From assembly GCA_013696965.1 (NCBI GenBank), contig JACCXN010000003.1, positions 1 through 57,117 on the forward strand: DNA of 57,117 nt, read 5' to 3'. The notes below the pieces were generated by a model that saw only the letters and a program-made list of their open reading frames with translations, did no database searches and was not told the origin of the DNA. The position numbers and the translations under genes are program-made. How positions within the stretch are numbered: position 1 is the stretch's first letter; every line of letters begins with the position of its first letter. Positions 1-57,117 of the stretch are shown in pieces. The DNA is from Bacteroidota bacterium (GTDB taxonomy: Bacteria; Bacteroidota; Bacteroidia; JACCXN01).

Positions 1-343
1 CCTGTATGTCTTTGCGCTCTAAAATAACATGTTCGAGAAGAATCTTTTTCCGCGAAACAAGTTCTTGCAAATCCAAATTGAGCGAAGCCACGTCTTTATA
101 AAGTTCATCTTCTGTTTCTTCAAATGACATGAGAACGCCCGGCTCGTTGAAATCGGTGGCACCCTTGATTAGAAAATCAATCCCAAAAAGAGTTTTGCCA
201 GCGCCGGCATTTCCGGTAATTAAAGTGGTTCTGTTTTTCGGGAGCCCGCCTTCGGTAACTTCGTCAAAACCTTTGATGCCGGTGGGGCATTTGGGTAATT
301 TATTACGATTCGTGGTGATTTTTTTCTTGGTTGTTTTTGTCAT
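1..343 (-). CDS. KaiC-like RecA-fold ATPase, N-terminal part (runs off window)
   Basis: Only the first 114 codons are in the window; the gene continues past base 1. The reading frame starts at ATG 343 and shows the opening typical of KaiC-family proteins: a basic leader, then PTGIKGFDEVTEGGLP, a Walker A motif GNAGAGKT at residues 44-51, and the GVLMSFEE stretch that follows the first strand in KaiC CI domains. KaiC homologues outside cyanobacteria are ATPases/autokinases that often sit beside kaiB and PAS histidine kinases and act in stress or timing pathways. A PAS kinase does lie about 900 bases upstream, on the same strand. Family assignment is firm; the function in this organism is inference. 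Confidence 0.85.
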   Translation of the reverse strand, partial: MTKTTKKKITTNRNKLPKCPTGIKGFDEVTEGGLPKNRTTLITGNAGAGKTLFGIDFLIKGATDFNEPGVLMSFEETEDELYKDVASLNLDLQELVSRKKILLEHVILERKDIQ

Positions 344-363
344 TTGATTTCGTTTATTTTTTA

Positions 364-465
364 TTAAAATGAAGTCTTCTCCGAAATTTTTTTCAGAAAT
401 TTGGAACAGCTTAAAGTTGCGAGAACACCTGTTACCGTTAGGATTGTTTTAGTAGTTCTTTTCAT
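364..465 (-). CDS. possible 33-residue lipoprotein upstream of the kaiC-like gene
   Basis: A short frame on the same strand as the kaiC-like gene, ending 20 bases before its ATG. It starts MKRTTKTILTVTG and continues to a plausible lipobox LATLSC near residue 20, followed by SKFLKKISEK and a stop. A basic N-terminus, a hydrophobic stretch and a Cys at the right distance are what a type II signal peptide needs, so a mature peptide of about 14 residues anchored to the envelope is possible, comparable in size to entericidin-type lipoproteins. I do not recognise a family. It could be a chance frame or a decayed lipoprotein gene. Confidence 0.4.
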   Translation of the reverse strand: MKRTTKTILTVTGVLATLSCSKFLKKISEKTSF

Positions 466-921
466 TATTTATAGATTAAGATTTATATTTATTCAGTATG
501 CTGTTGCCCAGTTTTTACGACTGTTGAACTTATAATTATGATCAATATTCAGTTTTTGATTTCCAATTTTAAAAAAAATTTGGAAAAATTTATTTGCTAA
601 ATGACGTTTTTATTTCAGTTCAAATGCAATTCGAGGTTTAACAAGTTCCGTTCCTCTAAAGTATTTCCTGTTTATTTAAAGGTAGAGAGAGAGGTAGAGA
701 GAGAGAGAGAGAGTTTCAGGAGTTCTAGTAAGAAAATTTTTGTACAGATTACGGCTTATGAAATTTGGTACAATGTTTTATAAAGGATATTTTTTTACAC
801 AAATTGGGGAATTTCAGTAGCATAATATATGCGTTCTAAAAAGTATTCCAAATCAAGAATAATAGCTGAAATCCATTCGAGGAATATCTATTAATTTTTG
901 AAGGTAAATCCAGTCTAATGT
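466..921. other. intergenic stretch with a GA microsatellite
   Basis: About 450 bases with no convincing gene. It is very AT-rich. A short GA dinucleotide repeat lies at about 683-713 with one interruption. A small inverted repeat sits near 566-588 (CCAATTTT against AAATTTGG). A 60-codon frame at 601-783 has its middle inside the GA repeat and looks accidental. Confidence 0.5.
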
Positions 922-1074
922 ATGGAAGAAAATGTTCTTCCTTTCTTAGCTGAGGCAGCGGACTTTATTAATAAACAGGAAGGAGAGATTTGGGTTGAAA
1001 GTGAGGTAGGAAAAGGAACTACTTTTCATTTTACCATACCAATTGGAAAATACGACCTACACAGCAACACTTAA
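922..1074 (+). pseudogene. C-terminal remnant of a sensor histidine kinase
   Basis: The last 30 or so codons read GEIWVESEVGKGTTFHFTIP, the hallmark end of a HATPase_c domain (the strand after the G2 box, then GxGTTFxFxIP), followed by a short tail and a stop at 1072-1074. Nothing upstream in this frame matches the rest of a kinase: no N box, no D-x-G-x-G and no HisKA. This is therefore the detached 3' end of a degraded kinase gene on the plus strand. A second, longer kinase remnant on the same strand lies at 3357-3777; both contain the same end segment, so they come from two different kinase genes. Confidence 0.75.
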
Positions 1075-1255
1075 AAAGCACCCCCACAACCTTTCCCGAC
1101 CCATGGGGAAGCAACCGCACCTGCCCCAGAAAGGGGAAAAGAGAAAAAGGGAAACCGGATTCAGGACGCTTATTTTTCACCACTATTTAATCCCGACATC
1201 TTAAAATCAGCACACTCCATGTTAGGAGTGAAATATTGGTAATCAAAATTATTCT

Positions 1256-3127
1256 CTAACAGAGCTTTTGATTGGGCAAATCAATTATAATGGCAGTTCC
1301 TTTTTGCAGTTCGGATTTCATTTTTATGTTTCCGCCCAATTTCTTTACAACCTCTTTAACTATATACAAGCCCAGGCCTGAACCTGTGCTTTCCTGTGAG
1401 GCTCTGAAAAACATTTCAAATACTTTTTTCTGGTACTTTTTTTCAATACCAATGCCGTTATCTCTAAAAACAATGTGAGCGAAATCCTTATCAACTTCAA
1501 TTTCAACAGTAATGCATGGTTTTTTTTCGGCAGGATCGGAGTATATTATGGCATTTGAAATAAGGTTGTTCAGTATGATGGATATGCGCCCCCTATCAGA
1601 AATAAAAGGGATTATTTGATTTGATTTTACATCCAGGCTGATTTTTTCTGCGCCCTTCATATAGGAATAATTTTCCCATGATTCCGCTATAAGCTCCTCG
1701 AAATTAATGAGCGAGGGTTTTATTTCAAGCCTTGAGTTTCTTGAGTATTCAAGAATGGTTTTAATGAAATCGTCCAGTCTTTTAACTGCGTTACTGCCCT
1801 TGTTTATCAATATCTTTTGTTGTGCCTGCTCCTTTACATCTTCCATTATATTAAAAAGACCCATAATATTAGTAAGGGGCGCCCTTAAATCATGGGATAT
1901 GCTGTAAACAAAGCGGTCAAGTTCTGCGTTTATTTTTTTCAGTTCGTAGTTGTTATCCATTAATTGCTGCTGCCATAGCTTTTGTTCTGAAATATCCCTT
2001 AAAAAGGCGCTGAAACTGTATTTGCCCGATATGAGGATAGGCGAAATGGCCAATTCTACAGGAAATTCGGTTCCGTTTTTGTGCATTGCCGTAATTTCAA
2101 TCCGTTTATTTAAAAGCTTTTGTTCACCGGTTTTAAGGAAATGTTTTAATCCTTTCCTGTGAGATTCCCTGTAAACAGGCGGAACTATTAAATTGCTCAT
2201 GAAGGCGCCTAAGGCTTCTTTTTGGCTATACCCGAAAATGTGCTCAGCCTGCTTGTTCCAGCCAGTTACCTTTCCTTTATCATTCATTTGTATAACAGCG
2301 TCAAGGGCTGTATCAATGATTTTACTTGTTATTTGTTCATTTTCATATAGTTTCCTTTCCGCTGTCTTTTGGCCTGAAATATTAATATACATGCCATAGT
2401 AACCAAGCAAAATCTCATTGGAAATAAGCAGCGGATACTTTACTAAAAGCACATCAATGGGCTTTTTATCCTTTGTTTGCCGTACCGTTTCCATCTGAAT
2501 TTTTTTCCTTTGTTGCAGCTTTTGATAAATTCTCCTATATTCTTCCAGCCTTTCTCCCGGAACAATTATATCCAGTTTCTTTCCCCTTATTTCTTCTTCT
2601 TTAAAAAGGAACAGTTTTTCAAAACCCGCGTTGACTTTAATAACCCTGTCATCCGGATCACATAGGGCAATGGCAAATGGGGAGGCGTTAAAAAGCACAT
2701 CAAAGTGATATTTCTGACTTTCTATTACCGCCTGGGCTTTATTCATTTCTGTAACATCCGTAGCAATTTTAAGTATGGCGGTAATATTGTTAAACTTTAT
2801 AAGCGTGGCTACTATATAAACGTCAATTATTTCGTGGTTCCTGTTTATATTCCTTAAGGTGTATCCTATGTCATTGTCTGGTTTTACTTTCCTTATTGCT
2901 TGTTCAACTTTATCATAGTCTTCAGTGGGAACAATGTCATTAAAATGTAGTTTTAACAGTTCTTCATTAGTATAGCCAAATAGTTTTTCTGCCGCAGGGT
3001 TGGCTGCCAGAAACCTTAAATCCTCTAATTCAATAATAAGCATGGGTAAGGGGCTTTTTTCAAATACAACCTGCGACCACATTTCGTTATTATTTCCGTT
3101 ATTATCTCCCTTATTGCTATCCATCAT
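1256..3127 (-). CDS. soluble triple-PAS sensor histidine kinase
   Basis: Cytoplasmic hybrid-free sensor kinase. Residue numbers count from an upstream in-frame ATG at 3175. Three PAS domains follow one another (about 35-150, 155-275 and 285-405; the first has NPAAEKLFGYTNEEL, the third TALDAVIQMNDKGKV and GWNKQAEHIFGYS). A HisKA helix carries the phosphoacceptor in SISHDLRAPL (His428). The HATPase domain has an N box NNLISNA (about 536), G1 DNGIGI (about 572) and G2 GSGLGLYIVK (about 598). No transmembrane segment or receiver domain is present. I prefer the start at 3127 (MMDSNK) because the 16 upstream codons are hydrophobic and unlike a PAS-kinase N-terminus, and because TATCTTTA, a 7/8 match to the -7 box, falls at 3161-3168. 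No response regulator is adjacent, so the partner is unknown. Confidence 0.9.
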   Translation of the reverse strand: MMDSNKGDNNGNNNEMWSQVVFEKSPLPMLIIELEDLRFLAANPAAEKLFGYTNEELLKLHFNDIVPTEDYDKVEQAIRKVKPDNDIGYTLRNINRNHEIIDVYIVATLIKFNNITAILKIATDVTEMNKAQAVIESQKYHFDVLFNASPFAIALCDPDDRVIKVNAGFEKLFLFKEEEIRGKKLDIIVPGERLEEYRRIYQKLQQRKKIQMETVRQTKDKKPIDVLLVKYPLLISNEILLGYYGMYINISGQKTAERKLYENEQITSKIIDTALDAVIQMNDKGKVTGWNKQAEHIFGYSQKEALGAFMSNLIVPPVYRESHRKGLKHFLKTGEQKLLNKRIEITAMHKNGTEFPVELAISPILISGKYSFSAFLRDISEQKLWQQQLMDNNYELKKINAELDRFVYSISHDLRAPLTNIMGLFNIMEDVKEQAQQKILINKGSNAVKRLDDFIKTILEYSRNSRLEIKPSLINFEELIAESWENYSYMKGAEKISLDVKSNQIIPFISDRGRISIILNNLISNAIIYSDPAEKKPCITVEIEVDKDFAHIVFRDNGIGIEKKYQKKVFEMFFRASQESTGSGLGLYIVKEVVKKLGGNIKMKSELQKGTAIIIDLPNQKLC

Positions 3128-3240
3128 TATTATTGCTATCCTTAATTGTATGTTAATTAATTTAAAGATAATCACAGAAATGATAAAAAAGAAATTTTAT
3201 TGAAGAAGTTGCCTTAAAAATTCATTTGAAATATTTTCAA

Positions 3241-3299
3241 AATCCCAAATCCCAAATCCCAAATCCCAAATCCCAAATCCCAAATCCCAAATCCCAAAT
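3241..3299. repeat. heptanucleotide tandem repeat, eight AATCCCA units
   Basis: Eight consecutive 7-base units of AATCCCA (TGGGATT on the other strand), followed by degenerate units to about 3325 (CAAAATCC, AAAACCC). It lies between the 5' end of the intact kinase gene and the first recognisable part of a truncated kinase on the opposite strand. Slipped-strand expansion is the usual origin. On the minus strand it is open in one frame, encoding repeated FGIWDLG, which I regard as fortuitous. Confidence 0.9.
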
Positions 3300-3356
3300 T
3301 CAAAATCCAAAACCCAAAACCCAAAATTGCTGCTCATAAAAACATTACCATAAATA

Positions 3357-3777
3357 ATGAACCTCCCCTTGGATATAGAAATTTTTGCTGACACTTTGAT
3401 GATGGAGTCCATCTTGCAAAATCTTATATCCAATGCCATTAAGTTTACCCCTGATGGTGGTTACGTTTCAATAAAAGTAAAGGTTAAAGAAGATGAAGAA
3501 GGTTTAATAGAAATAAGGGTTAAGGACTCAGGGATTGGAATGACTGAGGAAATCAGAAAAAGCATTTTTGATGAGCGCAAAACAATAACAACTCAAGGCA
3601 CCAGAAAGGAAGAAGGCTCTGGGGTTGGGGTTAAACTTGTAAAAGAATTTGTAAGAAAGCAGGGAGGCTCTCTTTGGGTAGAAAGTGAAACCAGGAGAAG
3701 GAAGTTGCTTCGCTTTTTCTGTACCTCAGGCAAAAGGAAAGATAAGTTCCCAAAGGACAAAATTTTCAGGTTTTTAA
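3357..3777 (+). pseudogene. truncated and frameshifted histidine kinase ATPase domain
   Basis: The frame from 3357 reads an almost complete HATPase_c domain: ADTLMMESILQNLISNAIKF (N box), DSGIGMTEE (G1), then EEGSGVGVKLVKEFV (G2) and GGSLWVESE. After the codons for ETRRR the match stops. It resumes in another frame from 3700 as GSCFAFSVPQ, the expected domain end, and terminates at 3775-3777. The 5' part (sensor domains and HisKA) is missing, and the 8x heptanucleotide repeat sits where it should join. One frameshift plus 5' loss makes this a pseudogene. It is a different gene from the intact minus-strand kinase next door. Confidence 0.85.
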
Positions 3778-3796
3778 TAAAGGATGGGCTCATTAG

Positions 3797-3916
3797 CATG
3801 TTATCTGGCAGGAGCTGTATGAATACCTCGAGGAGCAGATTACGGTCGATTTTGGCAATAATACCCCTACTCAATTCCATTTTGCCTTTAATTTACCGAA
3901 CTATTTGACTAATTGA
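3797..3916 (+). pseudogene. unidentified C-terminal coding remnant
   Basis: After the kinase remnant a stop-bounded frame of 39 codons reads HVIWQELYEYLEEQITVDF, then GNNTPTQFHFAFNLPNY, and ends at TGA 3914-3916. The composition is protein-like (alternating acidic and aromatic residues, a plausible helix then strands), unlike the overlapping longer frame. There is no start codon. I do not recognise the family. It may be the tail of another decayed gene in this degraded segment. Confidence 0.3.
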
Positions 3917-4026
3917 ATTTTGTCAACTGCTTTTGGAATAATGCTTTTGAGGAATGGTTGGCAAATCTGTAAATTTTGCTTAAATTCACTTTATCATTGA
4001 ATTTTGTATATTAAAATCTATAATAT

Positions 4027-4069
4027 CAACTTTATAGTTGCGTTTATTAAAAAAATGGCATTAGCTTTG
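4027..4069 (+). promoter_or_regulatory. promoter with embedded palindrome before the MqsR-like gene
   Basis: A Bacteroidota-type -7 box TAGCTTTG at 4062-4069 is preceded, after 21 bases, by GTTG ending at 4040, which can serve as the -33 element. The -33 element is the right arm of the small palindrome CAACT-TTAT-AGTTG (4027-4040). Toxin-antitoxin operons are often autorepressed through such palindromes, so this may be an operator; that part is inference. The -7 box is 17 bases from the ATG at 4087. Confidence 0.45.
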
Positions 4070-4086
4070 CAGCGTAAAACAAAAAA

Positions 4087-4431
4087 ATGAGCATTGAAGC
4101 AAAAGTAAAGTCATTTTTAAAAGACTTTAAGGAAAAGAAGTTTTGGGATGTGCTCTTTAGAGACGACAGGGGCAAAAATGCACAGGCGCTGATCGATTTG
4201 GAACTTCGCCCTTTGGAGCGAAAAGCAATGCTGGAGGGCCTTGAAACAAAAGACTACAGCGAAGGGCCTCTAAAAGAAATACTGTATGGAGGTGCCGCTA
4301 TGTGGGTATTTGGCAAAACAATACGAAAAAAGGAAGTTTACATTAAAATTACAATGGGTGCAATGGGAAGTAGCGTAATCTGTATTTCCTTTCACCTTGC
4401 TCAATACAAAATGCAGTATCCTTTAAAATGA
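4087..4431 (+). CDS. MqsR-like type II toxin family protein
   Basis: A 114-residue basic protein. The C-terminal half follows the layout of MqsR-type toxins and their RelE-like relatives: LEGLETKDYSEGP, then MWVFGK, then EVYIKITMG, then VICISFHLA. In E. coli MqsR the corresponding parts are the LGLSESDF helix, the W-x-Q-D turn, GQVYLKIT and VLIVSF strands. Such proteins are mRNA interferases neutralised by an antitoxin encoded next to them. The stop TGA overlaps an ATG (ATGA), as expected of a coupled two-gene operon, but the second frame is only 15 codons. The family call rests on motif memory without an alignment; other small RelE-fold proteins are possible. Confidence 0.55.
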   Translation: MSIEAKVKSFLKDFKEKKFWDVLFRDDRGKNAQALIDLELRPLERKAMLEGLETKDYSEGPLKEILYGGAAMWVFGKTIRKKEVYIKITMGAMGSSVICISFHLAQYKMQYPLK

Positions 4432-4475
4432 AAGCTATGAAATTGCCAACAGTATACAAAACCGCGGGTGAATAA
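4428..4475 (+). pseudogene. 15-codon ORF in antitoxin position, probably truncated
   Basis: This frame starts inside the stop of the MqsR-like gene (ATGA overlap) and reads MKAMKLPTVYKTAGE before TAA. MqsA-type antitoxins start with a CxxC zinc finger and are far longer, so this cannot be a complete one. The palindromic repeat array begins about 75 bases downstream. The likely reading is an antitoxin gene eroded or replaced by the repeat region, leaving the toxin gene orphaned or inactive. Alternatively the frame is fortuitous. Confidence 0.35.
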
Positions 4476-4550
4476 AGTGCGAAATTAAAGATTCGTGAAT
4501 ACAATTAAAAAATAATTATGGATGAACAATTCCAGCGACAACGAAAAAAC

Positions 4551-4944
4551 AAATTATACACATATGAAATAGCCATGCACGAACCGTTCACAAACAGCAA
4601 TGAATATAACATGGCGTATTCCATATGACATTTAAAAAAACAATTATATACATATGAAATAGCCATGCACGAACCGTTCACAAACAGCATTGAATATAAC
4701 ATGGCTATACCAAATGACAGTTAAAAAACAAATGCTTTAGCATTCTTGAGTTCCTTAAAGGAAAAATTAAAAACGAATAAATTATATACATATGAAATAG
4801 CCATGCACGAACCGTTCACAAACAGCAATGAATATAACCTGGCTATCCCGATAAATCGGGATGCCATTTAAAAAACAAATGCTTTAGCATTCTTGAGTTC
4901 CTTAAAGGAAAAATTAAAAACGAATAAATTATATACATATGAAA
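4551..4944 (+). repeat. tandem array of a dispersed palindromic element (three copies)
   Basis: Three copies of one element, cores at about 4569-4617, 4659-4708 and 4797-4846. Each has terminal arms ATAGCCATG and CATGGCTAT (the right arm is imperfect in copies 1 and 3) around the constant block GCACGAACCGTTCACAAA. The segment 4721-4797 is repeated exactly at 4868-4944 (77 bases, offset 147) and includes two small hairpins (AATGCTTTAGCATT and TTCCTTAAAGGAA). Each copy begins with a near-identical leader ending ACATATGAAA, which in the copies continues TAG and at 4939 becomes the true start of the FAH gene. Copy 3 carries a nested palindrome ATCCCGATAAATCGGGAT. Further copies lie at 33291-33375, 50941-51025 and 51901-51987. 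Confidence 0.9.
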
Positions 4945-5550
4945 ATTATCTGTATTGGCCGAAATTATGCTGAACATGCAAAGGAACTTAGCAATGCTGT
5001 ACCAAAAGAGCCTGTTGTTTTTTTAAAACCAGATACTGCATTACTAAAAAACAGGCAGAGCTTTTATTATCCTGAATTCTCCAGGGAAATTCACCATGAA
5101 TTGGAATTAGTTATAAAAATAAGCTCCCCAGGTAAAAATATAGAAGAGAAATTTGCACACAAATACTACTCAGAAATAAGCCTGGGAATAGATTTCACTG
5201 CCCGTGACCTGCAACAAGAATGCAAAGAAAAAGGATTACCATGGGAAAAAGCGAAAGCTTTTGACAGTTCTGCTCCCATAGGGGCTTTTGTCTCTAAGGA
5301 TTCTTTTAATGATTTAAAGGATCTTAATTTCCATCTTAATATAAATGGCAATACCGTGCAAAAGGGAAATTCAAAGGATATGATTTTTACAATTGATTCA
5401 ATTATTTCTTATGTTTCTAAATTTTTCACTTTAAAAAGAGGAGATCTTATTTATACCGGCACACCAGCTGGTGTAGGCCCAGTTAAACAGAATGATCTTT
5501 TAGAATGTTTTCTTGAGGGAAATAAATTATTGTCATTTAAAGTTAAATGA
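4939..5550 (+). CDS. fumarylacetoacetate hydrolase (FAH) family protein, FAHD1/YcgM-like
   Basis: A 203-residue single-domain FAH-fold enzyme. It has the family opening IGRNYAEHAKEL and FLKPDTALL, a metal-binding pair in HHELELVI (Glu54, Glu56), Asp85 in GIDFTARDLQ, and the closing YTGTPAGVGP loop. Members bind Mg2+ or Mn2+ and cleave or decarboxylate acylpyruvates and oxaloacetate; the length fits the short FAHD1/YcgM group. The substrate cannot be told from sequence. The start codon is the last ATG of the repeat array, so its leader and promoter are the repeated sequence itself. It is convergent with the subtilase gene. Confidence 0.9.
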   Translation: MKIICIGRNYAEHAKELSNAVPKEPVVFLKPDTALLKNRQSFYYPEFSREIHHELELVIKISSPGKNIEEKFAHKYYSEISLGIDFTARDLQQECKEKGLPWEKAKAFDSSAPIGAFVSKDSFNDLKDLNFHLNINGNTVQKGNSKDMIFTIDSIISYVSKFFTLKRGDLIYTGTPAGVGPVKQNDLLECFLEGNKLLSFKVK

Positions 5551-5633
5551 ATTTATTTTTTTTCTCTTTTTGCAAAGAAAAAACCGCAAAATCAGGTAAC
5601 AGGATAACGATTGATTTTAGAAGAAAAAAAAAA

Positions 5634-7313
5634 TTAATGTTTAATTATTTTATGGGATTTACGTCCAGAAGGAGAATTATAAATCAATAAATAAAGTCCT
5701 GAACTCCATTTTTCACTTTCATCTAAAGTAAATCGACTGAAACTATTCTTCCCGCTTTTAAACTCTTTACTAAAAACATTTTTACCGGAGAAATCAAAAA
5801 CTTCAATTTTTATTTGCTGTTCCTCTTTTGAAAAATATTCCAGAGTCAATGAATTACTAAAGGGATTAGGAAAGGAACGGAATTCATCATCCTTAGGTTT
5901 ATTGAATGTAAAAGTATCAGAAATCAACAATGCAGCATTGTTAAAATCGGGAATTCCATGTCCGTAAAGTGAATCAGGGTTATTGTACAAATGGGCACTT
6001 TTTTCAATAGCCTCAAAAATTTCAGCTGCTGTTTTTAAAGGATTAACCTGCCAAAGGCAAGCAACAAGACCAGATATAAGTGGAGCTGAAAAAGAGGTTC
6101 CATTAGCCGGAAACACTTCACTTGAATGCACTGCAATTATGGTTCCCTGTCCCTGGGCGGTGATATTTGGTTTAACTCTTCCATCAAAAGTAGGGCCTAT
6201 AGAACTAAAGAAAGCATACACTTGGTTTTCATCAACCCCGCCTACAGCCAATACTTTAAAGCCATCGGCTGGAGCACCAATGTATTTCCAATCAGAAGAA
6301 CCTGAATTTCCAGCACTGTTAACAACAACTATTCCTTTTGAAGCGGCAATATCAGCACCAATGGTAATCCTGGTAGAACTCCCATTCATATCTGAATAAG
6401 TATGGTCAAAATTAGAATCATCAAAAGTTGTATAACCCAGGGAGGAATTAATTATATCAACACCGGCACTATCAGCAAATTCAGCAGCCGCCACCCAGTT
6501 GTCTTCTTCAAGGATATATTCTGATGCAGCATCTTCGGTTCTTAAAAGCCAATATTGTGCTGCTGGGGCTGTTCCGATAAGAAAGCCCGGTAACCAAGCC
6601 CCCATAACAGAAAGAACATACATTCCATGTGAATTATCTTCAAAAACCATGGTATCCCCAGTAACGAAATCTCTTGTACCAAGAATTGCATTGTTTTGCC
6701 ATAAATTATTAAAAGCAGCAATGGTATCAACTCCGGAAAAACCAGCATCCAGAACTGCTATTATTTTTCCCTCTCCTGTAAATCCATTTATATGCAGCTT
6801 ATGGCCACCAAGCATTTGAATTTGATTAAATGAAATACCATAGTTTAAGGAATCATTTGCTGTCTCAGCCATAAAACCAGTTCTTAATTGATCTGCATTT
6901 AGTTGATTAAGCAAAAATTTATTCTCTTTTTGGCTTTCATTTTTTAGTTTACCAACTACTTGAATCTTTTTTACAAAAGAAAAAGAAGCAATTGTATTAA
7001 GTACCAGGGAGTCATCCGAAGCAATAGTAATGGCATTAAACCATTTTGAACGGTTTATAATACTTACGCCAGTGGCTAAAATACTATCTATGTAGGATGA
7101 GTTTAGCGGCAAATCGTTTTGCTCCAATGGAATTTGTTGCCTGCTTCTTCGTTCAATTGCCCTTGTGGAAAGAAAATCGGCTGGATTTGACAGGGAAAAA
7201 GAACTGTTGTTTTTATCCGTAAACTGAATCCAAAATTTTTCAGGAGATATCTGTGCCGGTAAATTCAGGCAAAGTAAAAAGAGGAAAATAAACAGAAGCT
7301 GTTCTTTTTTCAT
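5634..7313 (-). CDS. S8 subtilisin-like protease with T9SS sorting domain
   Basis: Secreted serine protease of 559 residues. A signal peptide (MKKEQLLFIFLFLLCLNLPA) is followed by a prodomain (about 25-150) and a peptidase S8 domain. The catalytic triad is Asp189 in AVLDAGFSG, His229 in DNSHGMYVLS and Ser407 in NGTSFSAPL; the oxyanion Asn is in NSAGNSG (Asn336). The last 85 or so residues form a T9SS type A sorting domain (SFPNPFSNSLTLEY, then SGLYLLIYNSPSGRKSHKII), so it should cross the outer membrane by T9SS and stay on the surface or be released. The start overlaps the stop of the preceding lipoprotein gene by four bases, indicating coupled translation. Confidence 0.93.
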   Translation of the reverse strand: MKKEQLLFIFLFLLCLNLPAQISPEKFWIQFTDKNNSSFSLSNPADFLSTRAIERRSRQQIPLEQNDLPLNSSYIDSILATGVSIINRSKWFNAITIASDDSLVLNTIASFSFVKKIQVVGKLKNESQKENKFLLNQLNADQLRTGFMAETANDSLNYGISFNQIQMLGGHKLHINGFTGEGKIIAVLDAGFSGVDTIAAFNNLWQNNAILGTRDFVTGDTMVFEDNSHGMYVLSVMGAWLPGFLIGTAPAAQYWLLRTEDAASEYILEEDNWVAAAEFADSAGVDIINSSLGYTTFDDSNFDHTYSDMNGSSTRITIGADIAASKGIVVVNSAGNSGSSDWKYIGAPADGFKVLAVGGVDENQVYAFFSSIGPTFDGRVKPNITAQGQGTIIAVHSSEVFPANGTSFSAPLISGLVACLWQVNPLKTAAEIFEAIEKSAHLYNNPDSLYGHGIPDFNNAALLISDTFTFNKPKDDEFRSFPNPFSNSLTLEYFSKEEQQIKIEVFDFSGKNVFSKEFKSGKNSFSRFTLDESEKWSSGLYLLIYNSPSGRKSHKIIKH

Positions 7314-7990
7314 TCTCCGTAAGATAAGATATTCTGATTAAACTTAAAACCTCTTTTAATTGTTCCGTTTACCTCTGTTTCAATATCAATTACTTCTTTG
7401 TTAATTAAACCTACTCCTGTTGCATACCTTTCCTTGTAATTTTTAGTCTCAATAAGATTGAATGATTCCACCTGCTGAACAGTTAATGTAGAATCAAAAG
7501 TTAAATTGTTAATGGTAAGAGAAGTATGTGTTTGGTTATATTGATAATCTTCAGCACCCAAATTATTAAAAGCATTCCCATCCCATATTTTACCTTTTCT
7601 TACAGGAAAAATTAATTTTACAAATTTGATGTTTTCCTCTACTTTTTCAGCCTTTGATTCCGTACTGGTAGAAAACCATACATCGGAAAGTTTCCAGTTT
7701 ACATTGGCGGATTTTCTTGTAAATCGCAGAATCCGTTGAGAAGGCCGGCCGGCATTATCAGTAAAATGGGAATCAATTAATTCCTTTAATTCATATCGAA
7801 TTGTATCGGTTCCGGTAATGTCGCTATAGGCAATTGAATCAATGGAGTAAATAACCCATTTACCTGGTTCAGTAGGAAAATAGTCATAACCTAAATAGGG
7901 TTTTTCTTGTTGATTCTTTTTACAGGCCGGAATAAAAAATAATACAAGAATAAATGCTAAAAAAAATAGAAAAGCAAAAAATTTCCCCAT
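7310..7990 (-). CDS. hypothetical lipoprotein, co-transcribed with the subtilase
   Basis: About 226 residues from the preferred start at 7990 (MGKFFAFLFFL), which gives a clean type II signal peptide ending in the lipobox FIPAC. An upstream ATG at 8026 would add 12 polar residues before it. The mature part is beta-rich with YDYFPTEPGKWVIYSIDS near the start, a layout common in Bacteroidota outer-membrane lipoproteins that have no assigned role. It overlaps the subtilase start by four bases and follows mnmA by about 57 bases. No function can be inferred beyond likely envelope location; it may assist the protease. Confidence 0.8.
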   Translation of the reverse strand: MGKFFAFLFFLAFILVLFFIPACKKNQQEKPYLGYDYFPTEPGKWVIYSIDSIAYSDITGTDTIRYELKELIDSHFTDNAGRPSQRILRFTRKSANVNWKLSDVWFSTSTESKAEKVEENIKFVKLIFPVRKGKIWDGNAFNNLGAEDYQYNQTHTSLTINNLTFDSTLTVQQVESFNLIETKNYKERYATGVGLINKEVIDIETEVNGTIKRGFKFNQNILSYGE

Positions 7991-8046
7991 GTCGTTTAAT
8001 TTTTTTTGATCCAGAAAATGAATCAAAATTCAAATTCATTATACCC

Positions 8047-9138
8047 TTATTTATTTATAAAACCGCCTCCAATAACATCATTTCCTTCATAAAAAACAGC
8101 AGATTGACCAGGTGCAATACCCATTACCTTATTATGGAAAATCACTTCAACCATTTCATCTGCATTCATATTTAAAGTACTCATTGTCCCAGGATCTTTA
8201 TACCTGATTTTGGTCAATGAAAGTGTATCTTCCGGTAGTCTGTCATACTTCTGTAAATTAATGTTTTTCACCAGCATTGTTTGCTTTTCAAGCGCTTCTT
8301 TTTTCCCTAAGATAACGGTATTTGTTTCAGGAATAATTTCGGTCACAAACATTGGTTCACCAAAAGCAAGCTCGAGTCCTTTTCGCTGGCCAATTGTATA
8401 AAAGGGATAACCCTTGTGCTTACCAACAATAGTACCGTCAGCAAACATAAAGTTTCCTCCGTTTACTTTTTCTTCAAGACCCTCTACTCTTCTTTTGAGA
8501 AAACCCCTATAATCATTATCTGGAACAAAACATATCTCGTAACTTTCATTTTTATTTGCCAATTCCATGTAACCGTTTTCAATGGCTATTTTCCTGATAT
8601 CACTTTTGTGATAACCACCAATGGGAAGCTTTGTTCTTTTTAGGCAATCCTGTTTAAGTCCCCATAAAACATAGGATTGATCCTTGTGTTCATCAATTCC
8701 TTTAGAAATTACATGCCTGCCATTTTCTTCCCTAATTTGTGCATAATGACCAGTGGCTATGAATTCACAATCCAATTTATCGGCTCTTTTAAGCAAGGCC
8801 TCCCATTTTATGTGGGTGTTACAAAGCACACATGGATTTGGGGTTCTTCCGGCCAGGTATTCATCTACAAAATTATCAATGATGTAATCACCAAATTCTT
8901 CCCTTATATCCAATATCATGTGATGGAAACCTTTTTTAACCGCAAGTATTCTTGCATCATTTATTGAATCCAAACTGCAGCAACCTGTTTCTTTTTTCGA
9001 ACCACCAGAGGAAGCATAATCCCATGTTTTCATAGTGATGCCAATCACCTCATATCCTTCATCATGAAGCATCATAGCAGCAATAGAACTATCAATTCCA
9101 CCACTCATTGCAACCAATATTTTACCGTTTTTGCTCAT
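8047..9138 (-). CDS. mnmA: tRNA-specific 2-thiouridylase MnmA
   Basis: A 363-residue MnmA. It makes 2-thiouridine at wobble position 34 of tRNAs for Lys, Glu and Gln, taking sulfur from a persulfide relay. It has the PP-loop ATP motif SGGIDSS (residues 12-18), the nucleophile Cys106 in NPCVLCNTHIKW and the second catalytic Cys203 in YEICFVPDNDYRGFL. The central IGQRKGL and the C-terminal beta-barrel end APGQSAVFYEG are typical. The gene overlaps the preceding MORN-like gene by one base (TAATG), so the two are translationally coupled. Confidence 0.97.
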   Translation of the reverse strand: MSKNGKILVAMSGGIDSSIAAMMLHDEGYEVIGITMKTWDYASSGGSKKETGCCSLDSINDARILAVKKGFHHMILDIREEFGDYIIDNFVDEYLAGRTPNPCVLCNTHIKWEALLKRADKLDCEFIATGHYAQIREENGRHVISKGIDEHKDQSYVLWGLKQDCLKRTKLPIGGYHKSDIRKIAIENGYMELANKNESYEICFVPDNDYRGFLKRRVEGLEEKVNGGNFMFADGTIVGKHKGYPFYTIGQRKGLELAFGEPMFVTEIIPETNTVILGKKEALEKQTMLVKNINLQKYDRLPEDTLSLTKIRYKDPGTMSTLNMNADEMVEVIFHNKVMGIAPGQSAVFYEGNDVIGGGFINK

Positions 9139-9854
9139 TATTGTTTTTTGTCTTCTTCAGGCTCAATTAACCGGTCATTAACAAACTTTTTAGTTGATTC
9201 AATTTTGCCATTGTCATTATAAAAAGTCCATGTTCCTTCTCTTTTTCCATTTATGTAATTTCCTCTAATGCTTAATTTACCCTCCGAGTTGTAATAACTA
9301 ACAGTACCTTCAATTAAACCATTAATATACTTGCCCTCAACTTTTGTTTTTCCATTGGAAAAATATTCTTTCCATAACCCGTTTTCCTTGTCATCCATCC
9401 ATGCTTGCTCAGAAGCTGTTTGTCCTGAGGGATAAAAGGTTTTCCATATACCGCTGTTTTTGTCTTTCAGATAAAATTCCTCTGAAACAATTAATTCTTC
9501 CTCATTGAAGTACTTCCAGGCGCCATCTTTTTTCTCATCAATATACAATCCAGTGGCTTTCATTAAGCCATTTTCATGATACATAATGGCCTTCATTTGC
9601 TTTCCATTGTTTGAATATTCGGCAAGTGTACTTAATTTGCCCGAAAGCGGATAATAATAACGAAAGGTTCCACTCGGTTTATCATCAACAAAATTACCTT
9701 CATAACGCGTTTTTCCATCCTTGTAATCTTTTTTCCATGGCCCTTGCTTAAGGCCTTTACTATCGGTTACATTTATGCTTTTGGAAGGATTTTGAGCCAT
9801 TGAAGGCTGAAGGGCATATATTGAGAAGATTATAAAAAAATAAACTAATTTCAT
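9138..9854 (-). CDS. secreted MORN/YwqK-type repeat protein
   Basis: 238 residues with a signal peptide (MKLVYFFIIFSIYALQPSMA). The mature part is built of roughly eight repeats of about 22 residues of the form GxWKxYxxxGKxxxEGxYxxGKxxG, such as GPWKKDYKDGKTRYEGNF and NGLWKEYFSNGKTKVEG. These are the MORN-2/YwqK-like beta-hairpin repeats. Such proteins are common and poorly characterised in Bacteroidota; they are sometimes labelled YwqK-family antitoxin, which is not supported here. It precedes mnmA with a TAATG overlap. A good -7 box lies 80 bases upstream. Confidence 0.85.
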   Translation of the reverse strand: MKLVYFFIIFSIYALQPSMAQNPSKSINVTDSKGLKQGPWKKDYKDGKTRYEGNFVDDKPSGTFRYYYPLSGKLSTLAEYSNNGKQMKAIMYHENGLMKATGLYIDEKKDGAWKYFNEEELIVSEEFYLKDKNSGIWKTFYPSGQTASEQAWMDDKENGLWKEYFSNGKTKVEGKYINGLIEGTVSYYNSEGKLSIRGNYINGKREGTWTFYNDNGKIESTKKFVNDRLIEPEEDKKQ

Positions 9855-9933
9855 TAAAGATAAAATTTAGGACTTAAAAACTACTTGGAAATTAAAAACT
9901 TTTAACCCCCTGTTTCGCTATTATTTTAGGAGA

Positions 9934-9941
9934 CAAAAATA
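9934..9941 (-). promoter_or_regulatory. -7 promoter box for the MORN-like gene and mnmA
   Basis: On the minus strand this reads TATTTTTG, a full match to TAnnTTTG, 80 bases before the ATG at 9854. The nearest TTTG upstream is 24 bases away, a little longer than usual, so the -33 assignment is uncertain. Confidence 0.4.
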
Positions 9942-10024
9942 CAAAGAATAAACGAACGCTTACCTCAAATAGTATTATTTCAATTGTTTGGAATTAAACT
10001 AGTAAAACAAGGGAAATAAAAACT

Positions 10025-10567
10025 TTATAATGAATCTACCCAGTCTACAAGGCTTTCAACGGTAATACACACTTTTAAATCGGAAGGTAAAGAGAATGGA
10101 TTTTGAGCAACAAAAACCAAATCCATTCCTAGTTTTTCACCAAATTGCATATCAGAAACTGAATCCCCAACCATAACTGATTTATGAAAATCAATTTGTG
10201 GAAAATCTACTTTTGCCTGATATGCCATTCCCGTGTTTGGTTTCCTGCAAACAGGATTTTCCTTGGCAAGAGCCGGGCAGTAATATATCTTATCAATTCT
10301 CCCTCCAGCTTCTGTAACATTTGTTATCATTTTCTCATGAATAAGCTCAAGGTTTTTTTCAGAATAAACACCCTTACCAATGCCTTGCTGATTGGTAACA
10401 AGGATTATTTTTCCGAAGATAGCTGAAAGTTTTGGAAGCGCTTGTAATACTCCCGGAATAAAATGAAATTCTTCCCAGTTTTTCACATAATCATTTTCTC
10501 GTTTTACATTTATTACCCCATCTCTGTCCAGGAATAATGTCCAAGATTTATCGTAGGTGGAATGCAT
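10025..10567 (-). CDS. gmhB: HAD-family heptose-bisphosphate phosphatase (GmhB-like)
   Basis: A 180-residue HAD phosphatase of the GmhB/HisB-N group. Motif I is FLDRDGVIN (nucleophile Asp14, acid Asp16), then VTNQQGIGKGVYS and CRKPNTGM with the motif III Lys, and motif IV GDSVSDMQFGEKLGM. GmhB removes the C7 phosphate of glycero-manno-heptose bisphosphate in LPS or glycan precursor synthesis. The zinc loop is reduced: YYCPALAKENPVCRKP keeps two of the usual Cys/His ligands. Its ATG overlaps the stop of a truncated gmhA (TAATG), which supports the heptose assignment over histidinol phosphatase. Confidence 0.8.
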   Translation of the reverse strand: MHSTYDKSWTLFLDRDGVINVKRENDYVKNWEEFHFIPGVLQALPKLSAIFGKIILVTNQQGIGKGVYSEKNLELIHEKMITNVTEAGGRIDKIYYCPALAKENPVCRKPNTGMAYQAKVDFPQIDFHKSVMVGDSVSDMQFGEKLGMDLVFVAQNPFSLPSDLKVCITVESLVDWVDSL

Positions 10568-10719
10568 TATGAAAACAAGTTTTTAAAGGTATTGGCAATT
10601 AAAAGGTTTACCTGAGAAATCACAGCAATTAAAGCATCCTTTTGGACTAATTCATCTTTAACTTCTATTGTTGAATTTATTCTTGAATTAATAAGCATGT
10701 TGATTTTTGCTTCCTCCAT
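10567..10719 (-). pseudogene. truncated gmhA (sedoheptulose 7-phosphate isomerase) remnant
   Basis: A 50-codon frame between pepP and the gmhB-like gene: ATG at 10719, two bases after the pepP stop, and TAA at 10567-10569. It reads NSRINSTIEVKDELVQKDAL, then IAVISQVNLLIANTFKN, then LFS and stop. This matches the N-terminal helices of GmhA (a SIxxKxxLL helix, then a helix ending in FKxG just before the FCGNGGSA strand). The sugar-isomerase domain itself is absent. The protein breaks exactly at the helix end and the next gene starts immediately, suggesting an internal deletion that kept the operon spacing. A functional small peptide is not excluded. Confidence 0.55.
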
Positions 10720-10720
10720 C

Positions 10721-12148
10721 TTATCTTAAAATTTTAAAAAGACTTTGCTCTTTCATAAGTCTTTCAATTTCTTCTATAGTTCTTGGGGCTTTTCCCGATA
10801 AATTTTCAGGCTGTCCTGATGTAATTAAAATATCATCCTCAATTCGAACACCGATGTTCCACCATTTAGGATCACATGGTGATCCGTAGGGAATGTAAAT
10901 TCCAGGTTCAACAGTAATAACATTTCCAGGGGTTAAATTTCCGTATAAACCTGGGTCATGCACATCAAGGCCTAAATAATGAGAAGTGCCATGCATAAAA
11001 TAAAGGCCAGATTCCATTGAATTTTTAATAATCCCTATTTCCTTCAATCTTTTTTGAATTACTTTTGTTGCCTCATTGTGCGGATCCCAAAACTTGTTAC
11101 CTGCCCTGCAAGCAGTAATTCCAGCAGATTGGGCCTCAAGAACAATGTTATAAATAATCTTTTGCTCTACGGAATATTTCCCGTTAACAGGCAAAGTCCG
11201 GGTAACGTCTGCAGTATAACCATGGTATTCAGCCCCTACATCAATTACCAATAAATCATTGCTGTCTAAGGTTCTTCGGTTCGATGTATAATGTAAAACG
11301 CAGGCATTTTCCCCACCGCCTAAAATGGAGGGGAAGCCAGGATGCTCGGCTCCGGCTGTTTTAAAAAAATATTCAATAATAGCCTCCGACTGATATTCAG
11401 TCATTCCTGGCTCCAGGGCTTTCATTAATTCAATATGCGCACTTACCGTTGCATTTATTGCCTTTCGAAGAAACACGATCTCTTGGGCAAGCTTAACCTC
11501 ACGAAGTTTGGCTGTAAATTCCTTAAGCATTTTATCATCAATAAAAGCCGCCTTTTCAATCTTACTCTTAAAATGCATTATTAAACTGAACAAATCACCT
11601 TTGTCCCTATTGTCATCTCTGATATCAACAGGAAAAGGTTTGTGCAAAATTCTATTAAACATGGAAAAATCGAATTCAAAATCCGCAAATTCATTGTTGA
11701 TCTTTATTACTTCAAATCCCAATAATTTCTCTACCCCCACTCTTCCCATTCTTCTTCCATTCCACATTTCTAATTTGGAATTGCGTTCCTGAATAAAAAT
11801 TATTTCATCCGTTTTAACAGAATCAATTAACTGCTTTTCTTTAAAGATCACAAGCATGGAATGAGGTTCCTTCAGTCCGGTTAAATAATAAAAATCAGGA
11901 TCCTGGTGGTATTTAAAATCTACATCGTTAGACCTGTTTCTAATGGGATTTGAAAAAAATACAGCAACGGAATTCTCAGGTAACAATTCCCGTAAGGCAG
12001 CTCTTCTTCCTTTATGAAACTCCTTGCTTAACAAATCATTTTCATACTGATGGTATTTAACTTCAGAGCTATCAGGCTCAGTGGCACTTGCCTGGAAGGC
12101 CAGGCACACCAAACAAATCAACAGGAATAAATAGGAGTTGCTACGCAT
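10721..12148 (-). CDS. secreted Xaa-Pro aminopeptidase (M24B)
   Basis: Aminopeptidase P family, about 475 residues from the preferred start at 12148 (MRSNSYLFLLICLVCLAFQA, a clean signal peptide). A creatinase/AMP-N domain is followed by the pita-bread catalytic domain. The five dimetal ligands, numbered from this start, are Asp303 and Asp314 (DVGAEYHGYTAD), His390 (HGTSHYLGLDVHD), Glu414 (VEPGIYIP) and Glu437 (RIEDDILIT). It removes N-terminal residues before proline, probably in the periplasm. An upstream ATG at 12193 exists, but it lies inside the rpmB terminator hairpin, so it is rejected. It heads the run pepP, gmhA remnant, gmhB. Confidence 0.9.
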   Translation of the reverse strand: MRSNSYLFLLICLVCLAFQASATEPDSSEVKYHQYENDLLSKEFHKGRRAALRELLPENSVAVFFSNPIRNRSNDVDFKYHQDPDFYYLTGLKEPHSMLVIFKEKQLIDSVKTDEIIFIQERNSKLEMWNGRRMGRVGVEKLLGFEVIKINNEFADFEFDFSMFNRILHKPFPVDIRDDNRDKGDLFSLIMHFKSKIEKAAFIDDKMLKEFTAKLREVKLAQEIVFLRKAINATVSAHIELMKALEPGMTEYQSEAIIEYFFKTAGAEHPGFPSILGGGENACVLHYTSNRRTLDSNDLLVIDVGAEYHGYTADVTRTLPVNGKYSVEQKIIYNIVLEAQSAGITACRAGNKFWDPHNEATKVIQKRLKEIGIIKNSMESGLYFMHGTSHYLGLDVHDPGLYGNLTPGNVITVEPGIYIPYGSPCDPKWWNIGVRIEDDILITSGQPENLSGKAPRTIEEIERLMKEQSLFKILR

Positions 12149-12168
12149 TGAATGATAAAAATAAAAAA

Positions 12169-12198
12169 AAACGTTGTTACAAGATAGTAACAACGTTT
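12169..12198 (-). terminator. rho-independent terminator of rpmB
   Basis: A perfect 12-base stem, AAACGTTGTTAC with GTAACAACGTTT, closes a 6-base loop. On the minus strand it is followed by a run of nine Ts. It lies 22 bases after the rpmB stop. Confidence 0.9.
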
Positions 12199-12220
12199 AA
12201 ATTATAGGATTTTTTTATAA

Positions 12221-12460
12221 TTACTTGGTTAAAAAGCCTTTTTCCTTAGCTTTTTTCAATACAGAAAGAATACCATTTTTATTAATGGTCCTTAAAGCAG
12301 ATGTTGATACTTTTAATGTAATCCATCTATCTTCTTCAGGAATAAAAAACTTTTTCACTACCAAATTAGCTTTAAATTTTCTCCTGGTCTTTCTATGAGA
12401 ATGAGAAACATTATTTCCTACTATGGCTTTTTTTCCTGTTAGTTCACAAATCTTAGACAT
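12221..12460 (-). CDS. rpmB: 50S ribosomal protein L28
   Basis: 79 residues, the normal size for bacterial L28. It starts MSKICELTGKKAIVGNNVSH and continues with the basic RKTRRKFKANL segment typical of Bacteroidota L28. It lacks the CxxC zinc pair of some L28 forms. It binds 23S rRNA near the E site. In many relatives L33 (rpmG) follows directly; here a strong terminator follows and then pepP, so L28 appears monocistronic. A -7 match TAAATTTG lies at 12477-12484 on the minus strand, 16 bases before the start. Confidence 0.97.
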   Translation of the reverse strand: MSKICELTGKKAIVGNNVSHSHRKTRRKFKANLVVKKFFIPEEDRWITLKVSTSALRTINKNGILSVLKKAKEKGFLTK

Positions 12461-12727
12461 AATTTCTTCTATTTTTCAAATTTAAAGTGCAAATTTCGCA
12501 TTTTTTATCAAACAACAAAACTAAATTCATTAAAAATTATTGTTTTTTAAAAATTATCTATTCTTATAAATGCGTTTTTTTTAATCCTAGAGTGATTCAA
12601 AGGCTTACAATCACTTGTTTTTCATTTAACAAAGATATAAAAATAATAGTGCAAAAATAGATGAAGGCTCCTTGAATAAGATTATTCAAAGAAAAGATGA
12701 TTTTAATAACTATTTATATATCTATCC

Positions 12728-12758
12728 TTTGTTTTGATATATCGTTATGCTATTTTTA
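12728..12758 (+). promoter_or_regulatory. probable promoter of the 902-residue membrane protein gene
   Basis: TTTG at 12728-12731 and TATTTTTA at 12751-12758 (7/8 match to TAnnTTTG) are 19 bases apart and end 26 bases before the ATG at 12785. The rest of the 324-base gap from 12461 is AT-rich and shows no gene; it also contains the rpmB promoter region. Confidence 0.5.
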
Positions 12759-12784
12759 CCATTAAGTTTAATCCTAATTAATCC

Positions 12785-15493
12785 ATGGAATACCTAAGAA
12801 TTGCTGCTGCTCTTATTCTTTATTTACGCAAACAAATTTCTTATCCTACTGGGGGCACATGGATCGAATGGCGTGAAACAATTCTCCCTGTTTTGGAAAA
12901 CCAAATTGATGCAGGAACAATAAATGCAGCTATAAATTCAGGTAAAATTGCAGCCGGTAAAATAAAAAGCCCGGAAACACTACACAATCTTCTATCAGAT
13001 ATTTCCATTGAAGATAGAATTAAGATAACAGAGATAATTTATTTGTTTAGAATAATTGATGAAAAACGAAACGATTATATTCCGGACACATTTAATGTAG
13101 AAGCCTGGGGTAAATTAATAAATAACCTGGGATTATCAGATGAACAAAACGAAAAAGCTAAACACAGGTCAAATGAATGGTATGAATTAAAAAAGGAAAA
13201 CCGGTTTAAAACAAAAGTATATGTTCCGGCAAGCATTCTTCCAATTAGCCTTGATTTTTTATTAAGGTGTATTGTACTGTTTGCATTTCAGAGTTACGGT
13301 ATGCTGGAGAATAAAAATATTGGCCCTCTTTTTATTTTCACGCAAGTTGTAATAATTCCATTGTTGATTGCTGCATTTGCCATAAGAAGGGACAGGGAAA
13401 TTTCCCAATATGGTCAGTATTTAGTTTCAAAAATCAATATAAAAAACATTCAGTTTAAAATTAAGAACTCCGCGTGGCATTACCTGTTCATTTTTATTCT
13501 TACAGCTATAGGTTCATTTGTTCCCGTACTTTTTAGTTTTGAGGAATTACCATTAGCATTGGTAATTGCACTATTTTTTATCTACGGCATTTATTTGATG
13601 ATCCTACAGACTAATTTTTCAAAATCAAAACCACAGTATAAACATATTAAACTGCAGTTAGAAGAAAAGGAGCATCAGGAGCTGTCAGGAGAATTAAATT
13701 CAGATCAAAATGATGAAGAAATCATCAATCTTGAGGTGAACCTGAAGGCCGAAAACGAAAGAATGGATGCTTATGTAATTGAAGCTGCATTATTTGGAGC
13801 ACTTGCATTTAGCGGGTTTCTTCAAATAGTTTCAGCTGGTGATTTTTCTGTTGAATTCATTGATAGTTTTAACCGTCATGTTTTTTTAATTCTAAAAGCT
13901 ATAGTTAATCCGGCGGGACAAAATGTGTATGATTCCTGTATTTTTATTTTTAGCAACAATGGGCTGATGGTTCTATTGTGTTACCAGGCGCTCTTTTGTT
14001 CCGTATTTTTTCTATCTGTAATTGGTTCAAGGCTCCGTTATAGTAAATTGACAGATTATGTTGACAGATATCTTCAACTTGCAAAATCACTTAATGAAAA
14101 GGAAGAATTCCTTATGCAAAAAGAAAATAAGAATAACTCGAAGGTAATTCTCTATAGCACTAAAATACAGCTCCTTTTACGCGAAGGATATAAAAAGCAG
14201 AATGAAATATTGCCCATTATGGAATTTATGAAATTCTTTAGAACACTTGGCATTTCTATGTTTTTTATAATCATTGTTACCAGTGGTTTATTTATATCTC
14301 CATGGCTTTCGGCAATTCTGTTTTTTGTTGCAATGTTATCTATGATTTATTTTATGCTGGGGAGTCTAAAAGCAGCAATTAAATCATTTTATATTACCAT
14401 GCAGGAATTCTATTACAGGGTAGATAAACCCGTACACTGGATTTGTTGGAGTGTAATTATACTGGCATTAGTATTGAGAACTTTCAGATTACCATTAGGA
14501 GGTTTTATAATGGCAGCAGGTTTTATGTTCCTTTTTATTCATTATTTAATGAATTTATTTATCCCTATTATATTTGATTTTGACCATAAAAAAGCTGAGG
14601 ATGCTTTCGGTTCTCATTCAAATTTTCAAAAAATTCTGGCCTATCTTTTCAAGATTGCCCTTGCAATTTTCTTTCTGGGTTTCATGTTTAAGGCCTTACA
14701 CTGGCCAGGGGCAGGACCCTTGCTAATTGTTAGTATTTTAATGTTATGCGCATATTTCATTATGGTAAAAAAGGTTAATCATGGACCTTTATGGATAGGT
14801 TATCTGCTTAGCATTGCCATTAGCATGTCTTTTATCAATATAATATTCAAAATGCAACACTGGCCAGGAAACATGTATATTCCTTATGTTGCTATTCCAC
14901 TTATATTGATAACAGGAGCTGTAACTTTTCTTAACCGTGATAAAATTCGCCCAATTTTTAAAAGAACAGTATATATTTTATGCTTTATGGCGGTAGCTTT
15001 TTATTTTAATTATACCCGTGAATCCATTATGCATCTTAATTTAAACTACGATATATATTTAACACAAAAGAAAAAAACCGATTTCATGAATCAATTTTAT
15101 GATGGAAACGGTGGGATCCAAGACTATTTGGAAATGGAAAGTGATTCTGTTGCTAATTTCTTAAATGAATTTAATCAATTGTATGTACAAGTAGAGAGGG
15201 ATCAAATTGATACACATTTATTGAATAAAGTTTCCTGGGATGTTTATGAAAATATAAACAATCCTATTGTATTGAATGCTGCAGTGAATTGGTCGGCCAA
15301 ATCAATTGAAGGATACCGCAGTTGGGAATCTTTGGATACTTATGCCTCATTGCTATACAAGGTTGAAAGATATGAGGAGGCTAAACCTATTGCTGAAGAA
15401 GCTTTTAAACTTGGGAATCAACAAGACACAAAACTTCTTCTTGATAAGATTCTACTTAAGTTACAAAATACGGCAGACACACTTAAAAAGTAG
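12785..15493 (+). CDS. large polytopic membrane protein with GldL-like HWPG motifs and a TPR-like tail
   Basis: 902 residues of unassigned function. A soluble N-terminal region (about 1-145) is followed by around fifteen hydrophobic segments up to about residue 750, with a charged insert near 280-320 (KLQLEEKEHQELSGEL). Two segments end in FKALHWPGAG (about 635) and FKMQHWPGNM (about 688). The F-K-x-x-HWPG motif is known from the proton-driven motor subunit GldL and from related Bacteroidota membrane proteins. The C-terminal 60 residues (YASLLYKVERYEEAKPIAEE) look like one or two TPR helices facing the periplasm. It stands alone, with its own promoter, convergent with cinA. It is not GldL itself, which is far smaller. 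Confidence 0.8.
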   Translation: MEYLRIAAALILYLRKQISYPTGGTWIEWRETILPVLENQIDAGTINAAINSGKIAAGKIKSPETLHNLLSDISIEDRIKITEIIYLFRIIDEKRNDYIPDTFNVEAWGKLINNLGLSDEQNEKAKHRSNEWYELKKENRFKTKVYVPASILPISLDFLLRCIVLFAFQSYGMLENKNIGPLFIFTQVVIIPLLIAAFAIRRDREISQYGQYLVSKINIKNIQFKIKNSAWHYLFIFILTAIGSFVPVLFSFEELPLALVIALFFIYGIYLMILQTNFSKSKPQYKHIKLQLEEKEHQELSGELNSDQNDEEIINLEVNLKAENERMDAYVIEAALFGALAFSGFLQIVSAGDFSVEFIDSFNRHVFLILKAIVNPAGQNVYDSCIFIFSNNGLMVLLCYQALFCSVFFLSVIGSRLRYSKLTDYVDRYLQLAKSLNEKEEFLMQKENKNNSKVILYSTKIQLLLREGYKKQNEILPIMEFMKFFRTLGISMFFIIIVTSGLFISPWLSAILFFVAMLSMIYFMLGSLKAAIKSFYITMQEFYYRVDKPVHWICWSVIILALVLRTFRLPLGGFIMAAGFMFLFIHYLMNLFIPIIFDFDHKKAEDAFGSHSNFQKILAYLFKIALAIFFLGFMFKALHWPGAGPLLIVSILMLCAYFIMVKKVNHGPLWIGYLLSIAISMSFINIIFKMQHWPGNMYIPYVAIPLILITGAVTFLNRDKIRPIFKRTVYILCFMAVAFYFNYTRESIMHLNLNYDIYLTQKKKTDFMNQFYDGNGGIQDYLEMESDSVANFLNEFNQLYVQVERDQIDTHLLNKVSWDVYENINNPIVLNAAVNWSAKSIEGYRSWESLDTYASLLYKVERYEEAKPIAEEAFKLGNQQDTKLLLDKILLKLQNTADTLKK

Positions 15494-15604
15494 AAGGAAA
15501 ATACTATTATTCTTTTCGATTTTATAAACAGTGGGTTAATTTAAAAAAAGAAATCGCCTTATGGCCAAAGAGAATTCAGGCAAAGAAAAAACAAACAAAC
15601 TGTT

Positions 15605-16864
15605 TTACAAGTCAATAAGGTTATTTTCCTTTACAATTTCCTTTCTCAGCATATTCAATGCTGTAAGTGAAGTTTTCAAAATGTTTCTCTCCCTGTTTTC
15701 CCCAAAAAGAAATTTCATGCTTATTGTATTTTTGGGAGAAGAAATTGCAATCCACACCGTACCAACAGGCTTTTCAGCAGTGCCTCCTAAGGGGCCGGCT
15801 ATTCCGGTAACAGCAATGGCATAATCAGAATTGAATTTAATTTTGCATGCAATAGCCATTTCTTCGGCCACTTCCCTGCTCACTGCTCCATTTTGATTGA
15901 TTGTTTCATTTTCAATGCCAAGTTCATTAATTTTAACCTGATTTGAATATGCAACAATAGATCCAATGAAATAATTTGAGCTTCCTGAAATAGAGGTTAT
16001 AAGATGTGAAATATATCCTCCACTACAGCTTTCCGCAGTTGATACTGTTTTTTTACTTTCAGTTAATAAATTTCCAACAATTTCCTGCAGGGTTTCTCCA
16101 TTATAGCCACAAATCCATTCGGGTATTAATTGGGTAAGCTGATTCGAATAATTTTTTATCGTTTCTTTAAGAACAATTTCATTATCACCCACAGATGAAA
16201 GTCTTAAACGCACACTACCCGGGGATGGCAAATAAGCCAGTTTTACATGTTCTGGCAAATTAAGCTCCCATTTTTCAATTGCTTGTGCAAGAACTGATTC
16301 ACTTACTCCCTGTGTTAATATGGTTTTATGAATTACAAATGGAGCTTTGAATTTTTTTATTACCCTTGGAAGCACTTCATTTGTGAGTAAATATTTCATT
16401 TCATAAGGCACTCCCGGAAGCGAAAAAATCATTTTACCATTCTTTTCGAATAACATACCGAAAGCAGTTCCCTCGAGGTTCCTTAAAGGTGTGCAGGCTT
16501 CGGGAAGTTCTGCTTGTTTTCTGTTTTCTGAAGTAATTTCAATATTTCTGGAAGTGAAAATCCGTTCAATATTTTTATAGGCCTGTTCATTAAAAATTAA
16601 CCTGGTTTTGAAATATTCACAAAGTGCAAGTTTTGTTTTATCATCACGTGTTGGTCCTAACCCTCCTGTAATAAGAATTAAATCAGCTCTTTTTTGAGCA
16701 TTTTCAAGTGATTCAAGAATATGATCCTTCTCATCAGAAACAGAAGTTATTTGTTTAACCCTAAACCCGATTAAATTTAATTCAGCTGCAATCCAGGCCG
16801 AATTGGTATCTATTACCTGTCCTATTAGGATTTCATCACCAATTGTTATAATTTCGGCAAACAT
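15605..16864 (-). CDS. cinA: CinA-like protein / NMN deamidase
   Basis: 419 residues. The N-terminal COG1058 molybdopterin-binding-like domain is recognised by IITIGDEILIGQVIDTNSA and ITGGLGPTRDD. The C-terminal PncC-type domain (about 255-415) is recognised by STAESCSGGYISHLIT and AVTGIAGPLGG. The C-terminal domain deamidates nicotinamide mononucleotide in NAD recycling; the N-terminal domain has ADP-ribose pyrophosphatase activity in characterised homologues. Length and domain order are standard. A minus-strand TATTTTTG lies at 16906-16913, 42 bases before the start. Confidence 0.95.
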   Translation of the reverse strand: MFAEIITIGDEILIGQVIDTNSAWIAAELNLIGFRVKQITSVSDEKDHILESLENAQKRADLILITGGLGPTRDDKTKLALCEYFKTRLIFNEQAYKNIERIFTSRNIEITSENRKQAELPEACTPLRNLEGTAFGMLFEKNGKMIFSLPGVPYEMKYLLTNEVLPRVIKKFKAPFVIHKTILTQGVSESVLAQAIEKWELNLPEHVKLAYLPSPGSVRLRLSSVGDNEIVLKETIKNYSNQLTQLIPEWICGYNGETLQEIVGNLLTESKKTVSTAESCSGGYISHLITSISGSSNYFIGSIVAYSNQVKINELGIENETINQNGAVSREVAEEMAIACKIKFNSDYAIAVTGIAGPLGGTAEKPVGTVWIAISSPKNTISMKFLFGENRERNILKTSLTALNMLRKEIVKENNLIDL

Positions 16865-16969
16865 TTTTATCTATATAATTCATACTATATTTAATCCAAG
16901 AAGTACAAAAATAATAAATTGGCAGCATTGTTGTTAATGTGGTGTCCATAATCACTTAAAAATTAAATT

Positions 16970-17695
16970 ATGAAAAAAATCATGCTAATTTTGTTTGGTA
17001 TAACCTGTATCAGCAATGGGCTTATAGCTCAGATAAATCTCAACAATGCTCTTGACAAGTCGAATGATCTAATAAAAAGTGGACAAGTACCTAAATTAAC
17101 GAATGATGAAGTTGTAAGTGGTTTAAGAGAAGCATTGACAGTTGGTATAAATAAATCAACGGCCTCTGCATCCGTTACAGATGGGTTTAATAAAAACCCA
17201 AAAATAAAAATCCCTTTTCCAAAGGAAGTAATTCAAGTAAAGACAACGGCTGAAAAATTAGGAATGAAGCCACAGGTTGATAAATTTGTTTTGTCTTTAA
17301 ATCGCGCAGCAGAGGAAGCTTCAAAAGAAGCAGCACCGATTTTTATTAACGCAATAAAATCAATGTCGGTAACAGATGGATTTACGATCTTAAAGGGAGC
17401 TGATAATGCGGCCACAGAATTTTTAAATGATAAAACTTCAGCAGAATTAAGGGCTAAATTCAAACCAATTGTTCAGCAAGCAATCAATAAAGTTCAGGTT
17501 ACCAAATTCTGGACACCATTAGCAACCAATTACAATAAAGTGCCTGGGGCCAAAAAAGTAAATCCTAATCTGGAGGAGTATGTAACACTTAAAGCTATTG
17601 AAGGTTTGTTCGTTCTTCTGGCTGAAGAGGAATTAAAAATAAGAAAAGATCCTTCAGCACGAATATCTGATTTATTAAAAAAGGTATTTGGGTGA
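16970..17695 (+). CDS. DUF4197 family exported protein
   Basis: 241 residues with a signal peptide (MKKIMLILFGITCISNGLIA). The mature part is helical and has the DUF4197 pattern: LTNDEVVSGLREALTVGI near the start, then LNRAAEEASKEAAPIFINAI, SVTDGFTILKGADNAATEFL and a closing GLFVLLAEEELKIRKDP. Members are widespread in Bacteroidota and Proteobacteria with no assigned function and are probably periplasmic. The gene stands alone and ends in a strong terminator. Confidence 0.9.
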   Translation: MKKIMLILFGITCISNGLIAQINLNNALDKSNDLIKSGQVPKLTNDEVVSGLREALTVGINKSTASASVTDGFNKNPKIKIPFPKEVIQVKTTAEKLGMKPQVDKFVLSLNRAAEEASKEAAPIFINAIKSMSVTDGFTILKGADNAATEFLNDKTSAELRAKFKPIVQQAINKVQVTKFWTPLATNYNKVPGAKKVNPNLEEYVTLKAIEGLFVLLAEEELKIRKDPSARISDLLKKVFG

Positions 17696-17734
17696 AAATA
17701 AAAAGAATAAACCCATATTATCATACCTAAGAAG

Positions 17735-17779
17735 AAAAAGGAGAGATTAACAAAATGTTACCCCTCCTTTTTTTTTTTT
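17735..17779 (+). terminator. rho-independent terminator after the DUF4197 gene
   Basis: AAAAAGGAG pairs with CTCCTTTTT around a loop that contains an inner TAACA/TGTTA stem. It is followed by an uninterrupted run of Ts to 17779. Confidence 0.85.
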
Positions 17780-17924
17780 GAGAATTTGAGTAATTGAGAA
17801 TTAATGATATTTAGACATAAGCTCATTTCTATTATTTGTTCAAAGAAAATAGTTACATAATAACCACATATTAAAGAAATCCTTAGAAAAATATTTTGAA
17901 CTTATAATTCAAAGAAGAAAATAA

Positions 17925-17932
17925 TAACTTTG
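17925..17932 (+). promoter_or_regulatory. -7 promoter box of the barrel-protein gene
   Basis: TAACTTTG is an exact match to TAnnTTTG. It overlaps the first in-frame ATG (17930), so translation must start further on, at 17951 or 17954. The -33 element is unclear: TTTTG at 17894-17898 is about 26 bases away. Confidence 0.5.
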
Positions 17933-17950
17933 TATTTAAAGCTCATTTTA

Positions 17951-18907
17951 ATGATGAATAGTACAAAGACTGGTATTATTTCAATACTAATTTCATTTAT
18001 CCTTATTCAATTAGGCTGTACCCCTCCCCGATCAATAACTCAATCAGGTAAAGTTACTCCTCATAAAAATTTTAAAGTTGGAATAGATCTTTCTGCCAAT
18101 ATTCCAACACATTTTGTACAATCCCTTTACCGGAACACTGAAGGAATTGTAAATCCTTTAATGAAAAAAGATACTGTAATTTTAAATGAGAAACTCCTGA
18201 AATTGAATGAAACAGCTTTAGCTTATGCAGTTGAGCCCTTAGGTTTTGGTTACAATTATTACATTAGATATGGGGTATATAAAAGGTTTGATTTGGGATA
18301 TAAATATGCATCGGGTACCCACACAATTGATGGAATGTACCAGTTTTTAGGATCAACAGGAACAATCGATAATCCGGGAGAAAAGGGAAACCATGGTAGT
18401 ATTGGTATTCAGTATTCTTCTAAAAAATATGAACTTCCCAAATGGAGTGGATTAAATAAAGTGCAAAATTTAATTGGTTTTAAAATGCAACGCAAGGATT
18501 TTTTGATTCCTATTGTTTTTAGCATTCCTTTTGGAGAAGAAGAAAGCCTTGGAAACTTTTCATTTGGTTTGGTTTATTCACATACCTTTTTAAAATATGG
18601 TTTTGAAAATGAAAACATTTACGATACCACATACACCCAGGCACCAACAAATATTCAGTCTATTCACGATAAAAAAAATTATGCATCTTTTGGTGCTTTT
18701 TTCAACTTTAAAATTGGTTATAAATATGCTTATTTTCTTCCTGCATTTGCTTTGTATTACCAGGATTATGGAAGTTTTATGCTTTTAGATCAAAGCATGA
18801 TCCGCTTTAAAGGACTTACCTTTGTTCCCTCAATTGGTTTGCAAATTAATCCATCTCAGATTGCCAGCAGCATAAAAAAGAAAAAACCAAACAGTAAAAA
18901 GAATTAA
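17951..18907 (+). CDS. outer-membrane beta-barrel-like lipoprotein, unknown function
   Basis: About 318 residues from the preferred start at 17951 (MMNSTKTGIISILISF). A lipobox-like ILIQLGC follows. The mature protein is rich in alternating aromatic/hydrophobic strands (FGYNYYIRYGVYKRFDLGYK, FGAFFNFKIGYKYAYFLPAF) and ends with a basic tail, KKKKPNSKKN. This resembles the small outer-membrane barrel proteins of Bacteroidota. The upstream ATG at 17930 overlaps the -7 box. It is followed after four bases by the PAP2 gene, so the two are one operon; the pairing suggests a role in envelope lipid handling, which is inference. Confidence 0.75.
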   Translation: MMNSTKTGIISILISFILIQLGCTPPRSITQSGKVTPHKNFKVGIDLSANIPTHFVQSLYRNTEGIVNPLMKKDTVILNEKLLKLNETALAYAVEPLGFGYNYYIRYGVYKRFDLGYKYASGTHTIDGMYQFLGSTGTIDNPGEKGNHGSIGIQYSSKKYELPKWSGLNKVQNLIGFKMQRKDFLIPIVFSIPFGEEESLGNFSFGLVYSHTFLKYGFENENIYDTTYTQAPTNIQSIHDKKNYASFGAFFNFKIGYKYAYFLPAFALYYQDYGSFMLLDQSMIRFKGLTFVPSIGLQINPSQIASSIKKKKPNSKKN

Positions 18908-18911
18908 TCTC

Positions 18912-19766
18912 ATGAAGCAACGATTTTTTTTCTCAATTATACTCTTAATTTTTTCTGTAAACGCGCATTCGCAAATATCCGTTGATAATTCACCAAGGCT
19001 TAGTAAACAATACTTTAAATCAGGCTTTAGTGATATTAAGGACATTGCATTGGCCCCACTTTATATGGACAAAACCCAATGGATAACATTTTGGGCAATT
19101 GCTGGAACAGGTTATTTTGTTTATACTCAGGACCTAAGAGTTCAGCAGTTTTCCCAATTACAAAGAACACCAACTTCAAATGGAATTTCACAACATGTAT
19201 TAGAGCCATTAGGAAGTGGGCTTTACTCCTCAACATTAATAGGTTTACTCTATTTGCATGGGACCTTGGCAAAAAACGACCGAACAAAGCGGGTGGCCCT
19301 GATAAGTGCAAAAACTCTGGTAATTTCTGGACCTATTATCCTTCTTTCCAAGGCTGCTTTTTACCGCGACAGGCCCTATTATTCAGAAAATCCTGATCCT
19401 GGTAATTGGCACGGTTTTGCAACAGGCTTAAAAGGCAGCACTAATTTCAAGGATTTTAATTACAGTACTGCTTTCCCTTCAGGACATACCACCTCTGCAT
19501 TTGCAATTGCAACCATTGTGGCAATGGAATACAAGGATAAGCCAATTATCCCCATTATAGCATACTCTTTAGCAACCTTAACCGGGTTGTCAAGAATACA
19601 TGATAATAAACATTGGGGGAGTGATGTTTTTGGTGGTGCAGTATTAGGATATGCCTTAGCAAGAGTTATTTACAGCAGAAACAATGCAGAATTTTCAATT
19701 TCCCCTTATAAAACTAAAAATGAAACAGGATTTCACCTGGTATTACCAATTAAAGCAGGATCCTAA
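18912..19766 (+). CDS. PAP2 family membrane-associated phosphatase
   Basis: 284 residues with an N-terminal signal peptide (MKQRFFFSIILLIFSVNAHS). The three PAP2 motifs are present: KAAFYRDRPYY (K-x6-RP), FPSGHTTSAFA (PSGH) and SRIHDNKHWGSDVFGG (SR-x5-H). Such enzymes dephosphorylate undecaprenyl pyrophosphate, lipid A or phosphatidate on the outer face of the membrane. The N-terminal export signal and few long hydrophobic segments resemble the periplasmic/outer-membrane branch. Operon partner of the upstream barrel protein. Confidence 0.92.
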   Translation: MKQRFFFSIILLIFSVNAHSQISVDNSPRLSKQYFKSGFSDIKDIALAPLYMDKTQWITFWAIAGTGYFVYTQDLRVQQFSQLQRTPTSNGISQHVLEPLGSGLYSSTLIGLLYLHGTLAKNDRTKRVALISAKTLVISGPIILLSKAAFYRDRPYYSENPDPGNWHGFATGLKGSTNFKDFNYSTAFPSGHTTSAFAIATIVAMEYKDKPIIPIIAYSLATLTGLSRIHDNKHWGSDVFGGAVLGYALARVIYSRNNAEFSISPYKTKNETGFHLVLPIKAGS

Positions 19767-19917
19767 CTTATTTGAGGTAATTTTTTTTACATCAAATACC
19801 AAAGCGCGACCTTTTAAGAGATAACTTTTTTTTGATTCATTCGTAAATCTTTAAAGTTACTTTAAAAGTCTAATAATTAATGGTCTATAAAGATTTTTAT
19901 TCCTTGTAAAGCTATTT

Positions 19918-21081
19918 TCATGCAAACCTTAGGACTACTGACATTGGATTATTTGCATCAGGCATTTCTTCTTTTAATAAAGTATGCACCTCTCCCCCAT
20001 TTATAAAACTCTGAATCGCTGTTTCATTTATCAGGCAATGGTCACCCTCCTTGTATGTTTTATGAATTTCCAAGGTATTGTTTTCCGGATTAAAATTACC
20101 CCAAATATTTGCATCCTTCTCAATAAACAATTGATTTACCTGTTTATAAAATGCTGCGGGAATAATTCTTTCAGGTGTAGAAGAAACAAGCGATGCATCA
20201 AAATTTTCTTTGTAATTCAAAATAGCTTTTTCTCGTTTTTTCTTAAATTCAGGTTCTACCTCTTCCCAGGCCTTTTCATGCAATTCATTAATATTAACAT
20301 ATTCAGGATTTCCAAAAACTGCATTTTCAGCAATGAAATTGTAATTCGAAACAGTTTTATAAATGGGAACCAGGTAATCAACAGCTGCAAGTACCAGTGG
20401 TGTCTGCTCACCTTTTATTAATTTCATAATTCCGGAATCCACTACATTTAAATATCTTGCTACATCAGTTTTTTGAACATCCTTACCTGCGCCTTGCCCA
20501 TGAAACATTGCATTTGCCTGGCCTCCCTGACCAGAGTGATGTTGTAAAGTACCCATGTTTTGAGGATCGTCATACATCAAGGCCTCCTGCATTCCCTGAG
20601 GAACAAAATCTTCAAGTTCTATTTCATTAATTTCATATTTGGTTGCGGTATATAGCCTAACCTTATCCTTACTAAATGCAAGAAGATAAAAAACACCATT
20701 TTCAAAAACTACTGGAAACAAAGGTGTTAGGTGAAAATTACCAGCTATAAGTTCAAAAGAAGTAAGCTCAACAGGAATTTCATAATGATTGAAATAATTA
20801 TCTGAAATAAAAACGGCTAGCCCTTTGGATTGACGCCTCCAAAAACCTGTATCATTTATAAGCTCTTTTGCTGGTTTAAGCATGTTTTCAACCTTATCTT
20901 TTTTTATCCCTTTTTCAATTAACCGGTTTTCAATTTTTTGTATTGTGCTTTTAAAGTTAATCATATCTTCTCCCTCAAAAGTTTCCTTACCAAAAAAATG
21001 AGTTGGCAAGTAAATAGAAATACAAATAGTTGATTTTATTGCAGCTAGTTTTTTGATTTCTTCCCTATTAATCATTTCCAT
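19918..21081 (-). CDS. baeRF-like (bacterial eRF1-related) protein
   Basis: A 387-residue soluble protein. The opening INREEIKKLAAIKSTICISI with YLPTH, the FYLLAFSKDKVRLYTATK strand and the later PLVLAAVDYLVPIYK segment fit the bacterial archaeo-eukaryotic release factor (baeRF) families, which combine an eRF1 domain-2-like and a Pelota/L7Ae-like fold. A Gly/Gln/His-rich insert (LQHHSGQGGQANAMFHGQG) lies in the middle, where eRF1 carries its GGQ loop; it contains GQGGQA. The biological role of these proteins, possibly ribosome rescue, is not established. Transcribed alone. Confidence 0.6.
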   Translation of the reverse strand: MEMINREEIKKLAAIKSTICISIYLPTHFFGKETFEGEDMINFKSTIQKIENRLIEKGIKKDKVENMLKPAKELINDTGFWRRQSKGLAVFISDNYFNHYEIPVELTSFELIAGNFHLTPLFPVVFENGVFYLLAFSKDKVRLYTATKYEINEIELEDFVPQGMQEALMYDDPQNMGTLQHHSGQGGQANAMFHGQGAGKDVQKTDVARYLNVVDSGIMKLIKGEQTPLVLAAVDYLVPIYKTVSNYNFIAENAVFGNPEYVNINELHEKAWEEVEPEFKKKREKAILNYKENFDASLVSSTPERIIPAAFYKQVNQLFIEKDANIWGNFNPENNTLEIHKTYKEGDHCLINETAIQSFINGGEVHTLLKEEMPDANNPMSVVLRFA

Positions 21082-21179
21082 AATTTTTCAGTTTTAAGTA
21101 ATTTAATATTGTGAATCTTAATTCAATTCTCTTTTGAATTTACTAATTTTAAAGCAGAAATCAAACTCCTTAAAACCAA

Positions 21180-21212
21180 AAAAGGAACTGTCTATTTAAA
21201 ACAGTCCCTTTT
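21180..21212 (-). terminator. hairpin terminator downstream of the MoxR gene
   Basis: AAAAGGAACTGT at 21180-21191 pairs with ACAGTCCCTTTT at 21201-21212 with one mismatch. The stem ends in A/T tracts on both sides, so it can terminate in either direction. The remainder of the gap 21082-21427 shows no gene; the short frame at 21253-21447 looks accidental. Confidence 0.6.
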
Positions 21213-21427
21213 CAATTAATTCATAAGAGTTAATTATATAACAGGTAATGGAGTGAGGAATCTTGGACAAATTGCACGAAATATAATTAAACCGAACTCA
21301 GGTTTATATGTATTCCGAATAACATGTGGTTCCTGTAATAGGAGTGGAACTAAACCCAAATTTCAAAAACTGCTTTTTCAGGTTATGAACTTAAGCAAAG
21401 TCAAAAAATTTGACTTAATTAAAGAAA

Positions 21428-22399
21428 CTAAAGTAATTCAGCAATAATTTTTTCAATTGAATACCCTTCTGCCTCTGCCTTGTAATTTCTTACAATCCGA
21501 TGTCTTAGTATGGGTAAGGCTACAGCTTTTACATCTTCAATATCCGGTGAGTATTTTCCGTTAATCGCAGCATGGCATTTAGCCCCTATCACTAAAAATT
21601 GTGAAGCCCTTGGTCCTGCCCCCCAAGTGAGGTATTTATTTACCATTTCAGTGGAGTACTCTGAGCCTGGGCGTGTTTTAGAAGCAAGTTTCACTGCATA
21701 TTCTAATACATTATCAGCTATTGGGATTCTTCTGATTAAATTCTGAAAATAAATAATCTCCTCCTGCTGCATTACCCTGTTTAATTTAACTTCATCCTGA
21801 CTGGTTGTTTGCCTTACTATGGAGAGTTCCTCTTCATACTTTGGATAATCCAGCCATACATTAAACATAAAACGGTCTAGCTGGGCCTCAGGAAGCGGAT
21901 ATGTACCTTCCTGCTCAATTGGATTTTGAGTAGCAAGCACAAAAAAAGGATTTCCAAGTTCGTAGCGCTTTCCCCCAGTGGTAATGGATTTTTCCTGCAT
22001 AGCCTCAAGTAGTGCTGATTGAGTTTTAGGAGGAGTCCGGTTTATCTCATCGGCAAGAATAATATTGGAAAATAAAGGTCCCGGAATGAATTTAAACATT
22101 CTATGCTCATCCAGAATTTCAGATCCAATAATATCAGAGGGCATTAAATCAGGGGTGAATTGGATACGATTAAAACTTAAACCAAGAACATTTGCAATTG
22201 TATTTACAAGTAGGGTTTTGGCTAAACCAGGCACACCTACTAACAAACAATGCCCTTTGCTGAAAATAGAAATCAATACATCATTAACAGTTTCTTCCTG
22301 CCCAACTATTACTTTTGAAATTTCACGCTTTAATTCATCGAAACGACCAACAAAAGCATCCACGGCTTCTACATCAGATTTAAATACAGGTGTTTCCAT
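21428..22399 (-). CDS. MoxR-family AAA+ ATPase
   Basis: 323 residues, typical for MoxR. Walker A is GVPGLAKT (residues 55-62) and Walker B is IILADEINR with the catalytic Asp117-Glu118, followed by TPPKTQSALLEAMQE. Sensor 1 is FVLATQNPIEQEGTYPLPEAQLDR (two adjoining pieces: FVLATQNPIEQEG and TYPLPEAQLDRF). MoxR proteins act as chaperone-like ATPases, usually with von Willebrand-factor-A and DUF58 proteins encoded next door. None is present downstream here; instead it is the last gene after surA and its relatives, 58 bases downstream of surA, which suggests co-expression with envelope folding factors. Confidence 0.95.
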   Translation of the reverse strand: METPVFKSDVEAVDAFVGRFDELKREISKVIVGQEETVNDVLISIFSKGHCLLVGVPGLAKTLLVNTIANVLGLSFNRIQFTPDLMPSDIIGSEILDEHRMFKFIPGPLFSNIILADEINRTPPKTQSALLEAMQEKSITTGGKRYELGNPFFVLATQNPIEQEGTYPLPEAQLDRFMFNVWLDYPKYEEELSIVRQTTSQDEVKLNRVMQQEEIIYFQNLIRRIPIADNVLEYAVKLASKTRPGSEYSTEMVNKYLTWGAGPRASQFLVIGAKCHAAINGKYSPDIEDVKAVALPILRHRIVRNYKAEAEGYSIEKIIAELL

Positions 22400-22456
22400 T
22401 TATTCTATTCGAGTTTAAAAATCAGGATTATAATGCCTTTAAATATTAAAATATTC

Positions 22457-23833
22457 TTATTGGGTTTTTTGCTTAAAACTTTCAAAGTTACATGATTTAT
22501 ACTCATCATTTAACTTGAAATAGGTATTTGCAAGTTTTTTATCAATCCAAACCTGGACAACCTGCTGCTTTTTTTCATTCAAAGCGGCTTCCTGTATTTT
22601 TTGGTAATCCTCTTTTAAATTTGCTTTGTGAGGCTCCGTACGCTTCTTTAAATACAATAGCCTGTATGCTTGTTTTCCTCCGGGGATTTGCATTAGAACA
22701 GGATTTGAAATTTCCCCTATTTTTAATTTATCAATAGTGAAGAACAAGGAAGGCTCGAGTTGATCAGCCTCAAAAGAAGTGGTACCTGTTTGAGGATTGA
22801 GTAATAAGCCACCATTGAATTTGGTTTCTTTATCGTCTGAATATAAAGCAGCGGCTTCTGCAAAATCAAGAGTATCTATATTTAATATAAGTGTTCTTAT
22901 GCTGTCCAGGAAATTTCTAGCAATTCTTAAATCTTCGTTGGAAATCTTAGGAGCAATTAAAATATGCCTGATATTAATCTGTTCCCCTCTTCTCTCAATT
23001 AATTCCATAAAATGAAACCCATATTGAGTTTCTATTACAGGAGAAACCGCGCCTTCTTTAAGTTTAAAAGCAACTGCTTCAAATTCAGGAACAAAAGAAC
23101 CCCTATCTACAAACCCCAGTTCGCCTCCTTTTTTAGATGACCCGGGATCTTCGGAATACAGAACAGCCAGGGTAGAAAATTTTTCACCCTTTATGACTCT
23201 TTCACGTATTGCTTGAATTTTTTCCTTTGCCTCAGCCTTGGCCTCTTCACTAATTTTAGGCTGAGCAACAATTTGAGCTACCTCAATCTCTGAACTAACT
23301 AGTGGAATACTATCTTTTGGAATACGGTTGAAAAACGCTTTTACTTCCGAAGGAGTAATCGTAGTTTTTGATGTAATAGAACTCTGCACTTGCTGAACAA
23401 GCAACTGATCCTTTATTAATTTTCTAAACTCCTCTTTTATTGCCGATAAGGATTTTCCATAATATTCTTCCAGCTTTTTCTCGGATCCAATTTGTTGAAT
23501 AAAATAACGCAAACGCCTGTCCATTTCCGACTCAACCTGTGAATCACTTATTACAATGCTATCAAGCACTGCCTGATTTAATAATAATTTTTGAAAAAGT
23601 ATTTCTTCAAGCAATTCACAACGATCAACTTCCGGGCTGCCATTTGGAATCTCCTGAGATTTTACCTGATGCAATTGGTTTTCCAATTCTGATTTCAATA
23701 CAATATTTCCTCCAACAACGGCTATTACCTGATCAATTACTTTGGGCTGAGCAAAAGTGAGTGCCTGGCATAGTAGCACCAAAACCAAGAAAAGCGAAAA
23801 AGCTTTATAATCCTTCAAATATTTCAATATCAT
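22457..23833 (-). CDS. surA: SurA-like periplasmic peptidyl-prolyl isomerase
   Basis: About 458 residues from the preferred start at 23833 (MILKYLKDYKAF then a hydrophobic run to ALTFAQ). A SurA N-terminal chaperone domain (VIDQVIAVVGGNIVLKSELE) is followed by two parvulin domains: one well conserved (FSTLAVLYSEDPGSSKKGGE, GFHFMELIERRGEQINIRHI) and a weaker second one with FAEAAALYSDDKETKFNGG. It escorts outer-membrane proteins across the periplasm. An ATG at 23863 is possible but would increase the overlap with the upstream gene from 29 to 59 bases. Confidence 0.9.
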   Translation of the reverse strand: MILKYLKDYKAFSLFLVLVLLCQALTFAQPKVIDQVIAVVGGNIVLKSELENQLHQVKSQEIPNGSPEVDRCELLEEILFQKLLLNQAVLDSIVISDSQVESEMDRRLRYFIQQIGSEKKLEEYYGKSLSAIKEEFRKLIKDQLLVQQVQSSITSKTTITPSEVKAFFNRIPKDSIPLVSSEIEVAQIVAQPKISEEAKAEAKEKIQAIRERVIKGEKFSTLAVLYSEDPGSSKKGGELGFVDRGSFVPEFEAVAFKLKEGAVSPVIETQYGFHFMELIERRGEQINIRHILIAPKISNEDLRIARNFLDSIRTLILNIDTLDFAEAAALYSDDKETKFNGGLLLNPQTGTTSFEADQLEPSLFFTIDKLKIGEISNPVLMQIPGGKQAYRLLYLKKRTEPHKANLKEDYQKIQEAALNEKKQQVVQVWIDKKLANTYFKLNDEYKSCNFESFKQKTQ

Positions 23834-24668
23834 TGGCCTGCAGGGCTTTTTCATAAATGTCATTTTTCATTTTATTAATTAACTCTATCTTTCTTTTATT
23901 GATAAGAATATTACGGATATTATCCATTTCAAAATTCATTGGTGAAATGCTGTTTTTAATTTTAAATCCTCTAATGTTAACGAAATAATATGAAACAGAG
24001 TCTTCTACCTCAACAAATCTGTTGTTTTTTAGAAATTCTTCCTTGTTGTATGTTAAAATAGGTATTTCTTTAAGTAAATCTTCAAAAAGCAACCAATTGT
24101 TCTCATCCAGAAAAAAATTCTGTGCAAACTGATAGGCATAATTTTCAAGTGCAATTAAATCAATTTCCTTATTTGATTTATACCACACCTTTACTTTTTC
24201 AAGATCAGGAGCACTTTTATCCACCTTTATATAACGAACTTTTATAATATTATCTTTTAATTCAAAATTTTGTTTATTCTGATCATAATAAAACTCAATT
24301 TGTTCGCGGGTAACAATTGTGTCAAGGATCTGGTCGATTAATTCTCTTTCAAAAGTATAAATAATCAGCGATCGCTTATAATCTTCCAGTTTCTGTTCGA
24401 ACATTTTTTGATCCTCACTAAGATTTTTTTCAGCGTGGCTATAAATAAGAGTTTGTCTTATCCAATTGTTAATATAACTGTTGGCCTTTGCAACACTATC
24501 TTCCTGACTTAATCCAGGTGAAATTACGCTTTCCAATTCGGTTTTATACAAAAACCTATCATGCACCCTTGCAACAGGTACTTGTTCATCTTTAGGTGAA
24601 ACGAAATTGCATCCCTGAATAATTAAGCTGAATGATAAAAGGTATATTGTGGTTCTAATACTTAACAT
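23805..24668 (-). CDS. SurA/PpiD-like lipoprotein chaperone
   Basis: 287 residues with a type II signal peptide ending in the lipobox IIQGC. The sequence is helical and charged; the pattern VARVHDRFLYKTELESVI, then NNWIRQTLIYSHAEKNL resembles the SurA-type chaperone N-domain, and ITREQIEFYYDQNKQNF-like spacing (TREQIEFYYDQNKQNF) matches the segment just before a parvulin domain. The parvulin core itself is degenerate, so it may be a chaperone without isomerase activity. It overlaps the following surA by 29 bases, so the two are made together. Confidence 0.8.
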   Translation of the reverse strand: MLSIRTTIYLLSFSLIIQGCNFVSPKDEQVPVARVHDRFLYKTELESVISPGLSQEDSVAKANSYINNWIRQTLIYSHAEKNLSEDQKMFEQKLEDYKRSLIIYTFERELIDQILDTIVTREQIEFYYDQNKQNFELKDNIIKVRYIKVDKSAPDLEKVKVWYKSNKEIDLIALENYAYQFAQNFFLDENNWLLFEDLLKEIPILTYNKEEFLKNNRFVEVEDSVSYYFVNIRGFKIKNSISPMNFEMDNIRNILINKRKIELINKMKNDIYEKALQANDIEIFEGL

Positions 24669-24681
24669 TTTGATTCAAAAA

Positions 24682-24728
24682 AAGATAAGTTTATAGCTTC
24701 TGTATGGAAGAAACTATAAACTTATCTT
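24682..24728 (-). terminator. strong hairpin terminator between two PPIase genes
   Basis: A perfect 15-base stem, AAGATAAGTTTATAG with CTATAAACTTATCTT, and an inner CTTC/GAAG stem. On the minus strand it is followed by a T run of seven. It separates the 653-residue PPIase gene from the downstream lipoprotein/surA/moxR genes and should cut or attenuate read-through. Confidence 0.85.
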
Positions 24729-24745
24729 GTTAAAACTTCTTAATC

Positions 24746-26707
24746 TTATTTAATTAATGAAAGTACTTCCTTGTTAATTGTTACAGGGTATTTGGCCTTA
24801 AGTTCCTTTATCCATTGCTTTTCAAGATATGACTGATATTCTGCAGTTACCATACCTCTTGATTCTTTTAGTGTTTTAGGTACCGGTGCAAGTTTTTCAT
24901 GAACCTGTACAAAAACTACTCTGCTATCTTTATTAATGTCCTGTGAAATACCTGGAGCCCATGTTACAATATCAATTATATCATTCTCTCCTTTTTGAAA
25001 TTTTCCTGATTCGGCCTTTAGACTTAATTGAGAATTGATATTTACCATTTTTACAATATCATCAGAGGAATAACCTTTCTTTTTTGATTGAGATACTATT
25101 TTTCTTGTTTGCTTTGCAATAGTATTATCAGAATTTGAATAAATGGTGGCTTTAACACGCTCATTCCACATAAAATTGTTTTTATTTTCCTGGTAAAAAG
25201 CCTCCAATCCTACTGTATCATTAACAGCTTTTGACCATACCATTCTGTCGGTTAGTTCAAACAATAAAATACCATCTCTGTATTCCTGCATCAGGGCTTT
25301 AAATTCAGGATATTTTTGCTCCAGCCTGCTTTCTTCATATGAAATAATTTCATTTTCAACAAAAGAATTGTAAAGGAGGATAACAACAACTTGAACCGTA
25401 ACATCAGGTCTTTTACTTTGATTGGCATCAAGATAAGCAACAAAATCCTTTTGTGTAAATGAACTTTGGCCAATTGTAAATAAAGGTTTAGATAATGATT
25501 TTGCACTGCTAGCCTTCCACTCACCAATAAAAAAGGTTGAATCAATGTATTTTACTAGTTCATCTCTGTTCTTAATATTTTCTTTGAAGCCATATTCTTT
25601 TTTAATTTTCGATATCAACACTACTCTGCCTAACTGTGATCTGGAATCTTTTGAAATTTTGTTTTTCAATTCAGATTTCATTTCCTCGAATGTGGGGATT
25701 TCTTTTTTATCGACCATTTTAACAATATGCCATCCGAACCTTGTTTGAAAAGGCTCTGAAATATCACTTTTGCTTAAAAGTTGAAAGGAGGCATTTTCAA
25801 ATTCCGGAACCATTCTTCCGGTTCCAAACCAAGGTAATTCTCCACCTTTCTTTGCACTACTTTTGTCATCAGAGTATTGGGATGCCAACTGAGCAAAATC
25901 TTCTCCGCTTTTTGCCTTTTTATGAATTTCAACTATTTTTGATTTTGCAGCCTCTGGATCCTGACCTGATCCTTCCTTTGGGTTTTCAACCATTATGTGT
26001 GCAACAAGAATTTGTCCCCTTGCAGTCCTTTTATCAAGTACTTTAACTAAATGATAGCCAAAACGAGTCCTAACGGGCATGGAAACTTCTCCAACGGCTG
26101 TAATGAATGCTGCTGTTTCAAAAGGATATACCATTTGCATTGCAGTAAAATATCCAAGATTACCGCTATTTTCCTTAGCAGATGGATCTTCAGAAACTCT
26201 CTTAGCCAATTCCCCGAAATCCTCACCTTTTAATATTCGCTCCCGGGTTTTAATAATTTTCATATACGCAGCAAGGGTATCTTTTGGAAGAGCTGTTTCA
26301 CTTACATTTACCAAAATATGACTAGCGCTTATTTCAATTTTATGCCTTTCGTAAGCCTCAGAAAGCAAATTATCATTAACTGCATTATCTGTAAGGTAGG
26401 GTTGGGACAGTTGTTTTCTATAACCAGCCAATTCATTAATAAAAGCAGAAGTAGTATCAAGTCCAAGAGATTCTGCTTCTTTAACCTTTAGTTTGAAATT
26501 AACAAAAAGTTCAAGATATTCCTCCAATGATTTTTCATCACCTGGAATCTGCCTGTTAGAGTTTTTATTATAAACATTCATGAATTCAGAGAAGTTCACC
26601 TTCTTATCTCCGATAGTCATTAAAACCGGGTCCTTTTCCTGTGCAATGACAAATAAAGAAAAACAAGTTAAAAATACAACCCCGGTTAAAACAATTAATT
26701 TTTTCAT
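24746..26707 (-). CDS. large periplasmic peptidyl-prolyl isomerase with two parvulin domains
   Basis: 653 residues with a signal peptide (MKKLIVLTGVVFLTCFSLFV). A SurA-like N-domain (about 30-125) precedes two tandem rotamase domains: ISASHILVNVS ... LAKRVSEDPSAKENSGNLGY ... FGYHLVKVLDKR, and LVAHIMVENPKEGS ... LASQYSDDKSSAKKGGELPW ... FGWHIVKMVDKK. The C-terminal half (about 350-653) is a second helical region with no obvious catalytic part, including FLWNERVK-like (NFMWNERVKATIY) segments. It probably assists folding of outer-membrane or T9SS cargo proteins in the periplasm. It lies 86 bases downstream of guaB and ends at a strong terminator. Confidence 0.92.
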   Translation of the reverse strand: MKKLIVLTGVVFLTCFSLFVIAQEKDPVLMTIGDKKVNFSEFMNVYNKNSNRQIPGDEKSLEEYLELFVNFKLKVKEAESLGLDTTSAFINELAGYRKQLSQPYLTDNAVNDNLLSEAYERHKIEISASHILVNVSETALPKDTLAAYMKIIKTRERILKGEDFGELAKRVSEDPSAKENSGNLGYFTAMQMVYPFETAAFITAVGEVSMPVRTRFGYHLVKVLDKRTARGQILVAHIMVENPKEGSGQDPEAAKSKIVEIHKKAKSGEDFAQLASQYSDDKSSAKKGGELPWFGTGRMVPEFENASFQLLSKSDISEPFQTRFGWHIVKMVDKKEIPTFEEMKSELKNKISKDSRSQLGRVVLISKIKKEYGFKENIKNRDELVKYIDSTFFIGEWKASSAKSLSKPLFTIGQSSFTQKDFVAYLDANQSKRPDVTVQVVVILLYNSFVENEIISYEESRLEQKYPEFKALMQEYRDGILLFELTDRMVWSKAVNDTVGLEAFYQENKNNFMWNERVKATIYSNSDNTIAKQTRKIVSQSKKKGYSSDDIVKMVNINSQLSLKAESGKFQKGENDIIDIVTWAPGISQDINKDSRVVFVQVHEKLAPVPKTLKESRGMVTAEYQSYLEKQWIKELKAKYPVTINKEVLSLIK

Positions 26708-26793
26708 ATTCTAATGTTATTTAAGTTTAAACAAATCTTAAGTTTCTTATAAAAATAATTACAATTACCATAAACTCCAAATATGGTTTTTTA

Positions 26794-28302
<1,509 letters not shown>

Positions 28303-28457
28303 TTACTCTTAACTCCTTTAAATTTACTAAAAGGGAATTTAATTAAGGAATTTATTCATTCAAATAAAGCAAAAAGTCAATTATAAAAAACATGAGCCTT
28401 ATAAATTAGTGCTTTTTTTGGAAATTATAAAATCCCAATTAACATTACCAAAAACAA

Positions 28458-28486
28458 AAAACCCCTGAAAATAATTCAAGGGTTTT
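28458..28486 (-). terminator. terminator of the FKBP operon
   Basis: AAAACCCCTGAA pairs with TTCAAGGGTTTT with one mismatch around a 5-base loop. It lies 24 bases after the last FKBP gene and is flanked by A/T tracts on both sides. Confidence 0.75.
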
Positions 28487-28509
28487 TAATTCTGTTGCTA
28501 TTATTTAAA

Positions 28510-29382
28510 TTAATGGTTATGTCCATCACCAGGTCGGTGTTGGTGGGAATCAGCTACTTTTACATCAATTAATTCAACATCAAAAATAAGTAGAGCATTT
28601 TCAGGAATTACTGGTGGAAATCCTCTTTCACCATATCCAAGAGTATGTGGCACAATTAATTGTGCCTTTTCACCTACTTTAAGCTTAGCTATTCCTTCAT
28701 CCCATCCTGCAATTACTCTACCCTGCCCCAATTGAAAGGTAAATGGTTCGCCTCTTTCAACGGAAGAATCAAAAACAGACCCATCGGATAAATAACCTGT
28801 GTAATGTACATAAACATTGCTTCCCGCAGTAGCAGCTGCTCCCTTAGTTTCATTGATTTTAATATATTTAAGTCCAGATGAAGTGGTAATTGTATCTTTT
28901 CCTTTTACATCAAAAGGTTTTGGTTTTTCAACAATGCTAAGGAGCTCAACTTCAAAAATCAAGGTTGAGTTTGAAGGAATTTTCCCCATGTTTCGTTCAC
29001 CATAACCTAATTTAGAAGGAATAGTGAAAATCGCTTTATCACCTACGTTCAAAAGAGCAATTCCCTCATCCCATCCTTTAATTACCTGACCTGTACCAAG
29101 TTTAAATTTAAAGGGTTGGTTCCTAAAGAGTGAACTGTCAAAAACAGTATCGTTGGTTAATTTACCGGTATAATGAACGAAAACCATATCACCTGCTTTT
29201 GCACGAATGCCTTTGCCCTCATGAATGATTTTATAGGTTAGCCCCGATTCTGTTGTGAATTCTTTATTTAATAAAGACATGGTTTTTTTCTCCTTTTTTT
29301 GTTTTTTTTGTTTTTCTTGAGCCTGAGCAGTTGCTGCATTTATAAAAAGAGCAAGGATAAGCACTGAAAATATTTTATACAT
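28510..29382 (-). CDS. periplasmic tandem FKBP-type peptidyl-prolyl isomerase
   Basis: 290 residues with a signal peptide (MYKIFSVLILALFINAATAQA) and a Lys-rich linker. Two complete FKBP domains follow: about 45-155 (DMVFVHYTGKLTNDTVFDSS, IKGWDEGIALLNVGDKAIF, YGERNMGKIPSNSTLIFEVE) and about 165-278 (NVYVHYTGYLSDGSVFDSS, IAGWDEGIAKLKVGEKAQL, IPENALLIFDVE). The active-site aromatic residues are kept in both. It ends in a His-rich tail, DSHQHRPGDGHNH, which may bind metal. Last gene of the FKBP operon, 12 bases after its neighbour. Confidence 0.93.
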   Translation of the reverse strand: MYKIFSVLILALFINAATAQAQEKQKKQKKEKKTMSLLNKEFTTESGLTYKIIHEGKGIRAKAGDMVFVHYTGKLTNDTVFDSSLFRNQPFKFKLGTGQVIKGWDEGIALLNVGDKAIFTIPSKLGYGERNMGKIPSNSTLIFEVELLSIVEKPKPFDVKGKDTITTSSGLKYIKINETKGAAATAGSNVYVHYTGYLSDGSVFDSSVERGEPFTFQLGQGRVIAGWDEGIAKLKVGEKAQLIVPHTLGYGERGFPPVIPENALLIFDVELIDVKVADSHQHRPGDGHNH

Positions 29383-29394
29383 AAAACTTAAGTT

Positions 29395-30297
29395 TTAATT
29401 AACTTCCTTTAATTCAACTTCAAAAACAAGAGTGGTATTAGGAGGAATAATTCCACCTGCACCACTTTCACCATAGGCAAGATTTGATGGTATTATTAAT
29501 GTAGCCTTACCTCCAACATTCATGTAGGAAATACCTTCATCCCATCCTTGAATAACCATTCCGGCACCTAATTGAAAATCTAAGGGTGCATAAGGTCTCT
29601 GAGGATCAAAAACATTGGCTTTTTTAGCCTCGCTTTCAACACTTGTATCAAAAACAGTTCCGTCCAGAAGTCTTCCGGTATAATTAACCTTTACCATTTT
29701 ACCTTTTTCCGCCTTTTTTCCAGTTCCTTTTACTGTTTCAATATAATAAAGTCCTTTGGGTGTTGGTGTTTGAACAATATTATTCTTTTCCAGATATGCG
29801 GTTAATTGACTCATCTCCTGCTCGCGCATCTTTTCAATTCTTGCTTCTTGTTCTGCTTTAATATCCTCTGCTGATTGTAAATTAATTACTTTCACCTCAA
29901 ATCTAAGTTTGCTCCCTTTTTCTATGAATTCAGGAACATCAATTTTTACATTTTTAACAAAAAAAGAATCTGCATTCACAAGAAATGAAGCGCTATCGCC
30001 TATTCCAAGCATTGTAAATCCTTCAAGAATGTCACCGTTATATTCTGATTCCATAATTTTAATGGACATTGGTTGACCAGTAACTCTTGAATCAAAAAGT
30101 AAAGAATCGTTTTTTGTGTAATAAACAAGATCGATGCTAATAAAATCACCAATTTTTGCCTGTCTTGCATCCTCAACTTTTAAAAGATGCTTGTACAAAA
30201 GGCCTGTTTCTGTTTCTTTATAGCCTGGAAATTCACCTTGACATGACACTAGCATTGCAGGGGCTAACAACAATGGAATAAATTTTTTAAATTTCAT
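29395..30297 (-). CDS. FKBP-type PPIase lipoprotein
   Basis: 300 residues. The signal peptide MKFKKFIPLLLAPAMLVSCQ ends in the lipobox MLVSC. The N-terminal half is a diverged FKBP domain (GDFISIDLVYYTKNDSLLFD, LEGFTMLGIGDSASFL) lacking several pocket residues. A charged helix (QEARIEKMREQEMSQLTAYL) leads to a well-conserved C-terminal FKBP domain (VNYTGRLLDGTVFDTS, IQGWDEGISYMNVGGKATL, YGESGAGGIIPPNTTLVFEV). This diverged-plus-active layout resembles FkpA-type chaperones, in which the N-terminal half dimerises. Third FKBP gene in the operon. Confidence 0.92.
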   Translation of the reverse strand: MKFKKFIPLLLAPAMLVSCQGEFPGYKETETGLLYKHLLKVEDARQAKIGDFISIDLVYYTKNDSLLFDSRVTGQPMSIKIMESEYNGDILEGFTMLGIGDSASFLVNADSFFVKNVKIDVPEFIEKGSKLRFEVKVINLQSAEDIKAEQEARIEKMREQEMSQLTAYLEKNNIVQTPTPKGLYYIETVKGTGKKAEKGKMVKVNYTGRLLDGTVFDTSVESEAKKANVFDPQRPYAPLDFQLGAGMVIQGWDEGISYMNVGGKATLIIPSNLAYGESGAGGIIPPNTTLVFEVELKEVN

Positions 30298-30316
30298 TTT
30301 TTGTTTTTTATAAATA

Positions 30317-31177
30317 CTAATTATTAACTCTTAAAATCTCAACTTCGTATATTAAAGTTGTGTTCGGTGGAATAATTCCTGTTGAGGAACCACTTTCCCC
30401 AAAACCAAAATGCGAAGGTATAATTATTTTCGCTTTTCCTCCATTATTCATTTTTTTTATTGCAATCTCCAACCCGCTAATTACCTGTTCGGAAGTACCT
30501 AAAGTTAAATCAAAAGATTTTTTATCCGCAAAGGTATCGTCAAATACTTCTCCATTTAAGAATGAACCCCTATAATTTATAGAAACCTTCATCCCTTGTG
30601 TTATTTTTTTTCCTTCACCTTTTTTTTCAAAAATCAAATATATCCCATCTGAATAGGATGATTCTGAAATATTATTTTCTTTAATGTATTTTTTTAAAAT
30701 TTTATGTTCGTGATCACTTTTATGATTTACCCATTCTTTTAATTCGATTTGGTGTTTAAGGTATTTTTCTGCTGGAATAATTTCAACAATTTTAATGTTT
30801 AGGATAACCTTCTTAGGTTTGCCCACCGAATCAATAATAAAAAAACGTGCAGCCTCATCAAAGGGAAAAATAAACGCAGCACTGTCTCCCTTGTTTAACA
30901 TTGTAAGGGCTTCTTCAATCAGGCTTTCTGGATAATTGAAATTTAACTGGAAAAATTTTTCATGGGTAACTGCAATGGAATTTTTATTTTGATTAATTGG
31001 AATTGCTTGATATTTTATTCTAAGGTAATCAAACTGCTTAGGCAAATTACCAGTTCCCAAATGAAAAAACTTGTATTTTAAACCAGATGATGTTTGTAAA
31101 AAGCCTTGCGGCTTGGAAAAGCAAGAAGAAAAAACAACAATTAAAAGGCAAAAGCTATAACGAGTATATTTAGACAC
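30317..31177 (-). CDS. FKBP-type PPIase lipoprotein
   Basis: 286 residues, starting with GTG immediately after the TGA of the upstream gene. The signal peptide ends in a lipobox-like VVFSSC. The organisation parallels the next gene: a diverged N-terminal FKBP-like half (FDYLRIKYQAIPINQNK, EALTMLNKGDSAAFIFP), a charged linker helix, then an active-looking C-terminal FKBP domain (VSINYRGSFLNGEVFDDTF, ISGLEIAIKKMNNGGKAKI, FGESGSSTGIIPPNTTLIYE). The usual Trp of the pocket (GWDEG) is replaced by Leu (GLEIA), so activity may be altered. A paralogue of its neighbour, probably from tandem duplication. Confidence 0.9.
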   Translation of the reverse strand: MSKYTRYSFCLLIVVFSSCFSKPQGFLQTSSGLKYKFFHLGTGNLPKQFDYLRIKYQAIPINQNKNSIAVTHEKFFQLNFNYPESLIEEALTMLNKGDSAAFIFPFDEAARFFIIDSVGKPKKVILNIKIVEIIPAEKYLKHQIELKEWVNHKSDHEHKILKKYIKENNISESSYSDGIYLIFEKKGEGKKITQGMKVSINYRGSFLNGEVFDDTFADKKSFDLTLGTSEQVISGLEIAIKKMNNGGKAKIIIPSHFGFGESGSSTGIIPPNTTLIYEVEILRVNN

Positions 31178-31717
31178 TCAACGTAAACTTAAAAGTTCAA
31201 CATTATAAACAAGTGTTGCTCTTTGAGGAATTTTATTTTCATCACCCAAAAGACCGTGAGCCAAATGTGGTGGCAATATAAAAACTCCCTTTTCTCCAAC
31301 ACGCATATAAGTTATGCCTTCATGCAATCCACTTTCAACATTAGCCTGACCGATTAAAAATTCTTCCGGACCATTTTCATCAGATGAATAGCATAAAGTA
31401 CCATCAAGAAGCGTTAATTTAAAATTCAAAGTAGCGTATTGTCCTGTTTTGGCTTTTTCTCCTATCCCCTTGCCTGAAATAAAATACCTTAAACCAGTAC
31501 CGGATTCCTGCATAGGAATTTTATGCAACTTAATATAATTTTTTATTTGCTCGTCATCTTTTTTGACCATGTTCTTATTAGCAGCTATCAACTTTTCCTT
31601 ATACTCAGCTTCTGTGGGTCTGTTTTTATTATTTGATTGATTTTCAGAACAATCCGAAAGAGTGACAGCAAGCATAAAAACGAGGACTATGGTATGAAAA
31701 CGATAAATCATATACAT
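31178..31717 (-). CDS. gldI: GldI-like FKBP-type PPIase lipoprotein
   Basis: 179 residues with a type II signal peptide (lipobox VTLSDC) and a single FKBP domain: GQYATLNFKLTLLDGTLCYS, VESGLHEGITYMRVGEKGVF, LAHGLLGDENKIPQRATLVY. Size, lipidation and the position directly after a DHH phosphoesterase match GldI, the FKBP lipoprotein required for gliding and T9SS function in Flavobacterium. The pocket Trp is replaced (SGLHEG), as in several GldI proteins. The ATG directly follows the TAA of the DHH gene. The gliding role itself is inference; no other gld core gene is in the window. Confidence 0.75.
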   Translation of the reverse strand: MYMIYRFHTIVLVFMLAVTLSDCSENQSNNKNRPTEAEYKEKLIAANKNMVKKDDEQIKNYIKLHKIPMQESGTGLRYFISGKGIGEKAKTGQYATLNFKLTLLDGTLCYSSDENGPEEFLIGQANVESGLHEGITYMRVGEKGVFILPPHLAHGLLGDENKIPQRATLVYNVELLSLR

Positions 31718-32731
31718 TTAACTTTGAAGCGCGTTTCTGTATTGTGGTAACAAGGAAATGAACTTTAAAACTGTTTCATCCATTGTTAGTTCAGACATAC
31801 CTCCTGCCGCATTGCCATGTCCACCACCATTGAAGTGGTTTTTGGAAAGTTCATTTACCGAAAAATCACCTTTTGAACGAAATGAAATACGGATATATTC
31901 CTCGCCTTCAGTAAAAAAAGCAGTCATTTTTATTCCTTCAATAGATAAAGGATAATTTACAAAGCCTTCAGTATCCCCTTTTTTATAATTGAATCTTTGC
32001 AACTCATCTTTAGTTAAGGTAATTAAAGCGGTATGGAATTCTTCAAAAACCTTGAGCTTTTCACTCAGGCAATAGCCCAATAATTTTAATCTGCTTTCAG
32101 TATTGGTGTCATATACTTTTTCATGAACCATTGAATTATCTGCTCCAGCTTCAATTAAATGAGCAATTACATGATGGGTTAGGGCTGTAACTGAAGAAAA
32201 ACGGAATGATCCGGTATCGGTCATAATACCTAGATAGATGGCGTCAGCTATGGCCTTATTTATAATATCTTTATCACCCATTGCTACAATAAATTCATAA
32301 ACCATTTGAGCTGTAGAACTAGCAAAGGTGTCCGAAATAGTTACATCTGCAAAGTCCTCGGGTTCTAGGTGATGATCAATAATGATTTTAATGGCATCAC
32401 TAATACCGATAACTTCTCCTAATTCATCAATTCTTTTTAATGAATTAAAATCAAGGCAAAAAACAACATTCGCTTTGCTTATTATTTCTTTTGCCTTTTT
32501 AGCTTTAGTTTCAAAATTAATAACTTTATTATTACCGTTGAGCCATTTTAAAAAATCAGGATAATCATTTGGTGTTATAACAGTAACATGGTGGCCTTTA
32601 ATTTGCAAATAATTATATAAGGCAAGCGAAGAGCCTATTGCATCCCCATCGGGGTTTTTATGTGTTACAATAACAATATTCCGGGGAATGGATAAGGTAG
32701 CACTTACTTTATTTATATCTTTTTTGTTCAA
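31718..32731 (-). CDS. DHH/DHHA1 phosphoesterase (NrnA-like)
   Basis: About 337 residues from the preferred TTG start at 32731. It has the DHH family motifs VTHKNPDGDAIGSSLALY, FCLDFNSLKRI, IIIDHHLEPEDF and DTGSFRFSS, and the C-terminal DHHA1 motif GGGHGNAAGG. NrnA-type enzymes degrade nanoRNA dinucleotides and dephosphorylate pAp using Mn2+. An upstream in-frame ATG at 32785 is rejected because a matching -33/-7 promoter pair lies between it and the motif-bearing region, placing the ATG upstream of transcription. First gene of the operon with four FKBP genes; divergent from ndk. Confidence 0.9.
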   Translation of the reverse strand: MNKKDINKVSATLSIPRNIVIVTHKNPDGDAIGSSLALYNYLQIKGHHVTVITPNDYPDFLKWLNGNNKVINFETKAKKAKEIISKANVVFCLDFNSLKRIDELGEVIGISDAIKIIIDHHLEPEDFADVTISDTFASSTAQMVYEFIVAMGDKDIINKAIADAIYLGIMTDTGSFRFSSVTALTHHVIAHLIEAGADNSMVHEKVYDTNTESRLKLLGYCLSEKLKVFEEFHTALITLTKDELQRFNYKKGDTEGFVNYPLSIEGIKMTAFFTEGEEYIRISFRSKGDFSVNELSKNHFNGGGHGNAAGGMSELTMDETVLKFISLLPQYRNALQS

Positions 32732-32755
32732 GGAGGATTTATTTTGGTTATTCAA

Positions 32756-32788
32756 CAAAAATAGAAATAATAGACGGGAAGGCACAAA
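32756..32788 (-). promoter_or_regulatory. promoter of the DHH/FKBP operon
   Basis: On the minus strand, TTTG at 32785-32788 is followed after 21 bases by TATTTTTG at 32756-32763, both exact matches to the Bacteroidota consensus. Transcription would begin near 32750. This decides the start of the DHH gene: the ATG at 32785 is upstream, the TTG at 32731 is downstream. Confidence 0.7.
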
Positions 32789-32853
32789 TTATTTTTCTAT
32801 TTTCGCAACTTGAAATTTTTAAAAACAATTATAATTAATCAATAAAAACAAGA

Positions 32854-33273
32854 ATGGCAACTAACAGAACATTTACAATGATAAAACCAGATGCGGTTGA
32901 AAACGGATACATCGGTGGAATCTTAGACATGATTACCGGGGCTGGTTTTCGCATCGTGGCAATGAAATATACCAAATTAACAAAAGATGCAGCAGGTAGT
33001 TTTTATGAAGTTCATAAAGAAAGACCATTTTATGGAGAGCTTGTTTCTTATATGTCAGCAGGAGCAATTGTGGCAGCTATTCTAGAAAAAGACAATGCGG
33101 TTGCTGACTTTCGTAAATTAATTGGAGCAACTAACCCTGCCGATGCTGAAGAAGGAACAATCCGGAAAAAATATGCTAAATCTATTGCTGCTAATGCCGT
33201 TCATGGTTCCGACAGTGATGAAAACGCACAAAATGAAGGCAACTTCTTCTTTTCTATGTTGGAAAGACATTAA
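32854..33273 (+). CDS. ndk: nucleoside diphosphate kinase
   Basis: 139 residues, the normal size. It moves the gamma-phosphate from ATP to other nucleoside diphosphates through a phosphohistidine, His117 in [12 protein letters not shown]. The N-terminal [13 protein letters not shown] and [17 protein letters not shown] are standard. Divergent from the DHH gene; a possible -7 box TATTTTCG (one mismatch) lies at 32798-32805. Confidence 0.98.
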
Positions 33274-33290
33274 TTAAAAAACCCATTACA

Positions 33291-33375
33291 ATTTGTTTTT
33301 TAAATGTTATCCCGATTTATCAGGAGCCATATTAAATTTATTCGTGTTTATACACGGTTTTAGCATGTCTATTTC
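33291..33375 (-). repeat. diverged copy of the dispersed palindromic element
   Basis: Read on the minus strand this follows the third copy of the 4.5-kb array with scattered changes. On the plus strand, TTTGTTTTTTAAATG and TATCCCGATTTATC match the array's flank with only short gaps, followed by GCCAT, an AT-rich middle, ACGGTTTTAGCATG in place of ACGGTTCGTGCATG, and TCTATTTCA. It lies just after ndk and directly before a double hairpin terminator. The arms are eroded (GCCAT/AGCATG), so this is an old copy. Confidence 0.7.
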
Positions 33376-33384
33376 AAAAAAAGA

Positions 33385-33462
33385 GGCTGTCTCAAAAATA
33401 AAATATTGAGACGGCCAAAATTATTAACAAAAAAAGAGGCTGACCATTTGGAACAGCCTCTT
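33385..33462. terminator. double bidirectional terminator between ndk and the DciA-like gene
   Basis: Two hairpins: GGCTGTCTCAA (33385-33395) with TTGAGACGGCC (33406-33416), and AAGAGGCTG (33434-33442) with CAGCCTCTT (33454-33462). A/T tracts flank both. Both stems start from an AAAAAAAGAGGCTG string, so the second looks like a shortened duplicate of the first. They separate two convergent transcription units. Confidence 0.8.
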
Positions 33463-33488
33463 ATTTTTATTGGTATTTCACTCAGATT

Positions 33489-33782
33489 TTAACGGATATC
33501 CACATTTTCAACTACAACCATTCCCGCCTCCTTATTAATCAAATCCTTTATCTTTTCTTTTGAATAAGATAATTCATCCTTTAATGCAGATGATTCAATT
33601 TTCAAATAAAGGGTTTTATTTTTTATGACTATTTCTTTGGTCCGTTTTGCTACAGTAACCCCCATTAATTTTTCCCAGGATGCCACAGCAGATACTTCTG
33701 CTAACTTAACATCTATACGAAATCGTTTCAAAAAATCCGTAATGGCCTCTCCTATAGATTGCTGATTGCTGCTTCTTTTCAT
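33489..33782 (-). CDS. DUF721 / DciA-like protein
   Basis: 97 residues. The pattern IGEAITDFLKRFRIDVKLAE, VASWEKLMGVTVAKRTKEI and LYLKIESSALKDELSYSKEK is that of DUF721. DciA, the characterised member, loads the replicative helicase in bacteria without DnaC. The gene follows recF by 61 bases on the same strand, as in many Bacteroidota, which supports a DNA replication role. Confidence 0.88.
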   Translation of the reverse strand: MKRSSNQQSIGEAITDFLKRFRIDVKLAEVSAVASWEKLMGVTVAKRTKEIVIKNKTLYLKIESSALKDELSYSKEKIKDLINKEAGMVVVENVDIR

Positions 33783-33843
33783 TGATTTTATAAATATGGC
33801 TCCTGTGGAGCAAACCTTTTAATTGCTTTTAAGCCTATTGTGC

Positions 33844-34965
33844 TTAAATAGTACTTGTTTTAAGCTCCTCCACTACAGTTCCTTTATCTATTTTGAACGT
33901 TTTAAATGGCAGTTGCAAATTAAATAAAATTTCAGAAATACGCTGACTGTTTGTATCCGTAATAAAAATTTGGCCAAAATCATCCGAACCAACTATTTCC
34001 ATGAGCCTGGCAACCCTTTTTTGATCAAGCTTATCAAATATATCATCAAGCAAAAGCAAAGGTAGCGACTTTTTTATTTTTTTAAGGTATTCGAACTGGG
34101 CTAGCTTTAATGCCAGCAAGAATGTTTTTTGCTGACCCTGGGAGCCCATCTTTTTTATTGGAAACTCATTAATTTTAAATACAAGATCGTCTTTGTGAAT
34201 ACCACAAGTAGTATATAAAACATTGCGATCCTTTGGAAGACTTTCCAAAAGAAGGCTTTGAAAACTGTTTTCATTTAATTTTGATTCGTATTCAATCCCT
34301 ACTGTTTCATTATTGCCAGAAATATGAATGTAAAATTTTTGAAAAAGTGGAAGAAACTCCCTGATAAAAGCACCTCTTTTTTTATTAATGTATTCCCCGG
34401 CAGTGATGAGTTGTGCATCCCAGATTTCAAGGGAATCCTTATCAAAGTATCTTTTTTCGTTAAAATTCTTCAGTAAAGCGTTCCTTTGACTTAGTATTTT
34501 ATTATAGGTAATTAGCTTTTCAAGGTAAGTTTTGTTGTGCTGAGCAATGGCACTATCCATGAATTTCCGTCTGAACTCACTTCCATCTGTAATAAGTTCA
34601 GCATCAGCAGGTGAAATCAAAACTAAAGGAATGAGTCCAATATGATCTGCTAGTTTACTGTATTCCTTTTGGTTGCGTTTAAATTTTTTCTTTTCATTAC
34701 GCTTCAATCCACAATATATGTTTTCAGTATTTTCTTCATTAATAAATTCTCCCTGTATTACAAAGAAAGGGGCATCATTTAAAATATTTTGAGAATCAAT
34801 GGGATTAAAAAAGCTCTTACAAAAGCTTAAATAATGAATGGCGTCCAATAAATTTGTTTTTCCTTGGCCATTATCTCCCACAAAACAATTAAACTTAGCA
34901 GAGAAATTAATATCCGCTTCGGAATAATTTTTAAAATTGATCAGAAAAAGCTTGTGGAGCTGCAT
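33844..34965 (-). CDS. recF: DNA replication and repair protein RecF
   Basis: 373 residues, standard length. SMC-like ATPase: Walker A GDNGQGKTNLLDAIHYLSF (residues 30-37 for the P-loop), signature region KMGSQGQQKTFLLALKLAQ, and Walker B LPLLLLDDIFDKLDQKR. RecF binds gapped DNA at ssDNA/dsDNA junctions and helps load RecA with RecO and RecR. First gene of the pair with the DciA-like gene. A minus-strand -7 box TAGTTTTG lies at 34982-34989. Confidence 0.97.
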   Translation of the reverse strand: MQLHKLFLINFKNYSEADINFSAKFNCFVGDNGQGKTNLLDAIHYLSFCKSFFNPIDSQNILNDAPFFVIQGEFINEENTENIYCGLKRNEKKKFKRNQKEYSKLADHIGLIPLVLISPADAELITDGSEFRRKFMDSAIAQHNKTYLEKLITYNKILSQRNALLKNFNEKRYFDKDSLEIWDAQLITAGEYINKKRGAFIREFLPLFQKFYIHISGNNETVGIEYESKLNENSFQSLLLESLPKDRNVLYTTCGIHKDDLVFKINEFPIKKMGSQGQQKTFLLALKLAQFEYLKKIKKSLPLLLLDDIFDKLDQKRVARLMEIVGSDDFGQIFITDTNSQRISEILFNLQLPFKTFKIDKGTVVEELKTSTI

Positions 34966-34981
34966 AAAAATTTAAAGTTTA

Positions 34982-34989
34982 CAAAACTA
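34982..34989 (-). promoter_or_regulatory. -7 promoter box of recF
   Basis: Minus-strand TAGTTTTG, exact match to TAnnTTTG, 16 bases before the recF ATG. The -33 element is not evident. Confidence 0.4.
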
Positions 34990-35084
34990 GTTATATTTTT
35001 TTGTTGAAATCCTCGTTTTAACAAGAGTTTTATATTATTTATACACTAACTCATAAAATAAAGTGATTCATATATAAAAAAACT

Positions 35085-35092
35085 TATTTTTG
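35085..35092 (+). promoter_or_regulatory. -7 promoter box of the TPR/ribH operon
   Basis: TATTTTTG, exact match to TAnnTTTG, 28 bases before the ATG at 35121. No clear -33 TTTG. Confidence 0.45.
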
Positions 35093-35120
35093 CACTTTCC
35101 AATAAAAACTGATTAAGGTT

Positions 35121-35804
35121 ATGTCTAAAAAGAATGAAGAACAAATAATAGATGTTGAAGAAACATTAAGCTCCTGGGAGAAAAAATTAGAGGAGAACAA
35201 AAAAAGCTATAGTATTATACTTGGCTCTATAGTAGCCATTGTGGTTTTATATTTTGCCTGGGCAAAGTTATATGTCGCGCCACAAGAGGCAGAGGCTCAA
35301 TCTTACATGTTTTATGCCGAGCGTTATTTCACAAAAGATTCGCTGGATAAAGCTATGTTTGGGGATGGAAATCACCTTGGTTTTAATGACATTATAGACG
35401 ATTACGGAGTAACCTCTGCAGCAAACCTTTCTCAATATTACATGGGAATTGGTTATTTGAGAAAAGGTGAATTCCAAAACGCGATTAATCATCTTGAAAA
35501 ATTTAGTTCTGATGATCAAATGTTAAGTTCTATCTCACAAGGAGCAATAGGTGATGCTTATGCCGAAATGGGAAAATTAGAGGATGCTGTTGATAATTAC
35601 TTAAGCGCGGCAGACAAAAACAGCAACAAGTTCACCTCGCCTATTTATTTAATGAGGGCCGGAATTGTTTATGAAGAACTTGGCAATTTCAGCAAAGCTG
35701 TGGAAGTATACAGTAAAATAAAAGAAAATTATCCTGATACAAATGAGGGAAGAGAAATAGAAAAATACATTGCAAGAGCACAATCCGCAATTGCAGCAAA
35801 ATAA
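35121..35804 (+). CDS. membrane-anchored TPR protein (YfgM-like)
   Basis: 227 residues. A short acidic cytoplasmic N-terminus (EEQIIDVEETLSSWEKKLEE) leads to one transmembrane helix (YSIILGSIVAIVVLYFAW, about 35-53). The rest contains TPR-type helical pairs (ANLSQYYMGIGYLRKGEFQ, AIGDAYAEMGKLEDAVDNYL, IYLMRAGIVYEELGNFSKAV). The layout matches YfgM/DUF2133-like ancillary proteins near the Sec translocon, but Bacteroidota homologues are uncharacterised. It is followed after eight bases by ribH, so they share a transcript. Confidence 0.88.
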   Translation: MSKKNEEQIIDVEETLSSWEKKLEENKKSYSIILGSIVAIVVLYFAWAKLYVAPQEAEAQSYMFYAERYFTKDSLDKAMFGDGNHLGFNDIIDDYGVTSAANLSQYYMGIGYLRKGEFQNAINHLEKFSSDDQMLSSISQGAIGDAYAEMGKLEDAVDNYLSAADKNSNKFTSPIYLMRAGIVYEELGNFSKAVEVYSKIKENYPDTNEGREIEKYIARAQSAIAAK

Positions 35805-35812
35805 ATTTCAGA

Positions 35813-36307
35813 TTGGCAACAGCACTAAAAAACCTTTCAGATTTCAGTCATACCCAAGTTCCATCTGCCCTTGGTATGCGTTTTGGAATTGTTGTGGCCG
35901 AATGGAATGCTGAAATAACAAATGCTCTTGCCAAAGGTGCTATTGATGCGCTTTTAAAATATGGAGCTGTTAAAAAAGAGATAAGTATTAAATATGTGCC
36001 CGGAGCTTATGAATTAGCTCTGGGTGCACAATTTTTCCTGGAATTCGAACAACCTGATGCAGTCATTTGTCTTGGTTGTGTAATACAAGGAGATACCAAA
36101 CATTTTGATTTTATTTGTGAGGCCGCCTCAATGGGTATTAAAGATTTGAATCTAAAATATAACACTCCGGTTATTTTCGGAGTTTTAACCCCTAACACAT
36201 ACGAACAAGCTCAAGAAAGGGCAGGAGGAATTCACGGAAACAAAGGTGAAGAAGCCGCAGTTACTGCCATTAAAATGAGCACGCTTAAAAGGAGTTTTAA
36301 AATTTAA
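35813..36307 (+). CDS. ribH: 6,7-dimethyl-8-ribityllumazine synthase
   Basis: 164 residues, starting with TTG eight bases after the TPR gene. It condenses the ribityl-uracil amine with 3,4-dihydroxy-2-butanone 4-phosphate, the next-to-last step of riboflavin synthesis. Motifs: GIVVAEWNAEITNALAKGA, YVPGAYELALGAQFF, VICLGCVIQGDTKHFDFI (with the catalytic His) and PVIFGVLTPNTYEQA with GGIHGNKGEEAA. No other rib gene is adjacent, so the pathway is scattered. Confidence 0.96.
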   Translation: MATALKNLSDFSHTQVPSALGMRFGIVVAEWNAEITNALAKGAIDALLKYGAVKKEISIKYVPGAYELALGAQFFLEFEQPDAVICLGCVIQGDTKHFDFICEAASMGIKDLNLKYNTPVIFGVLTPNTYEQAQERAGGIHGNKGEEAAVTAIKMSTLKRSFKI

Positions 36308-36748
36308 CTATTTTTTGGTTTTACCCATATAGTTCATTGTATAATGAGCTATGTTGCATTCGTGAAAAATTTCTCCTTCTTCTATAAATTTCTGACGTTT
36401 ATAAAATTTTACTGCGGGAAGTTGGGCATGCAGATAAATTCTTTTTCGAAAAGGTACAACATCTTTTAAAATTTCTTTTAAAATACAATGGCCTATTTTC
36501 TTACTTCTAAATTCTTCAAGTACGGCAAACCTTTCCAGTTTGATTCCGTTTTGAGTATGCCTCCAACGTGCAGTGCCCACAGGAGTTCCATCATGAAAAG
36601 CAAGATAGTGCTGTGAGAATTTTTCAAATTCATCAAACTCATCCTCTGCTCTAACATGCTGTTCCTGGACAAATACTTTCTTTCGGATATCAAAAGCGAA
36701 TAAGGCAAGATCAGAGTTAATGCTAATGAACTTTTTAAGGTTAATCAT
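36308..36748 (-). CDS. GNAT-family N-acetyltransferase (ElaA-like)
   Basis: 146 residues. GNAT fold with the ElaA-type start RKKVFVQEQHVRAEDEFDEF, then VGTARWRHTQNGIKLERFAV and the acetyl-CoA loop EEFRSKKIGHCILKEI (R/Q-x-x-G-x-G/A variant). The end AVKFYKRQKFIEEGEIFHE is typical. The acceptor substrate is unknown. It abuts ribH in convergent orientation with no gap, so transcripts overlap. Confidence 0.9.
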   Translation of the reverse strand: MINLKKFISINSDLALFAFDIRKKVFVQEQHVRAEDEFDEFEKFSQHYLAFHDGTPVGTARWRHTQNGIKLERFAVLEEFRSKKIGHCILKEILKDVVPFRKRIYLHAQLPAVKFYKRQKFIEEGEIFHECNIAHYTMNYMGKTKK

Positions 36749-36789
36749 AAGAAAGTTTGAATGATTTCAGTATGAAAAAATTCAATGAA

Positions 36790-37032
36790 TCAATCATTGT
36801 ATTCTTGATCTTCATCATTTAAATCATCTCTGTCAGAGTCATTATCCTCTGATTCAATATCCGAAAATGGTTCATCTAAGAAGTCATCTTCATCCTCTGA
36901 AAAAAGAGAATTTTTCCAGTTTTTGTGTAATTTTTTTTCGGCAACCTTTAGTTTAGGCCCCTTTTTTAATCCATCAATATCCTGTTTCTTTTTTGATGAA
37001 ACATTTTTAGGATCTGATTTTTGATTTTTCAT
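36790..37032 (-). CDS. small conserved-type hypothetical protein, basic N-terminus and acidic tail
   Basis: 80 residues with no recognised domain. The N-terminal half is Lys-rich (KNQKSDPKNVSSKKKQDIDG), followed by a middle WKNSLFSEDEDDFLDEPF and a tail almost entirely of Asp, Glu, Ser and Asn. The sequence is predicted disordered. It sits between ettA and the GNAT gene on the same strand with a normal start, so I take it as a real gene. Small acidic proteins of this kind are common in Bacteroidota with unknown role. Confidence 0.6.
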   Translation of the reverse strand: MKNQKSDPKNVSSKKKQDIDGLKKGPKLKVAEKKLHKNWKNSLFSEDEDDFLDEPFSDIESEDNDSDRDDLNDEDQEYND

Positions 37033-37148
37033 ATTCGTAAAGCAATATATTTTTCAACAATTATACAGGAAAATTTAACACATAGTTACACTAATAAGCA
37101 ATAATTTTCATAACAAAAAAAAATAAAAACCTATTGCCAATTATCTTC

Positions 37149-38837
37149 TTACCCAGCAATCAATTTTTTATAGCGAAGACGTTGTGGATTTACATCTCCA
37201 AGTCTTTTCTTTTTATTTTCCTCGTAATCAGAATAAGCACCCTCAAAAGTATATACTTGTGAGTTTCCTTCAAAGGCTATAATATGGGTACAAACTCTAT
37301 CCAAAAACCAACGATCGTGAGAAATAATAACAGCACAACCTGCAAAATTTTCGAGCGCTTCCTCTAAAGCTCTTAAAGTGTTAACGTCAATATCATTTGT
37401 TGGCTCATCCAAAAGCAAAACATTTGCTTCTTGTTTTAAACTCATGGCAAGGTGCAACCTGTTTCTTTCACCACCGGAAAGCACACCACATTTTTTACCC
37501 TGATCAGCCCCATTGAAATTGAATTTAGAAACATATGCTCTGGAATTCATTAATTTTCCACCTAATTCAATATTTTCATGTCCACCTGAAATAACCTCCC
37601 AAACCGTTTTTTCAGAATCAATGGAAGAATGACTTTGGTCAACATAACTTATTTTTACTGTTTCGCCTACTTTAAATGATCCATTATCAGGGTTTTCCTG
37701 GCCCATAATCATTCTGAAAATAGTGGTTTTTCCCGCACCATTTGGCCCTATTATTCCAACAATACCAGCAGGAGGAAGAGAGAAATTAAGGTTTTCATAA
37801 AGCAATTTTTCGCCATATGCTTTTGAAACTGAAACAGCATCTATAACATTTGTACCCAGCCTTGGTCCTGGAGGAATAAAAATCTCCAATTTATCTTCTT
37901 TGGATTTAGTATCCTCACTCATTAATTTATCATAAGCACCTAACCTGGCTTTTGATTTTGCTTGTCTTCCTTTTGGATTTAATTTCACCCATTCCAGCTC
38001 ACGTTCAAGAGTTTTCCTTCTTTTACTTTCCGTTTTCTCTTCCTGAGCAAGACGTTTTGTTTTTTGATCTAACCATAAACTGTAATTCCCTTTCCATGGA
38101 ATACCTTCTCCCCTGTCCAATTCAAGAATCCATCCGGCCACATTATCAAGAAAATAACGATCGTGAGTAATGGCAATAACTGTTCCTTTATATTGTTGCA
38201 GGTATTGTTCAAGCCAATCAATTGATTCTGCATCTAAATGGTTTGTTGGTTCATCCAAAAGCAAAATATCCGGTTGTTTGAGCAAAAGCCGGCAAAGTGC
38301 TACCCTTCTTCTCTCTCCACCAGAGAGTACTTTAATTAGCGTATCTGCTTCAGCACAACGCAATGCATCCATTGCCCGTTCAAGTTTATTGTCTAGTTCC
38401 CAAGCATCAGTCTGTTCAATTTTTTCCTGTACAACAGCTTGCCTGGCCATTAACTTATCCATTTTTTCGGGATCTTCAAGAATTTCAGGATCACAAAACC
38501 TTTCATTGATGGTTTCAAATTCCTTAAGCAAATCAATTGTTTCTTGTACACCTTCCTGAACGATTTCTTTTACTGTTTTGGTTTCATCCAGTTTGGGCTC
38601 CTGTTCCAGGTAACCTACCGAATAGCCAGGGGAAAAAACCACTTCTCCATTGAAAGATTTTTCTTCACCTGCAATAATTCGCATTAGAGTGGATTTTCCT
38701 GAACCATTTAAACCAATGATCCCAATTTTTGCTCCATAATAAAATGACAGGTATATATCTTTTAAGATTTGCTTATTTGTAGATAAAGTCTTACCGACCT
38801 TTACCATGGAAAATATTATTTTTTTATCGTCTGACAT
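37149..38837 (-). CDS. ettA: energy-dependent translational throttle protein EttA (ABC-F)
   Basis: 562 residues, close to E. coli EttA (555). Two ABC domains without transmembrane parts: first Walker A GLNGSGKST with signature LSGGERRRVALCR and Walker B ILLLDEPTNHLD; second GPNGAGKTT, LSGGERNRLHLAM and VLLLDEPTNDID. Between them is the P-site tRNA-interaction linker (ESKRRKTLERELEWVKLNPK), and an arm insert is in the first domain. It binds the ribosomal E site and gates the first elongation step by ATP level. Confidence 0.96.
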   Translation of the reverse strand: MSDDKKIIFSMVKVGKTLSTNKQILKDIYLSFYYGAKIGIIGLNGSGKSTLMRIIAGEEKSFNGEVVFSPGYSVGYLEQEPKLDETKTVKEIVQEGVQETIDLLKEFETINERFCDPEILEDPEKMDKLMARQAVVQEKIEQTDAWELDNKLERAMDALRCAEADTLIKVLSGGERRRVALCRLLLKQPDILLLDEPTNHLDAESIDWLEQYLQQYKGTVIAITHDRYFLDNVAGWILELDRGEGIPWKGNYSLWLDQKTKRLAQEEKTESKRRKTLERELEWVKLNPKGRQAKSKARLGAYDKLMSEDTKSKEDKLEIFIPPGPRLGTNVIDAVSVSKAYGEKLLYENLNFSLPPAGIVGIIGPNGAGKTTIFRMIMGQENPDNGSFKVGETVKISYVDQSHSSIDSEKTVWEVISGGHENIELGGKLMNSRAYVSKFNFNGADQGKKCGVLSGGERNRLHLAMSLKQEANVLLLDEPTNDIDVNTLRALEEALENFAGCAVIISHDRWFLDRVCTHIIAFEGNSQVYTFEGAYSDYEENKKKRLGDVNPQRLRYKKLIAG

Positions 38838-38888
38838 TATTTGAATATTAAAAAATTATTTGAATTCATAGTCCTTTCAAGCTATTAA

Positions 38889-39818
38889 CTATTTATTGAA
38901 TTGCTTAAAATCACTTTCCAACAATCCCTCAGGAGTTCCTTTAGAAATTTTATGTTCACTTATATAAAGCAATTCTCCACCTTTTGCAGATAAAATATAT
39001 TTAAGACAAGTTCCAGTATTTGAAATTTTTTCAGGCCCTATTTTATGAAAATAGAGAACATTAGGATCTTGCTTTTTAATGGCGGTATTGATTTGTTTTT
39101 GATCAACAATTTTCACTTCACCTTTAAATATTTTAGCAATTGCCTCCTCACTGTATACCTTTGCGGTTAAATCTTCTGCTAATACATAAAGCACACCATC
39201 TTTAATTTCCTTTGTTTTGCTATTGTAATGACTTAACACTTTCTTTTGTTCAGCTATTCCATTTGTAAAAACAAATTCAATGTGGTTTTGAAGGAACTGA
39301 ACAAGACCAGGTATTTTGTAATTATAATACTGGTCAGAAACATTATCGAAGGAAAGAGGAAGAGCAGCAAGCCATTTCATTTTACCAACTTTTTTTGCTT
39401 TTTTATCACCTTGAGCTATAATCAAATAATTTAATGTAATGGGTTCCTTATCTTCGGTTTTATGCTTTGCAGCAAAAAGAAAATACGAACCTACATCAAA
39501 TTTTTTTTCTTCAAATTCAGCCTCTGTAATGTATTCGAATTTATTGATCTTCCATAAATTTTTCATTGCAAAACGCATCGCTTTGTTATATTCCGATTCT
39601 ACATTTTCAACCATTTCTTTGTTTTCCGTTTCTACTTCAGTTTCATTCACCACTTTTGTGTATTTTACATTTGTAGTTGTAGTGTTACCTTGAAGTACGA
39701 CATATAAAACTGCTTTTTTAAAAGCAGAAACCTCGCTGGAAGAAGCTGTAGAGATTTGAGAAAATGTTTTGTTATGAATAGTTAAAAGAACAACAATAGA
39801 AAGAAAAATATTTTTCAT
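38889..39818 (-). CDS. secreted hypothetical protein
   Basis: 309 residues with a signal peptide (MKNIFLSIVVLLTIHNKTFS then Q). The mature protein alternates helices and strands: VLYVVLQGNTTTTNVKYTKV near the start, FAMKNLWKINKFEYITEAEF, and a closing CLKYILSAKGGELLYISEHK. I do not recognise the family; comparable signal-peptide-bearing proteins occur in Bacteroidota without function. It follows its own upstream gap and precedes ettA by 51 bases on the same strand. Confidence 0.75.
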   Translation of the reverse strand: MKNIFLSIVVLLTIHNKTFSQISTASSSEVSAFKKAVLYVVLQGNTTTTNVKYTKVVNETEVETENKEMVENVESEYNKAMRFAMKNLWKINKFEYITEAEFEEKKFDVGSYFLFAAKHKTEDKEPITLNYLIIAQGDKKAKKVGKMKWLAALPLSFDNVSDQYYNYKIPGLVQFLQNHIEFVFTNGIAEQKKVLSHYNSKTKEIKDGVLYVLAEDLTAKVYSEEAIAKIFKGEVKIVDQKQINTAIKKQDPNVLYFHKIGPEKISNTGTCLKYILSAKGGELLYISEHKISKGTPEGLLESDFKQFNK

Positions 39819-39957
39819 GTTTATTTATTTGTTTAAATAGATTATACAAAGTTTAAAGTTAAACCAAATTATTCTTTTAGATTGATTTCAAGGAACAAAT
39901 ATCGGCAAAAAAGCGAAAACCTGTTAATTTAGTAACGAAATAAAGCTTGATTTTATT

Positions 39958-39965
39958 TAACTTTG
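39958..39965 (+). promoter_or_regulatory. -7 promoter box of the ubiA/cstA/sanA operon
   Basis: TAACTTTG, exact match to TAnnTTTG. It covers the TTG codon at 39963, so that codon cannot be the start; the ATG at 39984 is 18 bases downstream of the box. Confidence 0.5.
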
Positions 39966-39983
39966 GCCCAATTACCAGATTTA

Positions 39984-40838
39984 ATGGAAATAAAAAATTA
40001 TTTATCCCTCATAAAATTCAGCCATACGGTATTTGCAATACCTTTTGCAATCATAGGATTTCTATTGGCCGTAAGTTTAACAGACAATCAATTTGATATT
40101 CAACTATTGTTTTTTGTCCTGCTATGCATGGTTTTTGCACGTAATGCGGCAATGGCTTTTAACAGGTACATTGACAGAGACATTGATAAATTAAACCCAC
40201 GTACTTTTAATAGGGAAATACCATCAGGAGCAATAAAAGCGCCTTCTGCCCTGGCATTTGTGATTTTGAATTGTATTTTTTTTATTTCAACAACATGGTT
40301 TATTAATGAAATTTGTTTTTTCCTATCCCCCATAGCATTAGTTGTTGTATTGGGATATAGCCTTACAAAACGATTTACATTTTTATGTCATATAATTTTG
40401 GGTATTGGCTTATCCCTGGCTCCCATTGGTTCATACATTGCAGTTAGCGGCACTTTTGCTTTATTGCCGCTATTGTTTTCATTTTCAGTTTTATTCTGGG
40501 TTTCCGGATTTGATATTATTTATGCACTTCAGGATGAAGAATTTGATAAAATCAATAATTTAAAATCAATTCCGGTGTTATTGGGAAAAAAAAATGCTTT
40601 GTTACTGTCCTCCCTTTTTCATTTCATTACCTTTGGATTTATTACCACAGCAGGCATTTTAGGTGATTTCGGCACTTGGTATTGGATTGGCTCGGGATTG
40701 TTTTCATCACTTCTAATTTACCAGCACTCCCTTGTTAAGCCGAATGATTTGAGCAAAATAAACCTTGCTTTTTTTACAACAAATGGAATTGCTGCAGTGG
40801 CTTTTTCTATTTTTGTTTTTCTTGAGCTTTATTTCTAA
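39984..40838 (+). CDS. ubiA: UbiA-type prenyltransferase (probable MqnP-like)
   Basis: 284 residues from ATG 39984 (MEIKNYLSLIKFSHTVFA). A polytopic UbiA enzyme with about nine hydrophobic segments. The two Mg2+/diphosphate motifs are AMAFNRYIDRDIDKLNPRT and YALQDEEFDKINNLKSIP. The YALQDEEFD form matches 4-hydroxybenzoate-type enzymes used in the futalosine menaquinone pathway (MqnP), fitting an organism that uses menaquinone. A TTG start at 39963 is rejected because it overlaps the promoter. First gene of a run with cstA and sanA. Confidence 0.9.
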   Translation: MEIKNYLSLIKFSHTVFAIPFAIIGFLLAVSLTDNQFDIQLLFFVLLCMVFARNAAMAFNRYIDRDIDKLNPRTFNREIPSGAIKAPSALAFVILNCIFFISTTWFINEICFFLSPIALVVVLGYSLTKRFTFLCHIILGIGLSLAPIGSYIAVSGTFALLPLLFSFSVLFWVSGFDIIYALQDEEFDKINNLKSIPVLLGKKNALLLSSLFHFITFGFITTAGILGDFGTWYWIGSGLFSSLLIYQHSLVKPNDLSKINLAFFTTNGIAAVAFSIFVFLELYF

Positions 40839-40856
40839 TTAAAGCCCCTATTAACG

Positions 40857-42572
40857 GTGAATGCTGCTATAATAACCTTTGTATCTTTAGTAACCTTATT
40901 TTTAGGTTATCGTTTTTATTCAAAATTTATAGCTCAAAAAATTTTCAGAACCGAATCTGAGGATGAACTAATGCCTTCTGAGGAATTCAGGGATGAAATT
41001 GATTTTGTTCCCACTAAAAAGCATGTATTATTTGGCCATCATTTTTCATCCATTGCCGGTGCTGCTCCAATTTTAGGTCCTGCAATTGCAGTAGTTTGGG
41101 GTTGGTTACCAGCCATAATTTGGGTAGTGTTGGGAAGTATATTCATAGGTGCAGTCCATGATTTTGGAACACTGGTTATTTCTGCCAGAAACAAAGGAAA
41201 ATCAATAGGCCTTATTACTCAACTATTTATAGGGGAACGCTCTAAATTACTTTTCTTAACAGTAATATTTCTTTTGGTATTTATTGTAATAGCGGTATTC
41301 GCCTATTTGATTGCCAATCTTTTCGTTTTATACCCCGGAACTGTTATACCAATTAACTTTGAAATATTTGTTGCTGTTTATATTGGTTTTAAAGTTTATA
41401 AAAACAAGGGCAATTTACTTGTTCCTTCTATAATTGCTCTGGTGCTACTCTATTTTATGACTTGGGTAGGGTTTTTATATCCGGTAAGCCTGCCGGAATG
41501 GTTATGGGTAAATGACTCTGCCGTTTTAACATGGATAATCTTCTTAATGATTTATGGCTTTATTGCAGCAGTACTTCCGGTTTGGACCCTGCTTCAACCA
41601 AGAGATTATATAAATTCTCATCAGTTAATTGTGGGCCTGATTTTAATTTATGCAGGAATATTTATTGCTCAACCCATAATGGATGCTCCCGCAATTAATT
41701 TAAATGAAAACAATGTTTCCTGGTTTCCTTTTTTGTTTATAACCATAGCCTGTGGTGCAGTATCTGGTTTTCACTCTCTTGTTTCATCAGGTACAACTTC
41801 AAAACAATTAAAAAACATAAAGGATGCTCGTTTTGTTGGTTATGGAGGAATGATTGGAGAGGCCACACTGGCCCTTGCAGCAACAATAGCGGTGGCAGCA
41901 GGGTTTGATAGTTCCCTTGATTGGCATAATCATTATGGAGATTTGGAATTAGCAAGTGGAATGCAGGGCCAATTAAAAGCATTTGTGAATGGCACTTCTG
42001 GTTTTTTGGCAGAAATAGGCCTTAACCAAACTATGATTGATAATGGTGGGAATAAACAGTCATTAGCGGCTGTATTTATTTCAGTACTTATAATTAGTTT
42101 TGCAGCCACTTCACTAGATACGGCAGTAAGAATACAACGATACATTATTGGAGAAATCGGTGAAAGCATAAAAATAAAGTTCCTTGAGAATAACAGGTTT
42201 ATACAAACTTCCCTTGCAGTAGGCCTTTCATTTTTATTGGTTTTAACCGATGGGAGTGGCAAGGGGGGATTAAAATTATGGCCACTGTTTGGTTCTACAA
42301 ATCAATTACTGGGCTCTTTAACTTTACTTGTATTATCTTTATGGCTTTTTAAAATAAAAAGAAATTTTTGGATTACTTTAATACCAATGATCCTAATAAC
42401 TATTATAACTTTTATAGCAACAGCTTATACTTTTTTTAATTATATTGCAAATAGCAATTACCTTCTTATTTCAATTTCATTTATTATAGCCGTGTGTCAA
42501 ATATGGATAATATTAGAAGGGATTAAAGCGTTTTCAATTTTAATTAAACAGAATCAACTAAAAAGCAATTGA
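40857..42572 (+). CDS. cstA: carbon starvation protein CstA family transporter
   Basis: 571 residues, starting with GTG 18 bases after ubiA. About fifteen to sixteen hydrophobic helices. The family motifs HVLFGHHFSSIAGAAPILGP and GPAIAVVWGWLPAI, with VHDFGTLVISARNKGKSIG, identify CstA; later SGFHSLVSSGTTSKQL and SLDTAVRIQRYIIGE agree. Characterised members import pyruvate or peptides under starvation. It is shorter than E. coli CstA (about 700), as is usual for the short-form family. Its stop overlaps the TTG start of the next gene. Confidence 0.93.
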   Translation: MNAAIITFVSLVTLFLGYRFYSKFIAQKIFRTESEDELMPSEEFRDEIDFVPTKKHVLFGHHFSSIAGAAPILGPAIAVVWGWLPAIIWVVLGSIFIGAVHDFGTLVISARNKGKSIGLITQLFIGERSKLLFLTVIFLLVFIVIAVFAYLIANLFVLYPGTVIPINFEIFVAVYIGFKVYKNKGNLLVPSIIALVLLYFMTWVGFLYPVSLPEWLWVNDSAVLTWIIFLMIYGFIAAVLPVWTLLQPRDYINSHQLIVGLILIYAGIFIAQPIMDAPAINLNENNVSWFPFLFITIACGAVSGFHSLVSSGTTSKQLKNIKDARFVGYGGMIGEATLALAATIAVAAGFDSSLDWHNHYGDLELASGMQGQLKAFVNGTSGFLAEIGLNQTMIDNGGNKQSLAAVFISVLIISFAATSLDTAVRIQRYIIGEIGESIKIKFLENNRFIQTSLAVGLSFLLVLTDGSGKGGLKLWPLFGSTNQLLGSLTLLVLSLWLFKIKRNFWITLIPMILITIITFIATAYTFFNYIANSNYLLISISFIIAVCQIWIILEGIKAFSILIKQNQLKSN

Positions 42573-43243
42573 AAAACATTCTGTTTCCTACCTTTCTACT
42601 AGCTAAAAAAACACTTAAATGGCTGCTTGCCATAGTGCTTTCATTAATACTCCTGCTTTTCTTTACAAATTTATGGATAATTCAAACTGCATCTGGCAAA
42701 AATTATTTTTCCTTATCTAAAACACCAGTTAATGAAGTGGGCCTATTGCTTGGAACCAGTAAGTATAACAGCAGTGGGCAAAACAATATTTTTTTTTACA
42801 ATAGAATTGATGCTGCCGCAGCATTGTATCACGCTGGGAAAATAAAACATATAATTGTAAGTGGTGATAACAGGGAGTTGAATTACAATGAACCACGTGA
42901 TATGAGAAGGGCTCTTGAAAAAAAAGGAATACCTGAATCAGCCATTACCCTTGATTTTGCAGGTTTTAGAACACTAGACTCGGTTATTCGAAGTAGAAAA
43001 ATTTTCGGGCAAAATAAAATTACGATTATTTCACAAAAATTCCATGTTCAGAGGGCTTTGTTCATTGCAGATTATTATGGAATAGATGCAATAGGATTTT
43101 GTGCACAAGATCCTCCAAACACTAGTTATTACCCAATTTTTGCAAGAGAAATTTTTGCCAGATTTAAAGCTGTTTTGGATTTATATGTGCTAAAACAAAA
43201 GCCTAAATTTATGGGCAAGCAGGAAAAAATAATTATTAACTGA
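42569..43243 (+). CDS. sanA: SanA-like DUF218 envelope protein
   Basis: 224 residues with a TTG start that overlaps the cstA stop (TTGA). One N-terminal transmembrane helix (WLLAIVLSLILLLFFTNLWI) anchors a DUF218 domain: VGLLLGTSKYNSSGQNNIFF, FYNRIDAAAALYHAGKIKHI, IVSGDNRELNYNEPRDMRRA and ITIISQKFHVQRALFIADYY. SanA in enterobacteria affects envelope permeability and vancomycin tolerance. Last gene of the operon; convergent with the antiporter gene. Confidence 0.9.
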   Translation: MKNILFPTFLLAKKTLKWLLAIVLSLILLLFFTNLWIIQTASGKNYFSLSKTPVNEVGLLLGTSKYNSSGQNNIFFYNRIDAAAALYHAGKIKHIIVSGDNRELNYNEPRDMRRALEKKGIPESAITLDFAGFRTLDSVIRSRKIFGQNKITIISQKFHVQRALFIADYYGIDAIGFCAQDPPNTSYYPIFAREIFARFKAVLDLYVLKQKPKFMGKQEKIIIN

Positions 43244-43299
43244 CCAATGCTGGAATTGGCTTGATTTTTTTTACTGGTTTTTAGTTATTTAGAAAAAAA

Positions 43300-45336
43300 C
43301 TATTGCAGGCTTTTAAGGATTTCAATTTCCTGGTTTTGTTCAGGAAAAACAATAACAAAGCTATTATCAGGGAATTGTTTGGCCATTTTTTTTGCCACAT
43401 TATCTAAAAAATTATTATAAGAAATAGTTGATTTTCTGGCACTAATAACAAATAAAAAATCATCGGAAGAAATCTTGTTTGTAATAGGTGAAAAATCATC
43501 CCAGGCATCAAAAAGATTATATTTGGCTGATATTATAGGACTTGTTAATTTTACAACATCTTTAATTTTCTCCTGTGTTGAAAGCAATGAATGAAATTCT
43601 ACACCAGAACTTGTTTGCCTTGCTAGTTGTTTAATATTTTTCATCCATCTTAAAAAACCCGGTTCATATTCAGCATTAGGAGGAACAATGGCAACTATTT
43701 TTTTAATTGTGATAATGGGGTTAATAATATTACATACAGAAATCATTTGATTTGTGTTCATTAATAGTGAATCTAAAATACTTCCAAAAAGTCTGTCTTT
43801 TGCGCTTGTACTTATATTCCAACCAATAATAACTTGATTTATATTAAGATCTTTAATTGCACTGATAATACCACTTGCAATGTTTAAATCAGTTCGGGTA
43901 ACAATTTTAACTTCATTTTCAGTAGAAGAAGCATGTTTCATTGCTTTTTCAAGCATGCTCTCACTTAAAATGAGTTTTTCCCTGGCATCCAAATCATCTT
44001 TAAAAACAGCTAATGCATGAATAGGTTCCTGAGAATTTTCATCTTTAACCAGAATTGAAAAATCCATTAAAATTTCAATAGTAGCCGGGTTAGAAATAGG
44101 AACAAGGATTCTATTTGGCAAATCAATTGTATCTAATGCTGCACCACTTTGAATAATGGCAAGTTTTCGACCAGATTTTTCAGTAACCAAAGAGCTGATA
44201 AGGCATGTGACTAGTATCATTAAAATTGTTCCATTTAATACGTTTTCATTCAACAATCCTAATTTATAACCAATAATAACTGCAGCTAGGGTAGCAGCGG
44301 CTTGTGCATTACTTAAACCAAAAATGATATTTCGTTCAGTTCTTGTATAGCCGAAAATTTTTTGGGAAAAGAAGGCTGCAAGCCATTTACCTGTTGTAGC
44401 AACAACAATCATGGTTGCAGCAACAAACAAGGCTTCAGGGCCCCTAAACAATACTCTTATATCAACCAGCATTCCTACACTTATTAGAAAAAAAGGAATA
44501 AATAAGGCATTGCCAACAAACTCAATCCTGTTCATTAGGGGTGAAGTGTGCGGGATAAGTCTATTCATAGCTAATCCAGCCAAAAATGCACCAATTATGG
44601 CTTCAATTCCTGCTAATTCTGCAAGGAAAGCAGAGGCAAAAAGTATTGCCAAAACAAAGATATATTGGGATGTACCTTCACCTTCAACGTTTTTAAAAAA
44701 CCAGCGTGATATCCTTGGAAAAACGAATAATACAATTGCAGAAAAAATCAATACCGAAATTATTAATCTTATCCAAAACTCGGTATTCAATTCACCCGTG
44801 GCACTTCGGGCAATAATTGCAAGTACTAAAAGGGCTGCTGTATCGGTTATTATTGTGCCCCCAACAGTGATTACAACAGGTTGAATTCTTGCAATTCCAA
44901 GTTTGCTTATAATTGGATAAGAAAGCAGGGTATGGGAAGCAAACATACTTGCTAAAAGCAAGGAAGAATCAAGCGAAAATTCAAGTAAATAATAACCGGA
45001 TAAAGTTCCCAGAATCATTGGTATTGTAAATGTCAATAAACCAAAAACAAGGCTTCTGTTTCTACTCTTTTTAAAATCATGTAAATCTATTTCTAAACCC
45101 GCTAGAAACATAATATACAAGAGCCCCACAGTTCCAAAAAGGATAATGGAGGAATCTCTTAGTAACAGGTTAATTCCATTTGGACCTATAATAACACCAG
45201 CGAGTATTAATCCAATAATTCCAGGAATGTTTAATTTTCTGAATAAAAGTGGGACAAAGAATATTACAAGCAGCACTAATGTAAAAATCAGAACTGGTTC
45301 TTTAAAAGGCAGAGAAAATTGAAAAAGAAGCATCAT
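43300..45336 (-). CDS. CPA2-type cation/proton antiporter with soluble C-terminal domain
   Basis: 678 residues. The first 385 form a Na+/H+ exchanger domain with about twelve helices (IPGIIGLILAGVIIGPNGIN, MFLAGLEIDLHDFKKSRNRS, AELAGIEAIIGAFLAGLAMN). The remaining 290 residues are cytoplasmic and look like two Usp/rossmann-like halves (IDLPNRILVPISNPATIEIL, INQVIIGWNISTSAKDRLFG, IVAIVPPNAEYEPGFLRWMK) in place of the TrkA-N domain of Kef systems. Such tails probably sense nucleotides. The neighbours upstream are two universal stress protein genes, which supports a stress-linked ion or pH role. Confidence 0.9.
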   Translation of the reverse strand: MMLLFQFSLPFKEPVLIFTLVLLVIFFVPLLFRKLNIPGIIGLILAGVIIGPNGINLLLRDSSIILFGTVGLLYIMFLAGLEIDLHDFKKSRNRSLVFGLLTFTIPMILGTLSGYYLLEFSLDSSLLLASMFASHTLLSYPIISKLGIARIQPVVITVGGTIITDTAALLVLAIIARSATGELNTEFWIRLIISVLIFSAIVLFVFPRISRWFFKNVEGEGTSQYIFVLAILFASAFLAELAGIEAIIGAFLAGLAMNRLIPHTSPLMNRIEFVGNALFIPFFLISVGMLVDIRVLFRGPEALFVAATMIVVATTGKWLAAFFSQKIFGYTRTERNIIFGLSNAQAAATLAAVIIGYKLGLLNENVLNGTILMILVTCLISSLVTEKSGRKLAIIQSGAALDTIDLPNRILVPISNPATIEILMDFSILVKDENSQEPIHALAVFKDDLDAREKLILSESMLEKAMKHASSTENEVKIVTRTDLNIASGIISAIKDLNINQVIIGWNISTSAKDRLFGSILDSLLMNTNQMISVCNIINPIITIKKIVAIVPPNAEYEPGFLRWMKNIKQLARQTSSGVEFHSLLSTQEKIKDVVKLTSPIISAKYNLFDAWDDFSPITNKISSDDFLFVISARKSTISYNNFLDNVAKKMAKQFPDNSFVIVFPEQNQEIEILKSLQ

Positions 45337-45407
45337 TATAATATAAAACTCAGCAAAATTAATGCTTTTGAACTAGCTTTTTTTATAAACAGGGAAAATA
45401 TATTTAT

Positions 45408-45438
45408 AAAAAAAGGAAGCTATTAACTTCCTTTTTTT
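45408..45438 (-). terminator. rho-independent terminator of the usp operon
   Basis: AAAAAAAGGAAG pairs perfectly with CTTCCTTTTTTT around a 7-base loop. On the minus strand it is followed by the T run. It lies between the usp genes and the antiporter gene, so these are separate units. Confidence 0.85.
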
Positions 45439-45459
45439 TAGGCTACTTAAATTCTTATA

Positions 45460-46344
45460 TTACATAGGGTTATTCTTAGTCCAGGATACTTCAAATCCTT
45501 CCGGACGCACCACCAAAACTGGAACTTTGGAATGATTTACAATAGTTTGTGCTGATGAACCGAGGAAATAATTTGAGGAATCAAATTCCTGTTCAGTCAT
45601 TATCAAAATAAGATCGGCATCTTTTTCAGATGCAAATTTCATGATAATATTTGCATGGTCTTCTCTGTGCACAATTGTGCTCTCGTGCATTACCTGGTTC
45701 TTTTCCAGGAATTCGTTAACCTGTTGAATTTTCAATTCAAAGGTTTTAACATGGTCCTTGTCCTGATCTTCAGAAAGCAATCCCAGAACAAATATTTTAG
45801 AATCAAAATGTTTGGCTAAAACCGTTGCATGAGCCAATTTTTGCCTTGATGAAATTGAATTATCTACAGGAAAAACAATGTTTTTAAAACCTGGAGTTTT
45901 GGCGTATGATTGAATAGTTAAAACAGGACAACTTGCTCCAACCACTACCCTTTCGGCATTACTTCCAATAAAGAACTCTTCAAAACCGCTTGAACCATGA
46001 GTTCCCATAACTATAAGATCAATACCTATTTCCTTAGCTGTTATGATTATTTCGCCTGCAGCCTTTCCTTGACGTACAATTGCATGAGTTTTAATTTGTG
46101 AAGAAACATCTGATGCAAGTTCCATCATTTTATTTTCGGCAATTTTTGAAATTTTTCCAAGATTTACCATTTTAGTTTCAGGAAGGAATATATCATTAAT
46201 TAAGAGAGTATCTTCCATTACATGAAGCATAAACAACTCAGCCTTGAATGTTTTAGCCATTTTCACTGCATGTTCAAAAGCAACCATGGAGGTTGGTGAA
46301 AAATCAAGTGGAATAAGAATTTTTTTGAATTCTACTGGTTTCAT
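45460..46344 (-). CDS. tandem universal stress protein (UspA family)
   Basis: 294 residues with two Usp domains. The first (about 5-145) starts FKKILIPLDFSPTSMVAFEH and has the ATP-loop motif MGTHGSSGFEEFFIGSNAER with the G-x2-G-x9-GS spacing of nucleotide-binding Usps. The second (about 152-280) starts FKNIVFPVDNSISSRQKLAH and ends NYFLGSSAQTIVNHSKVPVL, without the full loop. Cytoplasmic stress-response protein. It follows the next usp gene by 30 bases and shares only its general layout, so they are old paralogues. Confidence 0.93.
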   Translation of the reverse strand: MKPVEFKKILIPLDFSPTSMVAFEHAVKMAKTFKAELFMLHVMEDTLLINDIFLPETKMVNLGKISKIAENKMMELASDVSSQIKTHAIVRQGKAAGEIIITAKEIGIDLIVMGTHGSSGFEEFFIGSNAERVVVGASCPVLTIQSYAKTPGFKNIVFPVDNSISSRQKLAHATVLAKHFDSKIFVLGLLSEDQDKDHVKTFELKIQQVNEFLEKNQVMHESTIVHREDHANIIMKFASEKDADLILIMTEQEFDSSNYFLGSSAQTIVNHSKVPVLVVRPEGFEVSWTKNNPM

Positions 46345-46374
46345 AATAGTTAGTTTTTGATTTTCATAAATAAA

Positions 46375-47214
46375 TTATTGTATTTTTTTAGGAATAACAC
46401 TCATAACAGGAATATCTGAATCCATAATAATTTCTTCTGCAGTTGATCCAAGTAGTTTTTCTTTCAAGTCTGCCTCATGCTGTGTCATAATCATTATCAT
46501 GTCTCCCTCAACTTTATGAGCGTAATCGATTATTACCTGTGCTGTTGTTTCCTCCCCCTTAATTGCCTTTACTATTTCCGCAGTACACTGTACATCACCT
46601 GCTGTTATTATTTTTCTTACCTCCTCTAATTGTCTTACCAGTTTACTGACTAAGAAATCATCGGTTGTAAATAAAACAGAAAGTACTCTAATGGAACAAT
46701 TACCCTTTTTAGCGAAATCAATGGCATTGGAAATTTTTTGAGTAGTTGTCTCGGTTAAATCAAGTGGAAAAACGATATTCCGGCAACCCTCATAATGGTG
46801 CTTTCCTTTAATGGTAATAACAGGGACAGAGGATTCACGAACTACTTTTAAAGCGGTATCTCCAATTAATCTTTTTTTAAACCTGGAACCTGAATTAACT
46901 CCCATTACAATAAAATTCGCCTCTAAGGCGGAGGCAATTTTAGTAATCCTTTCATGAACCAATCCTTGATCAATAATAATATCAATGGGCACTTCAGGAG
47001 TTGCGTATTTAAGGGCAATTTGTTTTAATTTTTCTTCAACATTCAAGGTTTCCTCACTACTTGAAAAGAATTTACCAAGACCGGTATCTTTAACATGAAG
47101 TAATTTTACCTGAGAATTAAAATAAACAGAAAGATTTATTGCCTGCTCAAGGGCGATGAGGGATTGTTCAGAAAAATCAGTAGGAACAAGAATTACTTCA
47201 GATTGTTTTTTCAT
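46375..47214 (-). CDS. tandem universal stress protein (UspA family)
   Basis: 279 residues, two Usp domains: about 1-140 (SEVILVPTDFSEQSLIALEQ, MGVNSGSRFKKRLIGDTALK) and 145-275 (CRNIVFPLDLTETTTQKISN, KEKLLGSTAEEIIMDSDIPV). The ATP loop in the first domain is altered (GVNSGSR for G-x2-G), so nucleotide binding may be weak. First gene of the usp pair, divergent from the nucleoside phosphorylase gene with a 49-base gap. Confidence 0.92.
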   Translation of the reverse strand: MKKQSEVILVPTDFSEQSLIALEQAINLSVYFNSQVKLLHVKDTGLGKFFSSSEETLNVEEKLKQIALKYATPEVPIDIIIDQGLVHERITKIASALEANFIVMGVNSGSRFKKRLIGDTALKVVRESSVPVITIKGKHHYEGCRNIVFPLDLTETTTQKISNAIDFAKKGNCSIRVLSVLFTTDDFLVSKLVRQLEEVRKIITAGDVQCTAEIVKAIKGEETTAQVIIDYAHKVEGDMIMIMTQHEADLKEKLLGSTAEEIIMDSDIPVMSVIPKKIQ

Positions 47215-47263
47215 ATTTTCTGTTTAAATGCTGCCAGCATTCAATCTTTTTATAAATTTGAGC

Positions 47264-48163
47264 ATGGGCAAATATATAGGAATTAACTTACGTGACAAAA
47301 TAAGTGAGTCAGAACTAATATTAAATTCTGATGGTAGTGTATACCATATTCGTCTTTTGCCTGAACACGTGGCTGATGATGTAATAGTGGTGGGAGATCC
47401 GGCCAGGGTTGAATTAATTAGCAGCAAATTTGATCGGGTTGATTTTAAAATTTACAACCGTGAATTTATCACTCATACTGGTAGCTTTAACAATAAAAGA
47501 ATAACTGTAATCGCAACAGGGATAGGAACAGATAACATTGATATTGTATTGAACGAATTGGATGCGGCAGTAAATATTGATTTACAAACAAGGCAGATAA
47601 AAGAGCAAAAAAGATCACTGAATATTATCCGAATAGGCACATCAGGGGCACTTCAAGCGGACATTCCCGTTGATTCATTTGTTGTTTCATCCTACGGTTT
47701 AGGTTTTGATGGTTTACTTCATTTTTATGCTGGATGGGAAAATATAAATGAAAAAGAGATTACACAAGCTTTTATTGATCATAGTAAGTGGAAAGCGGAA
47801 TGTGCAAGCCCCTATGTTATTAAGGGCTCTGAAGTTCTAATAAATAAACTTGGAAAAGGAATAAGAAAAGGAATTACTGCAACAGCATGCGGATTTTATG
47901 CCCCCCAGGGAAGAAAATTAAGGGCTGGACTTTCGATGCCACAAATGAACGAGCTTTTAACCACCTTTAATCACAAGCAACTCCAAATCACTAATTTTGA
48001 AATGGAAACATCTGCACTCTATGGCCTTGGGACATTATTAGGGCATAATACTTGTACCGTATGTGCAATAATAGCAAACAGGATAATAAAAGAGTATAGC
48101 AGGGATTACAAATTAGCTGTTGATAAGCTAATTGACCATGTATTAGAGAAATTAACCAGTTAG
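47264..48163 (+). CDS. nucleoside phosphorylase (uridine phosphorylase-like)
   Basis: About 299 residues from the preferred ATG at 47264 (MGKYIGINLRDKISESELIL). PNP/UDP family: VGDPARVELISSKFDRVDFK, the phosphate-binding GIGTDNIDIVLNELDAAVNI, IIRIGTSGALQADIPVDSF and the nucleoside-binding ITNFEMETSALYGLGTLLGH. It cleaves the glycosidic bond with phosphate in pyrimidine or purine salvage; the exact base is not clear. An upstream ATG at 47228 is possible. A -7-like TAAATTTG at 47253-47260 lies just before the chosen ATG, so if it is used the mRNA would be nearly leaderless. Confidence 0.88.
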   Translation: MGKYIGINLRDKISESELILNSDGSVYHIRLLPEHVADDVIVVGDPARVELISSKFDRVDFKIYNREFITHTGSFNNKRITVIATGIGTDNIDIVLNELDAAVNIDLQTRQIKEQKRSLNIIRIGTSGALQADIPVDSFVVSSYGLGFDGLLHFYAGWENINEKEITQAFIDHSKWKAECASPYVIKGSEVLINKLGKGIRKGITATACGFYAPQGRKLRAGLSMPQMNELLTTFNHKQLQITNFEMETSALYGLGTLLGHNTCTVCAIIANRIIKEYSRDYKLAVDKLIDHVLEKLTS

Positions 48164-48238
48164 TTGTTAATAATTAAATGCAAGGTATGTAATTAACTGA
48201 AATGCTCCTGTTAATTTTGTCTTTAAACAAAGTAGTCC

Positions 48239-49114
48239 ATGGAGAATAAAGAAATTAAAGCACTTATTGATCTTCTTGATGATCCTGATGAAGAGGTTTA
48301 TTCCCATGTTAGGGTAAAGCTTCTTTCCTTTGGTGAACAAATAATTCCTGTTCTGGAGCATGTGTGGGAAATGGGCGACCCCTTTAACAATCTCATTCAA
48401 ACCAGGATAGAAACCATTATCCATAAAATACAGTTTGACAACATTGCTCATGCATTAAGCAAATGGGCAAAAGAAGGCGCAACTGATTTACTTACCGGGG
48501 CAATACTAGTTTCCAAATACCAATATCCTGATCTTAATGAAGAAAAAATAAAATCCAAACTAGATCAGATTACGCGTGATGTATGGCTGGAGCTAAACGC
48601 AAACCTTACCGCACTTGAAAAAGTTAGAATTTTAAACCACATTATATTTGATGTTCATGGCTTTAGTGGGAACACAACAAATTATCATGCTCCCCAGAAT
48701 TCATATATAAACAACGTATTAGAAAGCAAAAAAGGCAATCCTCTTTCCTTATCCATTTTATATGCTATTATTGGTCAGAAGCTAGGAATTCCTTTATATG
48801 GAGTAAACTTGCCACAGCATTTTATCCTTGCATACGTTGATAAAAATGCAGATGATGGGGCTTTTAGTGAGCAAGGTGATGTTTTGTTTTATGTTAATCC
48901 TTTTAGTAAGGGAGCAGTATTCAATAAAAAAGAAATAGATGACTTTCTGAAGCAGCTTAACGTTGAGCAAAACAAAAGTTTTTATGAGCCTTGTTCAAAT
49001 TTGGATATTATTAACAGGCTTTTAAACAACCTGATTAATTCCTATGATAAATTAGGATATCCTTCCAAAAAAGAAGAATTGAAGGAATTATTGAAATCCC
49101 TTTCTGAATCCTAA
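48239..49114 (+). CDS. SirB1-like transglutaminase-fold protein
   Basis: 291 residues. An N-terminal helical, HEAT-like part (EIKALIDLLDDPDEEVYSHV) is followed by the SirB1 transglutaminase-like core: LNHIIFDVHGFSGNTTNYHA, then NSYINNVLESKKGNPLSLSI, YAIIGQKLGIPLYGVNLPQH and FYVNPFSKGAVFNKKE. The catalytic Cys of true transglutaminases is absent (KKGNPLSLSI), as in most SirB1 proteins, so an enzymatic role is doubtful. A possible -7 box TAATTTTG lies at 48212-48219. Confidence 0.85.
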   Translation: MENKEIKALIDLLDDPDEEVYSHVRVKLLSFGEQIIPVLEHVWEMGDPFNNLIQTRIETIIHKIQFDNIAHALSKWAKEGATDLLTGAILVSKYQYPDLNEEKIKSKLDQITRDVWLELNANLTALEKVRILNHIIFDVHGFSGNTTNYHAPQNSYINNVLESKKGNPLSLSILYAIIGQKLGIPLYGVNLPQHFILAYVDKNADDGAFSEQGDVLFYVNPFSKGAVFNKKEIDDFLKQLNVEQNKSFYEPCSNLDIINRLLNNLINSYDKLGYPSKKEELKELLKSLSES

Positions 49115-49294
49115 ATTAAGATAATAAATTTCCACCAAAGAAGTGAAATAAATTTCACGCAAAGAGCGCAAAGAAAAAAAACACGCAAAGGCGCTGAGGG
49201 AAAGGACCTTCTTCCTCAGTGCATCAGTTTGTAAAATCCAATTCATAATTATGGCCCTTGCAGTGGCAGGTGTTCTTGCTGGGACGGGTACTTG
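49115..49294. other. intergenic stretch with CGCAAAG-type low-complexity repeat
   Basis: No gene. It contains imperfect iterations of a CACGCAAAG / GCGCAAAG motif at about 49157-49193 and a CTGAGG/CCTCAG hairpin around 49194-49219. Similar short CGCAAAG iterations are a familiar non-coding feature in Bacteroidota and neighbouring phyla. Confidence 0.5.
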
Positions 49295-50935
49295 CTATTG
49301 AATCATTATTTTCTTTGTGATAGTGTTTTCTGAATACATCAGCTTAAAAAAATAAACTCCGGGAGCCATTGTACTAAGGTCAAAGTTGTTGTTATAAGAT
49401 TCTGTACCATTTATCTTTTCCCACATTATTTGTTTTCCTGTGTTGTTATAGATCCCTACCATCACTTGATCAGAATCAAATGGTTTAAAACTTAAGTTAA
49501 ATCTCCCATTATTTGGATTTGGGAAAACCTGAAGTTCAATAATTTCTTGAGAAAACTTTTCAATGCCAATTATTAAATTAAAATCAATGGTATCGCTATT
49601 GCTGCATCCCAGCGCATCTGTTACTTTTACAAAATATTCCCCTGGGGTATTAACTGTTATATCCTGTGTGGTTACACCTGTACTCCAAATATAAGTAGAA
49701 CCGGAGTTTTGAGCATCTAAAATTACTTCAGAACCCGCAGGCAGATCAGAATCAGGACCTAAATCAACTAAGGGTAAAAAATTAACCCTAACTTCAACAG
49801 TATCGTATCCCATACAACCATTTATATCTATAACCTTTACAAAGTAATCTCCATGAGTTTTAACAGTAATGGATTTTGTGTTCTGCCCATTGCTCCAAAA
49901 AAACAATTCTGCACAAGATGAGTTAAGAATAACAGAATCACCATCACAAAAAGCCAGTGAGGTATTAGAGGTAATTTCCGGAATAGGACTTGCAAGAATA
50001 TCAACTATGACTGTTTGTGAAACTGCTGAACAATTATTTTGATTCCAAAGGGTGAATGAATAACTTCCAGCGGATTTAACAGTAATGGAATTTGAAGTTT
50101 CACCTGTATTCCACACATAGATTCCTGCATATCCTGCATAAAGTATCACAGAATCTCCAGGGCAAAAAGAGGAATTCCCTATTGTATTAATTACAGCAAC
50201 GGGTGCGGGTATAACAGTTATTGATAAAGAATCAGATATTGCAGAATTTCCATTTGAATCAAAAACAGTTACTGAAACTTCTCCCGAAGTTTTTACAGTA
50301 ACAGAACATGTAGTTTGTCCTGTGCTCCAAAGATAACTATCACCTTGACTTGATGTTAAAACTACTGAATCATTGGAACAGAATGTCAATGGACCACTTG
50401 CAGTTACAACTGGTTGAATGTTTGTTGGAGTTATTCTGATTTCAAACCAGGCAGATGCACCAGTTTCAGCTCCACTTGCATTAAATGAGAACATCATTTG
50501 TGCTCCATTAATTTCATAAACAGAATTATCTCTCAGGTCTACAAGCTGAACTAGCAGGTTTGGCAAACTCACATTATTCTCGATATTAATTGTAAAGGTG
50601 CCGGAATTATTAAATTTCAAGTAAACAGGTATTTGTACTGATAAATCTAGAGGAGGTAAACTATTTATCGACAGTGAATAATTTTCCAGTGATTTACTAT
50701 AAATTGATGGAACTGATGCATTGTTACTGAATAATTTGTGAGCATCAAACGGAGGATCAAAAGATTCCGTAGCTCCAGTTCTAAAAGCAATAATTGACTC
50801 ATCGGAATAAGCACCTTTAACAATTTTTAATCCCAAGTGATCAATTGCATTAGAAAATTGGGGAAGAGCCAGAAAAATAAAAAATAAGGTAAGGCATTTA
50901 ATAATAATTAGATTTTTGGTTTTGCTTGTTTTCAT
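49295..50935 (-). CDS. T9SS-sorted surface protein with Ig-like repeats
   Basis: 546 residues. A signal peptide (about 1-30, LTLFFIFLALPQFSNA) is followed by a roughly 130-residue domain (GAYSDESIIAFRTGATESFD, AHKLFSNNASVPSIYSKSLE, YSLSINSLPPLDLSVQIPVY) that is clearly homologous to residues 856-990 of the large protein at 52216-56148. Four Ig-like repeats of about 70-80 residues follow, each with a CPGDSVIL / Y-x-WSTG / ITVKTSGxYxV pattern. The last 80 residues are a type A sorting domain (LQVFPNPNNGRFNLSF, GVYFFKLMYSENTITKKIMI). A cell-surface adhesin-like role is likely. The start codon abuts a copy of the palindromic element. Confidence 0.9.
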   Translation of the reverse strand: MKTSKTKNLIIIKCLTLFFIFLALPQFSNAIDHLGLKIVKGAYSDESIIAFRTGATESFDPPFDAHKLFSNNASVPSIYSKSLENYSLSINSLPPLDLSVQIPVYLKFNNSGTFTINIENNVSLPNLLVQLVDLRDNSVYEINGAQMMFSFNASGAETGASAWFEIRITPTNIQPVVTASGPLTFCSNDSVVLTSSQGDSYLWSTGQTTCSVTVKTSGEVSVTVFDSNGNSAISDSLSITVIPAPVAVINTIGNSSFCPGDSVILYAGYAGIYVWNTGETSNSITVKSAGSYSFTLWNQNNCSAVSQTVIVDILASPIPEITSNTSLAFCDGDSVILNSSCAELFFWSNGQNTKSITVKTHGDYFVKVIDINGCMGYDTVEVRVNFLPLVDLGPDSDLPAGSEVILDAQNSGSTYIWSTGVTTQDITVNTPGEYFVKVTDALGCSNSDTIDFNLIIGIEKFSQEIIELQVFPNPNNGRFNLSFKPFDSDQVMVGIYNNTGKQIMWEKINGTESYNNNFDLSTMAPGVYFFKLMYSENTITKKIMIQ

Positions 50936-50940
50936 ATCTA

Positions 50941-51025
50941 TATAATTTGTTTTTTAACTGTTATTTGGTATAGCCATGTTGTATTCATTAGCGTTTGTGA
51001 ACGGTTCGTGCATGGCTATTTCATA
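50941..51025 (-). repeat. dispersed palindromic element directly upstream of a T9SS gene
   Basis: The minus-strand sequence has intact arms ATAGCCATG (51011-51019 complement) and CATGGCTAT (50970-50978 complement) around GCACGAACCGTTCACAAAC, then TACCAAATAACAGTT and AAAAAACAAATTATA, and runs straight into the ATG at 50935 with ATATGAAA. The core and the junction with the start codon match copy 2 of the array at 4.6 kb. Confidence 0.9.
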
Positions 51026-51399
51026 ATGCTTAGTTTTATTAATACTTTATATTTATTTGACAAAGCTATATCGCAAGCCAAATGAATATGGCTGTTATTC
51101 GGTGAGTAAAAGGAAGAAAAAGGTGAATGAATTGAACAATAAGTTGAATGAAACTTGGAAAACAGATTTTACTGATACCAAAGCACAAAAGCATGCAAAC
51201 TCAGATAAAAAAAAATTTTGGTGAAAATTGGTGCTTTGGTGGCTATTTTTCTTGCATATCTAAAAGTGACCTGGTGCTGATTTTCCTGCCACCAAAGCAC
51301 AAACACCAAATAGCACCAAAAGTCAGGAATAATTTAAAAATGAATTTCAAAAACACAAGCGAATCGAGCATGCTTTGTATCCATCACACTAAGTAAATC

Positions 51400-51430
51400 T
51401 TGACAGATTTCTAAATCAGGAATAAGTTTG
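51400..51430 (+). promoter_or_regulatory. promoter of the 80-residue gene
   Basis: TTGAC at 51400-51404 and TAAGTTTG at 51423-51430 are 20 bases apart counted from TTG, an exact -33/-7 match, ending 15 bases before the ATG at 51445. Confidence 0.5.
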
Positions 51431-51444
51431 CAAGAAAAATATTT

Positions 51445-51687
51445 ATGCAAACAAGAAAAGAAATACTTTCCATTTTGGAAGGTTTCCAGGAAAGCGGAGC
51501 AGGTGCTTTTTTCCGGTTACAAGCAAAGAGCCTGAACAATACTAAGGAAAAACCAATCAAACGATTGATGGGGATTGATTTTAAACCTAAACCTCTGTCT
51601 TCAATACCCGAAAAACCCAAAACAAAGATACAAAAAACTAAAACCGCTAGAAAAACCAGGATCGAAATTTTCAGTAGCTTAGGGTAA
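51445..51687 (+). CDS. hypothetical 80-residue basic protein
   Basis: It starts MQTRKEILSILEGFQESGAG, continues AFFRLQAKSLNNTKEK and ends in a Lys/Pro-rich tail (PEKPKTKIQKTKTARKTRIE). I recognise no domain; the tail suggests nucleic-acid binding or disorder. A well-spaced promoter lies just upstream, which favours a real gene. Its last nine bases overlap, on the opposite strand, a decayed T9SS-protein fragment. The preceding 82-codon frame at 51148-51396 is not supported. Confidence 0.4.
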   Translation: MQTRKEILSILEGFQESGAGAFFRLQAKSLNNTKEKPIKRLMGIDFKPKPLSSIPEKPKTKIQKTKTARKTRIEIFSSLG

Positions 51688-51786
51688 AAACCTTATTATT
51701 GTTTCATCAGCATATCCATTTCCTGAGACTCTTATTAAAAGAACATTTTCCAGACTCCTAAAATTTGATCCATTAAATGGAATTTA
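51679..51786 (-). pseudogene. fragment of a T9SS surface protein domain
   Basis: A 35-codon frame reads PFNGSNFRSLENVLLIRVSG, then NGYADETIIRFLP and stop. It matches the beginning of the domain shared by the two T9SS proteins on either side (GNSFKDETIINF in one, GAYSDESIIAF in the other). There is no start codon, and an in-frame stop precedes it. It is the relic of a third family member. A copy of the palindromic element in the same orientation lies 115 bases upstream. Confidence 0.6.
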
Positions 51787-51900
51787 CCACTCCTTTAACA
51801 GTTTTGTTTGAATTTATATCGGTAATAATATTAATGGAACAAAGTTGCTTAATGCCAATAAAAAAAGCAGTATTTTATACTAATTGTTTTTCAAATGTAG

Positions 51901-51987
51901 ATAATTTGTTTTTTTAGTTGTCATATGGAATACGCCACGTTATATTCATTAGCATTTGTGAACGGTTCGTGCATGGCTATTTCATAT
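51901..51987 (-). repeat. dispersed palindromic element
   Basis: The minus strand has the intact left arm ATAGCCATG, GCACGAACCGTTCACAAA, then AATGAATATAACGTGG and GCGTATTCCATATGACA. The variant right end (GTGGCGTATTCCATATGACA) is shared with copy 1 of the array at 4.55 kb, not with copies 2 and 3, so at least two sub-types are present in this window. It lies between the T9SS fragment and the large T9SS gene. Confidence 0.9.
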
Positions 51988-52215
51988 TCCGATATTTTTG
52001 CTTTTAAAATTATTATACAAAGTACACTCATTCATTTAAGCGAAGCTATCTGAATGAGCCTTGTATTTATCACATGTAAAAATAATAAACAAATGTTTAA
52101 ATAAGATGGATTTGTATTAAATTATGTTTTACATTGCGCAGATATTTATTTTTGCAAAGACTTTTTTTAGGGATAAAAATTGATTATTTTTAATAATAAG
52201 AGTAAAACATTTCAT

Positions 52216-55200
52216 ATGACAAAATTGTTAAAGAAATATTCTTTTTTAAAGCTATTGCACCGAAAATCAATAGTTTTATTGTTTCTGCTTATTTTTATCA
52301 ATAACTCTGATGCCCTCACAAGAATTTCTGTCAAATCAGGTAATTGGAACAACAGTGATACTTGGGGTTGCTTTAATTGTATCCCCAAAATAGTTGATGA
52401 TGTTGTAATTAGTTCCGGACATACTGTTACTGTAACTTCAGGAAAGCCTGTTGTAGCAACTTTAACCATTAATGCTTCCGGAGAATTATATCAGACTGTA
52501 GAGTTAAGAGTAAAAAATTCTTTAATCATTAATGGTATTCATACAGGATCAGGCAATCTTTTGGTTACGGGCAATAATGCATTAATTGATGGAACAGGCA
52601 CAATAAATAATTCAGGCACTTTGGGGGTAAATCAAAATGTTTCGATTAAAGTTACCTGTGATTTAACTAAAAACTTCGGCAATGTTGAAATCAGCAACAA
52701 CAAGGCATTAATCAACAATGGTATTTTTAGGATAGTAAACGGAAATTTAATCGGAGGAGGAGCTAGTTCTACCTGGATAAATGAACAAAATTCTTTATTA
52801 ATAGTTGGTGGAGAAGTAATGACAACGGGATTATTAACTGCCACAGCCATCAATAATACTGTTATTTATACTGGGGGGGCTTTTCAATTTATAAAAAACA
52901 CTAGTTATTATAATTTGGGAATCAATAAAATATCCAGTGCTGTTGCACGGTTTGCTGGCAATGCAATAATATACAATAATTTCACCATTACTTCCGGCAT
53001 TGCAGAAGTAGATCCCTTTGCTTTATCAGTTTACGGTTTAACTAATATTAACGGCAGGTTAAAATTAACAAGTGCAACAGGAGCCAAAATTTTTAATAAC
53101 ATTACAATCGGTTCATCCGGCATTTTTGAATGTACTGCAAGCATACCGGTAATTGTTAACGGGAATATAATTAACAATGGCAGCTTTATTTCCAACACAG
53201 GTATTTTTTCTCTTGATGGCACTTTAATGAGTATAAGTGGTGTCAACAATGTTCAATTCAATAATCTTAATGTTAACGGTAGTTATACCAATAACGGCAG
53301 TGTGGGTATAAAAAATTCATTTACCGGACCCGGCTCATTTTCTCAAGGTACAAACTCTGTCTTAGCATTAGAAGTAGTTCCTGCAAATTTTACTGTAACT
53401 ACTTTAAATGCGGAAGCTACAGAAAACACAGTACTATATAATGCAGTTGTTGACCAACAAATTAAAATCCCAACTGCAGGTTATTATCATCTGAATATAG
53501 CCGGTTCCGGCACAAAATTTCCTGCTTCCGCTTTAATTATAAATGGAAATTTAAATATCAGCAGCGCACTTGATGTTTCTTTGCTAGATTTCGATATTAA
53601 TCTTGCGGGCAACTGGAACAATACCGGAATTTTCATCCCCAGAAATGCAAGAGTATTTTTTACCGGTGCAAATCAAAATATAGTTAATCCATTAGGAGAA
53701 ACTTTTTTTAATTTAACCTTATCCGGTACAGATGTAAAAACAATTGATGCGGCAATTACTGTTATTAATGATTTGGTAATAAACTCCACTTTAGATGTTT
53801 CAACCTCCGCACATCAAATTAATGTTTTAAGAAACTGGAATAACAATGGAACTTTTGTAGCAAGAACAGGTACTGTTGTTTTTAATGGAATTATCTCTCA
53901 GCTAATTGGCGGCTCAGCTTTAACAACCTTTGGAAATATAAATGCCAGTAATCCTTCAGGCGTATCGCTCTCGGTTCATTCCAGAATTACAGGCACTCTT
54001 AATGTTGATCAGGGTGCGTTCAATACTACAGGGTTTAATTTTACCTTAGTATCCAATGCATACGGAACTGCCAGTATTGCTGCTTTAATAACAGGAGATG
54101 TCATTGGTGATATTATTATGGAAAGGTATCTTGCTCCCGGCCCTAACGATTGGCGTTTTTTATCTTCCGCTGTTAGTGGAAGAACTTTTAATGACTGGAA
54201 AGACGATTTTATTATGAGTGGGTTTCCCGGATCCCAATATCCAACATACGGTTTTGTTTCAATGTACACTTATAATGAAAGTGCTCCCGGGTTATATGAA
54301 ATAGGGTATGTTGGAGCAACTAACATTACAAATCCAATTACAACAGGAAAAGGTTTTTGGGCATATATAGGGCCTACTCCACTTACTATAGACGTTAAAG
54401 GCCCCATACACAAAGGCTTAATTTCATTGCCTGTTACTTACACCCCAAGTTCAGCAGGAGCAAGTCAGGACGGTTGGTGCATGGTTGGAAATCCTTATCC
54501 TTCCACGATAAACTGGGATGCCCCCGGCTGGATTAAAACCAATGTAGCTAATGCTATATATATTTGGAACAGTAGCAATCAACAATATGCCGTTTATCAG
54601 GGAGGGCTGGGTATAAATGGAGGTTCAAAATTTATTGGTTCATCACAGGCTTTCTGGGTACAAACTTATGGATCTTCTCCTGCTTTATCCCTAACTGAAA
54701 ACGTGAAAGCGAGCAATGACAAGTTTTTAAAAACCGGTTCCACAAATCTTAATATTCTTAAGTTTTCTATTGAAGGAAATAGCTTTAAAGATGAAACCAT
54801 TATTAATTTCGATGCTTCTTCATCCCTTGCATTTGAACCTAATTTAGATGCTAAAAAATTATTCAGTTTTAATTCAATTGTTCCATCAATTACCACGGTT
54901 GCTGATTCCATGGATTTATCAATAAATTACCTGCCTGATCTCTTTGAAAATATTTCAATTCCAATTAAAGTATTGACCGGTGTATCTGGAAATCATGCTA
55001 TTAATATTGACAAATCCGAATTCTCAGGGAAATTCACCTGTATAGTACTTGAAGACTTAGTAACAGGAACATTTATAAATTTAAACAGCACTGCATCCTA
55101 TTCATTTAATTTAAATGATACTACTTCTGCCCCAAGATTTTTACTACACTTAAAGCCCGCCCTGCAAAATCAAATTAAACCTGTTTCCTGTGCAAATTAT

Positions 55201-56148
55201 TTTGATGGAGCTATTAAGGTATCAGGCAAACCAGGAGATATTTTAAATTTTACCTGGACTGATGCCTCTGGAAACACCATCAAAACAACGACAGGTGCAA
55301 ATAATGACAGTATCAATGATCTTTCTCCCGGAATTTATTTTATTACTGTTTCCGGGACAGAATGTGGCTCCATTACAGATTCAATCATATTGGTAACTCC
55401 TGATTCTATCTCCTCTGCTATTTCATATACTGATGCAAGTTGTCCTTCTGAAGCAGATGGTTCAGCATCTGTACTAATTTCAGGTGGTACTCCACCTTAT
55501 TCTTATATATGGAATAATGGCTCAACACAAAGCAGCATTTGGGGTCTTTTATCAGGAAATTATGAATATACTGTTTATGACTCCAAAGGATGCTCATATA
55601 CTGAAAATATTAGTATAAATAATGAAACTCTGGTTACTGCAGCATATACTTCCAATAAGGATACTGTTTTATTAAGTTCCGGAGGTTGGATAGATTTTTA
55701 CAACACCTCTTTTAATGCACAAACTTACTTATGGGATTTTGGTGACGGAAATACTTCTTCCAATGAAAATCCTTCTCACCAATATACTATAGAAGGTGAA
55801 TATCAGGTAAAACTCTCAGCATATAATAATTTATGTGTAGAAAGTAAAGGTTCACAAATTGTAGTTTTAGATAATCCAACTGATATAGCCAATATAGCTT
55901 CAAATGAAGAAGAATTAACTTTTATCCAGAAAAATAATGAAATAAAATTGATTTTTAATCTGGATACTCAATCAGAAGCAGAAATATCTGTTTACAATAT
56001 TCCCGGTCAATTAATTTTTTCAGGGAGTAAAATAAAAGTAAAAAATGATATTATTACTGTGGATATTTCAGTCTTAAACCCGGGAATTTATTTTATTTCA
56101 GTTAGAACAAATAAAACCCTTACTTCTAAAAAAATTGTGATATTATAA
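52216..56148 (+). CDS. very large T9SS-sorted surface protein (beta-helix, shared domain, SprB-like and PKD repeats)
   Basis: 1310 residues from ATG 52216 (MTKLLKKYSFLKLLHRKS, then a hydrophobic export segment). Numbers below count from the upstream ATG at 52180. About 45-640 is a repetitive, Asn/Gly/Thr-rich beta-helix-like region (GNWNNSDTWG, then many NNGTF/NNGSF turns). About 645-840 has GPNDWRFLSSAVSG and a GWCMVGNPYPSTINW segment seen in T9SS cargo. About 856-990 is homologous to the neighbour at 49295. About 1075-1150 is a SprB-like repeat (GTPPYSYIWNNGSTQSSIWG). About 1153-1230 is a PKD domain (YLWDFGDGNTSSNENPSHQY). The last 70 residues are a type A sorting domain (GIYFISVRTNKTLTSKKIVI). 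Likely an adhesin or matrix protein. Confidence 0.92.
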   Translation: MTKLLKKYSFLKLLHRKSIVLLFLLIFINNSDALTRISVKSGNWNNSDTWGCFNCIPKIVDDVVISSGHTVTVTSGKPVVATLTINASGELYQTVELRVKNSLIINGIHTGSGNLLVTGNNALIDGTGTINNSGTLGVNQNVSIKVTCDLTKNFGNVEISNNKALINNGIFRIVNGNLIGGGASSTWINEQNSLLIVGGEVMTTGLLTATAINNTVIYTGGAFQFIKNTSYYNLGINKISSAVARFAGNAIIYNNFTITSGIAEVDPFALSVYGLTNINGRLKLTSATGAKIFNNITIGSSGIFECTASIPVIVNGNIINNGSFISNTGIFSLDGTLMSISGVNNVQFNNLNVNGSYTNNGSVGIKNSFTGPGSFSQGTNSVLALEVVPANFTVTTLNAEATENTVLYNAVVDQQIKIPTAGYYHLNIAGSGTKFPASALIINGNLNISSALDVSLLDFDINLAGNWNNTGIFIPRNARVFFTGANQNIVNPLGETFFNLTLSGTDVKTIDAAITVINDLVINSTLDVSTSAHQINVLRNWNNNGTFVARTGTVVFNGIISQLIGGSALTTFGNINASNPSGVSLSVHSRITGTLNVDQGAFNTTGFNFTLVSNAYGTASIAALITGDVIGDIIMERYLAPGPNDWRFLSSAVSGRTFNDWKDDFIMSGFPGSQYPTYGFVSMYTYNESAPGLYEIGYVGATNITNPITTGKGFWAYIGPTPLTIDVKGPIHKGLISLPVTYTPSSAGASQDGWCMVGNPYPSTINWDAPGWIKTNVANAIYIWNSSNQQYAVYQGGLGINGGSKFIGSSQAFWVQTYGSSPALSLTENVKASNDKFLKTGSTNLNILKFSIEGNSFKDETIINFDASSSLAFEPNLDAKKLFSFNSIVPSITTVADSMDLSINYLPDLFENISIPIKVLTGVSGNHAINIDKSEFSGKFTCIVLEDLVTGTFINLNSTASYSFNLNDTTSAPRFLLHLKPALQNQIKPVSCANYFDGAIKVSGKPGDILNFTWTDASGNTIKTTTGANNDSINDLSPGIYFITVSGTECGSITDSIILVTPDSISSAISYTDASCPSEADGSASVLISGGTPPYSYIWNNGSTQSSIWGLLSGNYEYTVYDSKGCSYTENISINNETLVTAAYTSNKDTVLLSSGGWIDFYNTSFNAQTYLWDFGDGNTSSNENPSHQYTIEGEYQVKLSAYNNLCVESKGSQIVVLDNPTDIANIASNEEELTFIQKNNEIKLIFNLDTQSEAEISVYNIPGQLIFSGSKIKVKNDIITVDISVLNPGIYFISVRTNKTLTSKKIVIL

Positions 56149-56323
56149 CTATGACTTAATTTCCAGAATCTACTTTTCTTCCAATCAGCACATCCCCTGT
56201 ATTCATTGCTATTAAATAGATTTATCAATTCTTTATTTTTTTAAAAAATCTAACTTGAAGAAGTGCTCCTTTTATCATAGTTTTATTGAATTTTTTTACC
56301 GAAAAGATAAAGATTTTACAGTT

Positions 56324-56672
56324 TCATTTGACAAACATCACAAAGTTGTAAACCCCATGGGGAGGCCTTTCTGGAATCTCAGGATGATGTTCTTTTAGCC
56401 AATCGTGGATTTGTGCCGAAGAAGTGTCTTGGTATTTGGTGAGTTTTTTTTCTTCGACAAATATTTCAAAAGGTGATAATATTTCATCTCTTTTCTGGAC
56501 TTCAAGAAAGTGTTTCTCCATAACCTTCTTCAGTCATTTGAAGGTGTTTCTTGACCGTTCTGGCATCCATATTACCAGACGGGCAATTTTAGGACTTGCT
56601 AAAGCCAAGCTTTACGTGTTTGTGAATTTCGTGATACATGATGATCCAGTTGTTTAAGTCGTTTTTTGTCAT
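56324..56672 (-). mobile_element. degenerate IS21-family istA fragment
   Basis: The minus strand opens MTKNDLNNWIIMYHEIHKHV, then KLGFSKS and a stop. The reading continues in other frames as KIAR, NMDARTVKKHLQMTEEGYG, and finally KRDEILSPFEIFVEEKKLTK and TSSAQIHDWLKEHHPEIPE with YNFVMFVK. This is the HTH-containing N-terminal part of an IS21 IstA transposase (the DTSAAQxHDWLKEHHPxxP-type block is characteristic). At least two frameshifts and loss of the DDE core and istB make it non-functional. No terminal inverted repeats were found. Confidence 0.75.
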
Positions 56673-56720
56673 ATCGATTAGAGGTTTAAAATTCCAATCG
56701 AAGGAACAGTAAATTTGACT

Positions 56721-56768
56721 TTTTAGGAACTAAATTTTGCCCCATGGGGCAAAATTTAGTTCCTAAAA
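56721..56768. repeat. perfect 48-bp palindrome
   Basis: Each arm is 24 bases with no spacer: TTTTAGGAACTAAATTTT followed by GCCCCA, and its exact complement. The centre is CCCCATGGGG, which also occurs in the nearby istA fragment (56353-56362). It lies 49 bases upstream of that fragment. It could form a cruciform or act as a bidirectional terminator; no gene is directly attached. Confidence 0.9.
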
Positions 56769-57117
56769 CCATACATCCATATTTTTAGAAAGTAGTACTT
56801 TCGTGTTTTCCAAAAACACTACATTTCGATTTGCCATGTTTATGACAATGTTATTTTCCGGTTACAGACAGGTTTATTCCTTTACGTTTCAGCCCTTTTT
56901 GTTTTCTGAGCTTTTTCAAAAAGATGGCTATAAAACCTCCACCCGGACCATAGCCGCTTGTCCTAATAAAGGATTAAAAGGAACTTTTACATCCTTTTAA
57001 TCCCTTATACATTTCATTGCTACCTAATTTTCCGACATTGTAATTGTTACGTTTTTGCCAGGATTCCCCACGGTATTGCTACTACTAATCCTAAAATTTC
57101 CCCTTTTGTTCTCCTCT
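56769..57117. other. stretch without a recognisable gene at the window end
   Basis: About 350 bases, slightly richer in G+C than other gaps. A 65-codon plus-strand frame (56803-57000) and a minus-strand frame entering from the right end (57117 down to a stop at 57024-57026) were inspected; neither shows a known motif. Degraded coding sequence is likely, given the neighbouring IS fragment. Confidence 0.4.

What the first reader, a model, noticed from the sequence alone, without database searches (positions are those of the whole stretch)
4551..4944. Undescribed dispersed palindromic element family, at least six copies in this window
A 75-90 base element recurs at 4551-4640, 4641-4730, about 4781-4870, 33291-33375, 50941-51025 and 51901-51987 in both orientations. 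Shared features are terminal arms ATAGCCATG and CATGGCTAT, a conserved block GCACGAACCGTTCACAAA with an internal GAAC-C-GTTC mini-palindrome, and a leader ending ACATATGAAA. Copies 46 kb apart keep the block unchanged while flanks vary, which suggests recent spread or selection on the block. It encodes no protein. It could be a MITE-like or REP-like mobile repeat, or a structured regulatory leader. I know of no named family with this sequence, but I cannot search.
Basis: partly seen in the sequence, partly recalled or inferred. Interest (0 to 1): 0.78.

Follow-up and report, generated by a model that had tools for sequence, protein, structure and literature searches.

The report
Mobile element that lands on start codons
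A roughly 90-base mobile DNA element in Bacteroidota inserts exactly after the letters ATGAA, usually a gene's own start codon, and carries a replacement start codon at its far end, so the gene keeps its reading frame while its entire leader is swapped.

Summary
The repeat is real and much larger than the window: 62 near-identical copies of the 18-base block and about 136 left ends in this 3.9-Mb genome, and relatives in 26 of 119 same-class genomes. The inserted unit is A-TAGCC...CANATGAA, about 90 nt (138-147 nt in a long form). It lies between two ATGAA motifs; the right one is part of the element and is normally the start codon of the next gene. Six filled/empty pairs between two congeneric genomes, plus two interrupted genes in the home genome, show precise insertion after ATGAA with nothing else changed. 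73% of 121 sites are start codons, against 10% of ATGAA motifs generally. A central guide-like segment (TTCCATNTG) covaries with the right end (CANATG-AA) and can instead pair with the target ATGAA, which resembles IS200/IS605 guide/cleavage-site pairing. The mobilising enzyme was not found: no Y1 gene examined is flanked by the element, but Y1 genes occur in all ten carriers examined closely, whereas IS110 transposases and reverse transcriptases are missing from several. Best reading: a non-autonomous, single-strand-type element made harmless by restoring the start codon it interrupts. Nothing matched in Rfam or the papers searched.

The parts
4564..4568 (+). Left-flank target ATGAA of the array (preceded by a remnant of an older copy's right end, 4530-4568)
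   Evidence: sequence; weak CM hit 4486-4565
4569..4658 (+). Unit 1 (90 nt). Stem arms GCCAT 4571-4575 / ATGGC 4611-4615; guide-like TTCCATATG 4619-4627; right end CATATGAA 4651-4658
4659..4796 (+). Unit 2 (138 nt, long form with extra GCTTTAGCATT and TTCCTTAAAGGAA palindromes)
4797..4943 (+). Unit 3 (147 nt, long form with CCCGATAAATCGGG hairpin in place of the guide); its last 5 bases ATGAA are the start of the next gene
4939..5550 (+). Gene whose ATG is supplied by unit 3: fumarylacetoacetate hydrolase family protein (203 aa)
   Evidence: ORF; PF01557 E 3e-51
33299..33372 (-). Degenerate, truncated copy downstream of the nucleoside diphosphate kinase gene; left flank TTTGAA; no right end
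50931..51019 (-). Single unit (89 nt); right end is the start codon of the gene at 49295-50935 (-)
49295..50935 (-). Downstream gene: 546-aa protein with type IX secretion C-terminal sorting domain
   Evidence: PF18962 E 2.9e-13
51890..51980 (-). Single unit (91 nt) with right end ATTTGAA; no ORF follows (a non-start-codon insertion)

Best explanation
This is a family of very short, non-coding, non-autonomous mobile elements of Bacteroidota. SHOWN: the element (about 85-105 nt in most copies; 138-147 nt in a long form) inserts exactly 3' of the pentamer ATGAA. It carries ATGAA as its own last five bases, so the interrupted sequence is restored and another copy can insert at the same spot (tandem arrays). 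It is found mostly at start codons of genes that begin ATGAA, where it replaces the gene's leader with its own A-rich leader and start codon. It has a conserved fold: a stem GCCAT/ATGGC, an inner hairpin whose sequence varies, and a guide-like segment TTCCATNTG that covaries with the right end CANATG(AA). INFERRED: movement as single-stranded DNA by a HUH (Y1-type) transposase acting in trans, with the guide pairing alternately with the element's right end and with the target ATGAA, comparable to guide/cleavage-site pairing in IS200/IS605. INFERRED: the concentration at start codons arises because most other insertions break genes and are lost, while at a start codon the element restores start and frame. 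Whether transposition also prefers exposed start regions is open.
For: Insertion: six filled/empty pairs between G007 and G089 (L203/L254, L204/L258, L209/L237, L211/L246, L217/L260, L223/L239); rejoined flanks are 76-95% identical to the empty site, with no gap at the junction. L204/L258 (ATGAAT) places the junction after ATGAA. Two interrupted genes in the own genome read through exactly at the junction: a RAYT gene with an intact paralogue and a SpoIIE-like gene (domain recognised by eye). Tandem gain by insertion into the right-end ATGAA: L222 vs L261. Targets: 100 of 121 left flanks are ATGAA, others mainly TTGAA/GTGAA; 88/121 are start codons vs 10% of 1799 background ATGAA. The target flank shows the A-rich peak at -11 to -13 typical of Bacteroidota starts (PMC6847099). 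Structure: guide/right-end N pair Watson-Crick in 47/55 vs mean 22 and maximum 35 in 20,000 shuffles; 21 double-change cells vs 4.5 in shuffles; inner hairpin stem 4.4 vs 2.8 bp; both pairings appear in folds. Spread. Y1 in all 10 carriers examined; IS110 in 3/10, reverse transcriptase in 3/10.
Against: No transposase was found next to any copy, and no autonomous copy in about 1 Mb of flanking sequence. Y1 genes are common anyway (67 of 93 element-negative genomes), so co-occurrence is weak support; G053 (72% complete) has elements but no Y1 hit. There is one central guide rather than one 5' of each hairpin as in IS200/IS605. The own genome's CCCGATAAATCGGG subfamily has lost the guide. A 4-5 bp target duplication TGAA/ATGAA cannot be formally excluded because the target is nearly invariant.
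Confidence: 0.6

Rival explanations
1. A structured RNA leader that regulates translation. The guide either hides the start codon (CCAUNUG pairs with CANAUGAA) or pairs with the upstream AUGAA, and copies are kept because they are useful.
For: The covarying pair includes the start codon; both pairings are predicted as RNA; the copies sit in 5' leaders of genes with an A-rich translation start region.
Against: Downstream genes share no evident function; about a quarter of sites are not at start codons, including interrupted genes; copies come and go between congeners; some own-genome copies have no guide. Both roles could coexist.
Confidence: 0.2
2. A REP/REPIN-type repeat spread by a REP-associated (RAYT, TnpA-REP) transposase, for example the Bacteroidetes subclass 2.6 with 'atypical secondary structures' (PMC6006769).
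For: Short folded non-coding repeat, high copy number, RAYT-like genes in G000, G048, G031, G007 and G093.
Against: None of 39 Y1/RAYT loci is flanked by the element; those RAYTs have other palindromes at their flanks. No RAYT-like hit in G083, which has at least 12 elements. No GTAG/GGAG foot.
Confidence: 0.15
3. A derivative of an IS110-type (bridge RNA) element, or of a retro-element, recombining at a short shared core.
For: No inverted repeats; conserved core at both junctions; an internal segment complementary to target and end.
Against: IS110 transposase absent from 7 of 10 carriers, including the home genome, G083 and G093; reverse transcriptase absent from 7 of 10.
Confidence: 0.07
4. 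A DDE-transposase MITE with a 4-5 bp target duplication at TGAA/ATGAA.
For: The same motif stands at both junctions.
Against: No terminal inverted repeats. Left copies vary (GTGAA, TTGAA) while the right end stays CANATGAA and covaries with an internal segment, so the right motif belongs to the element.
Confidence: 0.05

Closest known systems
IS200/IS605 family and its non-autonomous derivatives (IS608, ISDra2; PATEs)
   Same: Insertion precisely 3' of a fixed 4-5 nt target with no other change; subterminal hairpin; no inverted repeats; an internal segment complementary to the cleavage site and target (IS608 described in PMC5934647).
   Different: No transposase gene; 85-105 nt in most copies; one central guide located 3' of the single main hairpin serves both junctions; the target is a start-codon motif; no IS with matching ends found.
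REP / REPIN sequences with RAYT (TnpA-REP)
   Same: Short, folded, intergenic, high copy, tandem clusters; Y1-type enzyme suspected.
   Different: No GTAG/CGTC foot; unit includes a non-palindromic A-rich half ending in ATGAA; not found flanking any RAYT; orientation fixed relative to the start codon.
BOX, RUP and other small bacterial interspersed repeats
   Same: Short non-coding mobile repeats that end up in transcripts.
   Different: Those are not known (from my own knowledge) to insert at start codons and replace the start; no sequence relation was tested beyond Rfam.

Membership tests
IS200/IS605 (or derivative) | Inserts precisely 3' of a short fixed target without target duplication | tested here: met
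   junction after ATGAA, flanks otherwise intact (a duplication of the invariant motif cannot be formally excluded)
IS200/IS605 (or derivative) | Right cleavage site at the element's own 3' end, similar to the target | tested here: met
   CANATGAA at the right end in nearly all copies while left flanks vary GTGAA/TTGAA
IS200/IS605 (or derivative) | Subterminal hairpins at both ends with guide 5' of each hairpin | tested here: not met
   One main hairpin on the left; a single guide 3' of it
IS200/IS605 (or derivative) | Internal guide complementary to cleavage site | tested here: met
   Covariation 47/55
IS200/IS605 (or derivative) | tnpA (Y1) in an autonomous copy with the same ends | tested here: not met
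   None in 39 Y1 loci nor in about 1 Mb of loci; not exhaustive
IS200/IS605 (or derivative) | Single-stranded transposition by TnpA | not testable with these tools
   needs biochemistry
REP/REPIN-RAYT | GT[AG]G tetranucleotide at the hairpin foot | tested here: not met
   Foot is (A)TGAAATA
REP/REPIN-RAYT | Copies flank the cognate RAYT gene | tested here: not met
   other palindromes flank the RAYTs
DDE MITE | Terminal inverted repeats and target-site duplication | tested here: not met
   Ends ATAGCC... and ...CANATGAA are not inverted repeats
Known Rfam RNA family | Match above gathering score | tested here: not met

The most novel reading that the evidence does not exclude
A previously undescribed class of guide-bearing mobile element in which one internal guide recognises both its own end and the target, aimed by that guide at gene start codons across Bacteroidota, mobilised by an enzyme not yet linked to any such element, and leaving behind a start-codon-masking RNA hairpin that resets translation of hundreds of genes.
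Probability: 0.25. Interest if true: 0.9.

Novelty: new variant of a known kind. Interest (0 to 1): 0.75.

Why it matters
It is a natural case of a mobile element made nearly harmless by restoring the start codon it interrupts, so it can rewrite 5' leaders genome-wide without killing genes. It gives ready-made filled/empty allele pairs for measuring how a leader change alters expression in Bacteroidota, which lack Shine-Dalgarno sites. If the guide is confirmed, its target could be tested by simple base changes. It also explains some assembly breaks and would confuse start-site and promoter annotation.

Tried and rejected
Structure from own-genome copies alone gave almost no covariation; the pairings only showed once diverged genomes were aligned. 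Y1 genes beside copies in G007:C128 and G089:C212 looked like an autonomous partner, but it is one orthologous locus, the Y1 gene has different palindromes, and the element is simply at the start of the next gene. Orphan right ends in the own genome turned out to be diverged copies, not longer autonomous elements. A scan for left and right ends separated by 190-4500 bases found only nearby units or chance matches. Y1 co-occurrence over 119 genomes is uninformative. The Y2 (IS91-type) search found nothing, but its control did not ring either, so it is inconclusive. No copies on plasmids or sequenced phages by blastn with one window unit; one on an uncultivated virus contig. Integron attC and group I/II intron readings were considered and dropped on size and motif grounds (own knowledge).

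Full report
WHAT IS THERE. The left end GAAATAGCCATGCAC occurs 136 times (control 3) and the right end AAATTATATACATATGAA 197 times with up to three mismatches (control 33). The sixth copy (33291-33375) is an old, truncated one without the block.

TRUE UNIT. Lining up 113 units shows that each begins with A-TAGCC directly after a flanking ATGAA and ends with ATGAA, after which unique sequence begins. In arrays the right ATGAA of one unit is the left ATGAA of the next. In the window the units are 4569-4658, 4659-4796 and 4797-4943, ending in the start codon of an FAA-hydrolase gene, then 50931-51019 (ending in the start codon of a type IX secretion-tail protein) and 51890-51980 (no gene follows).

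IT MOVES, AND PRECISELY. G007 and G089 belong to one genus and both carry the family. Searching for the downstream genes in both gave orthologous loci with and without a copy. For L203/L254, L204/L258, L209/L237, L211/L246, L217/L260 and L223/L239 the empty allele reads straight through ATGAA, and the rejoined filled allele matches it at 76-95% over about 115 nt with no gap at the junction. In L204/L258 the gene starts ATGAAT, which fixes the junction after ATGAA. L222/L261 shows a second unit gained inside the ATGAA at the right end of the first. In the home genome two copies interrupt genes: a RAYT gene (reads ...KQLINE/IMENPQESRKE; the intact paralogue reads KQLINAIKENPQESRKE) and a SpoIIE-like gene with target GTGAA (domain recognised by eye, not by a family search). 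In a seventh pair (L216/L255) the flanks were too diverged to count.

WHERE IT LANDS. Over 121 distinct insertion sites from the home genome and others, 88 (73%) are start codons by a mechanical test (ORF of at least 50 aa and an in-frame stop within 40 codons upstream in the rejoined site), against 10% of 1799 background ATGAA motifs. Left flanks are ATGAA in 100 of 121, otherwise mainly TTGAA or GTGAA, and show an A-rich stretch 11-13 nt upstream of the ATG, the known translation-start signature of Bacteroidota (PMC6847099). The element's own right part (AAATTATATACATATG) carries adenines at -6 and -11 to -13 as well, so it brings a substitute start region. That selection removes most other insertions is inference.

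FOLD. In an alignment of 55 units, mostly from diverged genomes, the stem GCCAT/ATGGC and the pairing CATNTG/CANATG are kept. The variable base N is Watson-Crick paired in 47 of 55 against 22.4 in shuffles (maximum 35 of 20,000), and 21 cells show two-sided changes against 4.5 in shuffles (shuffles do not correct for relatedness, but three of the four pair types occur inside the single genome G007). The inner hairpin differs in sequence between genomes yet its longest stem averages 4.4 bp against 2.8 in shuffles. The same guide-like segment TTCCAT can pair, with a bulged C, either with the right end or with the left-flank ATGAA; both forms are predicted as RNA and as DNA. Caveat: many home-genome copies have CCCGATAAATCGGG in place of the guide.

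DISTRIBUTION. A covariance model finds the family in 26 of 119 same-class genomes and 20 of 84 genera, with 1 to at least 35 copies per genome (an earlier model found 17). An exact 19-base pattern hit 47 contigs in a collection of 84,980 species genomes, of which 46 show the element's architecture in whole or in part, almost all Bacteroidota MAGs plus Pedobacter aquatilis. One copy sits at the start codon of a phage amidase gene on an uncultivated virus contig. No Rfam match and no description in the papers searched.

MECHANISM. Precise insertion 3' of a fixed pentamer, an end that repeats the target, no inverted repeats, and an internal segment complementary to both are what IS200/IS605 elements show (PMC5934647). 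The geometry differs (one central guide, one main hairpin). No transposase is tied to the element: none of 39 Y1 loci is flanked by it and no long copy was seen. Ten carrier genomes examined all have Y1 genes, whereas IS110 transposases and reverse transcriptases are absent from seven of the ten, including the home genome. Y1 is also common in non-carriers, so this only narrows the field. I put about 0.97 on mobility with start-codon restoration and about 0.6 on the full statement including a guide-paired single-strand mechanism.

VERDICT. A real, active, widespread and apparently undescribed family; a new variant of short non-autonomous mobile repeats, with start-codon targeting and restoration as its distinctive trait.

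Noticed in passing
L286:2285-2378 (IMGVR_UViG_3300027265_000045): A copy at the start codon of a phage N-acetylmuramoyl-L-alanine amidase gene, with matching guide CATGTG and end CACATG.
   Followed up: partly
L145 vs L146; L222 vs L261: Orthologous copies in two congeners differ by a swapped inner hairpin (CACGCC/GGCGTG against CTCGGC/GCCGAG or a degraded form), as if that hairpin is replaced as a module.
   Followed up: no
window 4714-4943 and many home-genome loci: A long subfamily with extra palindromes GCTTTAGCATT and TTCCTTAAAGGAA, and a subfamily with CCCGATAAATCGGG in place of the guide; why they arose is unknown.
   Followed up: no
L063:1428-2055 (G000:C42): A RAYT-type transposase gene is broken by a copy of the element; an intact paralogue exists (L062).
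   Followed up: yes
L087:301-488 and window 4486-4568: A copy split by about 100 nt beginning AAACGTAAGTTC; a similar piece lies upstream of unit 1 in the window, perhaps a second small repeat or an older form.
   Followed up: no
L145:1340-1470, L146:1220-1470: A Y1 transposase of the YxxxQxxHH type (subclass 1.2 of PMC6006769, there reported without terminal structures) lies beside arrays of GACAGGGGTTGAA palindromes.
   Followed up: no
all copies: The left junction ATGAAATAG makes a two-codon upstream ORF (Met-Lys-stop) that ends translation from the gene's original start.
   Followed up: no
G000 contigs C42, C43, C59, C60, C84, C94, C98, C99: Arrays of the element sit at contig ends, so they probably break the assembly and copy numbers are underestimates.
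   Followed up: no
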